Of a stretch of DNA of 64,000 bases, positions 1 to 64,000 are shown in pieces. Origin of the DNA: Rhodospirillales bacterium (lineage in GTDB: Bacteria; Pseudomonadota; Alphaproteobacteria; Rhodospirillales; JAPHRK01); the NCBI GenBank assembly GCA_026196105.1, contig JAPHRK010000055.1, forward strand, positions 1 to 64,000, given 5' to 3'. The translations under genes were made by a program, and so were the position numbers. The notes beneath the pieces were generated by a model. That model had not been told where the DNA came from. It saw nothing but the letters and a program-made list of their open reading frames with translations, and ran no database searches. How positions within the stretch are numbered: the first letter of the stretch is position 1; every line of letters begins with the position of its first letter.

Positions 1-82
1 GCAACAAACAACGTTGAAAACCGCCAGACCATAAGACCCAAACAACTCTCCCGCCGCCTGCGCATCCCTTCAATATATACAA

Positions 83-94
83 TGTCAAAGAACA
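83..94 (-). promoter_or_regulatory. boxA-like antitermination element of an rRNA leader
   Basis: Read on the minus strand this is TGTTCTTTGACA, followed by an AT-rich stretch and a GGGATGCGCAGGCGGCGG segment. This matches the usual leader just before 16S rRNA in alphaproteobacteria. The 16S gene itself should start a short distance to the left of base 1, outside the window. Identification is from recall of leader sequences; no rRNA sequence is present to confirm it. Confidence 0.7.
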
Positions 95-206
95 AAAAAT
101 AACATAACAAATAACTTAATCGCTTTTCTGAAAAACCTTTAAGATCAATTCGTTAGCCTAAGCTTCGAAGCGTCTCTCGGGTTCGCCTCAGTCCGGCGAG
201 GTGCGC

Positions 207-235
207 TTTCTAGGCTTTAGTAAGTCGCCTGTCAA
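207..235 (-). promoter_or_regulatory. rRNA operon promoter, proximal copy
   Basis: Minus-strand sigma70-type promoter: -35 TTGACA at 235-230, 17-bp spacer, -10 TAGAAA at 212-207. It is followed by the GC-rich discriminator block GCGCACCTCGCCGGACTG, which fits stringently controlled rRNA promoters. It drives transcription to the left, toward the boxA-like leader. Confidence 0.75.
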
Positions 236-353
236 ACACTATTTAAAAAAAACTTTTTCTTTTTTTCGCTGCCCTGAGAAACTTTCAAAATCTACTCTAT
301 GGCATCAGCCAATGAGCTTCTTTATCGGTCCGCCTCAGTGCGGCGAGGTGCGC

Positions 354-382
354 TTTTTAGTCCTATCTAATCGGCCTGTCAA
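354..382 (-). promoter_or_regulatory. rRNA operon promoter, middle copy
   Basis: Minus-strand promoter: -35 TTGACA at 382-377, 17-bp spacer, -10 TAAAAA at 359-354, then the same GC-rich block GCGCACCTCGCCGCACTG. It lies 147 bp upstream of the proximal copy. Confidence 0.75.
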
Positions 383-497
383 ACACTAAATTTAAAAACT
401 TTCTTTTCTCTCCGCTCTAAAAAAACCTTTTAAATCAATTCATTGGCGTCTGCCAGTGGATGACCCGCTTGGTTTGCTGCAGTGCGGCGAGGAGCGT

Positions 498-526
498 TTT
501 CTAGTGGTCTCATCTCCCCCCGTCAA
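498..526 (-). promoter_or_regulatory. rRNA operon promoter, distal copy
   Basis: Minus-strand promoter: -35 TTGACG at 526-521, 17-bp spacer, -10 TAGAAA at 503-498, followed by ACGCTCCTCGCCGCACTG. An A/T-rich stretch just upstream (527-560) could serve as an UP element. This is the most diverged of the three copies. Confidence 0.7.
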
Positions 527-892
527 CAGCTATTTTTCATAAAAATTTTACAAACTTAAAAAACGGCAGAAACACTGACCTTTTTGGGTGAGTTTATTTT
601 CATTTTTACAGATTTACAGAACAATTTCACAGACCATATGGGCAATATTCTTGCGAAACCTTTGCAAATCGATTTAAGGTTTGCCAGCACAATCACGAAT
701 CAAACGATTATAGGGTGACTCGGAAACCATTTCTTAAGAAGATGCTGGATATCATTGATTCAAATCAAGGAATCAAAAAAGCATTTCTTGATGATGGGGA
801 TTAGTTTACAAGATACTGCGTTCCCGGAATACCGGGAGGGGATCATACATATAATGAGTACCAGAGTATCCTATTTGGGGGATCAACTTTAA
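527..892. other. Intergenic region before the M23 peptidase gene
   Basis: No credible coding sequence. It contains an FNR/FixK-type palindrome at 755-768 and a perfect small hairpin at 822-837 (TCCCGG, loop AATA, CCGGGA), which would fall in the 5' leader of the peptidase mRNA. The rest shows nothing recognisable. Confidence 0.5.
755..768. promoter_or_regulatory. Perfect FNR/FixK-type binding site
   Basis: TTGAT-TCAA-ATCAA matches the full consensus TTGAT-N4-ATCAA. It lies about 125 bp upstream of the M23 peptidase start and about 230 bp upstream of the leftward rRNA promoters. Binding is inferred from the sequence alone; a chance match cannot be excluded. Confidence 0.5.
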
Positions 893-2311
893 ATGACGTT
901 ACGACGAATAACAATTTCGGTTGCCTTAATTTCGGCTGCTCTTGCAGCTGCGACCTTTATGATGGGCACACCAGTCCCTACCAATGGCTACGGCGTATCG
1001 GAAACTGAGGTTTCAGTTCTTACCCCCCCGAAAAAAAGTTCTGCTAAGACGGATACCGTCGTCGACAAGATCGTAGATCCGGTTATTGCTCATAAAGAAA
1101 TCGAAACACCAACTGTCTCAGTGGTAACAGCCGCTATTGCTGCCGTACCTACAGAAACAAAACCCGAAGAGAAATATAATAAAGAGCCATACGATAAAAC
1201 AGCTCGTGTAGGCAAAGGCGATACCATGATGGAGATCCTGGTGAAGGCCGGGGTTGAACGTAAAGAAGCCCACAACGCGATTACGGCTTTATCAAAAGTA
1301 TACAGTCCTCGGAAGATTCGCCCCGGGCAAGAAGTTACCCTAACTTTCCAGCCTGACAGCCAAGGCGCTAATCCAGATCGCTTCGATGGCATGATCCTGG
1401 TTCCTGATATTGAGGAAGAAGTTAGAGTTCGACGTAAGATTGAAGGTGGGTTTTCTGCCAAGAAAATTTCAAAGCCCCTTATTCGTAAACTCTCCCGAGG
1501 TGCTGGCGCTATTGATTCGAGCCTATACTTGGCTGCCATGGATGCTGACGTCCCTCAAAGCGTAATTGTTGAACTTATCCGGGCCTACTCCTGGGATGTG
1601 GATTTCCAACGGGATATCCAGAAAAATGATGCCTTTGAGGTAATGTACGAACGTTTCTATACAGAAGAAGGTAAGCTGGCTCGTACAGGGGATATCCTTT
1701 TTGCTTCTTTGACCTTACGGGGCGACCGCAAGCCTATCTATCAACATAAAACCAAGAACGGCTTAATTGATTTCTTTGATGACAAGGGACAAAGCGCTAA
1801 AAAAGCTCTGATGCGAACGCCTATTAATGGAGCACGGCTAAGCTCAGGCTACGGCAAGCGCCGCCATCCTATATTAGGCTATACCAAGATGCACAAAGGT
1901 GTCGATTTCGCAGCGCCTCGTGGTACACCAATTTACGCAGCTGGTGATGGAGTGATTGAATTTGCTGGTCGCAAAGGCGGCTATGGCAAGTATATCCGAA
2001 TTCGTCACACCAATTCATATTCTACCGCCTACGCTCACCAAAGCCGTTTTGCGAAAAAGATGTACAAAGGCCGCCGGGTGAAACAAGGCCAAGTTATTGG
2101 CTACGTTGGCACAACCGGACGTTCAACAGGGCCTCACCTACATTATGAAATTCTGCACAAAGGCCGCCAGACTAACCCTCTCCGGGTTAAGATGCCCTCT
2201 GGTCGCAAGCTTAAAGGTAAAGAGTTTGCTCGCTTCAAGAAAACTAAAGCAGAGTTGGAACAGACCTATGCTTCCCTTCCAATGGAAGCAGTGGTGGCAA
2301 GGGTCCAATAG
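893..2311 (+). CDS. M23 family metallopeptidase (MepM-like)
   Basis: Membrane-anchored or periplasmic peptidoglycan hydrolase of the LytM/M23 type, expected to cut peptide cross-links in murein. The 472-residue protein starts with an uncleaved or cleavable signal segment (about 8-24), then a variable linker, a LysM/Csd3-like N-terminal region (about 100-300) and the M23 domain (about 308-435). Zinc ligands are visible: H334 and D338 in HKGVD, and H417 in the GPHLHYE motif, with H382 nearby as a likely catalytic His. All key residues are present, so an active enzyme is expected rather than an EnvC-like activator. The ATG at 893 is used because the upstream in-frame ATG at 854 runs into a stop; a GGGG tract lies upstream. 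It may respond to oxygen through the FNR-type site at 755. Confidence 0.9.
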   Translation: MTLRRITISVALISAALAAATFMMGTPVPTNGYGVSETEVSVLTPPKKSSAKTDTVVDKIVDPVIAHKEIETPTVSVVTAAIAAVPTETKPEEKYNKEPYDKTARVGKGDTMMEILVKAGVERKEAHNAITALSKVYSPRKIRPGQEVTLTFQPDSQGANPDRFDGMILVPDIEEEVRVRRKIEGGFSAKKISKPLIRKLSRGAGAIDSSLYLAAMDADVPQSVIVELIRAYSWDVDFQRDIQKNDAFEVMYERFYTEEGKLARTGDILFASLTLRGDRKPIYQHKTKNGLIDFFDDKGQSAKKALMRTPINGARLSSGYGKRRHPILGYTKMHKGVDFAAPRGTPIYAAGDGVIEFAGRKGGYGKYIRIRHTNSYSTAYAHQSRFAKKMYKGRRVKQGQVIGYVGTTGRSTGPHLHYEILHKGRQTNPLRVKMPSGRKLKGKEFARFKKTKAELEQTYASLPMEAVVARVQ

Positions 2312-2408
2312 CCAAGCCACCTTATTCAAGTATGTGTCTCATGAGCTTTCACTCATTACCAGATGATGAGCCATCAAGAGATGGCTGGTCGACAGGTGAA
2401 ATAAAGAT

Positions 2409-2756
2409 ATGATGAAAATATCCACAATATCTATCGCTATTATTGTGTTTGTAATTCTTATTATTACCCTAGCTGGAATGTACAAATTTAATTATTTATC
2501 AGAACAACCTGGTTATGACGTAGATGGTAATAAAATTAAGGCTTCAAAAATTCATGAGGTTTGTGATGAAAACCTAAAGCGCTATCCTAGTGAACAAGAA
2601 GCTCTTGATGCTGGTTTGGATTATCCACAATTTGGAGCTACTTATTGTCCAGATTACAAAATGCATCCAAGTTGGGATGTAGACAAAGACGGCCTTAATG
2701 ACTGCGAAAAAGATGGTACTTGTGATAACTCCGTAGATTACATGTCACCACGTTAA
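2409..2756 (+). CDS. Small membrane-anchored protein with EF-hand-like loop
   Basis: 115 residues; not assigned to a named family. An N-terminal hydrophobic segment (about 5-24) anchors an acidic periplasmic part. Near the C-terminus, DVDKDGLNDCE fits a DxDxDG calcium-binding loop like those of thrombospondin type 3 or EF-hand repeats. Four Cys residues (in VCDE, TYCPD, NDCEK and GTCDN) could form disulfides. It follows the M23 peptidase by 97 bp on the same strand. Calcium binding is an inference from the motif only. Confidence 0.65.
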   Translation: MMKISTISIAIIVFVILIITLAGMYKFNYLSEQPGYDVDGNKIKASKIHEVCDENLKRYPSEQEALDAGLDYPQFGATYCPDYKMHPSWDVDKDGLNDCEKDGTCDNSVDYMSPR

Positions 2757-2990
2757 TTACTCAACCCAGTTTATCTCAGGACATCTCTGGCTGTTTAGCT
2801 GAGGGCCTTTCAGATTGGCTGAGGCCAATTATGACTTAACAATAAATTTTGACCTATTAAGCGAACTTGGTCACGTCCATTTTATTCTTATTTTTTGCAT
2901 TTTTCCTTTTACCCATACAAAAAATAGGGCTATTCAACACCCCTACATTACTGACGTATTCTCTTTCATCGTGGTAGGGCACATTTAAAG

Positions 2991-4148
2991 ATGAAACTAA
3001 AGAGTATACTACAAGCGATTCACGTAATCGGCTTACTGTTCTTTTTAACGAATTGTGACTCCCCCCCGCTAGCTCCAATTAAAATTGGGGTGGTTCTTCC
3101 TTTGTCTGGTGATTTTCAGATATTTGGGGATACTGGAACTCGAGGGATCAAATTAGCCGTTAAAGAGATCAACGATGCAGGGGGCCTCCTCGGAGGCCGG
3201 AAACTGGAGCTGGTTATTGCTGATAATAAAACCGACCCAGCCGAGTCAGTGCGCCTGGCCCGAAAAATGATTCAACAAGATAATGTGGTCGCCCTTATGG
3301 GGCCAGTGAGTAGTTCGGGCCGCAACGCTATGATGGAAGTTGCCCAAGAATTTAAAACCCCCCTCCTCTATGGCATTGATTACGAAGGCGGAATGTATAA
3401 TCGCTATCTCTTTTGCTTTAGCCCCATCCCAGACCATTATATAAAACCAATCATTCCCTATCTCATCGAAAACCATGGCAACAGTTTCTATATTTTTGGA
3501 TATGACTACATATGGCCTCATAAGATGGCTGAGGCTATCAAGCGAGAAGTAACCGCGAACAAAGGAACCATTGCCGGTGTCGAATTCACTCCCTTTGGGG
3601 CAACCGACTTTACCCCCGTCATAGAACATATACACCAATCAAAAGCTAAAAACCTTATCCTTATTCAGCCCGGACCGGACGGCTTTAACTTCCTAAAACA
3701 ATTTACGGCTGCAGGAATGAAAAAGGATGTTAAGGTCACAGCAATTGCCTCAAATGAATCATATATAGGTGTGGTAAAGAATGAAGATTTAGAAGGTGTC
3801 CTTACCAGTCTTCAATTTATTGCCTCTGCAGAGACACCTGCGACCAAACAATTCATCAAAGCTCATAGCGAACTCTATGGCCCGGAAAGTATTGTGACTT
3901 ATTCAACGGATTCCCATTACAATCTGGTAAAACTTCTTGCACAAGCTATTCAGAAGGTAGGAAGCCTAGACAAAGAAAAAATCATCCCGGCTATGGAAGG
4001 GGTAGTATTTGATACAGCAAGCGGCCCGGTCAATATGCGCAGTGATCACCATGTGGACCTTAATATCTTGCTAGCAGAATTCACTAGAGGTCAACTTCTG
4101 GTCAAAAAGGATTTCGGTGTTATCTCACCAGCAAATCAAAAAAAATGA
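2991..4148 (+). CDS. ABC-type substrate-binding protein (type 1 periplasmic binding fold), likely lipoprotein
   Basis: 385 residues with an N-terminal hydrophobic signal ending in LTNC (Cys22), an imperfect lipobox, so probably membrane-tethered in the periplasm. The rest matches the Peripla_BP_6 family (branched-chain amino acid, amide or urea binders: LivJ/AmiC/UrtA-like), starting IKIGVVLPLSGDFQIFG and containing the AVKEINDAGGLLGGRK motif. No permease or ATPase genes adjoin it. Its stop codon overlaps the start of a diguanylate cyclase gene (ATGA), implying translational coupling. It is therefore more likely the ligand sensor for that cyclase than a transport component. The ligand cannot be told from sequence. 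Confidence 0.85.
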   Translation: MKLKSILQAIHVIGLLFFLTNCDSPPLAPIKIGVVLPLSGDFQIFGDTGTRGIKLAVKEINDAGGLLGGRKLELVIADNKTDPAESVRLARKMIQQDNVVALMGPVSSSGRNAMMEVAQEFKTPLLYGIDYEGGMYNRYLFCFSPIPDHYIKPIIPYLIENHGNSFYIFGYDYIWPHKMAEAIKREVTANKGTIAGVEFTPFGATDFTPVIEHIHQSKAKNLILIQPGPDGFNFLKQFTAAGMKKDVKVTAIASNESYIGVVKNEDLEGVLTSLQFIASAETPATKQFIKAHSELYGPESIVTYSTDSHYNLVKLLAQAIQKVGSLDKEKIIPAMEGVVFDTASGPVNMRSDHHVDLNILLAEFTRGQLLVKKDFGVISPANQKK

Positions 4149-6028
4149 AACTCCGTACCCGCATCACCCTTTGGCTTTCCCCCGTCATCATTCCCATGGT
4201 GGCGATTAACATTATTCAGTTCAAAGGGCAGACAGAAGCTATTGAGAAAAACATTAAACAGATCAGCCTGATGGCTGTCGAAAACACGGCTAATGAGATA
4301 AATGACTATCTCCTTTTGAAAGACAATACCAACGACTTTATCTTCGATAAACTCATGAATTGTCAAAATTCTATAAGCAATCTAGGGCCCCAAAAGGACA
4401 GTGAAATTGGCCTTATCTTGAAGAAAAACCCAGGTTTCTCTCTTTTTGTTTTTGCCGATCGTGATGGACGAGTTACATATAGCAACACAGCCTTAACTCA
4501 ACGAACTCGCCATCTCCTCCCTCGCAACATTAAAGGTCAACGCGCCTTTAATGATTCTGTCCATAGCGTGATGCTTAACAGTTATTGGCAATGGAAAAGC
4601 TCCCAACCTCAACTCAACAAACAAAGCCAACAAGTTCGCCTTAAGTTGAATGACCTGACAGAAAGAGGGGAAACAAACTCAAGGCTTTATCGCAGACTCC
4701 AAGAAAGCTTAGTGTTGAGTACACGACTTATAAAAAACCCTGCTCATAAAGTATTCTTCGGCGGACGCGAAATCATTGAGAAAGCAGGTTTACCCTTTAG
4801 GACTGATACTTACTTCACTGTGTCTCCTATGCTTGATTGCTCTGATAAACTTATTGGTTATGCTGTCCTCTTCCTCAACTGGGCTATGATTGAAGATCGG
4901 CTATATATTTTAAAACAACGACTTAAAGCTCAAGGTTTTGAACATGCCAGAGTTGCCATTTTTGATGAAAACAAACAGGTCTTTTTAACTGAGGCGGGCA
5001 CTATCTCTGCAACTGAATTAGGGAGAAGTATTTCATCGCATCCTGAAACAAGCCAACTTAAACTGGGCGAAGCTTATTTTTCACCTCTCATTGACGGTTA
5101 TTTAGCAACGGCACGAATTGCAGATGCCCCAATTTTAAATGAGATCGAATATGGACAAAACCAGGCAATCTTTAAGTCCGTAGAAATTGCCTTTCTTAAA
5201 TTGGCAGCAAAACAATCTGCATTTTCTATTTCAGTCATCATCTCTAACGATACCCTTATAAAACAGACACGCGAACTCTTGATTAGAATGTTGGCTTGGA
5301 CCGCTGGTAGCGGAGCCCTTCTCTTAATTTTGATCGTCTTACTTACGCGAGGTCTTGTCGCACCAGCAATTGTCATGGCGAACACTATGAGACGGATTGC
5401 TAAAGGGGATTTGAAACAACGCGTTGAAATTCCCCGGAATGACGAAATTGGTCAATTAGCTAGCGTGTTTAATCGTATGACAGACCAGCTAGAAAAACAA
5501 AAAGTACTGCTGGAAAGTCAATCGAAAACTGATGCCCTGACGGAGGTAGCAAACCGCAGACACTTTGACGAATATCTAGAGCAGGAATGGCACAGCGCTC
5601 AACGGACTGGTGACCCTCTTTCTCTTGTTATACTGGATATTGATTTTTTTAAGCCATACAATGACAACTATGGTCATAGTGAAGGTGATGTCTGCCTTAA
5701 AAAGGTTGCAGAGGTTCTTTCAAACCTTCTCGTCAGGTCTACAGATGTGTTTGCACGTTTCGGCGGTGAAGAATTCGCCTGTATTCTCCCTCATACCAAT
5801 AAAATGGGCGCTTTAACCATTGGCGAAAAGATGCGTCAAGTTATTGCAGAACTCGAAATAACCCACGAATATTCAGCTATTGAGGATTATTTGACCGTAA
5901 GTGTTGGTATTGCCACTTTGACCCCAGGAGATGACGATACATCCAAACTACTTATTGAGTTAGCCGATGGCGCCTTGTATGAAGCCAAGCACGCGGGTCG
6001 TAATAGAGTCGTAGTCGCTAACCCTTAA
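4145..6028 (+). CDS. Membrane diguanylate cyclase (periplasmic sensor-HAMP-GGDEF)
   Basis: 627 residues: TM1 (about 8-27), a ~350-residue periplasmic sensor domain (Cache-like by length and position), TM2 (about 380-400), HAMP (about 400-455, ending DEIGQLASVFNRMTDQL) and a GGDEF domain (about 465-625). The active-site motif is GGEEF at about 540-544, and a full RxxD inhibitory site (RSTD) sits five residues before it, so c-di-GMP synthesis with product inhibition is expected. No EAL domain. It overlaps the upstream binding-protein gene by 4 bp and is followed 12 bp later by a yaiI-type gene. The simplest reading is a periplasmic-ligand to c-di-GMP signalling pair. Confidence 0.92.
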   Translation: MKLRTRITLWLSPVIIPMVAINIIQFKGQTEAIEKNIKQISLMAVENTANEINDYLLLKDNTNDFIFDKLMNCQNSISNLGPQKDSEIGLILKKNPGFSLFVFADRDGRVTYSNTALTQRTRHLLPRNIKGQRAFNDSVHSVMLNSYWQWKSSQPQLNKQSQQVRLKLNDLTERGETNSRLYRRLQESLVLSTRLIKNPAHKVFFGGREIIEKAGLPFRTDTYFTVSPMLDCSDKLIGYAVLFLNWAMIEDRLYILKQRLKAQGFEHARVAIFDENKQVFLTEAGTISATELGRSISSHPETSQLKLGEAYFSPLIDGYLATARIADAPILNEIEYGQNQAIFKSVEIAFLKLAAKQSAFSISVIISNDTLIKQTRELLIRMLAWTAGSGALLLILIVLLTRGLVAPAIVMANTMRRIAKGDLKQRVEIPRNDEIGQLASVFNRMTDQLEKQKVLLESQSKTDALTEVANRRHFDEYLEQEWHSAQRTGDPLSLVILDIDFFKPYNDNYGHSEGDVCLKKVAEVLSNLLVRSTDVFARFGGEEFACILPHTNKMGALTIGEKMRQVIAELEITHEYSAIEDYLTVSVGIATLTPGDDDTSKLLIELADGALYEAKHAGRNRVVVANP

Positions 6029-6040
6029 AGTGAGTTCCTA

Positions 6041-6487
6041 GTGGAAATTTTTGTCGATGCAGACGCCTGCCCGGTAAAAGACGAAGTTCTTAAAGTTGCC
6101 GAACGTCATAACCTAAAGGTCCATATCGTCAGCAATCAGTGGATGCGTATGCCTCGTACCCCAATGATTAATGTCGTTGTCGTCCCCGAAAACCCCGATG
6201 CCGCCGATGACTGGATTGCCGAACATATTGGTTGTGAAGATATAGCGATAACTGGGGATATCCCTTTGGCAGACCGTTGTATCAAACAACAAGCCATGGT
6301 CCTAAACCACAACGGTAAAGCCTTCACAGAAGAAAGCATCGGCATGGCCCTCGCCATGCGCGACCTCATGACTCACCTACGAGAAACAGGTGAAATGACC
6401 AGCGGTGCAGCAGCTTTTTCCAAGCGAGACCGGTCACGGTTTTTGGAAATGCTAGAGAGAGCTGTTCAGGAGATTAAACGTAGGTAA
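6041..6487 (+). CDS. yaiI: YaiI/YqxD family protein (UPF0178, DUF188)
   Basis: 148 residues, the usual size for this conserved family of unknown biochemical role, thought to have a PIN-like fold. It has the family's N-terminal signature FVDADACPVKDEV and the later GDIPLADRC segment. The start is a GTG 12 bp after the diguanylate cyclase, so it is probably cotranscribed. It converges with serB, 7 bp away. Confidence 0.88.
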   Translation: MEIFVDADACPVKDEVLKVAERHNLKVHIVSNQWMRMPRTPMINVVVVPENPDAADDWIAEHIGCEDIAITGDIPLADRCIKQQAMVLNHNGKAFTEESIGMALAMRDLMTHLRETGEMTSGAAAFSKRDRSRFLEMLERAVQEIKRR

Positions 6488-6494
6488 TACAAAA

Positions 6495-7391
6495 TTATCC
6501 AACGAATTCTTCTGCTTTATACCCTTGGGCATAAAGCAGAGCAGAAAGGTCACAAAAGCCAATTTTGTGGTGGGCTTCTTTTGCTACGATGGGCTTACAG
6601 TGGAAGGCAATGCCTAGGCCTGCGGCCTTGAGCATGGGAAGATCATTAGCTCCATCACCGACGGTCATGGTTTCTTCGAGCATCAACCCCTGGTCCATAG
6701 CCAAATCTTTAAGAGACTCGAGTTTCGCTTCCTTGCCAACGATCGGCTCAATCACCTTACCTGATAATTTCCCATCGATAATTTCCAGGTTGTTGCCACG
6801 GTTAAAGTGAAAGCCGACTTGCTTAGCAACCCGGCTGGTAAAATAAGTAAAACCACCTGAAACCAAAGCACAATATGCGCCATTCGCCTTCATGGTTTGA
6901 ACCAATTGCATAGCTCCAGATGTCAACTTCACATCCACCATTGCTTCAGCCATTTTTGATTCGGGCAAGCCCTTGAGCAAAGCAACGCGCTCATTAATTG
7001 CGCCGCGAAAGCCAACTTCACCATTCATCGCACGTTCTGTAATACGGGCGACCTTATCTTTGAGGCCTGCAAACTCTGCCAAATCATCTAAGGTTTCCCC
7101 GATAACAATGGTAGAATCCATATCGGCAACCAGAAGTTTCTTTTTCCGCCCTTCGGCTTTTTGGGCGACAACATCGACAGGCCACCCTTCTAGGTGTTGA
7201 CGCACAGCAGCTCGGGCGGTTTCAGGGTCAAGGCCTTCAAAGTAAATATCGGCTGCAACCCCCTCTTTGAGCGAAACCGTCTCCCCGATTACAGCACCCA
7301 TCTGCAAAAGAGACTCACGTGCTTCTGCCGCCAGCCCATCGTCTAGGTCATGGCTATCGCTTGGGGTTATGAGGGTTAGAACATTGCGCAT
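6495..7391 (-). CDS. serB: Phosphoserine phosphatase
   Basis: 298-residue HAD-superfamily enzyme that makes L-serine from O-phosphoserine in the last step of serine synthesis. HAD motif I is DMDST with nucleophile D90 and acid/base D92; a later GDGANDLPML segment supplies motif IV Asp residues. An N-terminal ~75-residue ACT-like region precedes the catalytic part, as in other proteobacterial SerB proteins. It is divergent from miaA (73 bp between starts), so both promoters lie in that short gap. Confidence 0.95.
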   Translation of the reverse strand: MRNVLTLITPSDSHDLDDGLAAEARESLLQMGAVIGETVSLKEGVAADIYFEGLDPETARAAVRQHLEGWPVDVVAQKAEGRKKKLLVADMDSTIVIGETLDDLAEFAGLKDKVARITERAMNGEVGFRGAINERVALLKGLPESKMAEAMVDVKLTSGAMQLVQTMKANGAYCALVSGGFTYFTSRVAKQVGFHFNRGNNLEIIDGKLSGKVIEPIVGKEAKLESLKDLAMDQGLMLEETMTVGDGANDLPMLKAAGLGIAFHCKPIVAKEAHHKIGFCDLSALLYAQGYKAEEFVG

Positions 7392-7464
7392 GTATGGGGG
7401 TATAATCCTTGGTTTGCTAATAAATCAAGTGGCGTTGTGTGACATCTGCGTTATAAGGCAAATT

Positions 7465-8412
7465 ATGGAGAAAAAACCTGTTCTTATTGTTGCCGGACCG
7501 ACAGCCAGCGGAAAATCATCCCTGGCCCTGGACGTGGCTATTGAGTTTAACGGTGTTGTAATTAACGCCGACTCTATGCAGGTTTACGACATACTTTCCG
7601 TAATTACCGCTCGCCCGAGTAAAGAAGATGAAGCGAAAGCCCCTCATCGGCTCTATGGCTTTCTCCCTCCTGCCAAAGCCTGTTCTGCTGGCTTTTGGGT
7701 GGAGCAAGCGATAACTGAAATTAAAGCTGCATGGGTAGATGGCAAACTCCCGATCCTTTGTGGAGGCACAGGGCTTTATCTTAAAACAATTGTAGAAGGC
7801 ATTAGCGAGCTTCCGACAATTCCTGATAAATACCGAGAACAGGCAACAGCTGAATTAAAACGCCTTGGTAACGAAGGCTTTCACCAAGAAGTAGCGAAGT
7901 GGGACCCAGAAATTGCCAAACGACTCCCACCTTCTGACTCCCAACGCCTTATTCGAGCCTGGGAGGTCTTTGAGTGCACCGGAGAACCTTTGTCAGTTCT
8001 CCAGAAAAAAAACAAACCAACCCCTCCTCTTCCCCAAGCCCAATTCACTCAAATTGTCTTAGCCCCTCCTCGGGAAGACCTTTATCAATCCTGTGGGACA
8101 AGGTTTGACAAAATGATTGAAGCTGGGGCTTTGGAAGAGGTTGAAGCAATTGCGGCCCTCAACTTAGACCCAGTTCTTCCCGCGATGAAAGCCCTAGGTG
8201 TCCCAGAAATCTTAGGGTTTCTGCGAGGTAACACCACATTGGATCAGGCGCGTGAGAAATCAAAACAGACCACCCGAAACTATGCCAAACGCCAGTCGAC
8301 TTGGTTTCGCAACCAAGTCAAAGGGGCAAAAGTGGTCTCCACGCAATATTCGGAAAGCATTCGACCAAAAATCTTTTCATTTATTCGTCAGAATGTATTG
8401 ACCGACAGGTAA
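7465..8412 (+). CDS. miaA: tRNA dimethylallyltransferase
   Basis: 315-residue cytoplasmic enzyme that adds a dimethylallyl group to N6 of A37 in tRNAs reading UNN codons. A P-loop GPTASGKS is at about 11-18, followed by the family's NADSMQVY segment, and GGTGLYLK lies further in. The open frame extends upstream to 7267 over serB, but the ATG at 7465 gives the normal MiaA N-terminus and avoids a long overlap, so that start is chosen. In many relatives miaA sits near serB and ilv genes, as here. Confidence 0.95.
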   Translation: MEKKPVLIVAGPTASGKSSLALDVAIEFNGVVINADSMQVYDILSVITARPSKEDEAKAPHRLYGFLPPAKACSAGFWVEQAITEIKAAWVDGKLPILCGGTGLYLKTIVEGISELPTIPDKYREQATAELKRLGNEGFHQEVAKWDPEIAKRLPPSDSQRLIRAWEVFECTGEPLSVLQKKNKPTPPLPQAQFTQIVLAPPREDLYQSCGTRFDKMIEAGALEEVEAIAALNLDPVLPAMKALGVPEILGFLRGNTTLDQAREKSKQTTRNYAKRQSTWFRNQVKGAKVVSTQYSESIRPKIFSFIRQNVLTDR

Positions 8413-8426
8413 TGAGAGTCTAGTGT

Positions 8427-8494
8427 GCGGCGCTTCGTACGGGAGTGATTCCGTGCGTATTTTCCTGCTTTGGGAAAGATTTAAGCGAAGCCGC
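8427..8494 (+). ncRNA. Possible structured leader RNA upstream of ilvI
   Basis: The 146-bp gap before ilvI can fold into a three-way junction. A closing stem pairs GCGG(CG)CTTCG at 8427-8437 with CGAAGCCGC at 8486-8494. One hairpin has a 6-bp stem (8439-8444 with 8449-8454, one G-U) capped by a GUGA tetraloop. A second hairpin pairs TTTCC (8461-8465) with GGAAA (8473-8477). An A6/T6 stretch follows at 8502-8515. It could be a regulatory leader of the branched-chain amino acid operon or simply a small hairpin cluster. Pairing was worked out by eye. Confidence 0.4.
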
Positions 8495-8558
8495 TTGAAA
8501 TAAAAAAGATTTTTTCGTGTCGAAGACCAATAAAGACTTAATTTTGGAGTAGAAGATA

Positions 8559-10322
8559 ATGGCTACAAAAACCCTAAACGGATCCCAGATCGTCCTTCGT
8601 GCTTTGAAGGATCAGGGCGTGGATGTGGCATTTGGCCTTCCTGGTGGTGTGTTGCTGCCCTTTTACGACGAAATTTACCAACAAAACGAACTGAAACATA
8701 TTCTGGTTCGTCACGAACAGGGCGCAATGCACGCCGCTGAAGGTTATGCGCGGGCCAACGATAAGGTTGGTGTTGTTATCGTTACCTCCGGCCCAGGCGC
8801 CACCAACACGATTACTGGCTTAGTTGATGCCATGATGGACAGCATTCCTCTGGTTTGCATTACCGGACAGGTTCCAACCGCTTTGATCGGAAACGACGCC
8901 TTCCAAGAAGCTGACACAACCGGCATCACCCGCCCTTGCACCAAGCATAACTATTTGGTCAAGGACGTGAACGATCTGGCCCGCATAATGCACGAGGCTT
9001 TTCTGGTTGCTCGCTCAGGTCGTCCCGGCCCAGTTCTGGTTGATATTCCTAAGGATATTTTCTTGGCTGAAGGTCCATACGTTGGGCCTTCTAAAGTTGA
9101 ACACAAAACCTATCGCCCAAAAGTTAAAGGCGATTTCACCGATATTAAAGAAGCGGTGAAGATGATGGCAGCTGCCAAAAAGCCAATTTTCTATTGTGGC
9201 GGCGGCGTTATCAACTCTGGCCCGAATGCCTCAAAGCTTTTGACCAAGCTGATCAAGATGACAGGTTATCCTTGTACCTTGACCCTCATGGGCTTGGGCG
9301 CTTTCCCAGCAAGTGAGAAGCAATATCTCGGCATGCTGGGGATGCACGGTACTTATGAAGCCAACCTAGCCATGCATGATTGTGATCTAATCATCAATAT
9401 CGGCGCACGGTTTGATGACCGGGTAACCGGACGTCTTGATGGCTTCTCACCGAACTCAAAACGTATCCATGTTGATATTGATCCTTCATCCATCAATAAA
9501 AACGTTTTGGTTGACCTCGCCATCATTGGCGATGCCGGACATATTCTTGAAGATATGATCAAGGCCTGGAAATCAGAACAAGCCATCCCAAACAAAAAAG
9601 CTCTGGGGCAATGGTGGGAGAAGATTGAAGGTTGGCGCAAAGTTGACAGCTTGAAATATAAATCCACCAAGAAGGTTATTGAACCACAATTCTTCTTGGA
9701 GCGCGTAGCTGCCCTGACCAAAGGTAAAAATGCTTACTTCTCAACAGACGTTGGGCAACACCAAATGTGGGCAGCACAATACCTTCCTTTTGAAGAGCCA
9801 AACCGTTGGCTGACTTCTGGTGGCCTTGGCACCATGGGGTATGGTCTTCCTGCGGCTATGGGCGCTCAGGTCGCTCACAAAGATGCGCTTTGTGTTTGTG
9901 TCACCAGTGAGGGTTCTTTCATGATGAACCTGCAAGAACTGGCAACTTGTGTTGAGTATAAACTGCCAGTTAAGGTCTTCCTGCTTTACAATGCCTATTT
10001 GGGCATGGTGCGCCAATGGCAAGAGATGTTCCACGGTGAGCGTTACTCTGCCAGTGTTCTTGAAAGCCATCCTGATTTTGTCAAACTGGCTGAAGCCTTT
10101 GGCATGACGGGCCTGATGGCAGAAACACCTGATCAAGTGGACGACATTATCCAACAAACTTTGGATATTGACGGCCCTGTGCTGACAGTTGCTAAGATTA
10201 ATAGGACAGCAAAAGTGTTCCCAATGATCCCTGCGGGCGCAGCTCACAATGAGATCATCTTGGGAGAGAAAGACTTACCTGATGATGCCCAAAACAACAC
10301 GGATGCCATGGTCCTGACCTAA
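8559..10322 (+). CDS. ilvI: Acetolactate synthase large subunit
   Basis: 587-residue catalytic subunit of acetohydroxyacid synthase (thiamine diphosphate, FAD and Mg dependent), the first common step of Val, Leu and Ile synthesis. The TPP glutamate is in LVRHEQGAMHAAEGYAR; the TPP-binding half includes GGLGTMGYGLPAAMGA and the metal region GSFMMNLQEL. Length is normal for the family. A good Shine-Dalgarno (GGAG) precedes the ATG. It heads ilvI-ilvH-ilvC, preceded by a leader with possible RNA structure. Confidence 0.97.
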   Translation: MATKTLNGSQIVLRALKDQGVDVAFGLPGGVLLPFYDEIYQQNELKHILVRHEQGAMHAAEGYARANDKVGVVIVTSGPGATNTITGLVDAMMDSIPLVCITGQVPTALIGNDAFQEADTTGITRPCTKHNYLVKDVNDLARIMHEAFLVARSGRPGPVLVDIPKDIFLAEGPYVGPSKVEHKTYRPKVKGDFTDIKEAVKMMAAAKKPIFYCGGGVINSGPNASKLLTKLIKMTGYPCTLTLMGLGAFPASEKQYLGMLGMHGTYEANLAMHDCDLIINIGARFDDRVTGRLDGFSPNSKRIHVDIDPSSINKNVLVDLAIIGDAGHILEDMIKAWKSEQAIPNKKALGQWWEKIEGWRKVDSLKYKSTKKVIEPQFFLERVAALTKGKNAYFSTDVGQHQMWAAQYLPFEEPNRWLTSGGLGTMGYGLPAAMGAQVAHKDALCVCVTSEGSFMMNLQELATCVEYKLPVKVFLLYNAYLGMVRQWQEMFHGERYSASVLESHPDFVKLAEAFGMTGLMAETPDQVDDIIQQTLDIDGPVLTVAKINRTAKVFPMIPAGAAHNEIILGEKDLPDDAQNNTDAMVLT

Positions 10323-10405
10323 GAAATTAGATTAAGTGGCCACGAAACCTTAAAGAACAATCGCCGGGATTAGCTTTTCACCCCCGGCATCACGGAGCGA
10401 ATGCT

Positions 10406-10921
10406 GTGAATATAAGAGATAAAGAATTGAGATTGCACACCATCTCTGTCCTCGTTGATAACGAGTCAGGGGTTCTCGCCCGCGTAATCGGCCTGTTCTC
10501 AGGTCGTGGATATAATATCTCCAGCCTGACAGTGGCCGAGGTGGATGGCGAAATACGCACTTCTAAAATCACTATTGTGACCCGTGGCACCTATCAGGTG
10601 ATTGAGCAAATCAAAGCCCAACTTCAGCGCCTTGTTCCAATCCATAAAGTGGTTGATCTCACCGTAGATGGCCCAAGTGTGGAACGCGAATTAGCTCTGA
10701 TTAAAGTCAAGGGTGTTGGAGAAAAACGGGTTGAAGCCTTGCGCATCGCCGACATTTTCCGTGCCAGCGTTGTTGATAGCAGCAATGAATCATTCGTGTT
10801 CGAGATTATCGGTCGCACCCAAAAGCTCGACGCCTTTATCGAACTCATGCAGCCTCTAGGTCTCGTGGATATTTCACGGACCGGTATTGCCGCAATCTCG
10901 CGCGGCCCAGAGGCAATGTAA
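10406..10921 (+). CDS. ilvH: Acetolactate synthase small (regulatory) subunit
   Basis: 171-residue ACT-domain regulatory partner of IlvI that confers valine feedback control. The N-terminal ACT domain is clear: TISVLVDNESGVLARVIGLFSGRGYNI in context, followed by the usual second half ending in DISRTGIAAISRG. The start is GTG at 10406, preceded by CGGAGCG; the ATG five bases upstream is followed at once by a stop in its own frame. It lies 83 bp after ilvI and 59 bp before ilvC. Confidence 0.95.
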   Translation: MNIRDKELRLHTISVLVDNESGVLARVIGLFSGRGYNISSLTVAEVDGEIRTSKITIVTRGTYQVIEQIKAQLQRLVPIHKVVDLTVDGPSVERELALIKVKGVGEKRVEALRIADIFRASVVDSSNESFVFEIIGRTQKLDAFIELMQPLGLVDISRTGIAAISRGPEAM

Positions 10922-10956
10922 CTTATTCTTTTTAACCAGTTTCAAATAGATATTAG

Positions 10957-12000
<1,044 letters not shown>

Positions 12001-12040
12001 CTTCGCTAGAACCTAACCTAGTTAGTTTTGAATTCAGAGA

Positions 12041-12068
12041 GGCCGTCTTGATTGAGACGGCCTTTTTT
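12041..12068 (+). terminator. Rho-independent terminator of ilvIHC
   Basis: Perfect 8-bp stem GGCCGTCT / AGACGGCC with a 6-nt loop (TGATTG), followed by six T residues. It sits 40 bp after the ilvC stop. Confidence 0.92.
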
Positions 12069-12126
12069 GTCCCTAACACTCATCACCAGACTTGACCCGG
12101 TGGCCCACGTCTACCAATCTGATTTC

Positions 12127-12774
12127 ATGTCTAATAATACTGTACCAGAGATCCTCTTTAGCAGTGACCTTCAACAACAAGTGACAACACGCGTATCCGG
12201 TTTCTCACCCATAGCTGTTGATGATGACGGACTCCGAAGAGCTGCAGTTGCGATTGTTGTGGCAAAAAGCCTCCGCAATGAGGAAGCAGCCGTATTGCTT
12301 ACCCTTCGCCCCACCACCATAAATCGTCATAGTGGTCAATTCGCCCTGCCCGGTGGACGCTTGGATGAAGGAGAAACCTTTGAAGAGGCTGCTCTCAGAG
12401 AGCTTAGGGAAGAAATTGGCCTGGACCTACCAGAAACAGCTATTCTAGGGCGTTTAGATGATTATCCTACCCGATCAGGGTTTTGTATTACCCCCGTGGT
12501 CATGTGGGGAGGAGAGGCGGCAGACTTACAGCTTGCTGAAAATGAAGTAGAGGAAGTTTTCCGTATTCCTTTCAGAGAGCTCAACAGCCCCCATATTCCC
12601 ATTCTCACGCCTTCTGGCCACGAGCACCCGGTTCTATCAGCTCATATCCCCACAGTTGGGGGGAGTGTCTACGCGCCAACGGCTGCCCTGCTCTATCAGT
12701 TCCGAGAAGTGGCGATTCGAGGACTGGAAACAAGGGTTTCTCACTTCGACCAACCAACATTTGCCTGGAAATAA
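12127..12774 (+). CDS. Nudix hydrolase, NudL/CoA pyrophosphatase-like
   Basis: About 215 residues. The Nudix box GGRLDEGETFEEAALRELREE-IGL fits GX5EX7REUXEEXGU completely. The stretch just before it, LRPTTINRHSGQFALPGG, resembles the extra motif of the CoA-diphosphatase (NudL/UPF0035) subgroup, so coenzyme A or a related nucleotide diphosphate is the likely substrate. The open frame reaches back to 12052, inside the ilvC terminator, so the ATG at 12127 is preferred. Substrate is inferred from subgroup resemblance. Confidence 0.85.
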   Translation: MSNNTVPEILFSSDLQQQVTTRVSGFSPIAVDDDGLRRAAVAIVVAKSLRNEEAAVLLTLRPTTINRHSGQFALPGGRLDEGETFEEAALRELREEIGLDLPETAILGRLDDYPTRSGFCITPVVMWGGEAADLQLAENEVEEVFRIPFRELNSPHIPILTPSGHEHPVLSAHIPTVGGSVYAPTAALLYQFREVAIRGLETRVSHFDQPTFAWK

Positions 12775-12899
12775 AGGCTCTACCTTCTTAACAACTATCT
12801 GTTTTTATTATAGAAAAATACAAGTGTAGTTAACAACAACGTTTTCGCCTACTCTTGAAGTTAAGCAAACTTCATACGCAGACAGACAAGGCAGATTCA

Positions 12900-15755
12900 G
12901 TGGTAAAAACCATAATAAAGTGGGTCATTCTAGCCTTTGCAACTACAATGGTTGTCATTGCGTTTACCCTCGGCGGGGTCATCTTGTCGGGCAAACACCT
13001 TGAGGTCGCTAAATGGGGATTAAAAGAGGTTTTGGCCTCACAAGGGCTCCCTGTTCGTTCTATAGCCGTAACCAAACTGAATACAAAAAATTTAGAGATT
13101 TCTCCCCTCTATTTTAAAGGAGATTCTCTCAAAATAGAGCAGATAACAGCCCATTATTCTCTTAGTTCTTTAATGGAGGGAAGATTATTTAACCTTAATA
13201 TTCAAGGTATTAACTTATTATCAAATATCAAAGAGGGTATAGTCTCTTTCCCGATTCAAAAAACCATCCCAACCTCAACATCCTCAGAATCCTCTAGTCT
13301 TAATAGCCTTCCTTCTTCGATTCCTATCGATGAAATAGAAGTAAATGGAAAAGTTGTTTTTCAATATTCCACAGGATCAATGGACCTTCCCTTTTCAATA
13401 AGCGCATTAGCCAAAAAGGAGGGAGTATTTACTAAATTCGAAGCAAAAACAACAAAAGTAGGCATTGAAGTTGCAGGAAATGCCCTTCTAAATATGCACT
13501 CCCCTTCTCTCCTTTCCATAGCTCTGGATAGCCAGTTAAAAGTGGCTAAGTTCGTTGGTATACCTGGGTTTTCACCCCTTCCTATCGAGGGCAATATAAC
13601 GGGGGAGATTGGCCTTCAGAGTCGGGCGCGACTCGACCTAAAGGACCTTAAAGCCTTTGTAACTACAGGAGAAGTTGATTCTACTCTCTCCCTCTCGGGT
13701 CCGACCTCCGGAAAGGTACTCGGAAGCCTCTCATTCAAATCGGATGAGCAACAAATAACCATAGCCACTTTACCAAGCTTCACCTTTTTTGGGGAAATGG
13801 AAATTCCAACAGAATTATCTCAAAAAACCCCTCCCGAGTTACGGGAAAATATCAGTGAGGGAATTTTACAATTCTACGTTCCTGAACCGGGTAAACAGAA
13901 TCATCTGGAGATTACCCTCCCCAAGAGCTTTGCGAGGGCAAAACTTAGTTTCAACCAATCCCTAACTCTGATCTCACCACAAGGCCTAACAGTCAAAGGG
14001 CAAGCAAGGGGTACAGCTAAGCTCGTAGCTTCCCCTCCATATCTAAAAGCCATCAACACTGATCTGGTCGAAATATCACTTAACCAATTGAAGTATAATG
14101 ATTTAAAATTATCTCTCCCTAAATTTCAGGGAAGCTTATCGGGTGATTTAAACGGGTTTTCAGGGCAATTATCAGGACAGTTACTTGCTTCAGGTGCCTT
14201 ATCAGCAAGTAAAAAAATTGATCAAGGGACGCTCAATTTTTCAGGAAATTATAAACTAACCGAAACGAGTTTTGATTTCCTTTCCCAAGATTGCCAAACT
14301 CTCTCAATCGCCAAAGGGCAATTCGACTCGGTTATCTTCCCTAAGGGTATATCCCTTTGTTTCAAAAGGAATGAAGGGAAAGCATTAATTTCAAAGTTTG
14401 ATAATACCATACTTATCAATGCACTAGAGAGCGGGACAGATATCAATGTACTCATTAAAAAAGATAGGGAAAAACTTAAAATCAAAGGAAAAAGCCCCCT
14501 TATTCAAGTTTCAGGAAAACTGAATTTAATCTCCCATAACCTTGAGGGGAAGCTGGGTACCCAAGGAGGACAACTTACTCTTCCTCAGCATAAACTCAGG
14601 CTCAATGGAGGAAACCTTAGCTCTAGCTTTACAAGCCAAGAAGGACAATTGAGAGCAGAAGCAAAAGGCCGAGGGTTTATGGCTCAATCCCTTGAGAAAC
14701 TCCCTCTGTTCACCCCTCTCACCTTAGGTGGAAGCCTTTCCCTCTTAGAGGACAAGATACGTTTTACTAGTGGGGTAAAGGACCCTTCCGAAGCTTTGAA
14801 CTTCCAAGCCCAAGGCACTCATTCCCTTGCCTCTGGAAAAGGCAAGCTCGACTTCACCCTTAAACCGCTCATATTTTCCCCTGATGGATTACAGCCTAAA
14901 TCCCTCTATCCTCCAATTGGTGGTGTCCTCTCTTCGGTCGCAGGACAAATAACGGCTCAAGGCAAAGTTGCCTGGCCTAACCGCCCTTTAAAATCCTCAA
15001 TGTCTCTCAACATTGAGGACATGGCACTAAGCACTGAGATGGCCCGTCTTGAAGGGTTGGACCTTTCCATCGATTTCGATAGTCTGTGGCCTCCTTCTGC
15101 TCCTCCTGGACAAACCTTAACCCTAGCGTTAGCCGATGTTGGCATTCCTGTAACCCAGCTCAATGCTGTTTTTAGCATCACCCCTAAAGGGACCATTGAA
15201 GCTGAGGTCATTGAGTGGCCTTGGGCAGGTGGTAGCATCCGCACTCACAACGCCAAGCTCGGCCTAACATCCGAAGAAACACGATTAACGATGGATGTAG
15301 AAGATATAGATTTAGAAGAGGTACTTCCTTTATTAAACCTAGAGGGACTACAGGGAACAGGCATTCTCAGAGGGAAAATCCCAATTATCTTAAAGCCCAA
15401 AGGCGCCTCAATTATATCGGGGGCGAAACTATATGCTGCAAACAAAGGAGTGATTCAGTATAAAGGCCAAACGGGTGCTCAGGCTTTAGGAGCTGGTGGA
15501 GGGTCAGCGGGCCTTCTTTCAACGGCCTTAGAGGATTTCCATTACAAATCTTTAGAAGCGACAATTAATGGTGACCTTACCGGGGAGATGGAAATTGGAG
15601 TTCACCTTGCAGGACACAATCCGTCCCTCTACGATGGTTATCCATTGGAGCTAAATTTAAAGCTCCAAGGCGGAGTTAATCAGCTTTTGAAAAGTAGCTC
15701 GACCATAACCGACGTGCCGACTAATCTCCGCAAGCAATTAAAAGGTTCACAATAA
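12900..15755 (+). CDS. ydbH: YdbH family protein (AsmA-like, phospholipid transport)
   Basis: About 951 residues. An N-terminal TM helix (about 7-30) is followed by a long beta-rich region with the repetitive hydrophobic/polar pattern typical of AsmA-like bridges (TamB, YhdP, YdbH) that carry phospholipids between inner and outer membranes. The C-terminal part (SLEATINGDLTGEMEIGVHLAGHNP) resembles the YdbH C-terminal domain. The next two genes are YnbE-like and YdbL-like, reproducing the ydbH-ynbE-ydbL operon of E. coli and greatly strengthening the call. The frame opens at a TTG at 12855; GTG at 12900 has AAGGCA at good spacing and puts the TM helix at the N-terminus, so it is preferred, but the TTG start is possible. 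Confidence 0.85.
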   Translation: MVKTIIKWVILAFATTMVVIAFTLGGVILSGKHLEVAKWGLKEVLASQGLPVRSIAVTKLNTKNLEISPLYFKGDSLKIEQITAHYSLSSLMEGRLFNLNIQGINLLSNIKEGIVSFPIQKTIPTSTSSESSSLNSLPSSIPIDEIEVNGKVVFQYSTGSMDLPFSISALAKKEGVFTKFEAKTTKVGIEVAGNALLNMHSPSLLSIALDSQLKVAKFVGIPGFSPLPIEGNITGEIGLQSRARLDLKDLKAFVTTGEVDSTLSLSGPTSGKVLGSLSFKSDEQQITIATLPSFTFFGEMEIPTELSQKTPPELRENISEGILQFYVPEPGKQNHLEITLPKSFARAKLSFNQSLTLISPQGLTVKGQARGTAKLVASPPYLKAINTDLVEISLNQLKYNDLKLSLPKFQGSLSGDLNGFSGQLSGQLLASGALSASKKIDQGTLNFSGNYKLTETSFDFLSQDCQTLSIAKGQFDSVIFPKGISLCFKRNEGKALISKFDNTILINALESGTDINVLIKKDREKLKIKGKSPLIQVSGKLNLISHNLEGKLGTQGGQLTLPQHKLRLNGGNLSSSFTSQEGQLRAEAKGRGFMAQSLEKLPLFTPLTLGGSLSLLEDKIRFTSGVKDPSEALNFQAQGTHSLASGKGKLDFTLKPLIFSPDGLQPKSLYPPIGGVLSSVAGQITAQGKVAWPNRPLKSSMSLNIEDMALSTEMARLEGLDLSIDFDSLWPPSAPPGQTLTLALADVGIPVTQLNAVFSITPKGTIEAEVIEWPWAGGSIRTHNAKLGLTSEETRLTMDVEDIDLEEVLPLLNLEGLQGTGILRGKIPIILKPKGASIISGAKLYAANKGVIQYKGQTGAQALGAGGGSAGLLSTALEDFHYKSLEATINGDLTGEMEIGVHLAGHNPSLYDGYPLELNLKLQGGVNQLLKSSSTITDVPTNLRKQLKGSQ

Positions 15756-15782
15756 TCTTTGAGCGAGGATGGGAATGAAAGA

Positions 15783-15971
15783 ATGAAAATATTTGTTCCG
15801 CTATTGATATTAATATCTATATCGGCGTCTGCCTGCTCTCCCACAGTTAAAGTGGAAGCCCCAGACAAACCAATTACAATTAATCTCAATGTTAAAATTG
15901 AGCACGAAGTCCGTATCAAAATAGAAAAAGATGTCGATGAACTTCTGAGTAAAGACTCAGACCTGTTCTAA
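15783..15971 (+). CDS. ynbE: YnbE family small lipoprotein
   Basis: 62 residues with a signal peptide ending SASAC (lipid Cys18), then PTVKVEAPDKPITINLNVKIEHEVRI in pieces, typical of YnbE. In E. coli YnbE is the outer-membrane partner that joins YdbH by beta-strand stacking to complete the lipid bridge. It begins 27 bp after ydbH. The ATG at 15783 is chosen over an upstream TTG because it starts the signal peptide directly and has GAGGATGGGA upstream. Confidence 0.88.
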   Translation: MKIFVPLLILISISASACSPTVKVEAPDKPITINLNVKIEHEVRIKIEKDVDELLSKDSDLF

Positions 15972-15989
15972 CGAAGGAGACCGACCAAG

Positions 15990-16337
15990 ATGAAAAAATT
16001 TTATACCCTTCTATCCGTCCTTCTCCTCGCCTTTGTATTTTCTGGCAACTTAACGACAGCAAATGCACAGAGCCCTTTAGCTGAGGCAAAAGCGGCTGGT
16101 TACTTAGGGGAACAGCCCAATGGTTACTTGGGTGTTGTTAACTCAAGTGCGCCAGAGACAGCCCTAGTACTTGCCCAAGAGATTAACATAAAGCGGCGCG
16201 AGAAGTATATTTCCATCGCCCGAAGTAATGGCTCAACCTTAAACGCTGTTGAGGTCGTTGTTGGGGCAAAATTAATTTCTAGGACCCCACCAGGGCAGTT
16301 CTATAAAGATGCCAATGGAGCTTGGATAAGACGATAA
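15990..16337 (+). CDS. ydbL: YdbL family protein (DUF1318)
   Basis: 115 residues with a cleavable signal peptide (about 1-26, ANAQ site), so periplasmic. The mature part contains the family's LAEAKAAGYLGEQPNGYLG, the INIKRREKY segment and a terminal YKDANGAWIRR. In E. coli YdbL acts as a periplasmic factor that limits YnbE multimerisation. It lies 18 bp after ynbE with AAGGAG upstream, so it is clearly in the same operon. Confidence 0.9.
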   Translation: MKKFYTLLSVLLLAFVFSGNLTTANAQSPLAEAKAAGYLGEQPNGYLGVVNSSAPETALVLAQEINIKRREKYISIARSNGSTLNAVEVVVGAKLISRTPPGQFYKDANGAWIRR

Positions 16338-16357
16338 GTTTGTCCTAAGGTCTCATT

Positions 16358-18508
16358 CTAGTTCTTAAGAGCAACCCGTTCGGCAACATCAATAAGCTCT
16401 GAAGGGCGAACAGGTTTATGGAGAACAGGGATTCCAGTTTGGGTTAGTTCACTGAGCTTTTGAGGTGATGTGTCACCCGTAAGAATAATTGCTGGAATTT
16501 CATTTCCATAATGATGCCGAAGCTGTCCAACAGCATCTAAGCCTGAAGCCCCATTGGTTAAACTGTGATCGGCGATAATCAGGTCAGGGGTATCCCCCCC
16601 AGCAGGTAGGCCAGTCCCTTCAGAGCTAACCCCATCAAATGCAATTACATCATGTCCACGATCTAACAGAAGTTTGCTCATGCTTTCTAAGATGTCGATA
16701 TCATCATCAACAACAGCAATGATTAATCTAGAGTTTGGGCGGTCCGGCTTAGATATTTCAGGGTTTTCTTCAATAACGGGTTCATCGGTCAGATCAAGCC
16801 AAACAGAGAAAACCGATCCTTGCCCGAGGGTGGAGTCAACGTTGATTTCTGCTCCAATTAAACCGGACAGCCGCTGAACAATTGAAAGGCCTAATCCTAA
16901 ACCACGATTTTGCTTCCTGTTTTCTACAGATATCTGATGAAAATCTTTAAAGACCATATCCAGTTGGTCCTCTGGGATACCCTGCCCTGTATCCCAAACC
17001 TCAACCCGAACTCTATTCCCTTGCCGCCGACACCCCAAAAGCACCTTGCCTGCATCTGTGTATTTTAAGGAGTTACTAATCAGGTTGCGAAGAATATCCT
17101 CCAACAAAATTTGGTCACTCATGACATTCAAACTTGAAGGTACATAGCGGAAAGTGAGATCCTGAACACTCGCTTGGCCGCTAAACTCTCCTTCTAAACG
17201 AGAAAAGAGCTTTGCTAAGCTCAATGGAGATTTCTTTGGCTTCACCAAACCTGCTTCCAACCTTGAGATATCAAGCAAGGTATCCAGCAAGCTCCTTAAG
17301 GCATCTAGGGAAATAAATATTCTGTTCACAATTGTATTGGTTTCTGCCGTGTGATCCAGAGCATTAAGGGTATCAGAAAATAGCATCAAAGCCTGAACAG
17401 GTTGGCGCAGATCGTGGCTTGCAGCAGCAAGGAATTTAGTTTTTGCTTCACTGGCGTTTTCAGCTTCTTCCTTTGCTAGAGCTAGAGCCTGTTCACTATT
17501 TTTGCGCTCCGTGATATCCACTAACGTTATTTGTACACCAACCCGGCCTTCCCAAAGAATTTTCCTGACCGAACATTCAAACCAGAGAGGTTGTCCGTCC
17601 CAAGACAAACTTGAAAATTCAATAGCTCTTGCGTCGTCTCCTTGAGCTAGGCTTGGTTTGATCATTTGTTGCCACGATCTATGGCCTTGCGGTTTTAGAT
17701 AACTTGATAAAAGGATACTTCCTTTTATGGACCAATCTACAATAGTTTCTTCTCGCCTTGCCATTGACTGAAAAGCAGAGTTAGCAAAAAGAATTTCTTC
17801 AGAACTTGGCTCAACAACAGCAATCCCAACGGGGCTTGTTTCAAGCACACGTAAAAACTGCTTATGATTCGAAACAGCCTCCATTCGCAGTCGCTCCAAA
17901 ACGGCCACAATTAGCCCAATCCCCATACAAATCGCAGCGGATTGCGAAATCATATATCCCCAAGGGCCATATGCAGGAAAAACTAAAAGGAATGAGAAGG
18001 TCAGCCTGTTTAACGCCCATACAGCAAAGGCCCAACCCGCAAATCTATAACCCGCTTTTGAGGCTTCAAAGGCTTCGGGTCGAAAAGTAATAAGCTTTTG
18101 GGCAGCATAAAAGATTAGCCCCGACGAAAGAACTGTCGCCGGAAAAGTTTGGATGAAAAATTCTGGCTTGGTAATGGTACTATAAACACCCCAACCAATA
18201 ATAATAACGGCACACAACCCTATGAGCTTGTAGTTTATTTTAGCTCCTAGGAAAAAAAGAACCCCTACTAAGGTCATACAGACGAAAGTAGCGTGGACAG
18301 CTTCCCAAAAGGGAATCAATATCCCAAAACTATCAATTGGATGAAAGTAGACGAGAAAATTATCAACGGACAATGCCAAGAAAGCGATGGCCCACCATCC
18401 CAAAGATTTCTTAACCGGGACGATCGTCTTGAGATACAAAAATGAAAAAGCTAGTAGGGACAGCGCTATAGAAGACGATAGTGCTGCTGTTTCCAGAGAA
18501 AAATTCAT
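16358..18508 (-). CDS. Hybrid sensor histidine kinase (7TM-PAS-HisKA-HATPase-REC)
   Basis: 716 residues. About seven N-terminal TM helices (8-220) are followed by a PAS domain (about 222-340), a HisKA domain with the phospho-acceptor in ASHDLRQPVQAL (His near 368), an HATPase domain with DTGQGIPEDQ and GLGLGLSIVQRL, and a C-terminal receiver (about 595-716; acidic DDD near its start, phospho-Asp in IIADHSL, Lys in LHKPV). The HDLRQP H-box is typical of a large proteobacterial hybrid-kinase group. It converges with ydbL; no partner regulator is adjacent. Signal unknown. Confidence 0.9.
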   Translation of the reverse strand: MNFSLETAALSSSIALSLLAFSFLYLKTIVPVKKSLGWWAIAFLALSVDNFLVYFHPIDSFGILIPFWEAVHATFVCMTLVGVLFFLGAKINYKLIGLCAVIIIGWGVYSTITKPEFFIQTFPATVLSSGLIFYAAQKLITFRPEAFEASKAGYRFAGWAFAVWALNRLTFSFLLVFPAYGPWGYMISQSAAICMGIGLIVAVLERLRMEAVSNHKQFLRVLETSPVGIAVVEPSSEEILFANSAFQSMARREETIVDWSIKGSILLSSYLKPQGHRSWQQMIKPSLAQGDDARAIEFSSLSWDGQPLWFECSVRKILWEGRVGVQITLVDITERKNSEQALALAKEEAENASEAKTKFLAAASHDLRQPVQALMLFSDTLNALDHTAETNTIVNRIFISLDALRSLLDTLLDISRLEAGLVKPKKSPLSLAKLFSRLEGEFSGQASVQDLTFRYVPSSLNVMSDQILLEDILRNLISNSLKYTDAGKVLLGCRRQGNRVRVEVWDTGQGIPEDQLDMVFKDFHQISVENRKQNRGLGLGLSIVQRLSGLIGAEINVDSTLGQGSVFSVWLDLTDEPVIEENPEISKPDRPNSRLIIAVVDDDIDILESMSKLLLDRGHDVIAFDGVSSEGTGLPAGGDTPDLIIADHSLTNGASGLDAVGQLRHHYGNEIPAIILTGDTSPQKLSELTQTGIPVLHKPVRPSELIDVAERVALKN

Positions 18509-18692
18509 AACTGCCCAAGCCCATTACGCATTATCAGGTTGTACACTACCCGATTTAACAACTAAGTACGATAAATTACTTTCTTTTACTGGCATTTTTT
18601 CCTTCTCTTTAAAGTTCTTACATTATTTACGGCTTTCTTTTTCCGTGGCATGATAAAAACATATTAATCTTCTCGCCTCAGGAGACTCGTCT

Positions 18693-19595
18693 ATGCGCAA
18701 AATTACTCTCGTTTTTTTCGCCATCACTTTGATGCCCTATTTGGCATTTGCTGAGTCCAATAGGTATGGTTCATGGAAAGATGGGAAAGACCCTGCAACA
18801 AGTCTAACAACCGAGCTTCGAGCTCTTATTTCTGAAGCTGAAAAGGCCCGGGCAGCAAACCCTATATTTTTACAAGACCTTAAAGATTTGGTTAGCCGTT
18901 ATGATAACCCTTGGCGCACTCGAATCATTGACGAAGACTTCAGAGATGGTGATTTTACAGCGAACCCAACTTGGACAGTCGCTAGCGGAAAATTTGGTAT
19001 GGGCTGGGAGGGGTTGATCTCATCAGTTCAACCCAAACAGGCAGCGGCTCAGCAACAGCAGCAATCCCAAAAAGTTAGCAAACGAGATTTAGCCTTTGCT
19101 CTATTAGGACAAGTTTTAAATCAAGGGTCAGGGGGAAGCAGTTCCAATCAACAGGCACAACCTACTGCACCGAGCTATGAACCCGGAGAAATATACCTCA
19201 AGCAGTCCATTTCAAATAGCTTTGCGATGACGATTGACCTCACCAGCAAAGCTACTGCAGGCGGGGTCGACTTTGTTCTTTTCCAAGGCAGCCAGCGAAG
19301 CGCAGGTTATCGGATCACCTCAGTTCCAGGTCGCGGCATTCAAATACTTAAAGTCTCAAGTCGAGGAACGGTTACTTTAGCTGATAGTGGCCCTAGCGTT
19401 GTCCTTGAAGATGGTAAAAAGCACCAACTAATCTGGAAACGGAGCTCTGATGGGGCGATGTCTTTATCACTCGATGGTAAAACCCTCTTTGAAAATGACG
19501 ACTTAAGCTTTAGACAGGCCTTTGATGGATTTTCTATCATTAATAAAGGTGGAGAATTCAATTTACATCGTTTAACCATTGATGGAACTTCTTAA
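18693..19595 (+). CDS. Secreted protein with possible concanavalin-like domain
   Basis: 300 residues with a signal peptide (about 1-20, cleavage after AFA). The N-terminal region is alpha-helical and the middle has a low-complexity Gln/Ser-rich linker (QQQQQS, GSGGSSSNQQ). The flanking parts (RIIDEDFRDGDFTANPTW... and ...HQLIWKRSSDGAMSLSLDGKTLF) look like a LamG/DUF1080-type beta-sandwich interrupted by the linker. No catalytic motif is evident. AGGAGA sits at good spacing before the ATG. It precedes nadK by 21 bp and may be cotranscribed with it. Confidence 0.75.
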   Translation: MRKITLVFFAITLMPYLAFAESNRYGSWKDGKDPATSLTTELRALISEAEKARAANPIFLQDLKDLVSRYDNPWRTRIIDEDFRDGDFTANPTWTVASGKFGMGWEGLISSVQPKQAAAQQQQQSQKVSKRDLAFALLGQVLNQGSGGSSSNQQAQPTAPSYEPGEIYLKQSISNSFAMTIDLTSKATAGGVDFVLFQGSQRSAGYRITSVPGRGIQILKVSSRGTVTLADSGPSVVLEDGKKHQLIWKRSSDGAMSLSLDGKTLFENDDLSFRQAFDGFSIINKGGEFNLHRLTIDGTS

Positions 19596-19616
19596 AAAAC
19601 AGGTCACATCTGAATT

Positions 19617-20390
19617 ATGCCTAGATTTACCAAACGGGTTGGTTTTGTTGCTGCAGAGAATGATGAAGCCCAACAAGCCTACAACCATTTCACCGAAAAC
19701 TACGACCATGTAGACCCTCAAGACGCGGATATCATCGTTGCCCTCGGCGGTGATGGTTTCATGCTCCGAACCCTTCATACCCACTTGGAAAAACAAACTC
19801 CTATCTACGGCATGAACCGGGGCTCAGTTGGCTTTTTGATGAATAAATATACTGAGGATAATCTCCTTGAGCACTTAGCAAGAGCTCAGCCTTTTGAACT
19901 CCATCCCCTGCGTATGGTTGCAGAAAATGTTGATGGAGAACGGGTAGAAGCTTTGGCCATCAACGAAGTTTCTCTATTTAGACAAACCGGACAAACTGCC
20001 CATATTCGGGTTATTGTTGACGAAAAAGTACGATTAGATGATTTGGTTTGTGACGGGGTTTTGCTCTGTACACCTGCAGGCAGCACAGCCTACAACACCT
20101 CAGCCTACGGACCTATCTTACCCTTAGGCTCCAAGGTGCTTGGTTTGACAGCTATTTCAGCTTACCGCCCTCGGCGTTGGCGCGGCGCAATTTTACCTCA
20201 CCAAGCCAAAGTTAGTTTTGAAATACTTTCCAATGGTAAACGCCCTGTGAGTGCCACGGCTGACTTTACAGAAGTCCGTAACGTCACCCGTGTCACCATC
20301 CATGAAGACCGCAGCAAAGGGCCAATCCTTCTGTTTGATCCAGAACATAACTTGGAAGAGCGTATTTTGAGCGAACAGTTCCAGAACTAA
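19617..20390 (+). CDS. nadK: NAD kinase
   Basis: 257-residue cytoplasmic enzyme that phosphorylates NAD+ to NADP+. The diagnostic GGDG motif is at about 44-47 ([14 protein letters not shown]); the second conserved part ([11 protein letters not shown], then [17 protein letters not shown]) is present. Length is short, typical of alphaproteobacterial NadK. It converges with the acyl-CoA dehydrogenase gene. Confidence 0.95.
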
Positions 20391-20412
20391 CCCCAAGGCG
20401 CCAAGAATTCTC

Positions 20413-21576
20413 CTAGCCCCCGAGCACTTGCCCGGCGATAACCATTTTTTGAACTTCCGTTGTGCCTTCATAAATACGTAGGGCACGAACTTCCCTGTAG
20501 AGTTCTTCAACAGGTTCACCACAAACTACCCCACGCCCACCGAACAACTGAACAGCCTTATCGATAACCAATTGAGCTTCTTCTGTCGCATGGAGTTTCG
20601 CCATGGAGGATTCACGAGTATTTCGCCCCCCATGGGTATCTTTGTTCCAGGCAGAGCGATAAACCAACAAAGCAGAGGCATCAATTGCCAAAGCCATTTC
20701 AGCAATCTTCTCTTGGGTCATCTGGTAAGTTCCAAGGGCGTTGCCAAAAACTTTACGTTCTCCAACCCAAGTCACAGATTCGTCTAAAGCCCGACGCGCC
20801 AAACCTAGGGCAGCAGCCCCAACAGTGGAGCGGAAAACATCAAGAGTTCCCATGGCTACTTTAAACCCGGCACCACGCTCCCCGACTTGCGCAGAAGCTG
20901 GGATGCGACAATCTTCAAAAGTGATGGTGGCTAAGGGATGTGGGGCAATCACATTGATCCGTTCCGCCACGTTGAAACCCGGTGTATCGGCATCAACAAT
21001 AAAGGCGGTCAATCCCCGAGCTCCTGGAGCTTCTCCAGTACGGGCAAAGACAATATAATGGTCGGCAATTCCGCCATTTGAAATCCATGTCTTAGTACCA
21101 TTAAGGATGAAATCTCCTCCATCTTCTTTGGCGGTGGTTGAAATATTTGAAACATCACTCCCCGCATCTGGCTCCGACAATGCAAAAGCGGCGATCTTTT
21201 CCCCTGCCGTTACTGGAGGTAGGTAGTCACGCCGCTGCTCAGGCGTCCCAAACAGAGAAATCGGTCCGGTGCCGAGCCCTTGCATAGCAAAGGCAAAATC
21301 AATCAAACCACCATGACGACCTAAGGTATCGCGGCTTAAACACAGAGTCCGTACGTCAAAGCTATCATTTGCATCCAGAACCGTCGCGGCTTTGAGATAT
21401 CCAGCTTTGCCAAGTTTCGCGACCATGGCCTTACAAGCCTCATCCATTGTGGACTCGTCTTTTACTGTATGGGCGATATCAACCAGTTCCTTGGCAGCGA
21501 ATTTATCCAAGGCAGGGGCATAAGCCCGGTGGTGGTCTTCAAAAAAGGGCCACTCCAGATAACTCTTATCAGCCAT
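20413..21576 (-). CDS. Acyl-CoA dehydrogenase family protein
   Basis: 387-residue FAD flavoenzyme that introduces an alpha-beta double bond into an acyl-CoA, passing electrons to ETF. The signatures AFALSEPDAGSDVSNIS and TKTWISNGGIADHYIVFART are clear, and the C-terminal part has the usual QLFGGRGVVCGEPVEELYR and YEGTTEVQKMVIA. The frame extends further upstream into the hydratase gene; the ATG at 21576 lies 2 bp after the hydratase stop and is preferred. It forms a two-gene operon with the hydratase. The substrate chain is not evident. Confidence 0.92.
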   Translation of the reverse strand: MADKSYLEWPFFEDHHRAYAPALDKFAAKELVDIAHTVKDESTMDEACKAMVAKLGKAGYLKAATVLDANDSFDVRTLCLSRDTLGRHGGLIDFAFAMQGLGTGPISLFGTPEQRRDYLPPVTAGEKIAAFALSEPDAGSDVSNISTTAKEDGGDFILNGTKTWISNGGIADHYIVFARTGEAPGARGLTAFIVDADTPGFNVAERINVIAPHPLATITFEDCRIPASAQVGERGAGFKVAMGTLDVFRSTVGAAALGLARRALDESVTWVGERKVFGNALGTYQMTQEKIAEMALAIDASALLVYRSAWNKDTHGGRNTRESSMAKLHATEEAQLVIDKAVQLFGGRGVVCGEPVEELYREVRALRIYEGTTEVQKMVIAGQVLGG

Positions 21577-21578
21577 GA

Positions 21579-22397
21579 TTAATTCCCCTCGAACTTTGGA
21601 GTCTCTTTGGCAACAAAGGCATGGTAGGCACGAGCAAAATCTTCCGTCTGCATGCAAATAGCCTGAGCTTCTGCTTCTGTTTCCAGAGCTTGCTCAATAG
21701 TTTGGTTCCATTCCTGATGTAGACACTTTTTGGTCATGGTATGGGCAAAATAGGGTCCGTCAGCCAAAGATCTCGCCATTTCTTGGGCTCGAGCGAGGAC
21801 TTGATCAGACTCGACAACATCGTTGAAGTATCCCCAGGCGAGTCCCTCTTCTGCCCTCATAATACGACCAGTATAAAGAAGTTCTGAAGCGCGACCATGA
21901 CCGATAATACGAGGTAAAATCGCACAAGCGCCCATATCACAGCCAGCTAAGCCAACTTTGGTAAAGAGGAAACCTGTCTTGGTTTTGGGAGTGGCATAGC
22001 GGAAATCACTGGCCATAGTAATAATCGCCCCAGCGCCAACAGCAATGCCGTCAATGGCACAAATAATCGGTTGCGGGCATTGGCGCATCTCTTTGACCAT
22101 ATTCCCGGTCATACGGGTAAATCGCATCAGGTCATCCATCTCCATATTGACCAATGGGCCAATAATGTCATGCACATCCCCCCCAGAACAGAAATTGCCG
22201 CCTGCTCCGGTAATCACCAAGGTGCGGACATCATCTACATATTGAAGTTTATGGAAGGTATCGCGTAATTCCGCATAACTCTCAAAGGTCAGTGGGTTTT
22301 TACGCTCAGGAATATTTAGGGTAATCGTCGCCACCCTCTCCTTAACTTCCCACCCAAAATGCTCTGGCTTAAACTCAGCCCCTTTAAGCTTATACAT
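21579..22397 (-). CDS. Enoyl-CoA hydratase/isomerase family protein
   Basis: 272-residue crotonase-fold enzyme. The oxyanion-hole segments [14 protein letters not shown] and [22 protein letters not shown] are visible; the second catalytic region reads [25 protein letters not shown] Shine-Dalgarno lies 8 bp before the ATG. Immediate coupling with an acyl-CoA dehydrogenase suggests a dedicated acyl- or aromatic-CoA degradation step. In some relatives similar pairs sit with aminobenzoyl- or salicylyl-CoA genes, but none are present here, so the pathway is open. Confidence 0.9.
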
Positions 22398-22527
22398 GTC
22401 TTCAAACTCCTCAAAATACCTACAGCCGATGCCAGACTCTTTAAAACGTTTCTAGGTTATTTATAACGACAGAATTTAGAAATGCCAAAACTATTTTAAA
22501 TTTAAACTAATTTATTTCATCATCTTA

Positions 22528-22690
22528 CTAAAACAGGTTTTTATTTACTTCCTGTGGCCTTACACCTGTGAGCTTGGTGATTTGCGCCAACATTTTCTTT
22601 AACCTGTGTCCATCATAAGGTTTGCCGTGAAGGGCATAGCGCCCCGTGATGAAATTACTTTTGTTGGTGGCTTTGAAGATTTTTTTAAGG
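22528..22690 (-). pseudogene. Transposase remnant (IS5/IS1182-like)
   Basis: Translating the minus strand gives ATNKSNFITGRYALHGKPYDGH followed by RLKKMLAQITKLTGVRPQE, the well-known GxxxLxGNPYDGHTL region of IS5/IS1182-type DDE transposases. The frame closes about ten codons later and is disrupted upstream, so only a ~50-codon scrap remains. No terminal inverted repeats are recognisable. It occupies the otherwise empty 22398-22820 interval, in which nothing else was seen. Confidence 0.65.
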
Positions 22691-22820
22691 CAGATTAATT
22701 AGTTTGCCAACTCTTACTATGGGCTATCCTGGCTTTCACTATTGAGCAAGACCATACGATCTACAGCAAGAAGGTATTTTTTAAATTTTCAGAATTGAAA
22801 ATATGGCTACTCGATCAAAA

Positions 22821-23399
22821 CTAATCATGGGTACTTCGAAGCACTTTGCCTTGGATAAAGGCTGTTTTTTCAAATTCATTCCAAATTTTTCTAATCGAAA
22901 TTCGCAAATATTCAGGAGGACCTTGTGTACCAACAACCAATCCATATGTAGTCCCTGTGAATTTAGTTCTGTATCTTAAATTCATTTGTACATCATCTTT
23001 TCTTCCCATTGTTATGGAATTAAAGATTGCATCAGAGGTTCCAGATTTAAAATGTGCTGTCGGGCCGAGCACAGATTTCATATATGGAGTTTCTAGTTCA
23101 GCTACTCTTTTCCATTCATCATCGCTTAGTGGGCTTGGTGAATTCCCTTTGGCAATAATAAATCCTGAGTCGGAGTCTTGCTGCTCAATTATCAAACCAA
23201 GATTAGATAAAGCTATTAGCATTGCTGAGTGGGCTTTTTTCTTTGAAAGTTTATAATAGCGAGTACCAAGTTCAGAAATAATTTTTCTATTCTCATTTCC
23301 CCAATTCGTATTCAAAATATCAATATTGTTTTGCGGTTGGGTTACGCAGCCACCGAGAACAACAAGGAATGGAATGACAACTAAAGTAAATACTTTCAT
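22821..23399 (-). CDS. Predicted lipoprotein of unknown function
   Basis: About 192 residues with a lipoprotein signal (VVLGGC) and no recognised domain. The mature part opens with a helical, charged region (KLSKKKAHSAMLIALSNLG), which looks like a small alpha/beta fold of the kind seen in DUF-type outer-membrane lipoproteins. The ATG at 23399 starts the signal peptide; an upstream in-frame GTG at 23411 would overlap the preceding gene. It follows another lipoprotein gene by 1 bp, so the two form an operon. Confidence 0.7.
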   Translation of the reverse strand: MKVFTLVVIPFLVVLGGCVTQPQNNIDILNTNWGNENRKIISELGTRYYKLSKKKAHSAMLIALSNLGLIIEQQDSDSGFIIAKGNSPSPLSDDEWKRVAELETPYMKSVLGPTAHFKSGTSDAIFNSITMGRKDDVQMNLRYRTKFTGTTYGLVVGTQGPPEYLRISIRKIWNEFEKTAFIQGKVLRSTHD

Positions 23400-23400
23400 T

Positions 23401-23874
23401 TTAGTACCCACCTTTTCTCGCAGAAACTTCTTTTAGAACTGATTTGTCATTAAACTCCATAATAACAGTTAAAGTCCTCAGAGATGACCTTGAGGTTGTT
23501 TCTGAATTATGTTGCCTGCTCCCTGCCATTGCCCCAATAGCCGATCCTGCGTTGCTATTTACAATACCCAGCCCAAAACCAGATTGATTTCCAGAAGATT
23601 GTGTTGATACTTCAGTACTAACCTTATCGTATATCCAGAGCTCATTACCGTTTGATTGGTATGTCATATTATTTGGTGAACCAAAATGCTTAAGGACTTC
23701 AGCTTGAATGGTTACGTTAGGTTTGAGAAGTTTTTTTACCATCCCATAACTCAACAGACTTCTTGGAACCGATGTATCTTGCTGTATAGGTTGAGCCATT
23801 TTCTGCGTGGTATTACAACCAGTAAGCACTGGAAAAATAATAATGGGTAAAATTAAGTACAAGTATTTGTTCAT
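23401..23874 (-). CDS. Predicted lipoprotein with SmpA/BamE-like region
   Basis: About 157 residues. Signal peptide with lipobox LTGC (Cys about 20), then a segment TIQAEVLKHFGSPNNMTYQS followed by NELWIYDK that resembles the SmpA/OmlA (BamE-like) pattern of 'rule out then GxP...W.Y'. A Gly/Ser-rich stretch follows (SGNQSGFGLGIVNSNAGSA). The frame extends 22 codons upstream, but the ATG at 23874 begins the signal peptide. It is the first gene of a two-lipoprotein operon. Function unknown. Confidence 0.7.
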   Translation of the reverse strand: MNKYLYLILPIIIFPVLTGCNTTQKMAQPIQQDTSVPRSLLSYGMVKKLLKPNVTIQAEVLKHFGSPNNMTYQSNGNELWIYDKVSTEVSTQSSGNQSGFGLGIVNSNAGSAIGAMAGSRQHNSETTSRSSLRTLTVIMEFNDKSVLKEVSARKGGY

Positions 23875-24041
23875 TGAAATTTTCCACTTCCTTAATAATA
23901 CGCATTTTAATACCACACCATTAATTGCAATTCTACACATTCCACAATTGTGTGGTCCTATCCATATAATGCCATATCTGAAATATAATTTTCACTTATC
24001 AACTAACCAAAATTATAGCTCAAAAAACTTTAAACATTTAA

Positions 24042-24206
24042 CTATGGATCCTTATTATTTTCCTCATCATCCTCATCAAACAATATCCGGTTAGCCGCCC
24101 CTTCCAGGTCGTCGAATTGGCCGCTTTTTAGAGCCCATAAGAAGGCTAGTAAGCCAAGGGACCCTAAACCGAGAGCTGCGGCGATGAGGTAGATCAGGTT
24201 ATCCAA
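24042..24206 (-). CDS. ccoS: cbb3 oxidase assembly protein CcoS
   Basis: 54 residues: a single TM helix (LIYLIAAALGLGSLGLLAFL) then WALKSGQFDDLEGAANRILF, the CcoS/FixS signature, and an acidic tail. CcoS is needed for cofactor insertion into cbb3 oxidase. The start is a TTG at 24206 that lies just beyond the ccoI stop (24208-24210). It is short and uses a rare start, so it is easily missed. It ends the ccoGHIS operon. Confidence 0.88.
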   Translation of the reverse strand: MDNLIYLIAAALGLGSLGLLAFLWALKSGQFDDLEGAANRILFDEDDEENNKDP

Positions 24207-24207
24207 T

Positions 24208-26562
24208 TTATGGTTTCCTACTTTTGGTTAGCCTAAGGGCGTTGCCAATAACGACTAATGACGAAGCCGACATAGCGATGGCGGCGATCAGGGGAGTGAC
24301 GTATCCTGCCACAGCCAAGGGTATGGTCAGCCCATTATAGAGAAAGGTCAATGCGAAATTCTGTTTAACCAAAGTATCGGCTTTTTCAGCAGTCGCGAGT
24401 GCTTCAAGAACAGGTGAAAGTTTGGCTCCTTGGAAGACGAGATCAGCAGCCGTTTGGCTCACATCTGCGGCCGTTGTTGGAGAGATCGACCCATGTGCAG
24501 CGGCTAAGGCTGGGGCATCGTTTAGACCATCACCTACCATCAAGACATTGAACCCTTGGCGCTTTAATTCAGCCAGCCTAGCCACTTTATCCGCTGGGGA
24601 ACATTCAGCTTGCCAATCATCAATGCCCAATTCCATCACCATGGAATGGACGACCGGCTCCAGATCTCCGGAAAGTAGGGCAACCCTTTTTCCCTGTTTT
24701 TTGAGCGTTGAGACCACCTCTTGAGCATCTTCTCGCGCTTGGTCTTTAAAGACAAATCGAACCGGCTTGATTTCTGGCCCAGTTAGCCACAACTCGGGCC
24801 CTATCACTTTAAGTTCTGTCTCAACCTCACACCAAGCCCGTTTCCCAAGCTTATAATCGCCAGCACTCATCCCCATTCCTGGGGTTTCCTGGGCATTTTC
24901 AGCAACCTTAACTGTAGGAGCCACTTGGCAGAGGGCTCGGGCCAAAGGATGTTTGCTGGCTGCGGCAATCGAAGCGGCAAGATTTAGCTGTTCTTGAGAA
25001 ATCTCCCCCAGGTTAACCAACTGAGGTTTGCCGAGGGTGAGTGTGCCTGTTTTATCAAAAACCACGATATCAGTTTTAGCTATCCGTTCCAGAGCCGTTG
25101 CCGATTTAACAAAGATACCTCGCTTGAGCAGGCGCCCACTGGCAATAACTTGCACCACAGGGACGGCGAGTGCCAAGGCACAAGGGCAAGTAATGATGAG
25201 GACCGCCACTGATATCAATAAGGCTTCCTGCCAGAGCGCATCACCTAAGAAAAACCACCAGAGGAAGGTAAAGAGAGCCAAGGTGTGAACAACGGGGGCA
25301 TAATGCTTGGCCACACGGTCCGCCAAGGCCACATACTTGGCCCTGCCCTGCTCGGCATCTTCCATCAACCTGACGATTTCAGCCAACAAGGTATCTTTAT
25401 CTGAAGCTGTAATTTTCACTTTCAAAGCTGCAGAGAGGTTATTGGTTCCTGCAAAAACCCCTGTGCCAGGCAATGCAGTCGCAGGAGCACTCTCGCCGGT
25501 AATCAAGCTGGTATCTAGGTCACTCGTACCCTCTATCACTTCACCATCCGCTGCGACCCGTTCACCTGGCGCCACCAGAAGCACCATACCTATTTTAATT
25601 TCAGATGGGGGGAGCAGTTGCCGATTACCTTCTTCGTCAATTACCGTTGCTGAACGAGCATTAAGGGCGAGTAAGCGTTCAGCGGCTGATTGAGCCCGCC
25701 CCCTTGCACGACGATCTAAATACCGTCCAATCAAGAGAAAGAAAAGCAGGCCTACGGCTGAGTCAAAATATGCATGTTGTGCACCGACGATCGTTTGGTA
25801 AAGGCTCATACCTGAAGCGAGAATCACTGCTAGGGATATGGGAACATCCATATTGACACGCTGAGCGCGTAAGGCTTCGAGAGCAGATCGATAAAAAGGT
25901 AATCCTGCATATACTACGGCAGGCAGAGCAATTAAGGCCGAAAGCCAGTGCATCATTTCCCGGGTAACATCGAGCATCCCTTGAAAATAACCAGCCCAAA
26001 CAGATACCGAGAACAGCATAACGTTCCCTGCAGCAAAGCCCGCAACAGCCATAGAACGCAGGAGTTCTTTTTCTTGCTCATGGTTCACTCTATCGAGTGC
26101 TGCTGGGTCATAAGGAACAAGCCGATAACCAAGCCCATTTATCAGCCCTGCTAACTCGTTGGCGCTGCTTTTCTCATCTTGCCATTTCACCACTAAACGA
26201 CGGGTAGACATATTAAGGCGGGCATGAGTAACCCCTTCATGTCGCTGAAGCAGGGTTTCAATCAGCCAGACACAGGCAGCACAATGCATCCCCTCCACCA
26301 TCATATAGAGAGCTTGGGTTCCATCGGTTTCAGCTATGGCATGAGCTTGGTAATCAATTGTCCCAACATCATCTTCCGGCTTCAGGGCGGCAATATTCGG
26401 GTCGAGTACCCGGCGTTTGTAATAGTTGCCTAAACCTAACCCTTTAATGACGTGATATGCTGCCTCACAGCCAGTGCAACAGAATTGAAGATTTTGATCT
26501 TCTTCACTCTTAATGAAAACCCCTTGGGGGATATCAAGGTTACAGTGGGTACAAGATGTCAC
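24208..26562 (-). CDS. ccoI: Cu+-exporting P1B-type ATPase for cbb3 assembly
   Basis: 784-residue inner-membrane ATPase (FixI/CcoI) that supplies copper for the CcoN active site. An N-terminal Cys-rich region (CTHC near 4-7, CCTGC near 28-32) is followed by a metal-binding GMHCAAC motif (about 91-97), eight TM helices with the CPCALA ion motif, and the phosphorylation loop DKTGTLT. The GDGLNDAPAL hinge is present. It lies 18 bp after ccoH. Confidence 0.95.
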   Translation of the reverse strand: MTSCTHCNLDIPQGVFIKSEEDQNLQFCCTGCEAAYHVIKGLGLGNYYKRRVLDPNIAALKPEDDVGTIDYQAHAIAETDGTQALYMMVEGMHCAACVWLIETLLQRHEGVTHARLNMSTRRLVVKWQDEKSSANELAGLINGLGYRLVPYDPAALDRVNHEQEKELLRSMAVAGFAAGNVMLFSVSVWAGYFQGMLDVTREMMHWLSALIALPAVVYAGLPFYRSALEALRAQRVNMDVPISLAVILASGMSLYQTIVGAQHAYFDSAVGLLFFLLIGRYLDRRARGRAQSAAERLLALNARSATVIDEEGNRQLLPPSEIKIGMVLLVAPGERVAADGEVIEGTSDLDTSLITGESAPATALPGTGVFAGTNNLSAALKVKITASDKDTLLAEIVRLMEDAEQGRAKYVALADRVAKHYAPVVHTLALFTFLWWFFLGDALWQEALLISVAVLIITCPCALALAVPVVQVIASGRLLKRGIFVKSATALERIAKTDIVVFDKTGTLTLGKPQLVNLGEISQEQLNLAASIAAASKHPLARALCQVAPTVKVAENAQETPGMGMSAGDYKLGKRAWCEVETELKVIGPELWLTGPEIKPVRFVFKDQAREDAQEVVSTLKKQGKRVALLSGDLEPVVHSMVMELGIDDWQAECSPADKVARLAELKRQGFNVLMVGDGLNDAPALAAAHGSISPTTAADVSQTAADLVFQGAKLSPVLEALATAEKADTLVKQNFALTFLYNGLTIPLAVAGYVTPLIAAIAMSASSLVVIGNALRLTKSRKP

Positions 26563-26580
26563 GATATCCCCTAACGAGGA

Positions 26581-27078
26581 TTATTTAATGTAAAGCCGTT
26601 GAACACGTTGATAATGTTCCTCACCCCGTGAAGCAAGAAGACGAACATCCCACAATCCAGGCAAAGGCAAAGTGACGGCTAGCTCATAAGTCCCCATACC
26701 AGCTGACTGGAGATCAACGTCCATATCATAGCCAGCATGTGTCGGACGAATAACCATAGCTTTGATCGTTAGCCCTTTTAAGGGCTTACCATCTTTATCT
26801 TGGAACACCGTATTAATACGACCACTACGACTTAGACCGTCTTCAGCTATAGCAACCCATGAGGTGGTGTCTTTCCACCCCATTTCTGCCTGCTTTTTAA
26901 CCCCCTCAAGGTTGTCGTTGTACTTCAGGCCTTTCACATAATGCTTATCAGTCTCAAGCCCTGTAAAGGTGCTTGTGGCGAAATATATCATGATACCATT
27001 CACCGTGATGATGACAGCGAAAAAGGCAACAAATATCCAAGGATACCACCAACTACGTTGACGAGCTTGAGCCATCAT
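26581..27078 (-). CDS. ccoH: FixH/CcoH family protein
   Basis: 165 residues with one N-terminal TM helix (about 11-32, WIFVAFFAVIITVNGIMIYF) and a periplasmic beta-rich domain; this is the FixH layout (PLPGLWDVRLLASRG near the end). CcoH aids assembly and stability of cbb3 oxidase. It starts 3 bp after the ccoG stop, so translation is probably coupled. A second ATG at 27075 could also serve. Confidence 0.92.
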   Translation of the reverse strand: MMAQARQRSWWYPWIFVAFFAVIITVNGIMIYFATSTFTGLETDKHYVKGLKYNDNLEGVKKQAEMGWKDTTSWVAIAEDGLSRSGRINTVFQDKDGKPLKGLTIKAMVIRPTHAGYDMDVDLQSAGMGTYELAVTLPLPGLWDVRLLASRGEEHYQRVQRLYIK

Positions 27079-27081
27079 TTT

Positions 27082-28563
27082 TTACCTTCCCGGTCCAGCA
27101 AATACGGTGTCATGAACAATCGTTTCGTTGGAAACATTATCTACTAAAATAAACTCAATGCCAGTTGATTTACCTTTAAGGTTTTTCTTATCGGCTTTGA
27201 CAAACACTTTATAGGTTCCAACTGTATCAGGGACTACATCCAGCATCACTTGTTTAGCACCTTCTTTTTCTACACCAATAACAGTCATTGACGCCCCCTC
27301 TAACCCTTTAAGAGACAGGGTGTAAGTACGGGCGGAATCGTCTTTATTAAGAATTTTATATGTATAGCCATTGCGAATAGAACCATCAGATAACGTAACA
27401 AACAACGGTGCTCGATCACGCAAGACAGTTACATCCAGCAAAGATCTCGTGCCTAAGCTAAAGCCCATAGCCCCCATAACAACTAGCAGAATAACTACAT
27501 AGGCCATAGTTCGAGGGCGAACGAGATGGAAGGTTTCTGGCTTTTTATGCTCACGGGCTAACCCGTTGGAGATTGAATCGTAACGAATCAATCCCTTGGG
27601 AAGGTTCATCTTCTCCATAATGCCATCACAGGCATCAATACAAAGGCCACAACCGATACACTGCATTTGCTGACCAAGGCGAATATCGACCCCAGTTGGG
27701 CAAACTTGGACACACATTGTACAGTCGATGCAGTGACCTCGGTTTTCAAAATTTCTCAGTTTATTGGTAGGGGCACGAGGCTCCCCACGCCAATCTTCAT
27801 AGGTGATGAGCAAGGTATCTTCATCAAACATAGTACCTTGGAAACGAGGCCATGGGCACATGTAATAGCAAACCTGTTCCCGTGCCCACCCTGCCAATAA
27901 ATAGGTCGTTATTGTTAGAACAGCAATGGTAGCCATCACCCAACTGCCTGCAGTTCCTTGTAATATCTCAACGGTCACCGTCGGAGCATCATTGAAGTAC
28001 CAAACCCAGGCAAATGACATCAAGAAGGCAACGATAAGCCAGATAAAATGCTTCAGACCTTTTTTGAATATTTTTGCAGCAGTCCACGGGCCTTTATCCA
28101 GTTTACGCCTGGCATTAGACTCTCCTTCAATCTGGCGTTCAACCCAGAAAAAGAGATCGGTCCAGACGGTTTGCGGACAAGTGAAACCGCACCAAACACG
28201 GCCAAATAAAGAGGTCACAAAGAAAAGGCCGATGGCAGCAAGAATAAGAATACCCGTGAGGTAATAAACTTCCTGAGGCCAAATTACCATGTCGAAGAAA
28301 TAAGCCCGACGCCCGCTCAGGTCCATCAAGATCATCTGATCAGGAACACCTTCGCCCCTATCCCACCGTAACCATGGAACGATATGGTATATACCGAGAA
28401 GAACCCACAGAGTGATCCACTTCACATTACGGTAAATCCCTTTAATATTTCGTGGATATATTTCAGGGCGATCAGCGTACCGGATGGTCTTTTCTTCTGG
28501 ATTTTGTTTTATTGGTTTTGTTGATGCTGTGGATGAAGCATCTTTCGTCGTGTTGGCGTCCAT
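27082..28563 (-). CDS. ccoG: cbb3 oxidase accessory ferredoxin-like protein CcoG
   Basis: 493-residue membrane protein (FixG/CcoG/RdxA) with about five TM helices and two 4Fe-4S motifs: CIDCTMCVQVCPTG and CIGCGLCIDACDG. An extra TCPQTVW and CPWPRFQ pair is typical of the family. CcoG acts as a cupric reductase during cbb3 biogenesis. A C-terminal IgG-like FixG domain ends the protein. AGGAAG precedes the ATG. First gene of ccoGHIS, separated from ccoP by 187 bp that include the ccoNOQP terminator. Confidence 0.95.
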   Translation of the reverse strand: MDANTTKDASSTASTKPIKQNPEEKTIRYADRPEIYPRNIKGIYRNVKWITLWVLLGIYHIVPWLRWDRGEGVPDQMILMDLSGRRAYFFDMVIWPQEVYYLTGILILAAIGLFFVTSLFGRVWCGFTCPQTVWTDLFFWVERQIEGESNARRKLDKGPWTAAKIFKKGLKHFIWLIVAFLMSFAWVWYFNDAPTVTVEILQGTAGSWVMATIAVLTITTYLLAGWAREQVCYYMCPWPRFQGTMFDEDTLLITYEDWRGEPRAPTNKLRNFENRGHCIDCTMCVQVCPTGVDIRLGQQMQCIGCGLCIDACDGIMEKMNLPKGLIRYDSISNGLAREHKKPETFHLVRPRTMAYVVILLVVMGAMGFSLGTRSLLDVTVLRDRAPLFVTLSDGSIRNGYTYKILNKDDSARTYTLSLKGLEGASMTVIGVEKEGAKQVMLDVVPDTVGTYKVFVKADKKNLKGKSTGIEFILVDNVSNETIVHDTVFAGPGR

Positions 28564-28700
28564 AACTCTTCCTATGGGAAAATCAATTCACAGGCATTCC
28601 GTCAAACTATTCGTTCAAACAACAAACAGTTTCGAATCCCCCACACGCACTTAACATAAGCTTTGGCAGCTATTTAATAATTGTCTTAGGTCAGATTAGC

Positions 28701-28743
28701 AAAAAAAGTTTCGGGGCCACCGATTGGAGAGGCAGCCCCGAAA
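28701..28743 (-). terminator. Rho-independent terminator of ccoNOQP
   Basis: On the minus strand TTTCGGGGC and GCCCCGAAA form a 9-bp stem with a 17-nt loop, followed by CTTTTTTT. It begins 8 bp past the ccoP stop. Confidence 0.85.
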
Positions 28744-28750
28744 ACCTTAT

Positions 28751-29608
28751 TTACATACCACCGCCAAGAGAGTGAACGTAAACGGTCACTTGCTTGATTG
28801 AAGCATTGTCCAGACGACCTTCCCAAGATGGCATTACGCCATGCTTTGGATTATTAATCTGAGCGAGAACGCCTTCAGCAGAACCGTCATAGAGCCAGAT
28901 GCCATCGGTCAGGTTTGGTCCACCAACTTCTTGGAGGCCCTTACCGTCTTCACCGTGGCAAGCTGCACAGTTCTCTTCAAAGATTACTTTGCCATCATCT
29001 GATGCCTGACCTTGACCAGACAGAGACATCACATAGTCGGCAACAGCTTTAATTTCAGCTGTTTCAAGCAATTCATCTTTGCCATACTTAGGCATATCAC
29101 TAATCCGCGTATCTTCATGAATACCCCGAGCGCCAAGGCGTACGGTTTGTTCGATATCGGCTAGCTTACCACCCCAGATCCAGTCATCATCAGCCAGGAC
29201 AGGATAGCCCTTAGCACCTTGACCACCGGAACCATGACATGGTGCACAGTTCTCGTTGAAGATAAATTTGCCACCAGCCATTGCGTAGGTGAGCAATTCT
29301 TTGTCTTTGGCAATATCTTCAACAGAAGCAGCCTCAAACTTGCCCATCCAACCAGAACGGCTTTCAGCAACCATCTTCATTTGATTGTCCAGGTCGCCAC
29401 GGGATGAATACCCGAGCACACCTTTGGTGTATCCACTGAGGGTTGGCCATGCTGGATATGCTATCCAGTAACCAACCGCCCATAAGATGCACGCATAGAA
29501 CGTATAGATCCACCACTTTGGTAGTGGAGTATTTAACTCCTTGATACCATCCCACTCATGACCAGTGGTATCAGTACCAGTCAGGGCGTCTTTTTCTACT
29601 TGCGCCAT
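28751..29608 (-). CDS. ccoP: cbb3 oxidase subunit III (di-heme cytochrome c)
   Basis: 285 residues. An N-terminal TM helix (about 31-52) anchors two cytochrome c domains with heme motifs CAPCH (C121, C124, H125) and CAACH (C214, C217, H218). It relays electrons from cytochrome c to CcoO/CcoN. Start chosen at the ATG 29608 because AAGGAGGATGTC precedes it; an upstream in-frame ATG at 29629 lies inside ccoQ and is less likely. Confidence 0.96.
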   Translation of the reverse strand: MAQVEKDALTGTDTTGHEWDGIKELNTPLPKWWIYTFYACILWAVGYWIAYPAWPTLSGYTKGVLGYSSRGDLDNQMKMVAESRSGWMGKFEAASVEDIAKDKELLTYAMAGGKFIFNENCAPCHGSGGQGAKGYPVLADDDWIWGGKLADIEQTVRLGARGIHEDTRISDMPKYGKDELLETAEIKAVADYVMSLSGQGQASDDGKVIFEENCAACHGEDGKGLQEVGGPNLTDGIWLYDGSAEGVLAQINNPKHGVMPSWEGRLDNASIKQVTVYVHSLGGGM

Positions 29609-29618
29609 GACATCCTCC

Positions 29619-29780
29619 TTAATCATCATCCTTTAGCGGGATTTGTGCATCCTGTTCAAACCGATCCTTATTTTTAGGACGGAGAGCCCAGAACAAAATC
29701 CCCAGGAAGATTCCCATTAACCAGACCACCCAATAAGGGCGAACGAACTCCGATATGGACTGCATGTCCACGACCGTCAC
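29619..29780 (-). CDS. ccoQ: cbb3 oxidase subunit CcoQ
   Basis: 53 residues with one TM helix (about 16-32, YWVVWLMGIFLGILFWAL) and a charged tail RPKNKDRFEQDAQIPLKDDD, the FixQ/CcoQ pattern. CcoQ stabilises the oxidase complex. The GTG start at 29780 follows the ccoO stop directly; a GTG at 29771 or the ATG at 29765 are alternatives. The stop overlaps the Shine-Dalgarno of ccoP. Too short to be noticed easily, but its position between ccoO and ccoP leaves little doubt. Confidence 0.9.
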   Translation of the reverse strand: MTVVDMQSISEFVRPYWVVWLMGIFLGILFWALRPKNKDRFEQDAQIPLKDDD

Positions 29781-30509
29781 CTACCGACGTGCCAGCTCGG
29801 GTTTGAACTTGGTGAAGTCCACCAAGGTCCCGAGCATTTGTAAGTAGGAAATCAGGGCGTCCAATTCGGTTATTTTCTCCGGGTTACCGTCGAAATCACC
29901 GATTGCAGCCTTCGGATAACGAGCCAGAAACGCATCTACGTCGCCTTCCCCGTCTTCACCTTGGGCTTGAACTGTAAAGTCTTCCACCGCTTTAGCGATC
30001 TGCTCCTCAGAGTAAGGAACACCAACCATGGCAAGCGTCTTTAAGTGTGCTGACGCATCGTCAAAGTTAAGTTCTTTTTCTGCGAGGAACGGGTAATGTG
30101 GCATTACCGATTCAGGCACTACGGCACGTGGATCAATCATATGTTCCGCATGCCAAGCATTGGAGTATTTACCACCAACCCGCGCCAGATCAGGACCGGT
30201 CCGTTTGGACCCCCACTGGAACGGATGATCGTACATACTCTCAGCTGCTAAGCTGTAGTGTCCATAACGCTCCACCTCATCACGGAAAGGTCTGATCTGC
30301 TGCGAATGGCAGGTATAACAACCTTCACGGATATAGATATTACGTCCGGCCTGCTCCAAGGGGGAGTAGGGCCGCATGCCTTCAACTTTCTCGAACGTTT
30401 GCTCCATGGTATAGAGCGGAACGATCTGGACTAAGCCACCGATAGAAATCGTAACCACGATTGCGAGAGCGAGAACAATTACGTTTGTTTCAAAAATTTC
30501 GTGTTTCAT
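29781..30509 (-). CDS. ccoO: cbb3 oxidase subunit II (mono-heme cytochrome c)
   Basis: 242 residues with an N-terminal TM helix (about 10-30) and one heme c site CYTCH (C64, C67, H68). It carries electrons to CcoN. GGGAGGG precedes the ATG, which lies 11 bp after the ccoN stop. The segment PLYTMEQTFEKVEGMRPYSPLE is typical of CcoO. Confidence 0.96.
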   Translation of the reverse strand: MKHEIFETNVIVLALAIVVTISIGGLVQIVPLYTMEQTFEKVEGMRPYSPLEQAGRNIYIREGCYTCHSQQIRPFRDEVERYGHYSLAAESMYDHPFQWGSKRTGPDLARVGGKYSNAWHAEHMIDPRAVVPESVMPHYPFLAEKELNFDDASAHLKTLAMVGVPYSEEQIAKAVEDFTVQAQGEDGEGDVDAFLARYPKAAIGDFDGNPEKITELDALISYLQMLGTLVDFTKFKPELARR

Positions 30510-30520
30510 TTCACCCTCCC

Positions 30521-31975
30521 TTAACTGGCTACTGCGTGATGTACATCTTCGTAGGCTTCTTCATCCCTTTGAGCGCCACCGATGGTCTTAATAATATTCC
30601 AGACCATAAAGAGCGAACCAAGAAGGAAGAGAACCCCGCCGAATGCACGGATCACATAGTAAGGATGCATGGCTTCAACAGTCTCAATGAAGGAGTACTG
30701 CAAGAAACCAAACTGGTCATAAGCACGCCACATCAGACCTTGCATGATTCCGGAGATCCACATAGAGGTGATGTAAAGTACGATACCGAGCGTCGCAATC
30801 CAGAAATGGTACGTTACGAAACGCAAGCTGTAGAGCCGTTCCCGTCCCCAAAGTTTAGGGATAAGATAGTAGATGGCACCGAAGCTAACGAAAGCAACCC
30901 AACCAAGAGCACCGGAGTGAACGTGACCAACAGTCCAGTCAGTGTAGTGGCTCAAAGAGTTCACTGCTTTGATGGACATTGCAGGACCTTCGAAAGTACT
31001 CATGCCATAGAAGGCAACAGCAGCAATCAAGAAACGCAAGACAGGATCAGTACGAAGCTTATCCCAAGCGCCAGACAGGGTCATGAAACCGTTGATCATG
31101 CCGCCCCAAGAGGGCATCCAAAGCATAATCGAGAAGGTCGCACCCAAGGTCTGAGCCCAATCAGGAAGAGACGTATAATGCAAGTGGTGAGGACCCGCCC
31201 AAATATACAGGAAGATCAAAGACCAGAAGTGCACAATAGACAAACGGTAAGAATAAACCGGACGATTGGCTTGCTTAGGAATGAAATAGTACATCAACCC
31301 TAAGAAACCAGCGGTCAGGAAGAAACCTACTGCGTTATGGCCGTACCACCATTGGATCATAGCATCCTGGACGCCCGCCCCAACGGTATAACTCTTAGCA
31401 CCGAGGAAGCTAACTGGAATCGTCATGTTATTGACGATGTGCAGAACTGCAACGGTTATGATAAAGGCCAAGTAAAACCAGTTAGCCACATAGATATGTG
31501 ACTCTCTGCGGGTCATCAGTGTTCCGGCGAAGGCAACTAGGTACAAGACCCAGACAACTGTCAACCAAAGGTCAACATACCACTCAGGTTCGGCATACTC
31601 TTTACCCTGGGTGATACCCAGAACGTAGCCCAACGCAGCCATGACGATGAAAATTTGATAACCCCAAAAGATGGTGCTGGCTAAGCCCTTTCCACCAAAC
31701 AACGTTTGGCGGCAGGTTCTCTGCACAACATAAAAAGAGGTACCCAACATAATATTACCGCCGAAGGCAAAAATCACCGCCGACGTATGTACGGGCCTCA
31801 GACGACCAAAAGTCGTCCATTCTAACCCAAGGTTTAAAGCCGGGAATGCCAACTGAAAGGCAATAATTACTCCGACTAAAAAACCAATAACACCCCAAAA
31901 CGTAGCCGCTAACGTAAATAATTTTACGACGTCTTCGTTATATTCAGGGGCTCCTTGAGCTGTAGCTTGGTTCAT
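30521..31975 (-). CDS. ccoN: cbb3 oxidase catalytic subunit I
   Basis: 484-residue, about 12-TM heme-copper oxidase subunit (heme b, heme b3 and CuB) that reduces O2 with high affinity and pumps protons. The heme-copper region shows the conserved His residues within [26 protein letters not shown] and [11 protein letters not shown], plus a second pair in [16 protein letters not shown] precedes the ATG. First gene of ccoNOQP; a perfect FNR/FixK-type palindrome lies 278 bp upstream, which fits low-oxygen induction. Confidence 0.97.
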
Positions 31976-32391
31976 TGCGAACTCCTACCCCAACAAAATG
32001 CAATTATGTTCCGACCAATGCCCTCTATGCCCCCATAGTTGACATTATCGGCAGGAACGGAACTACTCTTCTAAAACAATTAAAACCTAAGCTGGTCATA
32101 CCAAACATAAGATTTAGCAGTCTGGGTACCTTTATTTCGCACCTGCCGCAAGAAAAATATTAGCACTTAATAATAATAAAAATAATTCTAAAAACTGCTT
32201 TTCTAATTCTAATATATTTTTCAATATATTGATTATTCTATATTTTTTTGAATTGACCAAAGTCAAGAACTCATATTTTCTAAACTAGCGTTTACCATTT
32301 TTCTTGTAAATCACCCTCTACTTTTGCTAATACCCAGCCGTCTGATTTCGCAATTCCTGAATTCTTAAAAAGCCACAAGCTGGAAAACTCC
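31976..32391. other. Divergent promoter region between ccoN and a UreH-like gene
   Basis: 416 bp without a gene, strongly A/T-rich around 32160-32250. The clearest element is the palindrome at 32253-32266. Measured 41.5 bp from its centre, the ccoN transcript would start near 32218 and the -10 would be AATATA at 32230-32225, which fits class II activation. No other gene was seen. Confidence 0.6.
32253..32266. promoter_or_regulatory. FNR/FixK-type binding site upstream of ccoN
   Basis: TTGAC-CAAA-GTCAA is a perfect dyad that matches the FNR/FixK consensus TTGAY-N4-RTCAA. FixK/FNR control of ccoNOQP is established in rhizobia and Rhodobacter. It could also serve the divergent gene at 32392. 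Which regulator binds is inferred; no fnr or fixK with Fe-S cysteines is in this window. Confidence 0.8.
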
Positions 32392-33168
32392 ATGGATGAA
32401 AGCTCATTCCTCGTCGATTTGGTAAGTTGGAGTCTGCTCCAGTGTAAGACAGCTGTTGTAGAAAATGGAGATACCCTCCTTAGCCTATTCATAGCAGGAT
32501 TAGCAGGCAGCGCGATACATTGCGTAGGTATGTGTGGTCCTTTCGTTTTTTCTCAAATTGCGACCAGATTGGAGCGAATCCCTGCAAAAACTATGAGCGA
32601 GTTTCATCGCCTTACAGGTGCCGCTCTTATTCCTTATCATTTGGGGCGCATGACAACTTATGCTCTTATGGGGGGTGTTGTTGCCACCGCTTCTGGAAAG
32701 ATGGCGAGCCTGGGGAACCTTAAATGGATCGCTCCTATAATGCTCGTCTTCGGGGCCTTGTTTTTCATCAGTTACGCCCTCAAGCAACTCAATATCTCCT
32801 TGCCATTCTTTGGCAGAAAGGGAGGAGAAAGCTCGAAAGGAGCCCAAGTCATAGGGTCTCTTGTGTCTCCTCTTTTTAATAATCCTACGGGGTGGCGCGG
32901 ATATATCTTAGGCATTGCTCTCGGGTTTTTACCTTGTGGCTTAGTTTATGGAGCACTTGCAGCCGCTTCTGCTTCTGGCACTGCATTGGGTGGTATCTTT
33001 CTTATGATCTCTTTCACGATAGGAACTATTCCAGCACTTCTCTTCCTTGGACTGCTGGGACAAGGAATTATGACGAAGTGGCAAACTTTCACATCCTATA
33101 TTGCCCCTCTCCTCCTCCTTGCGAATGCCGGATTTCTCCTCTATCTAGCGATCAACCCTCTAATTTAA
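32392..33168 (+). CDS. UreH/TauE-SafE-like membrane protein
   Basis: 258 residues, about six TM helices, with GLAGSAIHCVGMCGPFVFSQ (residues about 37-57), the HCxGMCG signature of the UreH-like subset of the TauE/SafE superfamily often found beside cbb3 or copper genes. The pair of Cys and the His could bind Cu or form a disulfide. It is divergent from ccoN and shares the FNR-type region, so a role in metal or sulfur handling for cbb3 maturation is plausible but unproved. Confidence 0.8.
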   Translation: MDESSFLVDLVSWSLLQCKTAVVENGDTLLSLFIAGLAGSAIHCVGMCGPFVFSQIATRLERIPAKTMSEFHRLTGAALIPYHLGRMTTYALMGGVVATASGKMASLGNLKWIAPIMLVFGALFFISYALKQLNISLPFFGRKGGESSKGAQVIGSLVSPLFNNPTGWRGYILGIALGFLPCGLVYGALAAASASGTALGGIFLMISFTIGTIPALLFLGLLGQGIMTKWQTFTSYIAPLLLLANAGFLLYLAINPLI

Positions 33169-33263
33169 TTTCAACGCCCCCCCAATTTAGGTGTTGTCCT
33201 ATTATCGATGCCTCTCTACCGTCATAATTGTATTTCTATTAAGGTAGAAGGTTAATTGAAATT

Positions 33264-34424
33264 ATGGATGATGAAATTGCATCATTTGATCTGGAAAGTT
33301 CTCTAGAATCATCTCTTAAAGAAGCTGACGCCGAAGGTGTTGATTTAGAGGACCTCCTGGCGACTCTGATGAAAGAGCGCATGGCGGAGCTTGCCACCCT
33401 AACGCCAAACGCGACTAAAGAAGACTTAGTTTCTCTCCTGGAAAAAACGTTTATCACAACCAACGGCCTGCTTATTGACCACGCAACCTTTCGCGATTTA
33501 CCCAATGAGATGATTAAAAACGTTCAGTTCATCTTGCAAATCCTGGTTAATTGCATGGACGCCCATGATAAAGAGTTCAAAATATTCATTCGTACCCATA
33601 CAGCGGAAATCCAAAAAAACTTAGACAAAGCTGTTAAGCGCCGCCTTCCTAACCTCACCCCACCTGAAACCCATAATATTCAGATCCCTGAAGGGGCCGC
33701 ACTAGACGCAAAGAAAGTTCATAAATTTACGGATGCCTTAAGTAACTATTTGTGGGCTCGGATGTCACCTTACTTCGTTTATGAACGCAAAGGTGATGAG
33801 CCCCCACCCTTTTTTCTTTCCCCCAATTTTTCCGGTCAACTCATTAAAGGGATTCACAAGCATCTCTTACCTTGGCTCCTTAAACAATCTGACATCCAAA
33901 ATATCATTCAGGAAATCCCTAGCGACAACGAGGATGAGTATTTTCGGTCAAAATTTCAACACCAAGGCAACAACCCAACAAAGCAAAACTGGGAAAGAGG
34001 TTTTGCCAAGCTGTCAAAAGAGCCAGAAAAAAAGAACCCGTTTTCACGCCTCTGGGAAGAACTTACCCAACCTGCTCGGCAGGGAGATTATCAAGCTCCA
34101 CAAAAACATGACCATCGTCTGTATCGATATTTGTTTGAACGTCACTTAGGGAATGTTCGTAAAAACATCATCGGAGTCCAACAAGTTATTGAACAAGAAG
34201 CCACAGGTTCGGGCAGAGAAGGATCGACCAGAGACTATCTTTGTCATACCGCCCGTAGTTTACTTCATTTTGACGGAGATTTAATTTCTGTTTGGGCTCT
34301 TTATGCCTACCCTAACCAGTTTTCAGAAACCACCCAGTCTGCTTTTTTCCGTAGCATGGGCAAAACGGATCAAGAACGTCGTAAATATATTCCCTATTTT
34401 ATGCGTTACGGTATGAAGAAGTAA
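33264..34424 (+). CDS. Conserved-looking hypothetical protein, 386 aa
   Basis: No recognised family. The N-terminal 60 residues are acidic and predicted helical (ESSLKEADAEGVDLEDLLATLMKERMAEL), with no signal peptide or TM segment, so cytoplasmic. The rest mixes helical segments with a Pro-rich linker (KGDEPPPFFLSP) and ends in a Tyr/Arg-rich tail. It starts 95 bp after the UreH-like gene and is codirectional with the MarR gene that follows. No functional claim can be made. Confidence 0.65.
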   Translation: MDDEIASFDLESSLESSLKEADAEGVDLEDLLATLMKERMAELATLTPNATKEDLVSLLEKTFITTNGLLIDHATFRDLPNEMIKNVQFILQILVNCMDAHDKEFKIFIRTHTAEIQKNLDKAVKRRLPNLTPPETHNIQIPEGAALDAKKVHKFTDALSNYLWARMSPYFVYERKGDEPPPFFLSPNFSGQLIKGIHKHLLPWLLKQSDIQNIIQEIPSDNEDEYFRSKFQHQGNNPTKQNWERGFAKLSKEPEKKNPFSRLWEELTQPARQGDYQAPQKHDHRLYRYLFERHLGNVRKNIIGVQQVIEQEATGSGREGSTRDYLCHTARSLLHFDGDLISVWALYAYPNQFSETTQSAFFRSMGKTDQERRKYIPYFMRYGMKK

Positions 34425-34606
34425 CGACGCGTATCTTCTTCCCGTTCTGCTCATGGAATTTCTTTAATGAATTTTAAGACAGATAAAGTTCTCACCTCCA
34501 AAGAGGGTACAGTTGGGTAGATTGTGTTTAACAACCCGAGCTATCGCCATAGCATTTGATGCTGATGAAGATAAAAGAAAACCTGTTTTCAAAGGAAAGT
34601 ACGGGA

Positions 34607-35062
34607 ATGAAAGATAATAATATAGAAAACGTTTTAAATACTATTCTTGTTTCAGATGGTTACTACCTTACTTTCATTGCAGACCATTTTGCAGGCCCGG
34701 TTAACTCTCGTATAGCTAAAGAGTTCAATCTTACCAAACCAGAGACTCTCATCATTTTCCTTCTTTCCCAGCAAGATGGCCTCAAAGCACAAGATATCGT
34801 CAAACTATCTGGGTTTCGGAAGAACAGTATCAGCAGAGGGGTTAAATTGCTTCTTAAGGCAGAGTTGATAATGAGAGAAGCTAACCCTAATGATGGACGC
34901 TCTTCATTTCTCTATATAACGCCAAAAGGGAAAGAAATAGTCAAAACCATCATCCCTTGGTTTGCCCATAGCGAAGCCAAAACTTTCTCGGCTCTTTCTC
35001 CAACAGAACGAGAAACCTTTCATCAACTGACTAAGAAAATAGTCCAAAGCCTAAGTCCTTAA
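34607..35062 (+). CDS. MarR family transcriptional regulator
   Basis: 151 residues with a winged helix-turn-helix: LSQQDGLKAQDIVKLSGFRK followed by NSISRGVKLLLKAELI and the wing REANPNDGRSSFLYITPKGKE. Such regulators are dimeric repressors that often respond to small phenolic ligands. The frame extends to 34556, but the ATG at 34607 has AAGGAAAG upstream and gives the usual family length. It precedes a hybrid kinase by 97 bp; the target genes are not evident. Confidence 0.82.
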   Translation: MKDNNIENVLNTILVSDGYYLTFIADHFAGPVNSRIAKEFNLTKPETLIIFLLSQQDGLKAQDIVKLSGFRKNSISRGVKLLLKAELIMREANPNDGRSSFLYITPKGKEIVKTIIPWFAHSEAKTFSALSPTERETFHQLTKKIVQSLSP

Positions 35063-35159
35063 TTTTCAAAGACCTTGCATGGGTTCTATTTTGTCGATTA
35101 GAGTCGTGATAAGTTACAAATAAACGATAAAAAACGTCGAAAAAGGACTGTGTTACTTG

Positions 35160-37454
35160 ATGAGCACTTCCAATAAAATTGGCACCTTGGAAAAACCCAT
35201 CACCAAAGAAGAGGCCATTGAAATTGCCAGAGGCAATATTCTTAATGGTTTTCTTATCGCAACCTCAATTATTGCCATCCCCGCTCTCATAGCCAGTATT
35301 TCAAGAATTCCTTCAATTGGTTGGCATTTTACTATCGGGATTCATATGGTCTTAGCCGTTGTTATTTGGATAACAACAGTACTTCGAAAAAACATTTCTT
35401 ACTCGACAAAAGCCTGGATTATTGTTGGCGTAATTGGCTTGCTCTGCACTGCAGCTCTCTATCGTTTTGGTATCGCTGGCGCAGGCCTTACAGTCGCCGT
35501 TGTGATGCCGATTTTTACGAGCCTTATCCTAGGAGCGCGAGCAGGAATTTGGACACTAGGATTGCTCATAATTATATATGTGCTGTTCGGCTATGGGTTT
35601 ATTTCCGGGAAATTAGAATATATCCCAAATTTAAGTGAATGGGCGACGTTACCTGTCAGTTGGGTAACTCAAGGCATGGTCGCACTATTATTAGCGGGAG
35701 GCGTCCTTGGCTCTATGGCCCGACTCAATCGCATTGTCAGCGATCTTATTAATGACGCTTACACACGCAGCCTAACTCTTGAAAACGCAAACAAAGACAA
35801 AGAGGCTTCCATTAGCGAAATGGAAACTCTCAAAAACAGTCTTGAAGAACAAATAACGGAACGAACAAAAGACCTGCAAAGAGCCAAAGAAGAAGCCGAA
35901 GCCGCGAATCAGGCTAAATCAGATTTCCTTGCGAATATGAGCCATGAAATCCGGACCCCAATGAATGCCATTATGGGAATGTCTCATTTATCAATGCAAA
36001 CTGAGATGACTGAGAAACAGAAAAACTTGACGGAGAAAACATTTAAAGCAGCCCAAAACCTGTTAATGATCGTCGATGATATTCTTGATTTTTCTAAGGT
36101 AGAAGCCGGGAAAATTGAAATTGAAAACATAAAATTCCCCTTAGAAGAAGTTATCAATCACGTCACATCTATCGTCTCTAATAAAGCAAAAGAAAAAGGC
36201 CTGACATTTCGGTTCGATATCCCTGCAGAAGTTCCAGAACAATTTATAGGTGACCCCCTAAGAATCGGGCAAGTTTTAACCAATCTCACCAACAATGCCA
36301 TCAAGTTCACCGAAGAAGGGGAGGTCACTGTTTCCATTAGTTTCGAACAAGAAAACGACTCAAAAAACTTCCTCAAATTCATCGTTCGTGACACCGGAAT
36401 CGGGCTCTCCGAAGAACAAGCCAAACGGCTTTTTCAGCCTTTCACACAAGCGGATTCAACAACTACCCGCAAATATGGTGGCACAGGCTTGGGGCTCGTG
36501 ATTTCACAACGTCTTGTCACCCTCATGGAAGGTACTATTGACGTTGAAAGTATCCTCGGCGAAGGAAGCGTTTTCTCCTTTACAGCCTCTGTAGGTGTGA
36601 ACGGGCACTCAATAAAATCTGAGCTATCAACTTTACCTGACACGCGTCTTCTGATTATCCACGATGACCAAGAAGCAATCGATACTCTTATGAGTATGTT
36701 GGAAACCAAAATTGGTTCGATAGAAACCTCAAAAACGGGTGAACAGGGTATTGATGACATCATGAGGGCCGAAGAAGCTGGTTCTCCGTTTCACCTCGTC
36801 CTTGTCAAGTCCTCTCTCCCAAGTTTAAGCGGCCTTGATGTTGCCTGTATTATCCAAGAGCGCAAGGATATTTCGGTTGCTCCAATGTTCATACTGATCT
36901 CTGGATTAACCAGTGAAACAGAAGCTGTCCTTGCTGATAAAGAAAAATACATTCATAATTTTCTTTATATGCCAATTTCACAAGACAACTTGCTAACGAA
37001 AATTGTCGATACAATGAAACAATCAGAAATTATTAAAAACACAAACCCATCTGCAGAATCTGTAGAAGACTGGGATGATAAATTTATTGGTAAGAAAATA
37101 CTTTTGGTCGAGGACAACCTTGTCAATCAAGAACTAACTGAAATGATGCTTGAAGATACTGGGGCTGAAGTTGAAATTGCTAATAACGGTGAAGAGGCAA
37201 TTGCATTGTCTCTTACTAAGCAGTTTGACTGTGTATTAATGGATATCCAAATGCCCGTTATGGATGGCTATGAGGCGACAAGACTTATCCGTGATAACCC
37301 TCAAACCTCAACCTTACGTATCATTGCAATGACAGCAAACGCTATGGCTGGTGACCGAAGTAAAAGCCTTGCCATGGGCATGAATGATTACATCTCTAAA
37401 CCTATAGAACCTATCGATCTTTTGAAAATTCTCTCAAAATGGATGGATCAATAA
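35160..37454 (+). CDS. Hybrid histidine kinase with a degenerate and a canonical receiver
   Basis: 764 residues. Five or six TM helices (about 25-190), a coiled coil (about 205-250), HisKA with SHEIRTP (His about 262), HATPase ([22 protein letters not shown]), then a first receiver-like domain (about 494-620) and a second receiver (about 645-764). The first lacks the phospho-Asp: the expected LLD segment reads LVLVKSSLP, and only one acidic pair (HDDQ) remains, so it is a pseudo-receiver. The second is canonical (VEDN, LMDIQMP, ISKP). GGA lies upstream of the chosen ATG; an adjacent TTG is in frame. No HPt domain is seen, so a separate phosphotransfer protein is needed. Confidence 0.9.
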
Positions 37455-37468
37455 ACCTTTCTTTCCCT

Positions 37469-38096
37469 CTACTTTCCTGCGTTTGCAAGATACCCCATAA
37501 CGTTTAGACGATCTTTGTCTTTTCCTGATCCTTTAAATGTCATCTTGGTTTTAGGGGCATAGGTTTTAGGGCTTTTCAGGAAGAGGCCTAATTGTTCTAA
37601 ATCCCATGTTCTGGTTAGACTTTGGAAAACACAAGAATATTTAGAACCTTCAACACTCGCCTGCTTGCTGCCCACAGCACCCCACAAATTTGGACTAATT
37701 CTATTCTTACCGCCCTCTTCAAAAATATGGCAGGGTTTGCATTTTCTTTTAAATACCTTTGCCCCTGCAGCGAGATCAACACTAACGGCCTCAGAAGTTT
37801 TTTTGGCAAGGCAACAACTTTTTCTTCAATAGAGGCTTCTGCGGGTTGGGAAACCTCTTGCTGCTTAACAGGTTCAGCAGACGTCACTGGTTCTGCAGGT
37901 TTTACAACCTCAGCAGCGCAACAGCTTTTTCGGGTGCTGCCGTTTTCATAGCGACAGTCTTATTCGACACCATAACTGGCTTTTATGAGATAGATGACCA
38001 TGCCATCAGGACATCAACTGATAAATTAAGGAGAATAACAAGAAGGACAGCTCCAAATATAGCCCCAATGAATTCAAGAATTGAAAAACCAGACAT
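37469..38096 (-). pseudogene. Decayed membrane-anchored cytochrome c (CycM-like)
   Basis: Reading the minus strand from the ATG at 38096 gives a hydrophobic anchor (FSILEFIGAIFGAVLLVILL) but then a TAA stop. The same frame continues with KTAAPEKAVA, then shifts into an Ala/Pro/Glu-rich linker, and shifts again at an A7 tract (near 37800) into a complete cytochrome c domain: heme motif CKPCH and axial Met in TKMTF, ending DRLNVMGYLANAGK. The order anchor-linker-cytochrome matches CycM/c552 of alphaproteobacteria. One nonsense and two frameshift lesions make it inactive; one lesion at A7 alone could be a sequencing error, three are less likely. Confidence 0.75.
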
Positions 38097-38285
38097 CCTC
38101 ACCACCTTTTTTATTTCAAATCAAATTTACTCAACCATTACACCCACTTTTATACAAGCCGTTTGCTTGTTTCTTCCAGTATAAAAAGATTTACAGATGA
38201 CAAACCCGTTTAGACGAGGCAATATTCTTTTGTTCGAATTTTATACCAAATCTTGATTATAATGACTTGGTATTAGGGGTAAGCA

Positions 38286-38795
38286 ATGCAATTCCATCGG
38301 TTTATTTTGGCCTTACTCATTGTCTGCAGCATGGCACCTGCAGCGCATGCCCGATCGCCTTTAGCTTCTTTATCAGCCAACCTTAATTTAGAATGCAATC
38401 CCTCAGACCCGGTTGACTGGCTTCGATCTAAAATCACCCCCCTTAAATTTTGGCGTGAGCAACAGTACGATTTTGAATCATTTTCTAAATCATCTACAGC
38501 AAACCTTCTTCGGTCGCGCTCACTGCTAGCAGAAAACCGGGATGGTATTAATGATTTTAGGGCTATGGTGGCCAAGAGAGCTCGTGAACTAAATCTTAAT
38601 CGGGCCAAAACAAAGGAAATGATGGATGATAATATCAAAGATTGGGACAATCTAGCCAAGAAGATCGGTGAAAACATTAAAGATCAGCAAAAAGAATTAG
38701 CTTGGGCGAACAAGTGCTTAGTTATAATTAATAAAAACCTCAGAGACCTTGGTTACTTAGACTCGGGCCAGCGAGGATATAATGTACCCCGTTGA
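38286..38795 (+). CDS. Secreted protein of unknown function
   Basis: 169 residues with a signal peptide (about 1-22, cleavage after AHA). The mature part is strongly helical and charged, with likely coiled-coil segments (TKEMMDDNIKDWDNLAKKIG and following). Two Cys residues (LECNPS, NKCLVI) could form a disulfide. No family recognised. It is unlinked in strand logic to the pseudogene behind it and is followed by a receiver protein 68 bp downstream. Confidence 0.65.
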   Translation: MQFHRFILALLIVCSMAPAAHARSPLASLSANLNLECNPSDPVDWLRSKITPLKFWREQQYDFESFSKSSTANLLRSRSLLAENRDGINDFRAMVAKRARELNLNRAKTKEMMDDNIKDWDNLAKKIGENIKDQQKELAWANKCLVIINKNLRDLGYLDSGQRGYNVPR

Positions 38796-38863
38796 TATTT
38801 ATTTTTTTGAATATAAACTAACAATAATATTTAAATAAAAATAATATTTATGAGGGTAAAAAA

Positions 38864-39229
38864 TTGGCTGCCATCCTGGTTATTGATGATGATGTTCCCG
38901 TCTGCAACAGCTTCAAAGCACTTCTAAGTGAATATGATCATGACGTTGAAATATTAAGCGACCCAACGGAAACACCGAACATACTTAAAAAAGCATCCTT
39001 TGATTTAGCCATTATTGATATCTACATGCCCAAAACTGATGGGCTGGAAACAATCCGCCTTTTGAGGGAAACACACCCTGAAATCACAATCATTGCCATG
39101 AGCGGTAAAAAGCGTGAGCCCTTTAATCCGCTTTCAGCAGCAGAAGCCTATGGAGCTAAGCTGACAATCAGCAAACCAATTTCAGCGAAACAACTTCTTG
39201 AGGTCGTTGACCAAGCACTGTTATCTTAA
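38864..39229 (+). CDS. Single-domain response regulator (receiver only)
   Basis: 121 residues, a stand-alone receiver of the CheY/DivK type. The acidic pocket (IDDD near 7-10), phospho-Asp in AIIDIYMPKTDG (about 51), Thr/Ser in AMSGK and Lys in ISKP are all present. It uses a TTG start with GAGGG upstream. No output domain, so it likely relays phosphate or binds a partner. Candidate donors in the window are the hybrid kinases at 16358, 35160 and 49490. Confidence 0.85.
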   Translation: MAAILVIDDDVPVCNSFKALLSEYDHDVEILSDPTETPNILKKASFDLAIIDIYMPKTDGLETIRLLRETHPEITIIAMSGKKREPFNPLSAAEAYGAKLTISKPISAKQLLEVVDQALLS

Positions 39230-39270
39230 ACTCTTCCCGTCTGAGATTGAATTTGAAAGACCCTTAAAGG

Positions 39271-40830
39271 ATGAGCTGGAAGAAAGAAGTTGAAGAGATT
39301 GAGCGCCGCAAACGCCTTGCTAAAGAGCAAGGGGGCAAGAAATCCGTTGATCGCCAACACGCTAAAGGGCGGCTTACCTTACGAGAGCGTATTGACACCC
39401 TTTTAGACAAAGGCTCATTCAAAGAAACGGGCCCCGCAGCTGGTGGGGCTGAAATAGCAGAAGACGGTTCGTTAAAATCTTTCACACCAGGTAACTTTCT
39501 TCTCGGTTTCGGAAAGATTGATAAACGTTCCTGTGTTGTCGGCGGAGAAGACTTCACCTTGCAGGGCGGGTCACCTAACGTTGCAGGCCTTCGTAAAAGC
39601 ATTTATGCAGAAGAACTTGCCGTTAAATTCAAGGTTCCCCTTATTCGTCTTCATGAAGGAGGTGGTGGTAGTGTCAGCGGTAGCAAAGGTAAAGGAGGGA
39701 GCGGCCCTGCGGGTGATCCTGTCTTTTATCCTCCTCGCTTTCAATCTGTAGCAAAAACCCTGGTATCAGTTCCTGTTGCCTCAGCAGCTCTCGGACCAGT
39801 CGCTGGCATGCCTGCCGCACGGTTGGTCGCTTCTCACTTCTCCGTAATGGTTAAAGGGTTATCACAAATTCTCACGGCTGGTCCTGCCGTCGTTGAACGC
39901 GCTTTAGGTAAGCGGTCCACCAAAGAGTCATTAGGGGGGGCGCATATCCATTCAAAGAACGGCGTTGTTGACAGCCTTGCAGATTCCGAAGCAGAAGCTT
40001 TAGAGCAAATTCAACGGTTCCTCAGCTACCTCCCACAAAATGTTTGGGAAGTCCCTCCAGTTGCCAACTGTACAGATGATACAGAGCGCCGGGAAGAAGG
40101 GTTGCTCAGCATTATCCCCAGAGACCGGCGTACCACCTACGATATGTATAAATTGCTGGAAATGGTGTTAGACAATGGTAGTTTCTTTGAAATGGGTCGG
40201 GAGTTTGGTCGTGGCTTGGTGACAGGTTTAGCCCGGTTAAATGGACAACCCGTCGGAATTATCGCCAATGATTGCCGTTTTTATGCGGGCGCCATGACTG
40301 CCACAGGATCGCAAAAAGTAAGGCGCTTCATTAGTCTTTGCGATACCTTTCACATCCCCATAGTTAATTTTGTAGATGAACCAGGCTTCATGATTGGGGA
40401 AGAGGCCGAGCGGGATGCCACCATCCGCTACGGTACAGCAGCCGTTCTTGCAGCCTGCTCCTGCACAGTCCCTTGGACCTCAATCATCGTACGACGGGTT
40501 TTCGGTGTTGCTGGAGCCGCTCACTTTGGGCCAGATGCCTATGTGCTTTCCTGGCCATCAGCTGAAACAGGGGCTCTTCCGGTTGAGGGAGGTGTCGCCG
40601 TGGCTTTTGGTAAAGAAATTGCCAACGATAAAAACCCAGATAAAAAACGACGCGAAATTGAACAAGCCCTCGCCGCCAAGCAATCACCCTTTCCAAGGGC
40701 TGAATGTTTCTCTGTCCACGACTTGATTGATCCTAGAGAGACAAGGCCCTTGCTCTGTGATTGGATCAGCCTAGTCCAACCCCTTTTACCCGAACTTGTT
40801 GGCTCCAGGCCCGGCTCATTTCACCCCTAG
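39271..40830 (+). CDS. Acyl-CoA carboxyltransferase beta subunit (PccB/AccD family)
   Basis: 519 residues, the biotin-dependent carboxyltransferase fold (propionyl-, acetyl- or methylcrotonyl-CoA carboxylases). Typical segments: LRERIDTLLDKGSFKE, GEDFTLQGGS, then a Gly/Ser-rich loop GGGGSVSGSKGKGGSG and the second half GFMIGEEAERDATIRYG and the VPWTSIIVRRVFGVAG core. No alpha subunit or biotin carrier gene is adjacent. Short spacing (41 bp) from the receiver gene. Substrate undetermined; the loop GGGGSVSG departs from the PccB norm. Confidence 0.88.
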   Translation: MSWKKEVEEIERRKRLAKEQGGKKSVDRQHAKGRLTLRERIDTLLDKGSFKETGPAAGGAEIAEDGSLKSFTPGNFLLGFGKIDKRSCVVGGEDFTLQGGSPNVAGLRKSIYAEELAVKFKVPLIRLHEGGGGSVSGSKGKGGSGPAGDPVFYPPRFQSVAKTLVSVPVASAALGPVAGMPAARLVASHFSVMVKGLSQILTAGPAVVERALGKRSTKESLGGAHIHSKNGVVDSLADSEAEALEQIQRFLSYLPQNVWEVPPVANCTDDTERREEGLLSIIPRDRRTTYDMYKLLEMVLDNGSFFEMGREFGRGLVTGLARLNGQPVGIIANDCRFYAGAMTATGSQKVRRFISLCDTFHIPIVNFVDEPGFMIGEEAERDATIRYGTAAVLAACSCTVPWTSIIVRRVFGVAGAAHFGPDAYVLSWPSAETGALPVEGGVAVAFGKEIANDKNPDKKRREIEQALAAKQSPFPRAECFSVHDLIDPRETRPLLCDWISLVQPLLPELVGSRPGSFHP

Positions 40831-41535
40831 GGTTTCCGCTAATTCAGGGAAAGTATCGACAATGATATCGTGTTCTGGGTTTGGAGTTGGGTCTGGTGGT
40901 CCACTTGGTCCCCACTCATCTGGGCGGCGCACGAAGGCGGTTTTAAAGCCAACCTTTTTAGCCGCATCCAAATCAAAATTATGACACGCCACCATACAAC
41001 ATTCGCTAGGATCAAGCTGAAGATATTTAGCGGCTGTTTGATAGGCTTCAGGCAACATTTTATATTTACCAATAGCTTCACAGGAAATAACTGCGTCCCA
41101 GCTCAAGCCATTGCGTTTAGCCGTATCAATAATGATACGGAAGCTAAGAATTGTGAATGAAGCACAAATATATTTGTTTCTCAATTTTGGTAAGGTGCCC
41201 GGAAAATCAGGCCAACATTGGAAATTATGAGCTGTATCCCAGCAAATAGAATGTCGTTCTTCTTCTGTCGCAGCATCAAGGCCATTGGCAGCAAGGACTG
41301 CATCTAAAGCCATCCGATGCCCACCATCAAAATTGTAAGCCGGCGCTTCATGCTCCCCAAGGTTAATCATTTTCCCAAGGGATTGGCGTCGCATTTCATT
41401 AGCGAGTTCGCCCCAATCTTTTTCAACACCATACTTTGCCCCAAGCTTTGCTAGAGCACCACGAAACCCCGAATGCCAATCTAAAATGGTGCCGCCCGTA
41501 TCAAAAGTCAGTGCCTTAATGTCATCCAAGCTCAT
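40816..41535 (-). CDS. HAD-like hydrolase, haloacid dehalogenase type II
   Basis: 239 residues. Motif I is FDTGGTILDWHSGFRGAL (nucleophile Asp about 11); the Lys of motif III lies in the CEAIGKYKMLPEAY segment, and motif IV near MVACHNFDLDAAKKVGF. This layout is that of L-2-haloacid dehalogenase-like HAD proteins. It converges with the carboxyltransferase gene and overlaps it by 15 bp at the 3' ends. Activity on halo-acids is a family-level guess. Confidence 0.85.
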   Translation of the reverse strand: MSLDDIKALTFDTGGTILDWHSGFRGALAKLGAKYGVEKDWGELANEMRRQSLGKMINLGEHEAPAYNFDGGHRMALDAVLAANGLDAATEEERHSICWDTAHNFQCWPDFPGTLPKLRNKYICASFTILSFRIIIDTAKRNGLSWDAVISCEAIGKYKMLPEAYQTAAKYLQLDPSECCMVACHNFDLDAAKKVGFKTAFVRRPDEWGPSGPPDPTPNPEHDIIVDTFPELAETLGVK

Positions 41536-41608
41536 ATCCCAATCCCATTGCTAATCTCATTTTTCTCATTGTAGACATGATCCCCCCCTACAGGTACAGT
41601 TTTATCTT

Positions 41609-42247
41609 ATGGAAAATGAAACCACCCTTGAGAATATTCCAGCTCTTTCCGGCTTAAACACCGAAGAACGACAGGACCTGTCAGCACTTTGCCAAGTAAG
41701 GAGCTTTTCTTCACAACAAGACGTTTATGGTCAGGATGAGTTACCAACGGCTGTCTATTTCGTTCTTTCAGGACAAGTCCGATTGAAAACGTTTTCTGAA
41801 GGGGGGCAGGAAATATTTTTCGGCATTATCGGACCGGGCGACATTTTTGGAGATAAATCAGCCATCGACGGTCAGCCCCATGAAAACTCCGCCGTGACCC
41901 TAACAGAATCAAAGCTGGCAATCTTGCCTCGTGTAGATTTCCTCAATTTTATTGATAACACGCCAAAATTCGGGCGTATGATAGCTGAAAACTTGTGTGT
42001 AAAAATAAGTCGCAGTCATAGTAGAATTATGGATTTAGGGACTATTGCCGCAAACAATAGGGTTCATGCTGAAATTCTGCGCTTAGCTAGGCTCGCTCCT
42101 GTTCAAACACATGATGAAGTCATTATCTCCCCTTCCCCCCAACATGCCGATATTTCTCACCAAGTTTGTGCTGCACGAGAAACCGTCAGCCGTGCCTTTG
42201 GTGAAATGGTAAAATTGGGCATTACTGAAAAAATTAAAGGGGATTAA
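41609..42247 (+). CDS. Crp/Fnr family regulator with frameshifted C-terminus
   Basis: 212 residues: cyclic-nucleotide-like beta-roll (about 10-125; LSGQVRLKTFSEGGQEIFFG and PGDIFGDKSAIDG) then a helix-turn-helix (DISHQVCAARETVSRAFGEM). No N-terminal Cys cluster, so not an oxygen sensor of the Fnr type. The protein stops at EKIKGD, where homologues continue. Immediately after, in the next frame, KIKDIQRLEEMVANAR (to 42387) reads as the normal terminal helix plus an Arg/Asp-rich tail (RRSGHDRRYG). One extra G in the G4 run at 42239-42242 would join them. The HTH is intact, so function may persist. Confidence 0.85.
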   Translation: MENETTLENIPALSGLNTEERQDLSALCQVRSFSSQQDVYGQDELPTAVYFVLSGQVRLKTFSEGGQEIFFGIIGPGDIFGDKSAIDGQPHENSAVTLTESKLAILPRVDFLNFIDNTPKFGRMIAENLCVKISRSHSRIMDLGTIAANNRVHAEILRLARLAPVQTHDEVIISPSPQHADISHQVCAARETVSRAFGEMVKLGITEKIKGD

Positions 42248-42534
42248 AGATTAAAGATATTCAACGACTTGAAGAGATGGTCGCCAATGCTCGAAGCGGG
42301 GATCGACGTTCAGGTCACGACCGCAGATATGGGGCGACGACACCACCGGACAAGGATCGGCGTGGAGTCGATCGACGGAGCAGATAAAGCTATTTGTCTT
42401 AACTTAAGTTCAAGCAAATAGTTTTAGTAAAATTTTCACTATCTCTCCTGTAAACCTTTCGATAGATACTTATATCTATCAAAAAGATTTGATTAATCGT
42501 TGATACAAATGATTGCCGAGGGAAAACACCAAAA

Positions 42535-42750
42535 ATGGCTAAAGTAGCAGTCCAGCCGGGCGACCAATATGTTAAAGAGGGAACTCCTCCAACTCAGTGG
42601 ACCGTTGAGAGGATTCTTGATTTCCCCAACACACCACAACATGTCCGTCTCGTGCGCAAAAGAAACGAAGCCACCAATACCCGGACCATCACCGTTGCGA
42701 TGTCTGCTTTGCTCGACAAAAAATTCTTCCGGGCAATGAATAAGGCTTAA
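42535..42750 (+). CDS. Small conserved-looking protein, 71 aa
   Basis: A short, basic, probably cytoplasmic protein with no TM segment: MAKVAVQPGDQYVKEG then TPPTQWTVERILDFP. No named family. It has GAGGG upstream and sits 10 bp before the SDR gene, so the two form an operon. Confidence 0.65.
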   Translation: MAKVAVQPGDQYVKEGTPPTQWTVERILDFPNTPQHVRLVRKRNEATNTRTITVAMSALLDKKFFRAMNKA

Positions 42751-42759
42751 ATAACCTAC

Positions 42760-43506
42760 ATGACCAAGGTTGTTGTCATAACCGGCGCTAGCCGTGGGAT
42801 CGGCGCAGCAACAGCCCGTTTGGCTGCCAAGGAAGGTTATGACGTTTGTATAAATTACGCCAGCGATCACAAAGCCGCCGAAGCCGTAAAAAAAGACTGC
42901 ATAGCTCTTGGTGTTAAAGCAATCACGGTTCAAGGCGATGTTGGTATGCCTGCTGATGTGGAAGCCCTTTTCAAAGCCTGCGGCGAAAGCCTTGGCCCGG
43001 TAACACATCTTGTCAACAACGCTGGTATTATTGGACATTCCACCAAACTTGAAGATGCTGACCCAGAAATGATTCGCCGAGTTTTTGATGTCAATACCCT
43101 GGGTTCAATGCTTTGTGCCCAACAAGCCATCCGTCGTATGTCGACGAACAATGGCGGCAACGGGGGTGTTATTGTAAATATCTCCTCCATTGCAGCCACA
43201 TTAGGCAGCCCTGGTGAATATATCCACTACGCTTCTTCAAAAGCGGCTGTTGATGGTTTTACCATTGGTCTATCAAAAGAAGTCGGGTGCGAAGGTATTC
43301 GGGTCAACTCCATCCAAGCCGGAACCGCCAATACAGATATTCATGAGCGGGAAGGCAACCCAGACCGCCCCGCTATGGTCGCTCAAACCGCCCCCTTAGG
43401 TCGCGTTGCCGAACCAGAAGATATCGCCAATGCCATTCTTTGGCTTATGTCTGAAAAATCATCATACGCGACGGGAGCTATCCTGCGCTTGGGCGGCGGA
43501 CTCTAG
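42760..43506 (+). CDS. SDR family oxidoreductase
   Basis: 248-residue short-chain dehydrogenase/reductase of the classical type. NAD(P)-binding motif TGASRGIG (about 7-14), NNAG further in, and catalytic YxxxK in HYASSKAAVDGF. Shows the glucose-dehydrogenase/FabG-like C-terminal AGTANTDIHE region. Substrate unknown. An intergenic palindromic element follows. Confidence 0.92.
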   Translation: MTKVVVITGASRGIGAATARLAAKEGYDVCINYASDHKAAEAVKKDCIALGVKAITVQGDVGMPADVEALFKACGESLGPVTHLVNNAGIIGHSTKLEDADPEMIRRVFDVNTLGSMLCAQQAIRRMSTNNGGNGGVIVNISSIAATLGSPGEYIHYASSKAAVDGFTIGLSKEVGCEGIRVNSIQAGTANTDIHEREGNPDRPAMVAQTAPLGRVAEPEDIANAILWLMSEKSSYATGAILRLGGGL

Positions 43507-43517
43507 GAACATGAACT

Positions 43518-43604
43518 CGTCATACCCAACTTGATTGGGTATCCAGGATAGATGATGTGCTTTGAAATTTGAGGCTCTGGATTCCCGATTTCTCGGGAAT
43601 GACG
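43518..43604. repeat. Intergenic palindromic repeat element
   Basis: An imperfect inverted repeat: one arm CGTCATACCCAACTTGATTG (43518 on) with GGGTATCCAG, the other CTGGATTCCCGATTTCTCGG with GAATGACG ending at 43604. Each arm has its own hairpin (TACCC/GGGTA and TTCCCGA/TCGGGAA). Such CGTCATTCCCG...CGGGAATCCAG elements are common short interspersed repeats in proteobacteria. It lies between the converging SDR and folA genes, where the RNA hairpins may also help stop transcription. No second copy was seen here. Confidence 0.7.
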
Positions 43605-43617
43605 TTAACAAAAGTCC

Positions 43618-44106
43618 TTAAAGTTTATCAAAAATCAGGAAACTATATTCAGGGCCACCTGGGTTCGCGACTCGATCTCTTGAAACTTCACGCCATTCAG
43701 AATGGTTGATGCCTGCAAAGTGGGCATCACCCTCAATCTTAGCATGAACCGCAGTCATGTAAATTCGTTTCGCTACGGGAAGGGCCGCCTCATAGAGCTG
43801 CGCTCCGCCGATAATGAAGGCCTCTTTGATACCTGAGCGCATCGCTGTATGAAGCGCATCTTTGATATCGTGAACTACAATAGCCCCTTCAGCTTGGTAA
43901 TCAGGGTTTCTTGTAACAATGATATTTAGACGATGTGGAAGAGGTTTTTTGGGTAAGGATTCCCAGGTTTTTCGCCCCATGATAATCGGGTGTTCCAGGG
44001 TCACAGCCTTGAAATATTTGAGATCTCCAGGCAAGTGCCAGGGTAATTTGTTATCCCGACCGATCACACCATTCTCAGCCATGGCGACGATAAGTGACAC
44101 CCTCAT
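43618..44106 (-). CDS. folA: Dihydrofolate reductase
   Basis: 162 residues. Reduces dihydrofolate to tetrahydrofolate with NADPH. The N-terminal VAMAENGVIGRDNKLPWHLPGDLKYFK carries the substrate Asp-less W..LP.D loop (D about 28), and IMGRKTWESLP and FIIGGAQLYEAALP follow. It lies 66 bp after thyA on the same strand, the standard thyA-folA arrangement. Confidence 0.96.
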   Translation of the reverse strand: MRVSLIVAMAENGVIGRDNKLPWHLPGDLKYFKAVTLEHPIIMGRKTWESLPKKPLPHRLNIIVTRNPDYQAEGAIVVHDIKDALHTAMRSGIKEAFIIGGAQLYEAALPVAKRIYMTAVHAKIEGDAHFAGINHSEWREVSRDRVANPGGPEYSFLIFDKL

Positions 44107-44172
44107 AAAGCCCTCGATCCTAAAAAAATTAACCTCGAAATATTAGCCTAACATAAAGAACCTAAAGGAAAC

Positions 44173-44985
44173 CTAAACAGCAACGAGAGCCTTAATATGT
44201 GGATGGCTCTCATAACCGACGAGTTCAAAATCCTCAAAGGTAAAATCAAACAGATCTTTCACATCAGGATTAAGCTTAAGGTTCGGCAAGGGTAGAGGCT
44301 CCCGGCTCAACTGAAGTTCAACCTGCTCAAAATGATTGGAGTAAATGTGCGCATCACCAAAGCTATGAATAAACTCACCCGGCTCTAACCCCGTGACTTG
44401 AGCCATCATCAGAGTTAATTGGGCATATGAGGCAATATTAAAAGGCACGCCGAGAAAAATATCGGCGCTGCGCTGATAAAGCTGACAAGAGAGTTTGCCA
44501 TCTGCAACATAAAACTGGAACAGGCAGTGACAAGGAGGCAGGGCCATATTGTCCACATCAGATGGATTCCAAGCCGTAACGATATGTCGTCGCGAATCCG
44601 GGTTGTCCTTGATTTGCTTCACTAAAGCGGCAATTTGGTCAATTTTTTCGCCATTGGGTGCAGGCCAAGAGCGCCATTGATAACCATAAACCGGTCCAAG
44701 GTCGCCGTTTTCATCTGCCCATTCATCCCAGATCGACACCCCATTATCTTTGAGGTATTTGATGTTGGTATCTCCTTTAAGGAACCACAAAAGCTCATGA
44801 ATAATGGACTTAAGATGAAGTTTCTTCGTCGTCAGGCAAGGAAATCCCTCTTGCAGATCAAACCTCATCTGATACCCGAAAACACTCTTTGTTCCGGTTC
44901 CGGTACGGTCTCCTTTAGCCGTGCCCTTATCCATTACATGCCGCAAAAGGTCGTGATACTGTTTCAACTGCCTAGCCCATCCCAC
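44173..44985 (-). CDS. thyA: Thymidylate synthase
   Basis: 270-residue ThyA that makes dTMP from dUMP using methylene-tetrahydrofolate. The catalytic Cys is C152 in [11 protein letters not shown]; the folate and dUMP contact motifs ([29 protein letters not shown]) are intact. The oxidised folate product is recycled by FolA downstream. The start gives a slightly longer N-terminus than E. coli ThyA; GAAGTGGG lies upstream. Confidence 0.96.
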
Positions 44986-45159
44986 TTCAATTCAGGTTTT
45001 CTGAATTATCCCCACCTAGCCCTTTGGGGCAAGAAGAGAATTTCAAAGAATGATTTATCGACAGTTTGTGACTTGATCAGAAATAAAAACAGTCCAAATT
45101 AAGATTTAATAACAACAAACTTAGAGGCAAGCTGGGTGTTTAAGAATAAGAAGTTTAAG

Positions 45160-45363
45160 ATGCCGGAGAAGAAAGAGAATAGACTAATTCTTGGCTGGGG
45201 GCTGCTTATTGTGGGACTCTTTGGCTTTATGCCGATTATTGGTTTCTGGATGCTCCCCCTCGGTCTTGCTGTTCTCTCTGTCGACTCCCCCAAAATTCGC
45301 CGCCAGCGACGGAAAATTGTTATTTGGTGGTATCGAAGAAAGACACCCTCGGCCATTGCCTAG
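45160..45363 (+). CDS. Small two-helix membrane protein
   Basis: 67 residues with two close hydrophobic segments (LILGWGLLIVGLFGFMPIIG and FWMLPLGLAVLSV) then a basic C-terminus (SPKIRRQRRKIVIWWYRRK), which should face the cytoplasm by the positive-inside rule. Similar short membrane proteins occur in relatives but have no assigned role. A GTG at 45136 is an alternative start. Directly upstream of the tmRNA gene. Confidence 0.6.
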   Translation: MPEKKENRLILGWGLLIVGLFGFMPIIGFWMLPLGLAVLSVDSPKIRRQRRKIVIWWYRRKTPSAIA

Positions 45364-45474
45364 TTTGTTACCCCTCTGGCGCCGGACGTGTTCTTCTCGC
45401 TTGGCTTACGGCGCAATGGTACGCCTGGGCCTCAATGACCCATATAAGATTCTATCCCAATTGAGCTCCCCATA

Positions 45475-45927
45475 GGCTTGCGACTGCAAGTCCCCACGTC
45501 GGCGTACGTGAGCCTGCGTAGCGCTTGAGCGCAGCAAGCATCGCTTGCGCAATTAACTAGTCCCGACTATATTAGGGGCGTCGGGCAACCGACTATGACG
45601 ATAAACGCTTTGTGTAATAGATATTGCGGACCAGGGGGCGGTACCCTGCGCCTCCACCATATTTTCCCAGTGTTTTAGGGATCTGCTGTTGCTTCAGGAC
45701 AGTTTGGAAATATGGGGGCGAAATAGGATCGACGTGTATTGAAAGACTTAGTTTTCGTCCGGTATTGTACCACCGTTACCGGGCTATTTTTATAGATGCC
45801 AACGATAATCGTATGGCTCCAGCAGCGATGGCCGCGTAAGCACCATCAAAGCGAATCTATGTAAATTCCTGTATTCCTGAGCGTTTATAGGTGCGGTCCG
45901 GAGGGCACCGATCAACCGAAGCCCTCC
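45475..45927 (+). ncRNA. ssrA: tmRNA, circularly permuted two-piece form (alpha type)
   Basis: Rescues stalled ribosomes. The acceptor piece comes first and ends in GCGCCTCCACCA at 45648-45659; the coding piece begins with GGGGGCGAAATAGGATCGAC at 45714. GGGGGCG pairs with CGCCTCC to make the acceptor stem, including the G3-U70 pair that marks alanine identity. A T-arm (CAGGG/CCCTG, loop GGCGGTA) precedes it. The tag frame at 45798-45839 reads ANDNRMAPAAMAA then stop. An 8-bp helix between pieces (ATAAACGC 45601-45608 with GCGTTTAT 45881-45888) supports the fold. Bases 45660-45713 are the removed spacer. The 5' limit is approximate. Confidence 0.92.
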
Positions 45928-45941
45928 ACTTTCTTTTTATT
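45900..45941 (+). terminator. Hairpin terminator after tmRNA
   Basis: GGAGGGC at 45900-45906 pairs with GCCCTCC at 45921-45927, followed by the T-rich run ACTTTCTTTTTATT. The hairpin may also be the last helix of the tmRNA coding piece. The stretch from about 45942 to 46205 shows no gene. Confidence 0.7.
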
Positions 45942-46205
45942 AAAATTCAGTGCATTCAATCCGCGTTCAAATGCCATACAAGCTCACGGACGACGACGCC
46001 CAAACCCGTAGTCACTGACCAATATTGGTTGTTTTTTGTTTCATTTTAAGTAAAAAACCGCCAAAATCGCTTTAATTCACCTGAAAATAATAAAAAAACA
46101 AAGCATTAAGGATATTGTAACTGGCTATGGCCTTAGGTATCTTTGTACAAAGTCCCTTTTTGGGGATGAAATTGATAAACCTTGAATCCTGGGGGCGACG
46201 GATAG

Positions 46206-47204
46206 ATGTCTATCCTGAATAGAAAAAAATATATGACCTATTCTCGCTATGCATTGTCTGGCTTAGCATTTTTTGGCATGACACTTTTGTCTGTCAGTAA
46301 TGCTCAGGCTCAAGGCAATTTTAACAATCCAAATGTCTCCGTTGACTTTAGCGTCTTGGAAGACAATGGCGTTACATCAAAAAGCTCATCTTCGAAACGA
46401 ATGTATCGCACGTTTCCAACAGGAGATGGCTATCTCCAGATGCCGAGCCCGAACACGCCTGTTTCTACCTTTGTACCTCTGCCAGAAACGGTGACACTGA
46501 CGAAGCCTGCACCTGTAGTGATGAAATCAGAAGCCTCAAGCTTCACACCGCCTCCGGCTCTTCCAAAGGTTGCCGCTATAGAGCCTGCTCCGCCAGTTGT
46601 AAAAAAGCCGAAGAGACAAGAGGTTAAGGTTCAGCTAAAACCTAAACAGGACGTTGGCATGCCAAAAGCCTTACCTATGGCACCAAAATCAGTTCAACAG
46701 AAAACCCCTGATCTTCCTCCCGCGACACCGACGATGAAAAAAGTGGATGCACCGCCTCCACCTCCTGCGGTCAAGAAGCCTGCGGTAACCAAAGAAACTA
46801 TTCCTGCACCAAAAATGGTCACCAAGCCAAAACCAGTTAAAGTTGCTGCCCTGACGCCCAAAGCAACACCAAAGGCTGTTACAGGCTCAAAAGGCGATCT
46901 TTTCACTATTGGTTTTGATGCAACTTCCAGCAAGCTTTCAAACACAGCCAAAGAAGCTCTGAAACCCATGGCCGCGAGTTTGAAAGACGAAACTGGAAAG
47001 CGATTACAAATTTTGGCATATGCCGGAGGTGACACACTCTCACCGAGCCGGGCAAGACGTTTGTCTCTCTCTCGGGCTTTGGCGGTTCGTTCATATTTGA
47101 TCGATCAAGGCCTTCGTAGTACACGAATTGACGTCCGAGCTTTAGGAAGCAAAGTTCCCGATGGCGCTCCTAACCGGGTAGACTTGAAGGTTATCGCTCG
47201 CTGA
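46206..47204 (+). CDS. OmpA-family protein with proline-rich linker
   Basis: 332 residues. After a signal peptide (to about residue 37, SNAQAQ), a long Pro/Lys/Ala-rich linker (about 100-225) spans the periplasm, and the C-terminal OmpA/peptidoglycan-binding domain (about 230-332) has TIGFDATSSKLSNTAKEALK and the SRARRLSLSRALAVRSYLIDQG motif. It is an inner- or outer-membrane tether to murein. First of three genes with a MotA-like and a MotB-like protein, 29 bp apart. An alternative ATG at 46233 begins the signal peptide. Confidence 0.85.
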   Translation: MSILNRKKYMTYSRYALSGLAFFGMTLLSVSNAQAQGNFNNPNVSVDFSVLEDNGVTSKSSSSKRMYRTFPTGDGYLQMPSPNTPVSTFVPLPETVTLTKPAPVVMKSEASSFTPPPALPKVAAIEPAPPVVKKPKRQEVKVQLKPKQDVGMPKALPMAPKSVQQKTPDLPPATPTMKKVDAPPPPPAVKKPAVTKETIPAPKMVTKPKPVKVAALTPKATPKAVTGSKGDLFTIGFDATSSKLSNTAKEALKPMAASLKDETGKRLQILAYAGGDTLSPSRARRLSLSRALAVRSYLIDQGLRSTRIDVRALGSKVPDGAPNRVDLKVIAR

Positions 47205-47233
47205 TCTCATTTAAACTTAGAGGAACCTAACGG

Positions 47234-48343
47234 ATGACCCGCCCCCAGCGTTTTCTAATGCGGATGATATTTTTCGTATTGGCAGTAACGGCAGTAGGCG
47301 GGTTGCTCTACTTGCCTTTACGCGAAGCCTTCCTCTCTAATGCCCCCCTTAATGGATTAATTCTTGGTGTTCTCCTGATTGGAATCATCTATAACTTCCG
47401 GCAAGTGGGTATGCTCTACCCGGAAGTTACCTGGATTGAAAACTTCCGGGAGAACGAGGATCGTCCAGCCCTTTCCCAAGAAGATAACAAACAACCTAAG
47501 TTGTTGGCACCCATGGCGACCATGCTGGGTGAAAAGAAAAACCGCTTAAAGCTATCAACCCTTTCTATGCGGTCGTTATTAGATGGCATTGCGTCGCGCT
47601 TAGATGAATCTCGTGAAATCTCTCGCTATACCATCGGCCTCCTCATCTTCCTTGGTCTTTTAGGCACCTTTTGGGGATTACTTGAGACTGTTGGTTCAAT
47701 TGGATCTGTCATCGGAGGGCTATCTGTTGTTGGCGGCGATATGACCAACATGTTCCAGGAGCTGAAAGAAGGCCTTGAAGCGCCTTTACACGGCATGGGA
47801 ACAGCTTTTAGCTCTTCTCTCTTTGGTTTGGCTGGCTCACTCGTCCTTGGTTTTCTTGATCTGCAGGCTGGCCAAGCTCAAAACCGCTTTTACAACGATC
47901 TAGAAGAATGGCTCTCAAGCTTGACCCACCTTTCAAGTGGTGGCATCGGTGATGGCGGAGATCAATCAGTTCCTGCCTACGTTCAAGCTTTGCTTGAGCA
48001 AACCGCTGAGAGCTTAGAGAATTTGCAACGGACTATGGCTAAAGGCGAGGACGCCCGTATCCAATCTTCCCGCAATACCATAGCCCTGACCGAGAAGCTC
48101 AGCGTTATGGGTGACCAGATGCAGGCTCAACAACATCTTTTGGTTAAGCTTGCCGAGAGCATGGAGAATGTTGGCGGCATGGATGCAGCTACACAAAACC
48201 ACATTCGCAATCTAGACCTATATATGGTTCGCCTTATCGAAGAAATGGCCAGTGGTCGTGATGATACAGTTCAGCAGTTGCGTAGTGAGATAAAACTTTT
48301 AGCCCGCACTATCGCTGCCATGCCCGATAAGATGGGTCGGTAG
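47234..48343 (+). CDS. MotA/TolQ/ExbB-like proton channel protein
   Basis: 369 residues with TM helices near 9-31, 36-52, 135-158 and 190-215. The region TIGLLIFLGLLGTFWGLLETV and the later LHGMGTAFSSSLFGLAGSLVLGFL are the hallmarks of the MotA/TolQ/ExbB stator family. An unusually long C-terminal cytoplasmic coiled coil (about 225-365) follows. It is the partner for the MotB-like gene 5 bp downstream. No flagellar genes are near, so it may energise an envelope process rather than a flagellum. Confidence 0.88.
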   Translation: MTRPQRFLMRMIFFVLAVTAVGGLLYLPLREAFLSNAPLNGLILGVLLIGIIYNFRQVGMLYPEVTWIENFRENEDRPALSQEDNKQPKLLAPMATMLGEKKNRLKLSTLSMRSLLDGIASRLDESREISRYTIGLLIFLGLLGTFWGLLETVGSIGSVIGGLSVVGGDMTNMFQELKEGLEAPLHGMGTAFSSSLFGLAGSLVLGFLDLQAGQAQNRFYNDLEEWLSSLTHLSSGGIGDGGDQSVPAYVQALLEQTAESLENLQRTMAKGEDARIQSSRNTIALTEKLSVMGDQMQAQQHLLVKLAESMENVGGMDAATQNHIRNLDLYMVRLIEEMASGRDDTVQQLRSEIKLLARTIAAMPDKMGR

Positions 48344-48348
48344 GCCCC

Positions 48349-49482
48349 ATGGCAGGACTCGCCACCAGAAGACGCCGCGGCGATACAAACACCTGGCCAG
48401 GGTTTGTGGATGCTTTAGCGACTTTGTTGATGGTGATTATCTTTTTGCTGATGATTTTCGTTTTGGCTCAGTTTTTCCTGAGTCAGGCCCTTACAGGACG
48501 GGATAAAGCTTTAGACCATTTGAGAGGTCAGGTAAGTGAGTTAGCAAGCCTCCTAGCCCTTGAGCGCAAAACCAACGAAGCCCTTCAGATAGACATTTCT
48601 CAGCTTTCTCAAGAGCTGCAGTCTTCAGTCGTTAAACAAGATGATCTATCTATTGAAGCTGAGAAGCTGCTTAGGGCAGGAAAATCTGATAAAGAAGCTC
48701 TAAAAGAGAAAATTACGGAAGCCAACCGATTGGCTGCTGAAGTTGAAGCCCTAAATGCTTTAAAAGAGGAACTCCAAGAAAAACTCTCCAAAATGGCGGG
48801 GCGCTTGGATGAGAATGAAAAAGGTCTCCTAAAAGAGCAAGATCTTTCAAAGTCTGCCCGCGCTGAAGTTGCTTTGTTGAACAAACAGCTTAAGGCCTTG
48901 CGCGAACAAATGGCAGCTCTTAATGCCACCCTTGAAGCATCTGAAGAACTTGCCAAAAAGCAGAAAGTCCAAATCACGAATTTAGGCAGCCGCCTTAATG
49001 CCGCACTCGCAGGTAAGGTACAGGAGCTCTCCCGCTATCGCTCTGAGTTTTTTGGTCGCTTAAAAGAGGTTCTCGGTCGCCGGAAGGATTTAACGATCGT
49101 TGGTGATCGCTTTGTTTTCCAATCTGAAGTACTCTTCACAACTGGCTCTGCTGACTTGGGTGAGCCAGGAAAAATTCAGCTTCAGGTCTTTGCTGAAACC
49201 CTCAAAGAAATTGCTGCTAAAATCCCAAACACCATTCAATGGATTCTCAGAGTCGACGGCCATACGGACAGGGTGCCTATTAAAAACTGGAAATATCCCT
49301 CTAACTGGGAGCTAGCTTCGGCTCGTGCAATTTCTGTTGTTAAATTCCTGATTGACCAAGGCATCCCTGCGGAACGTCTTGCTGCTACGGGTTTTGCCCA
49401 ATACCAGCCCTTAGCTGAAGGAAAAAATCAAACGGCCTTAAAACGCAATCGCCGTATCGAAATGAAACTCACCCAGCAATAA
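48349..49482 (+). CDS. MotB/OmpA-like stator subunit with coiled coil
   Basis: 377 residues: one TM helix (about 19-46) beginning PGFVDALATLLMVIIFLL, with D21 at the place of the proton-carrying Asp of MotB and ExbD. A long coiled coil (about 60-225) and an OmpA murein-binding domain (about 240-377; VDGHTDRVPIKN, SNWELASARAISVVKFL) follow. Only 5 bp separate it from the MotA-like gene. The D21-TM plus OmpA layout supports proton-driven force on the cell wall. The pair is not close to canonical MotAB by length. Confidence 0.9.
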   Translation: MAGLATRRRRGDTNTWPGFVDALATLLMVIIFLLMIFVLAQFFLSQALTGRDKALDHLRGQVSELASLLALERKTNEALQIDISQLSQELQSSVVKQDDLSIEAEKLLRAGKSDKEALKEKITEANRLAAEVEALNALKEELQEKLSKMAGRLDENEKGLLKEQDLSKSARAEVALLNKQLKALREQMAALNATLEASEELAKKQKVQITNLGSRLNAALAGKVQELSRYRSEFFGRLKEVLGRRKDLTIVGDRFVFQSEVLFTTGSADLGEPGKIQLQVFAETLKEIAAKIPNTIQWILRVDGHTDRVPIKNWKYPSNWELASARAISVVKFLIDQGIPAERLAATGFAQYQPLAEGKNQTALKRNRRIEMKLTQQ

Positions 49483-49489
49483 GTAACCT

Positions 49490-51997
49490 TTAGCCAAGGA
49501 TGTTTTGAAGAGCCTTGGACATTCTCATCCTGGTCAGGGGTTTTGTTAGGTACTCAGCAACGCCAATTTCCTTCGCCCGTTCAGAGTCTATTGTCGCGCT
49601 AAATCCAGTCACCATTACAATGGGAAGGTCAGAACGGACATCAAGGATGAACTCAACAAGTTGAGACCCTATCATCCCAGGCATCGTTTGATCTGTTATC
49701 ACCACATCAAAAAAGTTAGGGTCAGCCTTAATTTTATCTAAGGCCTCAAGACTGCTGGTCACCCCCGTGGGGTCTAAGCCCATAGCTGAGAACATCGTGA
49801 GGAGCATATCAACATTTTCAACTTCATCATCTACAACAAGAACCCGCTCACCCCGTCCTTTAAATAAGGCTTCTTCTGCAACGGCGACAATGCCCTCCCC
49901 CTCAACAACAGGCAAATAGACTTGAAATGTCGACCCATGACCCAGTTCACTATATACATTGATACAACCACCATGGCTGCGGACAATGCCGTGAACAGTG
50001 GCTAACCCCAACCCCGTCCCTTTGCCGTTTTCTTTGGTGGTAAAAAACGGTTCAAATATCTTTTCTTTTATCGCCTCATCCATGCCGTAGCCCGTATCGC
50101 TAATACTAAGGCGTACGTAGGTTCCTGGCTGTAAATCTACTCTGTGATTGGCAAAGCTATCATCAACATCAAATTCTTCCAGAACAACTGAGAGCTCCCC
50201 ACCTTTCTCTTCCATGGCCTGTGATGCATTGGTGCAAAGATTCATCACCGTTTGGTGCATTTGAGCAGGGTCAGCTAAAATAGGGCGGCAAGTACCAAGT
50301 ATTTCTTCGTGGATTTTTATGGTTTTAGGAATAACCGATTTTAAAAGCCCCAAAGCTTCTGAAACCACCTGCTGAAGATTCGTTGGTTCAGCTGTACTTT
50401 CACCTTGGCGGCTCATAGTCATAATTTGTTTAATTAAATTGATAGCTCGGTGGGAAGCTGCAGAAATTCTCCCAACCCATTCATGTTCTTTACTGTCTTT
50501 TGGTAGTTTTGTTCCGAGGATTTCAGAGAAACCAACAATGGGATTTAGGATGTTGTTAAAGTCATGAGCAATCCCCCCCGTTAGTCGGCCAATTGTTTCC
50601 ATCTTTTGCGAGTGCCGAAGTTGCTTTTCTAGGTTTTTATTTTCTAAATCAATTTGGGTTTGCTCAGTGATATCCGTGCCAATGCCTCGATAGCCAATGA
50701 AGGTACCATCAACATCATAAATCGGACGTCCTGAGGCTTTGAAGTGAAAATGCCGCCCATTTGGGAATGTCGCTTCATATATAAAATCACGAAAAGTTTT
50801 CTCGGCTTTCATATCCGAAAAATGCTTCTTAAAGCTTTCTGAACCTTCTCCTTCTTTGGCATATACTCCCCTGACCGTACCAATAAATTGTTCAGGGTCC
50901 ATCCCGGTGACTTTTTTATATCGCTCAGAAAAATACGTAAATTTTAAATCAGCATCGCACTCCCACACCCAATCGGAAGAAGATTCAACCACATCCCTAT
51001 AGCGTTGCTCACTTAAAAACAGGGCTGTTTCAGCCTCTTTACGTTTCTGCAAATGGATTTTCAAAATTGAAACTAACCCTAACAGAACCCCCAAGGACAC
51101 AACAACCAACATGAAAAGGTAGGTACTGCGGGCGTTCCAAGGGACTAGGGCTTTGTCTACAGGAATAGACGTTACTATATATATAGGAAAGCTTGGAACC
51201 TTGGCATAAGAGACCAATCTTTCAAAGTTCTCATCAAAGAGCATCAGTTGGAAGCTACCTGACTCTTTGTCTCCCTCCTCGTCTTTACCAATAAAATCAA
51301 TAACTTGTCCATAGACAGGATCAAGCCCTACTGTAAACTTCGGGGAAGTAGCGAAAATCAGCCCTTTATCAGTCACATAAGCCGAGCTAACACCTTGCTC
51401 TTCTTCAACCCGTTTATAAACATCATTAAAGTACTCTTGTTTGACAAGAGCCATGGTAATTCCATCAAAGGAGCCATCTGGTTTTACGATCTGCCGACTG
51501 GTCGAGAAAAACCAGTTATCCGTCGTTCTCCCTTTTAAAGGTTGGCCAATATAAAGGCCGGCATTTGGGATGTCTTTCAGATATTTGAAGTACTTTCGAT
51601 CATGAATGTCCATCCCGATGCTTTTCTTGCGTTCCGTATAGCGGATGATCCCATTAGCGTCGGTGAGAATCATTCCTCTAATTTGTGGAAGTTCAGCAAT
51701 ATAATCTTTAAATTCTTTAATAATAACCTGTGCTGTTCTAGGTGTTTCTTTGCGGTCTCGTTCAGCTTGTTTTTTTACTGTGAGCAAGGTCAGATTAACC
51801 GCATCAAGAGAACGCGCTGCGTGTTCTGCTAAGTTCCCCGCAAGCGATTGGATATGTCTTTCTGTCCAGGCAATCGTGTTTACGTGATCCTGCCAACTAC
51901 TGATTCCAGCGACCATAATGATTGAAGCAACGGTCCCAACGGCAAACAAGTTGAGGCGTCGCCTTAGGCCATCATAACTTTTTTGGTCTAAAGACAT
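49490..51997 (-). CDS. Hybrid sensor histidine kinase (dCache-PAS-HisKA-HATPase-REC)
   Basis: About 835 residues: TM1 (about 15-35), a large periplasmic Cache-type sensor region (about 40-285), TM2 (about 290-312), PAS (about 330-445), HisKA with GGIAHDFNN (His about 478), HATPase ([23 protein letters not shown]) and a C-terminal receiver (about 715-835; [22 protein letters not shown]). The HDFNN H-box group often carries one attached receiver. The ATG at 51997 has AGGGG upstream; an upstream in-frame TTG is less likely. It converges with the MotB-like gene (7 bp). Ligand unknown. Confidence 0.92.
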
Positions 51998-52294
51998 GCA
52001 CACCCCTAACGACAATTTAATGGATATTTCTTGGGCAGTTATTTTACTTTTACGTTAGTTTCGAGACTTCCTCAACATTTAACAAAATTTCTGCCTTGAG
52101 GATTTGGGTTTCCATAAGATTAAAAACAACCGTTTCATTCCTATCCCTTCAATAAAGTGCCAATGGCAGGGAATAATCTTCCTTTTTCCTTGCATCAAAT
52201 ATAAGGCGGTTTAACCTTTCAATGTTAGGGAAATTGGGTGGCGATGGTCAGCCCCTCGCTGCCTGGACTTGAATTGTTCTGGGAGGGAATATTT

Positions 52295-54322
52295 ATGACC
52301 AAAACCGTATCCGGCCCCCGTTGTGCCGCCATAGTTGGACCTTACTTAAGCGGTAAGACCACGTTACTTGAAGATATACTACACATGGTTGGCGCTACTG
52401 ACCGACGTGGGACGATTAAGGACGGAAATACCGTTGGGGACTCGTCTACTGAAGCCCGCTCCCGATCAATGAGCACTGAAATCAACGTCACCTCTATCAA
52501 TTACCTGGATGAGCCTTGGACAATTATTGATTGCCCTGGGTCGGTAGAGATTTCCCAAGACGGGCGTAATGCCATCATGGTTGCCGATATTGTCGTTGTC
52601 GTTTGTGAACCTACACCTGACCGAGCCATTACTGTTTCTCCCTGGCTACAAGTCCTTGATGATCATGACATCCCTCATATTATTTATATCAACAAGATGG
52701 ATACGCCCGCTGCATCAGTTAGAAGTACGTTCGAAGCCCTGCAAACCGTTTCGGATCGGCCTTTAATTTTACGGGAAATTCCGCTTCGAGAAGGGGATAA
52801 AGTTATTGGGCATGTAGACCTCGTAAGTGAAAGAGCTTATGGCTGGAACGAAGATAAACCCTCAACATTAATGCAGCTCCCCGACTCGGCCTCAGACGAG
52901 GAGCAAATTGCTCGCATAGAAATGCTTGAATCACTTGCAGATTTTGATGATGGCTTGATGGAAGAGCTACTTGAAGATGTCGTACCTTCAACAGATGAAA
53001 TCTATGAAAACCTCACCAAAGATTTGCAACAAGACCTCATTGTCCCCGTTTTCTTTGGTTCAGCAGAACACGAGAACGGAATCACACGGCTGTTAAAGGC
53101 TTTGCGTCATGAAACAGCCGAAGTTGATAAAACAGCTGATAGATTAGGTATTGATACGTCCAGCAATGAAACGATTGCTCAGGTTTTCAAAACTTTGCAT
53201 GCAGGTCACAGTGGTAAACTCTCCTTAGCAAGGGTTTGGTCTGGTGAACTAAAAGATGGGGATTCGCTCGGGGAAAACCGAGTTAGTGGTGTCGCCAAAA
53301 TGTTTGGGCGCCAAACCAACAAGTTAGCCAAAGCCGTAGCAGGTGACATTATCGCTCTTGCCCGTATGGACGAAGTCCAGACAAGTGATCTTCTGTCAAC
53401 TTCTGGCTCAGCCGAAGCCCCTTCCTGGCCCTCCCCTCTTACTCCTTTGTTCTCTTTTGCTATCCATGTAGAAAAGCAAGCCGATGAAGTGAAATTAATG
53501 GGGGCTCTACATAAGTTATCTGAAGAAGACCCCTCCCTTAGCTTTATCCAGAACGAAGATACCGGAGAGTTTCTCCTTCAAGGGCAAGGCGAAATCCATT
53601 TACAAATCGCCGCGGCTCGTCTCAAAAACGACTATAACTTGAGTATTGTCACTGAACGACCTCATGCGCCTTACAAAGAAACAATTCGCAAAGGCATTTC
53701 TCAACACGCACGTTACAAGAAACAAAGTGGTGGACATGGTGAGTTTGGAGATGTTCATATCGATATTAAGCCACTCCCTCGAGGTGAAGGTTTCTCTTAT
53801 AGTGATACCATCACTGGAGGAGTCGTCCCCAAGCAGTATATTCCGGCTGTAGAGAAAGGGGTGATTGATTATCTCAGACGAGGTCCACTAGGCTTCCAAG
53901 TTGTTGATCTTTCCGTTGTTTTAACCGATGGACAATACCATGCTGTTGATAGCTCCGACATGGCCTTCCAAAGAGCTGGAGCAGCTGCCATGCGGGAAGG
54001 TATGCCGCAATGTAGCCCGGTCTTATTAGAACCTATTTTAAACGTCTCAATCTCAATCCCCAATGAGTTCACCTCAAAAATTCAACGCCTTGTGAGTGGA
54101 CGCCGAGGGCAAATTCTTGGCTTTAATGCCAAAGAGGGCTGTAATGGTTGGGATGAGGTTAAGGCTATGATGCCTCAAGCCGAAACTGTTGACCTAATCA
54201 TTGAGCTGCGCTCTTTGACCTTAGGGGTTGGAACTTACGAGTATGAATTCGATCACCTTCAAGAGTTTACAGGTAAGCAAGCGGATCAAGTGGTAGAAGC
54301 ACGAGCTAAAGCTCAAAAATAA
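52295..54322 (+). CDS. Elongation factor G-like GTPase
   Basis: 675 residues with EF-G domain order. The P-loop is GPYLSGKT (G15-T22), which differs from the EF-G consensus GHVDSGKT; the DxxG motif is DCPG, the NKxD motif is NKMD. The switch I region is weak (STEINVTSI) and the usual RGITI is missing. Domain IV carries KKQSGGHGEFGDVHI. It is not linked to ribosomal protein genes, so it is a paralogue, not the main translocase; similar EF-G-like proteins occur in relatives. GGGAGGG lies just upstream of the chosen ATG; the frame extends to 52238. Confidence 0.9.
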   Translation: MTKTVSGPRCAAIVGPYLSGKTTLLEDILHMVGATDRRGTIKDGNTVGDSSTEARSRSMSTEINVTSINYLDEPWTIIDCPGSVEISQDGRNAIMVADIVVVVCEPTPDRAITVSPWLQVLDDHDIPHIIYINKMDTPAASVRSTFEALQTVSDRPLILREIPLREGDKVIGHVDLVSERAYGWNEDKPSTLMQLPDSASDEEQIARIEMLESLADFDDGLMEELLEDVVPSTDEIYENLTKDLQQDLIVPVFFGSAEHENGITRLLKALRHETAEVDKTADRLGIDTSSNETIAQVFKTLHAGHSGKLSLARVWSGELKDGDSLGENRVSGVAKMFGRQTNKLAKAVAGDIIALARMDEVQTSDLLSTSGSAEAPSWPSPLTPLFSFAIHVEKQADEVKLMGALHKLSEEDPSLSFIQNEDTGEFLLQGQGEIHLQIAAARLKNDYNLSIVTERPHAPYKETIRKGISQHARYKKQSGGHGEFGDVHIDIKPLPRGEGFSYSDTITGGVVPKQYIPAVEKGVIDYLRRGPLGFQVVDLSVVLTDGQYHAVDSSDMAFQRAGAAAMREGMPQCSPVLLEPILNVSISIPNEFTSKIQRLVSGRRGQILGFNAKEGCNGWDEVKAMMPQAETVDLIIELRSLTLGVGTYEYEFDHLQEFTGKQADQVVEARAKAQK

Positions 54323-54346
54323 ATTTATCTCCCGCTTCGCATAACT

Positions 54347-54384
54347 AACGCCATGCCCTGTTCCTTTGGGCATGGCGTTTTCAA
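54347..54384 (+). terminator. Terminator after the EF-G-like gene
   Basis: AACGCCATGCCC at 54347-54358 pairs with GGGCATGGCGTT at 54368-54379, a 12-bp stem with a 9-nt loop, followed by TTCAATTTT. A strong hairpin with a modest T tract. Confidence 0.8.
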
Positions 54385-54417
54385 TTTTGTGTCAGAAAAC
54401 CAATCCATAGAAATCCC

Positions 54418-54560
54418 AAAAAAAAGCCCGGCAACAATGTGCCGGGCGAGTCTAACAGGGAGGCTTCACGTCTGGGAGACGTAGGACCCTTCATCGAAGA
54501 AGGCCCCTCTACTCAAGCCAGAGCTTGAGGGAGACGAATTGTTGCGTCGCAACATCGTCT
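54418..54560 (-). ncRNA. Small RNA copy A (AbcR-like candidate)
   Basis: About 143 nt on the minus strand, starting near 54560. It folds into hairpins in series: AGACGA/TCGTCT around GTTGC/GCAAC; CTCAAGC/GCTTGAG; a GGGGCCTTC/GAAGGGTCC stem; ACGTCT/AGACGT with loop CCC; then a terminator GCCCGGC/GCCGGGC followed by T8. A linker GAAGCCTCCCTGTTAGACTC and the CTCCC in the fourth hairpin contain two anti-Shine-Dalgarno-like motifs. About 90 nt are identical to copy B apart from the terminator loop, while the first two stems differ by compensating changes. The tandem layout beside a VtlR-type LysR gene suggests AbcR (alpha-r15) sRNAs. Confidence 0.8.
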
Positions 54561-54567
54561 GAAAATA

Positions 54568-54597
54568 TTTATACATGTTGCAGTGCAATATGACCAA
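54568..54597 (-). promoter_or_regulatory. Promoter of small RNA A
   Basis: Minus-strand -35 TTGGTC at 54597-54592, 18-bp spacer, -10 TATAAA at 54573-54568 preceded by TG (extended -10). Predicted start near 54560. Confidence 0.65.
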
Positions 54598-54618
54598 TGA
54601 AATTTTCAAATACCAGAT

Positions 54619-54633
54619 ATGCGCAAAACGCAT
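54619..54633. promoter_or_regulatory. LysR-type operator upstream of small RNA A
   Basis: ATGCG-CAAAA-CGCAT is a perfect dyad with the T-N11-A LysR motif, centred 66 bp upstream of the predicted start of sRNA A. The same dyad occurs at the same distance before copy B. The LysR protein at 54902 is the obvious candidate binder. Confidence 0.7.
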
Positions 54634-54660
54634 AAGACCCTTAATACTTTAGTCGTATAT

Positions 54661-54802
54661 AAAAAAAAGCCCGGCCACAATGGGCCGGGCGAGTCTAACA
54701 GGGAGGCTTCACGTCTGGGAGACGTAGGACCCTTCATCGAAGAAGGCCCCTCTACTCAAGCCGAAACTTGAGGATAAGCGATGGTGCGGTGCAGCATCGC
54801 TT
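54661..54802 (-). ncRNA. Small RNA copy B (AbcR-like candidate)
   Basis: About 142 nt on the minus strand, starting near 54802 and ending in a T8 terminator. Bases matching copy A run from GCTTGAGTAGAGG through the terminator. The first hairpin differs in sequence but keeps its fold: AAGCGATG/CATCGCTT, with the inner CTGC and GCAC segments. The second is CTCAAG/CTTGAG. Copy B lies between copy A and the LysR stop, about 240 bp upstream of copy A. Tandem duplicates of this kind are a feature of AbcR1/AbcR2. Expression is not shown by the sequence. Confidence 0.8.
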
Positions 54803-54809
54803 GAAAAAG

Positions 54810-54838
54810 ACCATAAAAGATGGTTACCAGGATAACAA
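54810..54838 (-). promoter_or_regulatory. Promoter of small RNA B
   Basis: Minus-strand -35 TTGTTA at 54838-54833, 17-bp spacer, -10 TATGGT at 54815-54810. Predicted start near 54802. Confidence 0.65.
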
Positions 54839-54860
54839 ATGCCTTTTCACCAAGGCTGAT

Positions 54861-54875
54861 ATGCGCAAGTCGCAT
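54861..54875. promoter_or_regulatory. LysR-type operator upstream of small RNA B
   Basis: ATGCG-CAAGT-CGCAT, the same dyad as before copy A, with T-N11-A, centred 66 bp upstream of the predicted sRNA B start. The flanking GATATGCGCAA and CTTAA blocks are also conserved between copies although most of the surrounding sequence is not. Confidence 0.7.
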
Positions 54876-54901
54876 GGCTCTTAAGGTCGGCTTATTTAAC
54901 C

Positions 54902-55807
54902 CTACTTACGGGCTCGCTTACCTACTCTGGAAAAGGCTTGAAGCAGATAATCCCGCAATACCTTAATCCGCATTGAGTGGCGTTGTTCTTCAGGATAAAC
55001 AAAGTATATCTCTGTTTCTGGGCCTTCGACTTCAGGCAGGACGGGAATCAAATTTGCAGCCCCTAAATGCCCCATATAACCTGGTAGAAGCCCTAATCCG
55101 ATACCGTTTTGCACTGCTTTGAAGATACCGTAGATATTATTAATCTCAACAATGGCATGACGAGGCTTTTCTGGGTTTGCCCCAACCTCTAAGAGATAAT
55201 TCAGGTTTGCGGTCATAGGAAGGTCCCCCGCCCCATAGACCACCAAGCGATGGTCATCTAAATCTTGCGGGGTTTTAGGCATTCCATAATCTTTGACATA
55301 CTCAGGAGAGGCATAGATTTGAAAATCTAATGTTGCTAAGTGGCGCTGAATTAAATCAGGCTGAGTTGGCTGACTTAAACGAATTGCAACATCAGCCTCC
55401 CGCATGGCTAAATCAACCTCACCATCAGTCAAATGGAGATTGACATCAATATCAGGGTAAAGATCAATGAACCCCTTCATATGGGGCGTGAGCCAAACTG
55501 AGCCAAAGCCAATTGTCGTGGTGATCTTTAAAGGACCTGTGGGACGCTCTTTACTCTCATTAAGTTGAGCCTCAACCATGGCTAGCTTGCTAAAAATCTC
55601 CCGAACAGTGTTATCCAGTAACTCTCCTTGCTCCGTTAAAAGCAACCCACGGGCATGGCGGTGGAAAAGATGGCAGTTCAGACTAGCTTCCAAAGCACTG
55701 ATTTGACGACTGACTGCCGATTGGCTGAGGTTTAGAACCTCTCCGGCATGAGTAAAGCTGCCCGCGTCAGCAACCGAATGAAATATTCGAAGTTTGTCCC
55801 AGTCCAT
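54902..55807 (-). CDS. lsrB: LysR family regulator, LsrB/VtlR-type
   Basis: 301 residues. The N-terminal winged HTH (MDWDKLRIFHSVADAGSFTHAGEVLNLSQSAVSRQ in parts) closely resembles LsrB of Sinorhizobium and VtlR of Brucella, including FHRHARGLLLTEQGELL. The effector domain follows (about 90-301). Adjacent trxB is the same neighbour as in rhizobia, and VtlR directly activates AbcR2. Only one Cys (about 45, in the DNA-binding region) is present, so the Cys-based redox sensing reported for S. meliloti LsrB is unlikely to be conserved. It lies 32 bp downstream of trxB and is probably cotranscribed. Confidence 0.88.
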   Translation of the reverse strand: MDWDKLRIFHSVADAGSFTHAGEVLNLSQSAVSRQISALEASLNCHLFHRHARGLLLTEQGELLDNTVREIFSKLAMVEAQLNESKERPTGPLKITTTIGFGSVWLTPHMKGFIDLYPDIDVNLHLTDGEVDLAMREADVAIRLSQPTQPDLIQRHLATLDFQIYASPEYVKDYGMPKTPQDLDDHRLVVYGAGDLPMTANLNYLLEVGANPEKPRHAIVEINNIYGIFKAVQNGIGLGLLPGYMGHLGAANLIPVLPEVEGPETEIYFVYPEEQRHSMRIKVLRDYLLQAFSRVGKRARK

Positions 55808-55839
55808 AGCTTCCTCTCAGGGTAAAGCTTGGTTTCTAT

Positions 55840-56802
55840 TTATTCAGCAGCCTCTTGTGCTTCCATTTCAGCCAAGAATTTTTCAGCTTCTAGAGCACTC
55901 ATGCAGCCTGTTCCCGCTGCTGTTACCGCTTGGCGGTAAACTTTATCCTGTACATCTCCAGCCGCAAATACACCCGGAATACTTGTCCGAGGTGTTCCCG
56001 ACGTCGTTACAATGTAGCCTTCTTCATCCATGGTCAACTGGTCTTTGAATAAGTCTGTGTTGGGATTATGCCCGATTGCAATGAAAACACCATCAACTGC
56101 AAGCTTACTCGTTTCGCCTGTTTTGACGTTTTTCAAGCTCAAACCAGTGACCCCCGGCATTGGGCCTTCGCCAAGAATTTCTTCAACTACCGTATCCCAA
56201 GCCATTTCAATTTTTTCATTATTTAGGAGGCGGTCTTGAAGAATTTTCTCAGATCTTAGTTCATTACGCCTATGTATCAAAGTGACTTTGCTGGCAAAAT
56301 TAGTCAGAAAGAGAGCTTCCTCAACGGCAGTATTCCCACCACCAACAACGGCAATTTCTTTTTCACGATAGAAGAAACCATCACAGGTAGCACAGGCCGA
56401 AACACCTTGTCCCTGAAAGGTGGTTTCCCCCTCCAAGCCAAGCCATTTAGCTGAAGCACCAGTGCAGATAACCAAAGTATCACCTGTATAGATATCACCA
56501 GAATCACCAACAAGCTTAAAGGGACGTTCATTCAAGCGGGCTTCAACAATGGTATCTTCATGCATCACCGTACCAACATTTTCAGCCTGAGCCTGCATTT
56601 GCTCCATGAGCCACGGACCTTGGACTGCTTCAGCAAAACCAGGGTAATTTTCAACATCTGTTGTAATGGTCAATTGCCCACCAGGTTGGATACCTTTAAC
56701 GAGCATAGGCTTCAAATTGGCGCGCGCTGCATAAATTGCTGCTGTGTAGCCTGCAGGACCGGAGCCAATAATCAACACTTTGGCGTGATGAGTGGTAGAC
56801 AT
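55840..56802 (-). CDS. trxB: Thioredoxin reductase
   Basis: 320-residue FAD enzyme that reduces thioredoxin with NADPH. FAD motif GSGPAGYTAAIYAARA (about 14-29), redox pair C137/C140 in CATCDGFF, NADPH motif GGGNTAVEEALFL and the C-terminal FAD contact GVFAAGDVQDKVYRQA are complete. It heads a trxB-lysR pair, upstream of the two small RNAs. Confidence 0.97.
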   Translation of the reverse strand: MSTTHHAKVLIIGSGPAGYTAAIYAARANLKPMLVKGIQPGGQLTITTDVENYPGFAEAVQGPWLMEQMQAQAENVGTVMHEDTIVEARLNERPFKLVGDSGDIYTGDTLVICTGASAKWLGLEGETTFQGQGVSACATCDGFFYREKEIAVVGGGNTAVEEALFLTNFASKVTLIHRRNELRSEKILQDRLLNNEKIEMAWDTVVEEILGEGPMPGVTGLSLKNVKTGETSKLAVDGVFIAIGHNPNTDLFKDQLTMDEEGYIVTTSGTPRTSIPGVFAAGDVQDKVYRQAVTAAGTGCMSALEAEKFLAEMEAQEAAE

Positions 56803-56912
56803 GGAACGAAACCTCTTTAGGTATAAGCATATAATAAGTTGCTCATAAAATAGAAAGGTAACCTTGGTGAGGCAAGAGCTAGGCAGCGATTTATTTGTGG
56901 AAATTTATGTAT

Positions 56913-56940
56913 AAAAAAAGGAGGCCAACAGACCTCCTTT
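56913..56940 (-). terminator. Terminator of the peroxiredoxin gene
   Basis: On the minus strand AAAGGAGG and CCTCCTTT form an 8-bp stem with an 8-nt loop, followed by TTTTT. It lies 24 bp after the peroxiredoxin stop. Confidence 0.85.
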
Positions 56941-56964
56941 AATCATTTCAATTTAGACTTAGTT

Positions 56965-57576
56965 TTAGAGCTTATCAGCATTGCTTGAAAGGTATTCTGC
57001 AACCCCATCAGGAGTGGCTGTCATACCATCATCACCTTTGTTCCAACCAGCGGGGCAAACTTCACCGTGTTCTTCATGGAACGCAAGGGCATCAACCATA
57101 CGAATGGCTTCATCAACATTACGGCCGAGAGGAAGGTCGTTAACGACTTGGTGTCGTACGTTTCCTTCTTTATCGATCAAGAATGTACCACGTAGGGTAA
57201 CAGCATCATTGATCAAAACGCCGTAGTCTTTACCAATGCTTTTGGTTAAGTCAGCAACCATGGGGAATTGAACATTACCCAAGCCACCTTCATTAACAGG
57301 CGTGTTTTTCCAGGCCAAGTGGGTGAAGTGTGAATCAACACTCACAGCAACAACTTTAACACCACGTTCTTCAAATGCTTTCATACGATGATCGAAAGCT
57401 AAAATTTCAGATGGGCACACAAAGGTGAAATCCAGTGGGTAGAAGAAAACTAAGCCATAAGAACCTTTTAGGTAAGACTTTAGGTTGAATTCTTCATCAA
57501 TTGAATTGTCAGGCATTACTGCTGGCGCGGTAAAGTCAGGGGCTTCTTGGGTGACCAGTACACGTGCATCGCTCAT
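56965..57576 (-). CDS. Peroxiredoxin, typical 2-Cys (AhpC/Prx1)
   Basis: 203-residue cytosolic peroxidase. Peroxidatic Cys C54 is in FTFVCPSEIL; the resolving Cys is in EVCPAGW near the C-terminus. The size and the GGLGNVQFPMVAD region fit the Prx1/AhpC subgroup, presumably reduced through thioredoxin and TrxB next door. GAGGAAA precedes the ATG. Confidence 0.95.
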   Translation of the reverse strand: MSDARVLVTQEAPDFTAPAVMPDNSIDEEFNLKSYLKGSYGLVFFYPLDFTFVCPSEILAFDHRMKAFEERGVKVVAVSVDSHFTHLAWKNTPVNEGGLGNVQFPMVADLTKSIGKDYGVLINDAVTLRGTFLIDKEGNVRHQVVNDLPLGRNVDEAIRMVDALAFHEEHGEVCPAGWNKGDDGMTATPDGVAEYLSSNADKL

Positions 57577-57606
57577 TTGGATTTCCTCTTTTTACTAGGT
57601 GACGTT

Positions 57607-57628
57607 GTTTTGTTTCTTAGAACAAAAC
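57607..57628 (-). promoter_or_regulatory. Hairpin in the peroxiredoxin mRNA leader
   Basis: GTTTTGTT and AACAAAAC form a perfect 8-bp inverted repeat around TCTTAG (read on the plus strand), between the peroxiredoxin promoter and its start codon. It could be an operator or a 5' UTR stem; function unknown. Confidence 0.5.
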
Positions 57629-57640
57629 TAAACTGGCCAC

Positions 57641-57669
57641 ACCATACTGATTCGATCTTACCGTTTCAA
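57641..57669 (-). promoter_or_regulatory. Promoter of the peroxiredoxin gene
   Basis: Minus-strand -35 TTGAAA at 57669-57664, 17-bp spacer, -10 TATGGT at 57646-57641. About 65 bp upstream of the start codon. Confidence 0.6.
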
Positions 57670-57783
57670 GAGGTAAACAGTGGATAAGTTGCAATTAAAA
57701 CACCCTTTTTAGCCACTTTTCAAACTCAGGAAAAATATAATAGGCTTGTTCAATCCAGTAGTTTTCTGTAATATTATTGCGTG

Positions 57784-57804
57784 CACGAGAAATATACTTT
57801 CGTG
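57784..57804. promoter_or_regulatory. Dyad just upstream of lrp, possible Lrp operator
   Basis: CACGAGAAATATACTTTCGTG: arms CACGA and TCGTG with A/T-rich centre, 33 bp before the Lrp start. Autoregulated Lrp genes commonly have such A/T-centred dyads; binding is inferred. Confidence 0.5.
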
Positions 57805-57836
57805 ACAGAATAATTCGGGAGCTTTGAGGGCTGGAA

Positions 57837-58337
57837 ATGCAGCGAGTTAAATTAGACAGGATTGATCGTCGTATTCTTTCCGATCTCCAAACAGATGGCA
57901 GAATGACCAATGTAGAATTGGCACGTCGTGCGGGGATTTCAGCACCACCATGCTTACGCCGAGTACGGGCTCTTGAAGATTCTGGTTATATCAAAGGATA
58001 TCATGCAGAACTTGACCCCGGAACTCTTGGTTTTCACGTGACTGTCTTCGCCCATGTCGGCTTAAACAGCCAAGCAGAACCCGACCTTAAAGCTTTTGAG
58101 GACCTTGTTAGCCAATGGCCTGAAGTGCGTGAATGCCATATGCTGGCTGGTGAGACTGACTTTTTGCTTAAGGTCGTGGAGCAAGATTGGGATTCTTATC
58201 AAAGCTTCCTGACAGAGCGCCTTACAGCGGCTCCAAATGTTAATCACGTCAAGTCAGCTCTTGCTGTGCGCACAGCAAAAAACCGCCCAGGTGTCCCTTT
58301 GGCGGTTCATGTTCCCGATGGGGAAGATGACAAATAG
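57837..58337 (+). CDS. Lrp/AsnC family transcriptional regulator
   Basis: 166 residues: N-terminal HTH (VKLDRIDRRILSDLQTDGRM... NVELARRAGISAPPCLRRVRALEDSGYI in parts) and a C-terminal RAM/ACT ligand domain (about 75-150). Typical full-length Lrp (leucine-responsive) form. Divergent from the peroxiredoxin gene, which is a possible target. GGG and GGAAATG precede the start. Confidence 0.92.
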   Translation: MQRVKLDRIDRRILSDLQTDGRMTNVELARRAGISAPPCLRRVRALEDSGYIKGYHAELDPGTLGFHVTVFAHVGLNSQAEPDLKAFEDLVSQWPEVRECHMLAGETDFLLKVVEQDWDSYQSFLTERLTAAPNVNHVKSALAVRTAKNRPGVPLAVHVPDGEDDK

Positions 58338-58360
58338 TTTTCTATTTATCTTTTGGCTAC

Positions 58361-58394
58361 AAAAAAACCAACCCTGACTTAGGTCGGTTTTTTG
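58361..58394. terminator. Bidirectional terminator between lrp and greA
   Basis: AAAAAACCAACC pairs with GGTCGGTTTTTT around CTGACTTA; the A tract on one side and T tract on the other allow it to work for both converging genes. Confidence 0.8.
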
Positions 58395-58412
58395 CATAAT
58401 AATGTAGAAGTT

Positions 58413-58886
58413 CTAAATATAATCTACCTTTAGAACTTCATATGACTTTGATCCACCTGGGGCTTGTACTTCGATAGAATCGCCTAAGGTTTTTCCGATA
58501 AGAGCACGAGCTAAGGGAGCCGTAATAGAGAGGCGGCCTTGTGAAATATCGGCTTCGTGGCTGCCAAGAATTTGGTATGTCGCTTCTTCATCTGTATCTT
58601 CATCAACCAGCAAAATAGTCGCACCGAAACGGATTACGTCTCCGGATAAAGTACTAGGATCAATAACATCAGCTCTGCTAAGCACGGCTTCAAGCTCGCT
58701 AATGCGACCTTCGGTAAAGCTCTGTTTCTCGCGGGCAGCATGGTATTCGGCATTCTCTGAAAGATCACCATGTTCACGGGCAGTAGCAATAGCTTTAATA
58801 ATTGCCGGACGCTCTTCGCTCTTTAGCTGCTTTAATTCAACGCTAAGACGGTCATAACCCGCCTTAGTCATGGGTATGCGTTCCAT
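58413..58886 (-). CDS. greA: Transcription elongation factor GreA
   Basis: 157 residues from the ATG at 58886, exactly the usual GreA length; an upstream frame adds 22 residues with no family similarity. The N-terminal coiled coil with acidic tip ([17 protein letters not shown]) stimulates RNA-cleavage by stalled RNA polymerase. The C-terminal FKBP-like part ends with [20 protein letters not shown]. It follows carB in the same direction. Confidence 0.95.
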
Positions 58887-58949
58887 ATCCAAACACACCT
58901 TCGTGTAAGTTAATTCACAATTCCCATTGATGACGGCAGTGACAACGAA

Positions 58950-58971
58950 CAAAAGAGCCCTCGTGCGGCTC
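58950..58971 (-). terminator. Possible weak terminator after carB
   Basis: On the minus strand GAGCC and GGCTC form a 5-bp stem with a 7-nt loop, followed by TTTTG. Short stem, so partial termination before greA is the most that can be claimed. Confidence 0.4.
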
Positions 58972-59014
58972 CGTTACCGGGGTCGCATCGGTGCTCTTGT
59001 GCTTATTGCTGTAA

Positions 59015-62000
59015 TCAATCGGAGGCCGTAAAATAGTCTTGTAGAGGTGAAACTGCAAGAGTTCCTTTTTTCAACGTATCAATTGCCCCAACTGCTGCAT
59101 CGGCACCTGCCACTGTCGTGTAGTGAGGAATATTAAGAACCAAAGCTGAACGGCGGATGCTAAAACTATCAGAAATCGCTTGAGCCCCTTCCGTTGTATT
59201 AATCACCAACTGGACATCACCGTTCTGAATAGCATCAACACAATGAGGCCTACCTTCAGGAACTTTATTCACTGTGCGAACTGTAAGCCCTTGTTCTTCA
59301 AGGAATTTACTTGTTCCGCTGGTGGCTATAATATTAAAGCCCATCTCGGTCAATTTCTTAGCCACATTGGCAATAGTGGGTTTATCACGCTCCCGTACTG
59401 AAATAAATGCACCGCCTTCTGTAGGTAAATGAACACTTGCACCTTGCTGGGCTTTAGCAAAAGCAGTGGGGAAATCTTTATCAATCCCCATGACCTCACC
59501 AGTCGATTTCATTTCAGGGCCGAGAATAATATCAACGCCTGGGAACCGAGAGAAAGGGAAGACCGCTTCTTTAACCGCAACATGGTCAAGGACAGGCGTA
59601 TCTGCAGGAACGTCCAGGTCATCCAGTTTTTCACCAGCCATCACCCGAGCTGCAATCTTTGCAATCGGAATACCCGTCGCTTTGGCGACGAATGGTACGG
59701 TCCGGCTTGCCCGGGGGTTAACCTCAAGAATATAAATATCCTCATCTTTAACCGCGAATTGAATATTCATCAAACCGACAACTTTTAGGCCATGGGCCAG
59801 CAGACCAGCTTGTCGTTTCAACTCCGCAATGATTTTTGGCTTTAGATTGTATGGAGGTAAAGAGCAGGCTGAATCACCAGAGTGAATCCCCGCTTCTTCA
59901 ATATGTTCCATAATCCCAGCAACATAGACCCGCTCACCATCGCAAATGGCATCCACATCTACTTCAACAGCGTCTTGTAAGAAACTATCAAGTAAAACAG
60001 GGCTGTCACCAGAAACCTGAACGGCTGTGTGCATATAGCGTTCAAGTTGTTCTAAAGAATGAACAATTTCCATAGCCCGACCACCCAACACATAGGAAGG
60101 ACGGATAACCAATGGGTAGCCAATACGTTCAGCGACCTTAACAGCTTCCCCTTCAGACCGGGCAAGACCATTAACAGGTTGGCGCAGCTCTAAATCATGG
60201 AGTAATTGCTGGAACCGCTCCCGATCTTCCGCCAAATCAATAGCATCAGGAGAAGTACCGAGAATTGGAATGCCAGATTTTTCCAGAGCATCTGCCAGTT
60301 TCAGAGGCGTTTGACCACCAAACTGGACAATAACGCCCTTAACATTTCCGCGGGATTGTTCAACTCGGATCAGCTCAATGACATCTTCGTTGGTCAGTGG
60401 CTCAAAGTAGAGACGGTCTGACGTATCATAATCTGTAGAAACTGTTTCAGGGTTACAGTTAACCATAATCGTTTCGTATCCGGCATCACTTAAAGCAAAT
60501 GAGGCATGGCAACAGCAGTAGTCAAACTCAATACCTTGGCCAATCCGGTTTGGACCACCACCAAGAATAACCACCTTGTCCCTATCGCTAGGCTCTGATT
60601 CACACTGAGGGACGGTCATACCGTCGCCTTCATAGGACGAATACATATAAGGTGTCTTAGCGGGGAACTCACCCGCGCAAGTATCTACCCGCTTATAGGT
60701 CGGGTGCACATTGAGAACATGACGACGATGAGCAACCACTTCGCGGTCCCGCCCAGTCAGATCGACGATCCGGGCATCAGAGAAGCCCATTTTCTTATAT
60801 TTGAGCATGGTTGGTGCATCGTTTGGCAAACCTCTAAGCCGCAGTTCTTCTTCAGCGTCAACAATCCCTTTGATCTGATCTAGGAACCACGGTTCGTATT
60901 TAGAGGCTAGCTGTACTTCTTCTAAGCTCATACCATAGCGGAAAGCCTGGGCAATCACCAACAGACGATCAGGGCTGGCTTTGCCAAGTTGCATCCGAAT
61001 AGCGTCTTTATTTTTGCCACCTTCAGCCCCTTCAATTTCAATTTCATTGAGGCCGCGCAGCCCTGTCTCCATGGAGCGGAGACCTTTTTGGAGGGATTCT
61101 TGAAAATTACGTCCAATAGCCATGGCCTCGCCGACAGATTTCATAGCTGTTGAAAGCAGAGCGTCGGCGCCTGGGAACTTCTCGAAGGTAAAACGAGGGA
61201 TTTTGGTAACTACGTAATCAATTGTTGGCTCAAATGAAGCTGGAGTGCAGCCTGTAATATCATTGTCAAGCTCATCCAAAGTATAACCAACGGCGAGTTT
61301 GGCTGCGATCTTAGCAATAGGGAACCCAGTGGCTTTAGAGGCCAAAGCAGATGAACGGCTCACGCGTGGGTTCATCTCAATGATGATCAAACGTCCGCTT
61401 TCAGGATTAACCGCAAACTGAACATTAGACCCGCCCGTATCCACTCCAATCTCACGCAGTACATCAATCGAGGCATTACGCATGATTTGATATTCTTTAT
61501 CGCTCAGAGTCAAAGCCGGGGCAACAGTGATGGAATCGCCTGTATGCACGCCCATAGGATCAACGTTTTCGATAGAGCAGATGATAATACAGTTGTCCGC
61601 TTTGTCACGAACCACTTCCATTTCGTACTCTTTCCAACCGATTATGGATTCTTCAACCAAAACTTCAGTCGTCGGTGAGATGGCAAGGCCAGAAGCAACA
61701 ATCTGGTCAAATTCATCTTTATTGTAAGCAACACCGCCGCCTTGACCACCCATGGTAAAACTAGGGCGAATAATCATCGGCAGACCAATTTTTTCCATCG
61801 CTTTGCGAGCAGCATCCATATCGCGAACGACAGCACTGCGCGGCTGATCCAAACCGATTTTCTGCATGGCTGTATGGAACTCTTCCCGTCCTTCAGCTTT
61901 ACGAATGGCATCGGCTTTTGCGCCGATCATTTCGACACCATACTTATCCAGTGTTCCACTTTCAAAGAGCGACATCGCTGCATTCAGCCCGGTTTGCCCT

Positions 62001-62272
62001 CCCATAGTTGGCAACAAAGCATCGGGACGCTCTTTTTCTATGATCTTGATCAGCATCTCCGGCGTAATGGGTTCCACATAAGTGGCATCCGCCGAATCTG
62101 GGTCCGTCATAATGGTCGCTGGATTAGAGTTCACCAGGATCACCCGATAGCCCTCTTCTCGCAAAGCTTTACAGGCCTGAGTTCCTGAGTAATCAAATTC
62201 ACAAGCCTGACCAATAACAATTGGCCCTGCGCCTACAATGAGAATACTTTTAATATCTGTCCGTTTGGGCAT
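59015..62272 (-). CDS. carB: Carbamoyl-phosphate synthase large subunit
   Basis: 1085 residues; makes carbamoyl phosphate for arginine and pyrimidine synthesis. Two homologous ATP-grasp halves are visible, with paired segments such as [20 protein letters not shown] and [20 protein letters not shown], and [18 protein letters not shown] and [18 protein letters not shown]. The C-terminal MGS-like allosteric domain (about 940-1085) has the [15 protein letters not shown] motif. Length is normal. It lies 18 bp after carA and is cotranscribed. Confidence 0.98.
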
Positions 62273-62290
62273 ATCGTTACAGCGCCTTCA

Positions 62291-63478
62291 TCATTTTGAC
62301 TTTGCAATCAGATCTACAAACCGCTCGAACAGGTAGTGACTGTCTTGCGGGCCGGGGGAGGCTTCGGGGTGGTATTGAACAGAGAAGACAGGTTTGCCTT
62401 CTAGTTTGATACCTTCAACTGAGCCATCAAATAGGGAAACATGACTTAAAGCCACACCATCTGGGAGAGTGTCACCATCGACCACGAATCCATGATTCTG
62501 GGAGGTAATTTCTACTTTGCCCGTGGTTAAATCTTTAACGGGTTGGTTACCGCCGCGGTGACCTATGTCCATCTTGTGGGTCTTAGCACCGAGCGCAATG
62601 GCCAACATTTGGTGACCGAGGCAAATACCGAAAACAGGCAAACCGCTCTCAACAATTTTTTTAATGTTAGGGCCTGCATATTCGCCCGTAGCAGCAGGAT
62701 CACCCGGACCGTTAGAGAGGAAAACACCATCAGGGTTATAAGCCAGAACATCTTCAGCACTGGTGCTGGCAGGCACAACGGTCACTTTACAACCTGTTGC
62801 CGCCAGACAGCGGAGAATATTGTGTTTGGCGCCAAAATCCATGGCAACAACGTGGAACTTTTTCTCAGGGTTCTTGTCATAACCCTTTTCAATGGTCCAG
62901 GTACCCTCGGTCCATTCATAAGGCGCTTTACAGGTTACTTCTTTGGCAAGGTCTTGACCATTCAGGTCTGGGGTCGAAGATGCCATAAGTTTTAGAGCCT
63001 GAAGATCAATATCATCTTGCTCTGTATAAAGTAGAGCCGCGACCTTAGCCCCTTTGTCACGGATATGGCGGGTAAGTTGACGGGTATCAATATTGCTAAC
63101 GCCAACCAGTTGCTTGGCCTCTAACCAGGCTTGTAGATGCTGAGTAGAGCGCCAATTGGCAGGGTCCGTAATATCAGCCCTGAGGATGCATCCTCTTGCT
63201 GCAGGCACGTTGGATTCTAAGTCTTCATCCGTCGTTCCGACATTGCCGATATGGGGGAAAGTAAAAGTAATGATTTGCCCTGCGTAAGAAGGGTCGGTCA
63301 GAATTTCCTGATAGCCTGTGATCGAGGTGTTAAAGCAAACCTCGCCAATGGCAATTCCCTGACAACCAACGCCTTTACCCCAAAATACGGTTCCGTCACT
63401 CAGAACCAGGGCAGCGTTTGTGCCAGGAGGCCTCACTCCGCTTGGAGTGGGGGCTATGGGTGCGTTAGAGTCAGACAT
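62291..63478 (-). CDS. carA: Carbamoyl-phosphate synthase small subunit
   Basis: 395 residues; the glutamine amidotransferase subunit that feeds ammonia to CarB. The class I amidotransferase core has the catalytic Cys in GLPVFGICLGHQMLAIALG with the partner His and Glu in FSVQYHPEASPGPQDS. The ATG at 63478 (MSDSNAPIAP) starts the family-like N-terminus; the frame extends 14 codons upstream with a hydrophobic segment that looks spurious. Upstream is 310 bp of divergent promoter region. Confidence 0.97.
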   Translation of the reverse strand: MSDSNAPIAPTPSGVRPPGTNAALVLSDGTVFWGKGVGCQGIAIGEVCFNTSITGYQEILTDPSYAGQIITFTFPHIGNVGTTDEDLESNVPAARGCILRADITDPANWRSTQHLQAWLEAKQLVGVSNIDTRQLTRHIRDKGAKVAALLYTEQDDIDLQALKLMASSTPDLNGQDLAKEVTCKAPYEWTEGTWTIEKGYDKNPEKKFHVVAMDFGAKHNILRCLAATGCKVTVVPASTSAEDVLAYNPDGVFLSNGPGDPAATGEYAGPNIKKIVESGLPVFGICLGHQMLAIALGAKTHKMDIGHRGGNQPVKDLTTGKVEITSQNHGFVVDGDTLPDGVALSHVSLFDGSVEGIKLEGKPVFSVQYHPEASPGPQDSHYLFERFVDLIAKSK

Positions 63479-63788
63479 GTTCACGCCAATCAACAAGTAA
63501 AAGAACGGCAAAAATAACAAATGAGCGACGCAGTTGGCGCCGACACACTATATAGTCCAACTTTCCCAAAAGGGGAGTCACAATCTGGTTTAAAATTAAG
63601 CCCAGACGATAGGACGCCGACGTTCGCGCAAATTCGGGCGTTGATAAGGGATTGTACGATCTGCGTCAAGCCTGTAATTATTTTAAAAACACTATATTTA
63701 TCAATGAGTTACGAAAATTTTGAAGGTTGATTTTTGTGGTTTTTTCCTGTAGTCTCATCGGCTTTCCAGAACAAGATTGGGTGGGACT
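63479..63788. other. Divergent region between carA and the YqeY gene
   Basis: 310 bp with no convincing gene. A short open frame at 63521-63730 has no Shine-Dalgarno and no recognisable product. The region presumably holds the promoters of carA (leftward) and of the YqeY-type gene (rightward), but no clear -35/-10 pair was resolved. Confidence 0.5.
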
Positions 63789-64000
63789 GTGCTTCGCGAT
63801 AGCTTGAAAGACGCCATGAAGGCCGCAATGAAGGCCAAAAATACTCGTGAGACTCAAACTATTAGGCTCATTCTTGCCGCTCTTAAGGACCGAGACATTG
63901 CTTCACGTGGCAGTGACGCAGATGGATGCATTGATGATAAATCTATCATTGCCTTGCTCCAATCTATGGTTAAGCAACGCCGGGAAAGCATCATCATGTA
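63789..64000 (+). CDS. GatB/YqeY domain protein, 5' part only
   Basis: The first 70 codons of a YqeY-type protein, cut by the window end. Start GTG at 63789 with GGGTGGGAC upstream. The sequence LRDSLKDAMKAAMKAKNTRE then TQTIRLILAALKDRDIA and LLQSMVKQRRESI is typical of the family; the C-terminal tRNA-binding-like domain is not in view. In alphaproteobacteria this gene commonly precedes dnaG and rpoD, which would lie to the right. Confidence 0.9.
   Translation, partial: MLRDSLKDAMKAAMKAKNTRETQTIRLILAALKDRDIASRGSDADGCIDDKSIIALLQSMVKQRRESIIM

Follow-up and report, generated by a model that had tools for sequence, protein, structure and literature searches.

An alphaproteobacterial operon predicted to encode a non-flagellar, wall-linked ion-driven motor

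Introduction

Motors of the MotA/TolQ type use ion flow to drive flagella, take up nutrients, stabilise the outer membrane, power gliding and defend against phages. In flagellar A subunits, four or more helices lie between transmembrane (TM) segments TM2 and TM3 and belong to a torque-generating cytoplasmic domain, and the survey of MotAB proteins that describes them characterizes non-flagellar B subunits, in its accessible part, as lacking an OmpA-type domain (PMC12505986). A second survey reports new motor-driven transducers with vWA domains; the O–A–B operon described here is not among the transducers that we found described in the accessible part of that text (PMC12204202).

Several described systems resemble O–A–B in part. 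With flagellar MotAB and PomAB it has in common the TM Asp of B, the pore hydroxyls of A and an OmpA domain. Zorya ZorAB likewise combines a motor core, a long helical tail on the A subunit and a peptidoglycan-binding B subunit, as far as the accessible description goes (PMC11890865). In the Tol-Pal system, TolR is compact and has no OmpA domain, whereas the B subunit here has one. In other Pseudomonadota, a DUF802 operon encodes an A-like protein of about 700–1000 aa, an OmpA-type B of about 215–225 aa and a DUF2894 protein.

The A–B pair itself is already in the databases, where B is NCBIfam PRK09039 (NF006543, 'peptidoglycan-binding protein') and its partner a 'MotA/TolQ/ExbB proton channel family protein', for example in S. 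meliloti, so the pair is not new there. These names carry no function, and the annotation mentions neither O nor a connection with a non-flagellar motor. A search of the open-licence literature, with subscription journals mostly outside its scope, returned nothing on O–A–B as a unit or on the function of PRK09039 or DUF802.

Operon organization and distribution

We analysed a window of 64,000 nucleotides (positions 1 to 64,000 of contig JAPHRK010000055.1, assembly GCA_026196105.1) from a Rhodospirillales bacterium. Three genes lie on its + strand in the order O, A, B. O (46206–47204) encodes a secreted-looking, Pro-rich protein of 332 aa with a C-terminal OmpA-like domain, A (47234–48343) a MotA/TolQ/ZorA-type channel subunit of 369 aa and B (48349–49482) a MotB-type subunit of 377 aa with an OmpA-type peptidoglycan-binding domain. 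The gaps are 29 bp between O and A and 5 bp between A and B. The OmpA, MotA-like and MotB-like reading frames named in the preliminary description were thus all recovered.

A Pfam scan of five neighbours in the window identified a short-chain dehydrogenase/reductase (SDR), dihydrofolate reductase (DHFR), thymidylate synthase, a histidine kinase and an EF-G-like protein. The kinase, a hybrid histidine kinase (49490–52015, − strand), and the EF-G-like protein (52238–54322, + strand) are encoded 3′ of the operon, and a permuted alphaproteobacterial tmRNA (45541–45930, + strand; RF01849, 247 bits) lies just 5′ of O. A scan for promoters and terminators gave sites no more numerous than in shuffled sequences. 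In relatives, the 5′ side of the operon holds inositol monophosphatase, thiamine phosphate synthase and GAPDH genes, with ZapA farther up, and the 3′ side an MFS transporter gene; an elongation-factor-P-like gene, identified by eye, accompanies them. The surroundings in relatives are housekeeping genes. The annotated S. meliloti locus consists of inositol monophosphatase, A and B, and O is absent from its gene table.

Among 110 A-bearing loci (order-level and named loci, chosen for holding A, three of which repeat the A sequence of another), a B-like gene lies no more than 6 kb away on the strand of A in 108 and an O-like gene in 103, and the operon is therefore more than a chance arrangement. 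In the two loci without B, the sequence ends soon after A. Among 80 further distinct A-bearing loci, profile searches detected B at 66 and O at 49; these loci are best-scoring, small-genome or ZorA-model hits and hence a non-random set, and in several of them the sequence stops short of where B or O would lie.

A is present in 51 of 60 genomes of the same order and in 230 of 337 alphaproteobacterial genomes of at least 90% completeness. In a phylum-wide sample, it was matched in 97 of 299 genomes, 23 of them outside Alphaproteobacteria; five of these 23 matches are strong (E-value of 1e-97 or better) and 18 are weak. The strong ones may reflect either transfer or deep descent. A had no match among 50,697 phage records, and the three matches among 72,556 plasmid records are all in very large replicons.

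Three loci outside the class contain A–B pairs without O, which nest with A in the tree (see below) where included. Seven A-like genes come from genomes of 0.7–1.1 Mb and have no recognisable adjacent B. PF03500 was found in nine of the 337 class genomes, and a search centred on one of these nine covered family f85, in which A is present in 66 of 75 genomes.

The predicted motor subunits A and B

A scores 17.6 bits against Pfam MotA_ExbB, under the 22.9-bit cut-off, and appears from its sequence to be a MotA/TolQ-type channel protein too divergent to reach that cut-off. The AlphaFold model of A (46 alignment rows, mean pLDDT 80.5, pTM 0.59) comprises helices 4–24, 26–35, 37–76, 92–100, 109–162, 170–232, 248–312 and 318–362. 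The four predicted TM segments lie within helices 4–24, 37–76, 109–162 and 170–232, and the last two helices, 248–312 and 318–362, form a tail that is modelled with low confidence. The best matches among solved structures are TolQ (8vlw; Z 11.8, 3.7 Å over 195 residues), ExbB (5sv1; 11.6), ZorA (8vvn; 11.0) and MotA (6ykm; 10.1); these Z-scores are modest, since all-helical matches are safe only from about 13 by the tool's own note. All of the top 23 matches belong to the MotA/TolQ/ExbB/ZorA superfamily, and the model bears out the earlier view of A as a MotA/TolQ-like channel with a long tail.

Thr145 and Ser195 of A align with pore-lining hydroxyl residues of TolQ and MotA, Ser195 taking the position of the TM4 Thr in both. 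Each is invariant in 233 of 233 confident relatives and, with looser limits, is retained in 246 of 247. In family f85 (e.g., G692:C18 and G663:C210), the open frames that contain A are as long as 819 aa, with an apparent expansion of the tail and repeated tail matches.

B has a Pfam OmpA domain (4.4e-15) and scores 455.3 bits against NF006543 (PRK09039.1-2), well above the curated cut-off of 305, and is thus a member of that family. One TM segment with Asp21 in a WPGFVD motif is followed by a coiled coil to about residue 242 and by an OmpA-type domain with the motif G304-H-T-D307 and Arg326. In the AlphaFold model (37 alignment rows, pLDDT 77.6, pTM 0.46, with low confidence in the linker), a continuous helix 16–109 and a second helix 118–242 precede the OmpA fold. 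Residues 230–377 align best with MotS (9ljm; Z 16.2), PomB (3wpw; 15.8) and H. pylori MotB (15.5).

The functional residues of B are strongly conserved, as counted, like those of A, over distinct open reading frames from the gathered loci, fragments included. All 217 aligned relatives with scores of 200 bits or more keep Asp21, and among confident relatives the OmpA Asp (Asp307 of GHTD) is found in 206/206 and the Arg (Arg326 of LSxxRA) in 203/203. Looser limits give 227/227, 227/228 and 225/225, respectively. The description of B as a MotB-like subunit with the proton-path Asp21, a long coiled coil and an OmpA domain thus proved correct.

Relationship to flagellar stators

The genome has seven PF01618 matches, every one on a contig other than that of O–A–B. 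Contig C31 encodes a MotA that passes the NCBIfam cut-off, next to MotB, and on C46, C69 and C76 there are MotA–MotB pairs whose matches to PomA/MotB-type models fall short of the cut-offs. On C42, a MotA-type gene lies about 1.8 kb from FliG; FliG has three matches in the genome, and those listed, two of the three, are on C42 and C28. Contig C59 carries tolQ (280.9 against a cut-off of 221) within a tol-pal cluster. The operon had been described as lying away from flagellar genes, which holds as far as tested, given the scanned neighbours and the positions of the PF01618 and FliG matches. It was also considered that the genes might be the ordinary flagellar stators of this organism; when tested, this was not what we found, the other MotA and MotB genes lying elsewhere in the genome.

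Elsewhere in the same genome (L074, 5693–6960), another short MotA-like gene is 33% identical to A over residues 104–219, and its one-TM partner has an acidic TM motif.

O–A–B could instead be an additional stator, as in bacteria with second stator sets. The common superfamily, the presence of FliG in the organism and an OmpA domain in B that is nearest to those of MotS, PomB and MotB are consistent with this. However, FliG is present in 206 of the same 337 genomes, and A occurs independently of it: 145 genomes have both, 85 have A without detected FliG, 61 have FliG only and, by subtraction, 46 have neither (odds ratio 1.29, Fisher p = 0.34, no association). The model of A also has a single short extra helix, 92–100, between TM2 and TM3, and the FliG-contacting helical domain of flagellar A subunits is absent from it. 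Furthermore, the genome already carries other MotA/MotB genes, and A forms a clade separate from MotA.

The latter was seen in a tree of the motor core, built from 55 sequences over about 180 columns, for which the program flags long branches. Its 21 A rows form one group (99/96), and the 25 MotA/TolQ/ExbB rows stand apart (100/97). On the strength of FliG independence, the core tree and the model of A, we reject the flagellar stator, which we regard as highly improbable.

Relationship to DUF802 operons, Tol-Pal and Zorya

In the same tree, A joins six DUF802-type rows (99/98) and is not grouped with TolQ. We opened 17 informative stretches, in which the weak matches mostly correspond to a protein of about 700–1000 aa, with an OmpA-type B adjoining in several. 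In Pfam scans, the single A-like protein of this kind that was scanned has DUF802, and one neighbour has DUF2894. The DUF802 operon is thus the sister group of A, and the weak matches outside the class are of this kind where opened. Three loci outside Alphaproteobacteria are DUF802-type motor operons sister to A, a kind of operon that one paper in the open-licence literature mentions. The two kinds of operon differ in that A of the window has no DUF802 and a shorter tail, the coiled coil of B is long, and O replaces DUF2894. A Pfam scan of A at E-values up to 10 gave no DUF802 and MotA_ExbB alone, below its cut-off.

A Zorya-type anti-phage system was raised as a candidate by the PADLOC matches. 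The best match of A is the ZorA model PDLC00597 (4.1e-13, 46.9 bits) and that of B is ZorB3 (7.3e-23); the tail of A is long, and ZorA structures align with its model. The ZorA profile matches of A are weak, and the ZorA-like rows of the tree are few, three long-branched sequences that remain unplaced (a further one, L216, was dropped as it has no recognisable core motif). No ZorC/ZorD or ZorE was found beside A–B among the five scanned neighbours in the window, and no helicase or nuclease among these or among six scanned families of the 16 that recur as neighbours in relatives. O–A–B differs from ZorAB, moreover, in being core chromosomal and in the long coiled coil of its B. A is single-copy and class-wide, has a housekeeping neighbourhood, and is missing from the phage records and confined to three very large replicons among the plasmid records. 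We therefore set Zorya defence aside on context and distribution, and judge it very unlikely.

O, a putative secreted partner

The N-terminus of O resembles a signal peptide that ends in AQAQ and looks cleavable by eye. It is followed by a conserved motif, VxVDLSV..D.G, then by a central region rich in Pro, and Pfam detects an OmpA domain at the C-terminus (2.3e-12). The Asp and Arg of an OmpA domain grip diaminopimelate, as described for Acinetobacter OmpA. In O, a Gly of the AYAGG motif aligns with the GYTD/GHTD Asp of E. coli YiaD; among O-like open reading frames scoring at least 100 bits, an Asp stands at this site in 3/158, and the LSxxRA Arg is kept in 158/158. Since O retains only the Arg of the pair, murein binding by O is doubtful, and its sequence suggests that it is not a standard murein binder. 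Of the two murein-binding proteins previously proposed, B, with both residues kept, stands, and O is doubtful.

The spacer of O is Pro-rich in most relatives. In a family of genomes of about 1.4 Mb, the position of O is taken by secreted proteins of 860 and 869 aa (L336, 243–2852; L338, 830–3412). Their N-terminal motif, IIIDxxxxxxLLxP, is related to that of O as judged by eye, their C-terminal end resembles that of O in degenerate form, and between the two lies a K/E-rich helical spacer of about 600 residues. The spacer seems free to vary while both ends are retained. O is absent near A in several lineages and from the S. meliloti gene table, and is therefore not required everywhere. We regard O as probably a spacer-bearing periplasmic partner of A–B that makes its contacts through protein rather than murein.

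O might, alternatively, be the transducer of a Tol-Pal- or Ton-like system, with A–B energising it and O carrying force or a tether to the outer membrane. Its place inside the operon and its two conserved ends are in keeping with this, and its spacer, whether Pro-rich or a K/E-rich helix, echoes the linkers of TonB and TolA. On the other hand, the signal peptide looks cleavable, neither a lipobox nor an SHLS-type TM anchor was seen in O by eye, the same genome has a tol-pal cluster, and some lineages have no O adjoining A. We consider such a transducer unlikely.

A model for the proposed O–A–B motor

Taken together, O–A–B is very probably a dedicated non-flagellar ion-driven motor. The conserved gene layout, the housekeeping neighbours in relatives and the K. 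hansenii phenotypes described below also speak for this reading. The FliG counts, the fold of B, the tree and the invariant residues agree with the earlier proposal of an energised envelope machine, in that it is linked to the wall and distinct from an ordinary stator. By its distribution and the full OmpA domain predicted in B, the family would be an exception to the rule drawn from the accessible part of the MotAB survey, that non-flagellar B subunits lack this domain (PMC12505986).

By analogy with solved relatives, a pentamer of A would enclose the paired TM helices of two B subunits, in a 5:2 ratio. Ions would pass as Asp21 of B meets the ring of Thr145 and Ser195 hydroxyls of A. Because the OmpA domain of B would hold peptidoglycan, one part of the machine should be stationary while the other turns. 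Rotation could lie with the cytoplasmic tail helices of A, in line with the proposal for ZorA, or else with the long coiled coil that B has in the periplasm. O, with its two conserved ends and variable spacer, would connect A–B with some other part of the envelope through contacts between proteins.

The motor reading is well supported; its output we infer. A motor with an envelope use in general is likely, and an output specifically in the envelope or division is conceivable, at somewhat short of an even chance. The machine probably works at the poles or the septum, where it could remodel the envelope at the poles or division site. At its most specific, and we offer this as rather a long shot, O–A–B would be a second system of the Tol-Pal kind, present throughout the class. 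It would comprise a rotary motor anchored in the wall at poles and septum, with O spanning from peptidoglycan-bound B to the outer membrane by a spacer that can be exchanged between a Pro-rich form and a K/E-rich helix, and it would have an ancestor in common with the DUF802 motors and perhaps Zorya. Were the non-flagellar motor itself confirmed, a class that counts plant symbionts, marine bacteria and cellulose producers among its members would gain a core motor of the cell envelope, and genes mis-annotated as 'flagellar' would become an envelope system open to testing.

Phenotypes of a probable orthologous pair

For the organism studied here, the output remains as unknown as the preliminary description had it; the sole phenotype that we found in print belongs to a probable orthologous pair in Komagataeibacter hansenii, which has no flagella (PMC6570709, PMC6315621). 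Its adjacent 'motA' and 'motB' genes encode proteins of 348 and 321 aa, MotA with four TM segments and MotB with an OmpA domain, and the best hits of MotB are in Rhodospirillum, Magnetospirillum and Rhizobium (PMC6570709). By sizes, gene order, topology and best hits, the two are probably orthologues of A–B. The likeness follows the published description, which uses flagellar names and, in its accessible part, does not describe O (PMC6570709, PMC6315621).

Overexpression of either K. hansenii gene gave longer, chained cells, looser cellulose and a roughly threefold increase in the speed of colony spreading, the last interpreted by the authors as motility; the same genes left the shape of E. 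coli unchanged (PMC6570709). These overexpression phenotypes may be unspecific. A K. hansenii motAB+ strain was likewise elongated (PMC6315621), and GFP fusions of MotA and MotB were both polar (PMC6570709).

Follow-up and report, generated by a model that had tools for sequence, protein, structure and literature searches.

The locus lies in a window of 64,000 nucleotides, which is the whole stretch of Rhodospirillales DNA analysed here. Two tandem small RNA genes, copy A and copy B, are located on the minus strand between a convergent elongation factor G-like gene and a lysR gene, and trxB is upstream of lysR. In the features below, R1 refers to a covariance model built from 43 sequences of the order, and the basis of each assignment is given in brackets.

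52238..54322, plus strand: elongation factor G-like gene, convergent neighbour (NF009379, 1021 bits; same place in many relatives)
54418..54560, minus strand: sRNA copy B, distal, ~143 nt (fold z -4.69; R1 93.2 bits; homologues in the order)
54426..54447, minus strand: intrinsic terminator of copy B (consensus scan)
54448..54467, minus strand: linker of copy B, GAAGCCUCCCUGUUAGACUC (fold; copy comparison; alignment A2)
54468..54482, minus strand: hairpin of copy B, ACGUCUCCCAGACGU (fold; covariation)
54568..54573, minus strand: predicted -10 box of copy B, TATAAA (sequence and family-wide spacing from the dyad centre)
54610..54622, minus strand: LsrB box of copy B, GCATATCTGGTAT, about -61 to -49 (exact GCAT-N3-TG-N3-T)
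54619..54633, minus strand: LysR dyad of copy B, ATGCG-N5-CGCAT, ATGCGTTTTGCGCAT, centre at about -65 (genome pattern scan; family-wide motif)
54661..54803, minus strand: sRNA copy A, lysR-proximal, ~143 nt (fold z -5.18; R1 93.1 bits; homologues in the same place in the order)
54669..54690, minus strand: intrinsic terminator of copy A (consensus scan)
54691..54710, minus strand: linker of copy A, GAAGCCUCCCUGUUAGACUC, mostly unpaired, main predicted seed
54711..54725, minus strand: hairpin of copy A, ACGUCUCCCAGACGU, with a CCC loop (fold; covariation helix 2, 99% of cells paired)
54810..54815, minus strand: predicted -10 box of copy A, TATGGT (sequence and family-wide spacing from the dyad centre)
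54852..54864, minus strand: element of copy A resembling the LsrB box, GCATATCAGCCTT (differs from GCAT-N3-TG-N3-T at one position)
54861..54875, minus strand: LysR dyad of copy A, ATGCG-N5-CGCAT, ATGCGACTTGCGCAT, centre at about -65 (genome pattern scan; family-wide motif)
54902..55807, minus strand: lysR, gene of an LsrB/VtlR-type LysR regulator that presumably activates copies A and B (Pfam HTH_1 and LysR_substrate; 9HH1)
55840..56802, minus strand: trxB, thioredoxin reductase, upstream of lysR (TIGR01292, 416.8 bits, cut-off 343; synteny)

A peroxiredoxin gene and a divergent gene for an Lrp/AsnC-type regulator adjoin trxB (window positions 56965-58337), so that thiol-redox genes are frequent around the locus. 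Elsewhere in the window, positions 45541-45930 of the plus strand hold a permuted two-piece alphaproteobacterial tmRNA gene.

Structure and conservation of the two copies

An earlier, sequence-only reading of this DNA had described two homologous minus-strand genes of ~140 nt with about 90 identical bases, each with four hairpins and an intrinsic terminator, and both genes are present. From the second stem onward, 108 of 113 bases are the same in copies A and B, with a longest unbroken identical block of 79 bases. Folding gives stems 1-4, each a hairpin, followed by the terminator hairpin in both copies, and none of 200 shuffles folds as well as either copy. The length of 143 nt results from setting the start 7 nt past the -10 box. 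Compensatory changes had been claimed for the first two stems. Stem 1 indeed differs on both sides between the copies, and so does one pair of the terminator stem, but stem 2 has a single one-sided change (T-G / C-G).

The fourth hairpin of each RNA carries a CUCCCA motif, and the linker contains CCUCCCUG. The description as tandem RNAs of the anti-Shine-Dalgarno type is supported by the sequence. The CUCCC of the hairpin is mainly paired, and its only open part is the CC(C) loop. The linker CCUCCCUG is invariant across alignment A2. The helices of A2 have 86.6% of their cells paired, compared with 78.5% after shuffling and 27-47% when the helices are slid; both-side changes number 83 versus 35 in shuffled alignments, and the covariation is 0.300 versus 0.165, with 0 of 500 shuffles being as high. 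As related sequences may exceed shuffles, the slid control is of weight as well, and the two controls agree. Small open reading frames of 20-55 aa overlap the RNAs; they are probably not coding, as the indels and covariation of the family argue against it.

A DNA search with copy B detected relatives in 52 of the 60 genomes of the order. Nearly all of these RNAs lie 3' of a lysR orthologue on the same strand with trxB upstream, an EF-G gene is often convergent, and a minority of the loci have tandem copies. At the level of the class, a protein search at E 1e-60 recovered a lysR orthologue from 81 of 142 genomes, mostly as one match per genome, and most of the best 30 loci are again arranged as trxB-lysR-RNA. 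The R1 model matches 145 of 289 class genomes. When 80 named LysR-centred loci were inspected, trxB was detected in 76 and an R1 match of at least 24 bits in 54. Every one of these matches lies downstream of lysR and has the same orientation as that gene. The genera among the loci with R1 include Magnetovibrio, Kiloniella, Pelagibius, Tistlia, Reyranella, Sneathiella, and Oceanibacterium. The trxB-lysR-sRNA synteny is kept in related genomes, and so are the dyads and the stems, the loss of which in close relatives would have spoken against the sequence-only reading.

In class genomes such as G092, G087, G096, and G292, R1-type RNAs are also found at distances from the lysR orthologue that range from several kb to megabases, and G292 has six copies. 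Hence, the family also spreads outside its slot behind lysR. In its own genome, the full element occurs only at copies A and B, and a third, weaker R1 match has the 3' module alone. This match (36.5 bits; L095:1102-1213, minus strand; G000:C59:1102-1213) consists of a hairpin, a ACCTCCCTGTCAAACTTGCC linker, and a terminator, and follows immediately on the 3' side of a DUF1192 gene (PF06698, 62.5 bits), away from lysR. It is a candidate SorX-like 3'-UTR small RNA with the same seed module.

Operators, promoters and the LysR regulator

In front of both copies there is a dyad whose centre is 65 bp from the predicted start (about 66 bp in the sequence-only reading), and about -65 is the usual position from which LysR-type regulators activate. 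The extended pattern ATGCRN5YGCATRNCNG has four sites in the 3.9-Mb genome, two of which are the promoters of copies A and B, and the same pattern read backwards has none. One of the remaining two sites is within a coding frame. The other is an intergenic LsrB-type extended dyad preceding a multihaem-cytochrome-like gene (L227, G000:C75:17313-17332), a possible further LysR target. No extended pattern was found before DUF1127 genes in the own genome.

Alignment of the family dyads gave the consensus AGSYATGCR-N5-YGCATRKCWG-N3-TG. The strict form ATGC-N7-GCAT lies within 190 bp upstream of 47 of the 61 named copies and is missing from 14. As to controls, 0.56 was expected from shuffles, the stretch inside lysR gave 0, and the downstream stretch, which in some cases runs into the promoter of the next copy, gave 3. 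TATAAT-like hexamers starting 48-59 nt past the dyad centre are found in 40 of 57 cases, with 6 expected (95 distinct sites), and the spacing from the dyad centre to the -10 box peaks at 53-57 nt. This fixed spacing across the family puts the dyad centre near -65. As to the earlier claim that each copy has its own promoter, a sigma-70 consensus scan found none for copy A or B; the -10 boxes are our own placement and are backed by the family-wide spacing.

In the S. meliloti abcR1 promoter, the LsrB consensus GCAT-N3-TG-N3-T is located between -61 and -49, and deletion of this box lowers the activity more than 22-fold (PMC8844928). The AbcR-type promoters of Roseibium carry almost the same extended box as the one seen here (AGCATTGCAGAAAATGCATAGCAGATTTG). 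The closest solved chain to the neighbouring LysR is A. tumefaciens LsrB (9HH1, E 1.9e-80, residues 1-289), followed by the next chain at 1e-30. Together with the LsrB-type boxes at both promoters, this bears out the assignment to the LsrB/VtlR type made in the sequence-only reading. LsrB has two conserved cysteines, C144 and C273, and C273 is required for H2O2 resistance (PMC11975290). Their equivalents here are valines at 140 and 270, and Cys45 is the sole cysteine of the protein. Hence, the signal read by this LysR cannot be the cysteine switch of LsrB. C144 and C273 are also missing from most LysR orthologues in the named set, and we regard redox switching through these cysteines as belonging to some members only and not as what defines the type. 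Our claim for the neighbouring LysR is therefore that it is an LsrB/VtlR orthologue, and not that it is a redox switch of the LsrB kind.

Identity of the RNAs and alternative readings

Copies A and B are probably LysR-activated, trans-acting anti-Shine-Dalgarno RNAs of a VtlR/LsrB-type circuit, in which a separate RNA family would act in an AbcR-like manner. The most serious competitor, which we regard as possible but doubtful, is that they are true AbcR (alpha-r15) orthologues that have diverged, i.e., simply AbcR in another order. The gene order had been taken to differ from the known one, but trxB-vtlR-abcR1-abcR2 of A. tumefaciens (PMC7486931) is the order here, and this speaks for AbcR, as does the shared promoter box. 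In the same direction, the RNA in the Pleomorphomonas slot passes the ar15 cut-off with 44.3 bits while R1 is weak on the same stretch (15.5 bits), and the slot RNAs of Labrenzia and Roseibium aestuarii match both models weakly (29.6-30.9 bits with ar15; 17.5-21 bits with R1 for Labrenzia/Roseibium). However, these weak R1 alignments rest mostly on the terminator and hence do not establish common ancestry with AbcR. The covariance search with Rfam ar15 (RF02345, cut-off 40 bits), by which membership of AbcR/alpha-r15 was to be checked, found nothing between 54300 and 54920 with E values of up to 10 allowed. The anti-Shine-Dalgarno motifs of AbcR are aSD1, CUCCUCCC, in the loop of the 5' hairpin, and aSD2, UUCCCCUC (PMC8844928); both are absent from copies A and B, and the order of the hairpins differs. 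At family cut-offs, the whole of Rfam gave no match in the sRNA intergenic region.

As common ancestry of R1-type RNAs and AbcR is not established by the alignments, our claim is that the RNAs work like AbcR, and not that they are AbcR; the best reading is an unnamed sRNA family of its own with an AbcR-like action. From the candidate VtlR-AbcR system of the sequence-only reading, the VtlR/LsrB-type regulator and its boxes are retained, but not the AbcR membership. The ar15 model was also run over 190 class genomes with only 18 candidates scored per genome, and none matched, which is no proof of absence. An ar15-like match at G000:C64 (28.9 bits) has neither an anti-Shine-Dalgarno motif nor a lysR neighbour and was discarded as chance.

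An unlikely alternative is that A and B are housekeeping sRNAs independent of LysR, the dyads being remnants or serving another use such as lysR feedback. R1 RNAs far from lysR in some genomes would fit this, and AbcR2 of S. meliloti is driven by RpoH1 and not by LsrB. However, both tandem copies have their own dyad at equal distance, and the recurrence of the dyad and its fixed spacing to the -10 box across the family argue for a role in transcription of the RNAs. Less probable still, the stretch could be a processed 3' UTR of the trxB-lysR mRNA without independent transcription. The copies are on the lysR strand directly 3' of lysR, and SorX, which is a 3'-UTR product, has a similar 3' module (PMC6238624). 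Against this, copy B sits beyond the terminator of copy A, a dyad and a -10 box at fixed spacing precede each copy, and the SorY-like RNAs found in the slot are of a kind that is transcribed from a separate promoter. That the two near-identical tandem copies are a dispersed repeat or mobile element deserves almost no credence, as the full element is nowhere else in the genome and both its place and its covariation are conserved across orders.

Proposed mode of action and comparison with known systems

In the circuit that we favour, the LysR encoded by the neighbouring trxB-lysR pair would bind the dyad at -65 of each copy, as the conserved sites suggest, and would activate transcription from an ordinary -10 promoter. 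The transcripts would end at the intrinsic terminators. The open CCUCCCUGUU linker, perhaps together with the CCC hairpin loop, would then pair with ribosome-binding sites of mRNAs, presumably with the use of Hfq, and lower their translation. The likeliest mRNAs would be those of amino-acid uptake genes, namely aapJ and livK-type binding proteins. The family would thereby fill the chromosomal slot and the part held by AbcR in Hyphomicrobiales.

S. meliloti AbcR silences livK and aapJQMP. Among the ribosome-binding sites of 30 substrate-binding proteins in the own genome, the top one is that of the gene L240 (GCGAGUCUACAGGGAG), with a predicted extended-linker pairing of -29.7 kcal/mol; a shorter pairing of -23.9 kcal/mol was reached by 3 of 20,000 single-base shuffles. 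The L240 protein is read as AapJ-like from its length and sequence, and its nearest NCBIfam families are lysine/arginine/ornithine binding proteins, below the cut-off. Compared with 106 other genes, eleven LivK-type (PF13458) proteins show better pairing (p 0.002; p 0.01 once Shine-Dalgarno strength is corrected for), and permuted flanks are as good in 14 of 300 cases. SBP_bac_3 proteins as a group pair no better than other genes (p 0.75). As two families were tested, the LivK-type signal is modest. Over 30 genomes of the order, some (G005, G032, G029, and G054) show a strong aapJ pairing and others show none, with p 0.05 when the own genome is left out. These predictions only suggest aapJ- and livK-type genes as targets of copies A and B.

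Until now, most knowledge of the circuit has come from Brucella, Agrobacterium, and Sinorhizobium. If our reading is true, the LsrB/VtlR-AbcR circuit, so far examined in pathogens and symbionts within a single order, reaches many mostly free-living Alphaproteobacteria, with a widespread RNA family that is absent from Rfam 15. In the open-access literature, we found nothing on this RNA family outside Rhizobiales. LsrB has recently been called unique to Rhizobiales on the basis of a few representative species (PMC11975290), and the LsrB/VtlR orthologues described here contradict this. They also raise the question of what the regulator senses where the redox cysteines are missing.

Among the Rfam matches below cut-off in the region, SorX (RF02784; 38.0 and 33.5 bits against a cut-off of 46.6) comes first, followed by SorY (RF02651; 26.6 bits, cut-off 111) and suhB. 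SorY and SorX of Rhodobacter sphaeroides have the module of a CCUCCCUGUU-GAC linker and a terminator in common with copies A and B, but they are shorter and without the 5' stems. Their reported targets are transporter mRNAs (malate and spermidine), and they are assigned to the RpoE/RpoH sigma factors in the literature. SorY-like RNAs were found directly 3' of a lysR orthologue, behind an ATGC-N7-GCAT dyad, in G081 (L224, 62.1 bits) and G212 (L261, 52.8 bits), both below the cut-off of 111. This suggests that SorY may be the VtlR-slot RNA in these two genomes, which we guess to be Rhodobacterales.

The MmgR/suhB sRNA (RF00519, in one Rfam clan with ar15) scores 26 bits here and 31-34 bits on slot RNAs of relatives, with a cut-off of 41, and unlike copies A and B it is not known from an LsrB-linked location. 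In enterobacteria, the LysR-type redox regulator OxyR adjoins the gene of the sRNA OxyS; the RNA is unrelated and the locus different, so that the likeness is an analogy only. AbcR1/AbcR2 with LsrB/VtlR of Agrobacterium, Sinorhizobium, and Brucella have in common with the system here the trxB-lysR-sRNA order, the tandem pair, an LsrB box between about -61 and -49, the terminator, the predicted amino-acid uptake targets, and two anti-Shine-Dalgarno stretches, one in a hairpin and the other in a single-stranded linker. In contrast to AbcR, copies A and B have extra 5' stems and lack the CUCCUCCC loop, the UUCCCCUC motif, and an ar15 match. The regulator here is without the redox cysteines. Both copies here carry the box, whereas a response to the regulator has been demonstrated for AbcR1 alone in S. 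meliloti and A. tumefaciens, and for AbcR2 in Brucella. We tentatively propose, with slightly less than even confidence, that trxB-lsrB-sRNA is an ancient arrangement in Alphaproteobacteria with one LysR-activated anti-Shine-Dalgarno slot. Its occupants, AbcR in Hyphomicrobiales, a SorY-like RNA in Rhodobacterales-like genomes, and the unnamed family described here in Rhodospirillales as well as further orders, may share an ancestor or may have been replaced under an unchanged operator, and redox sensing by cysteines would be a later addition in Rhizobiales.
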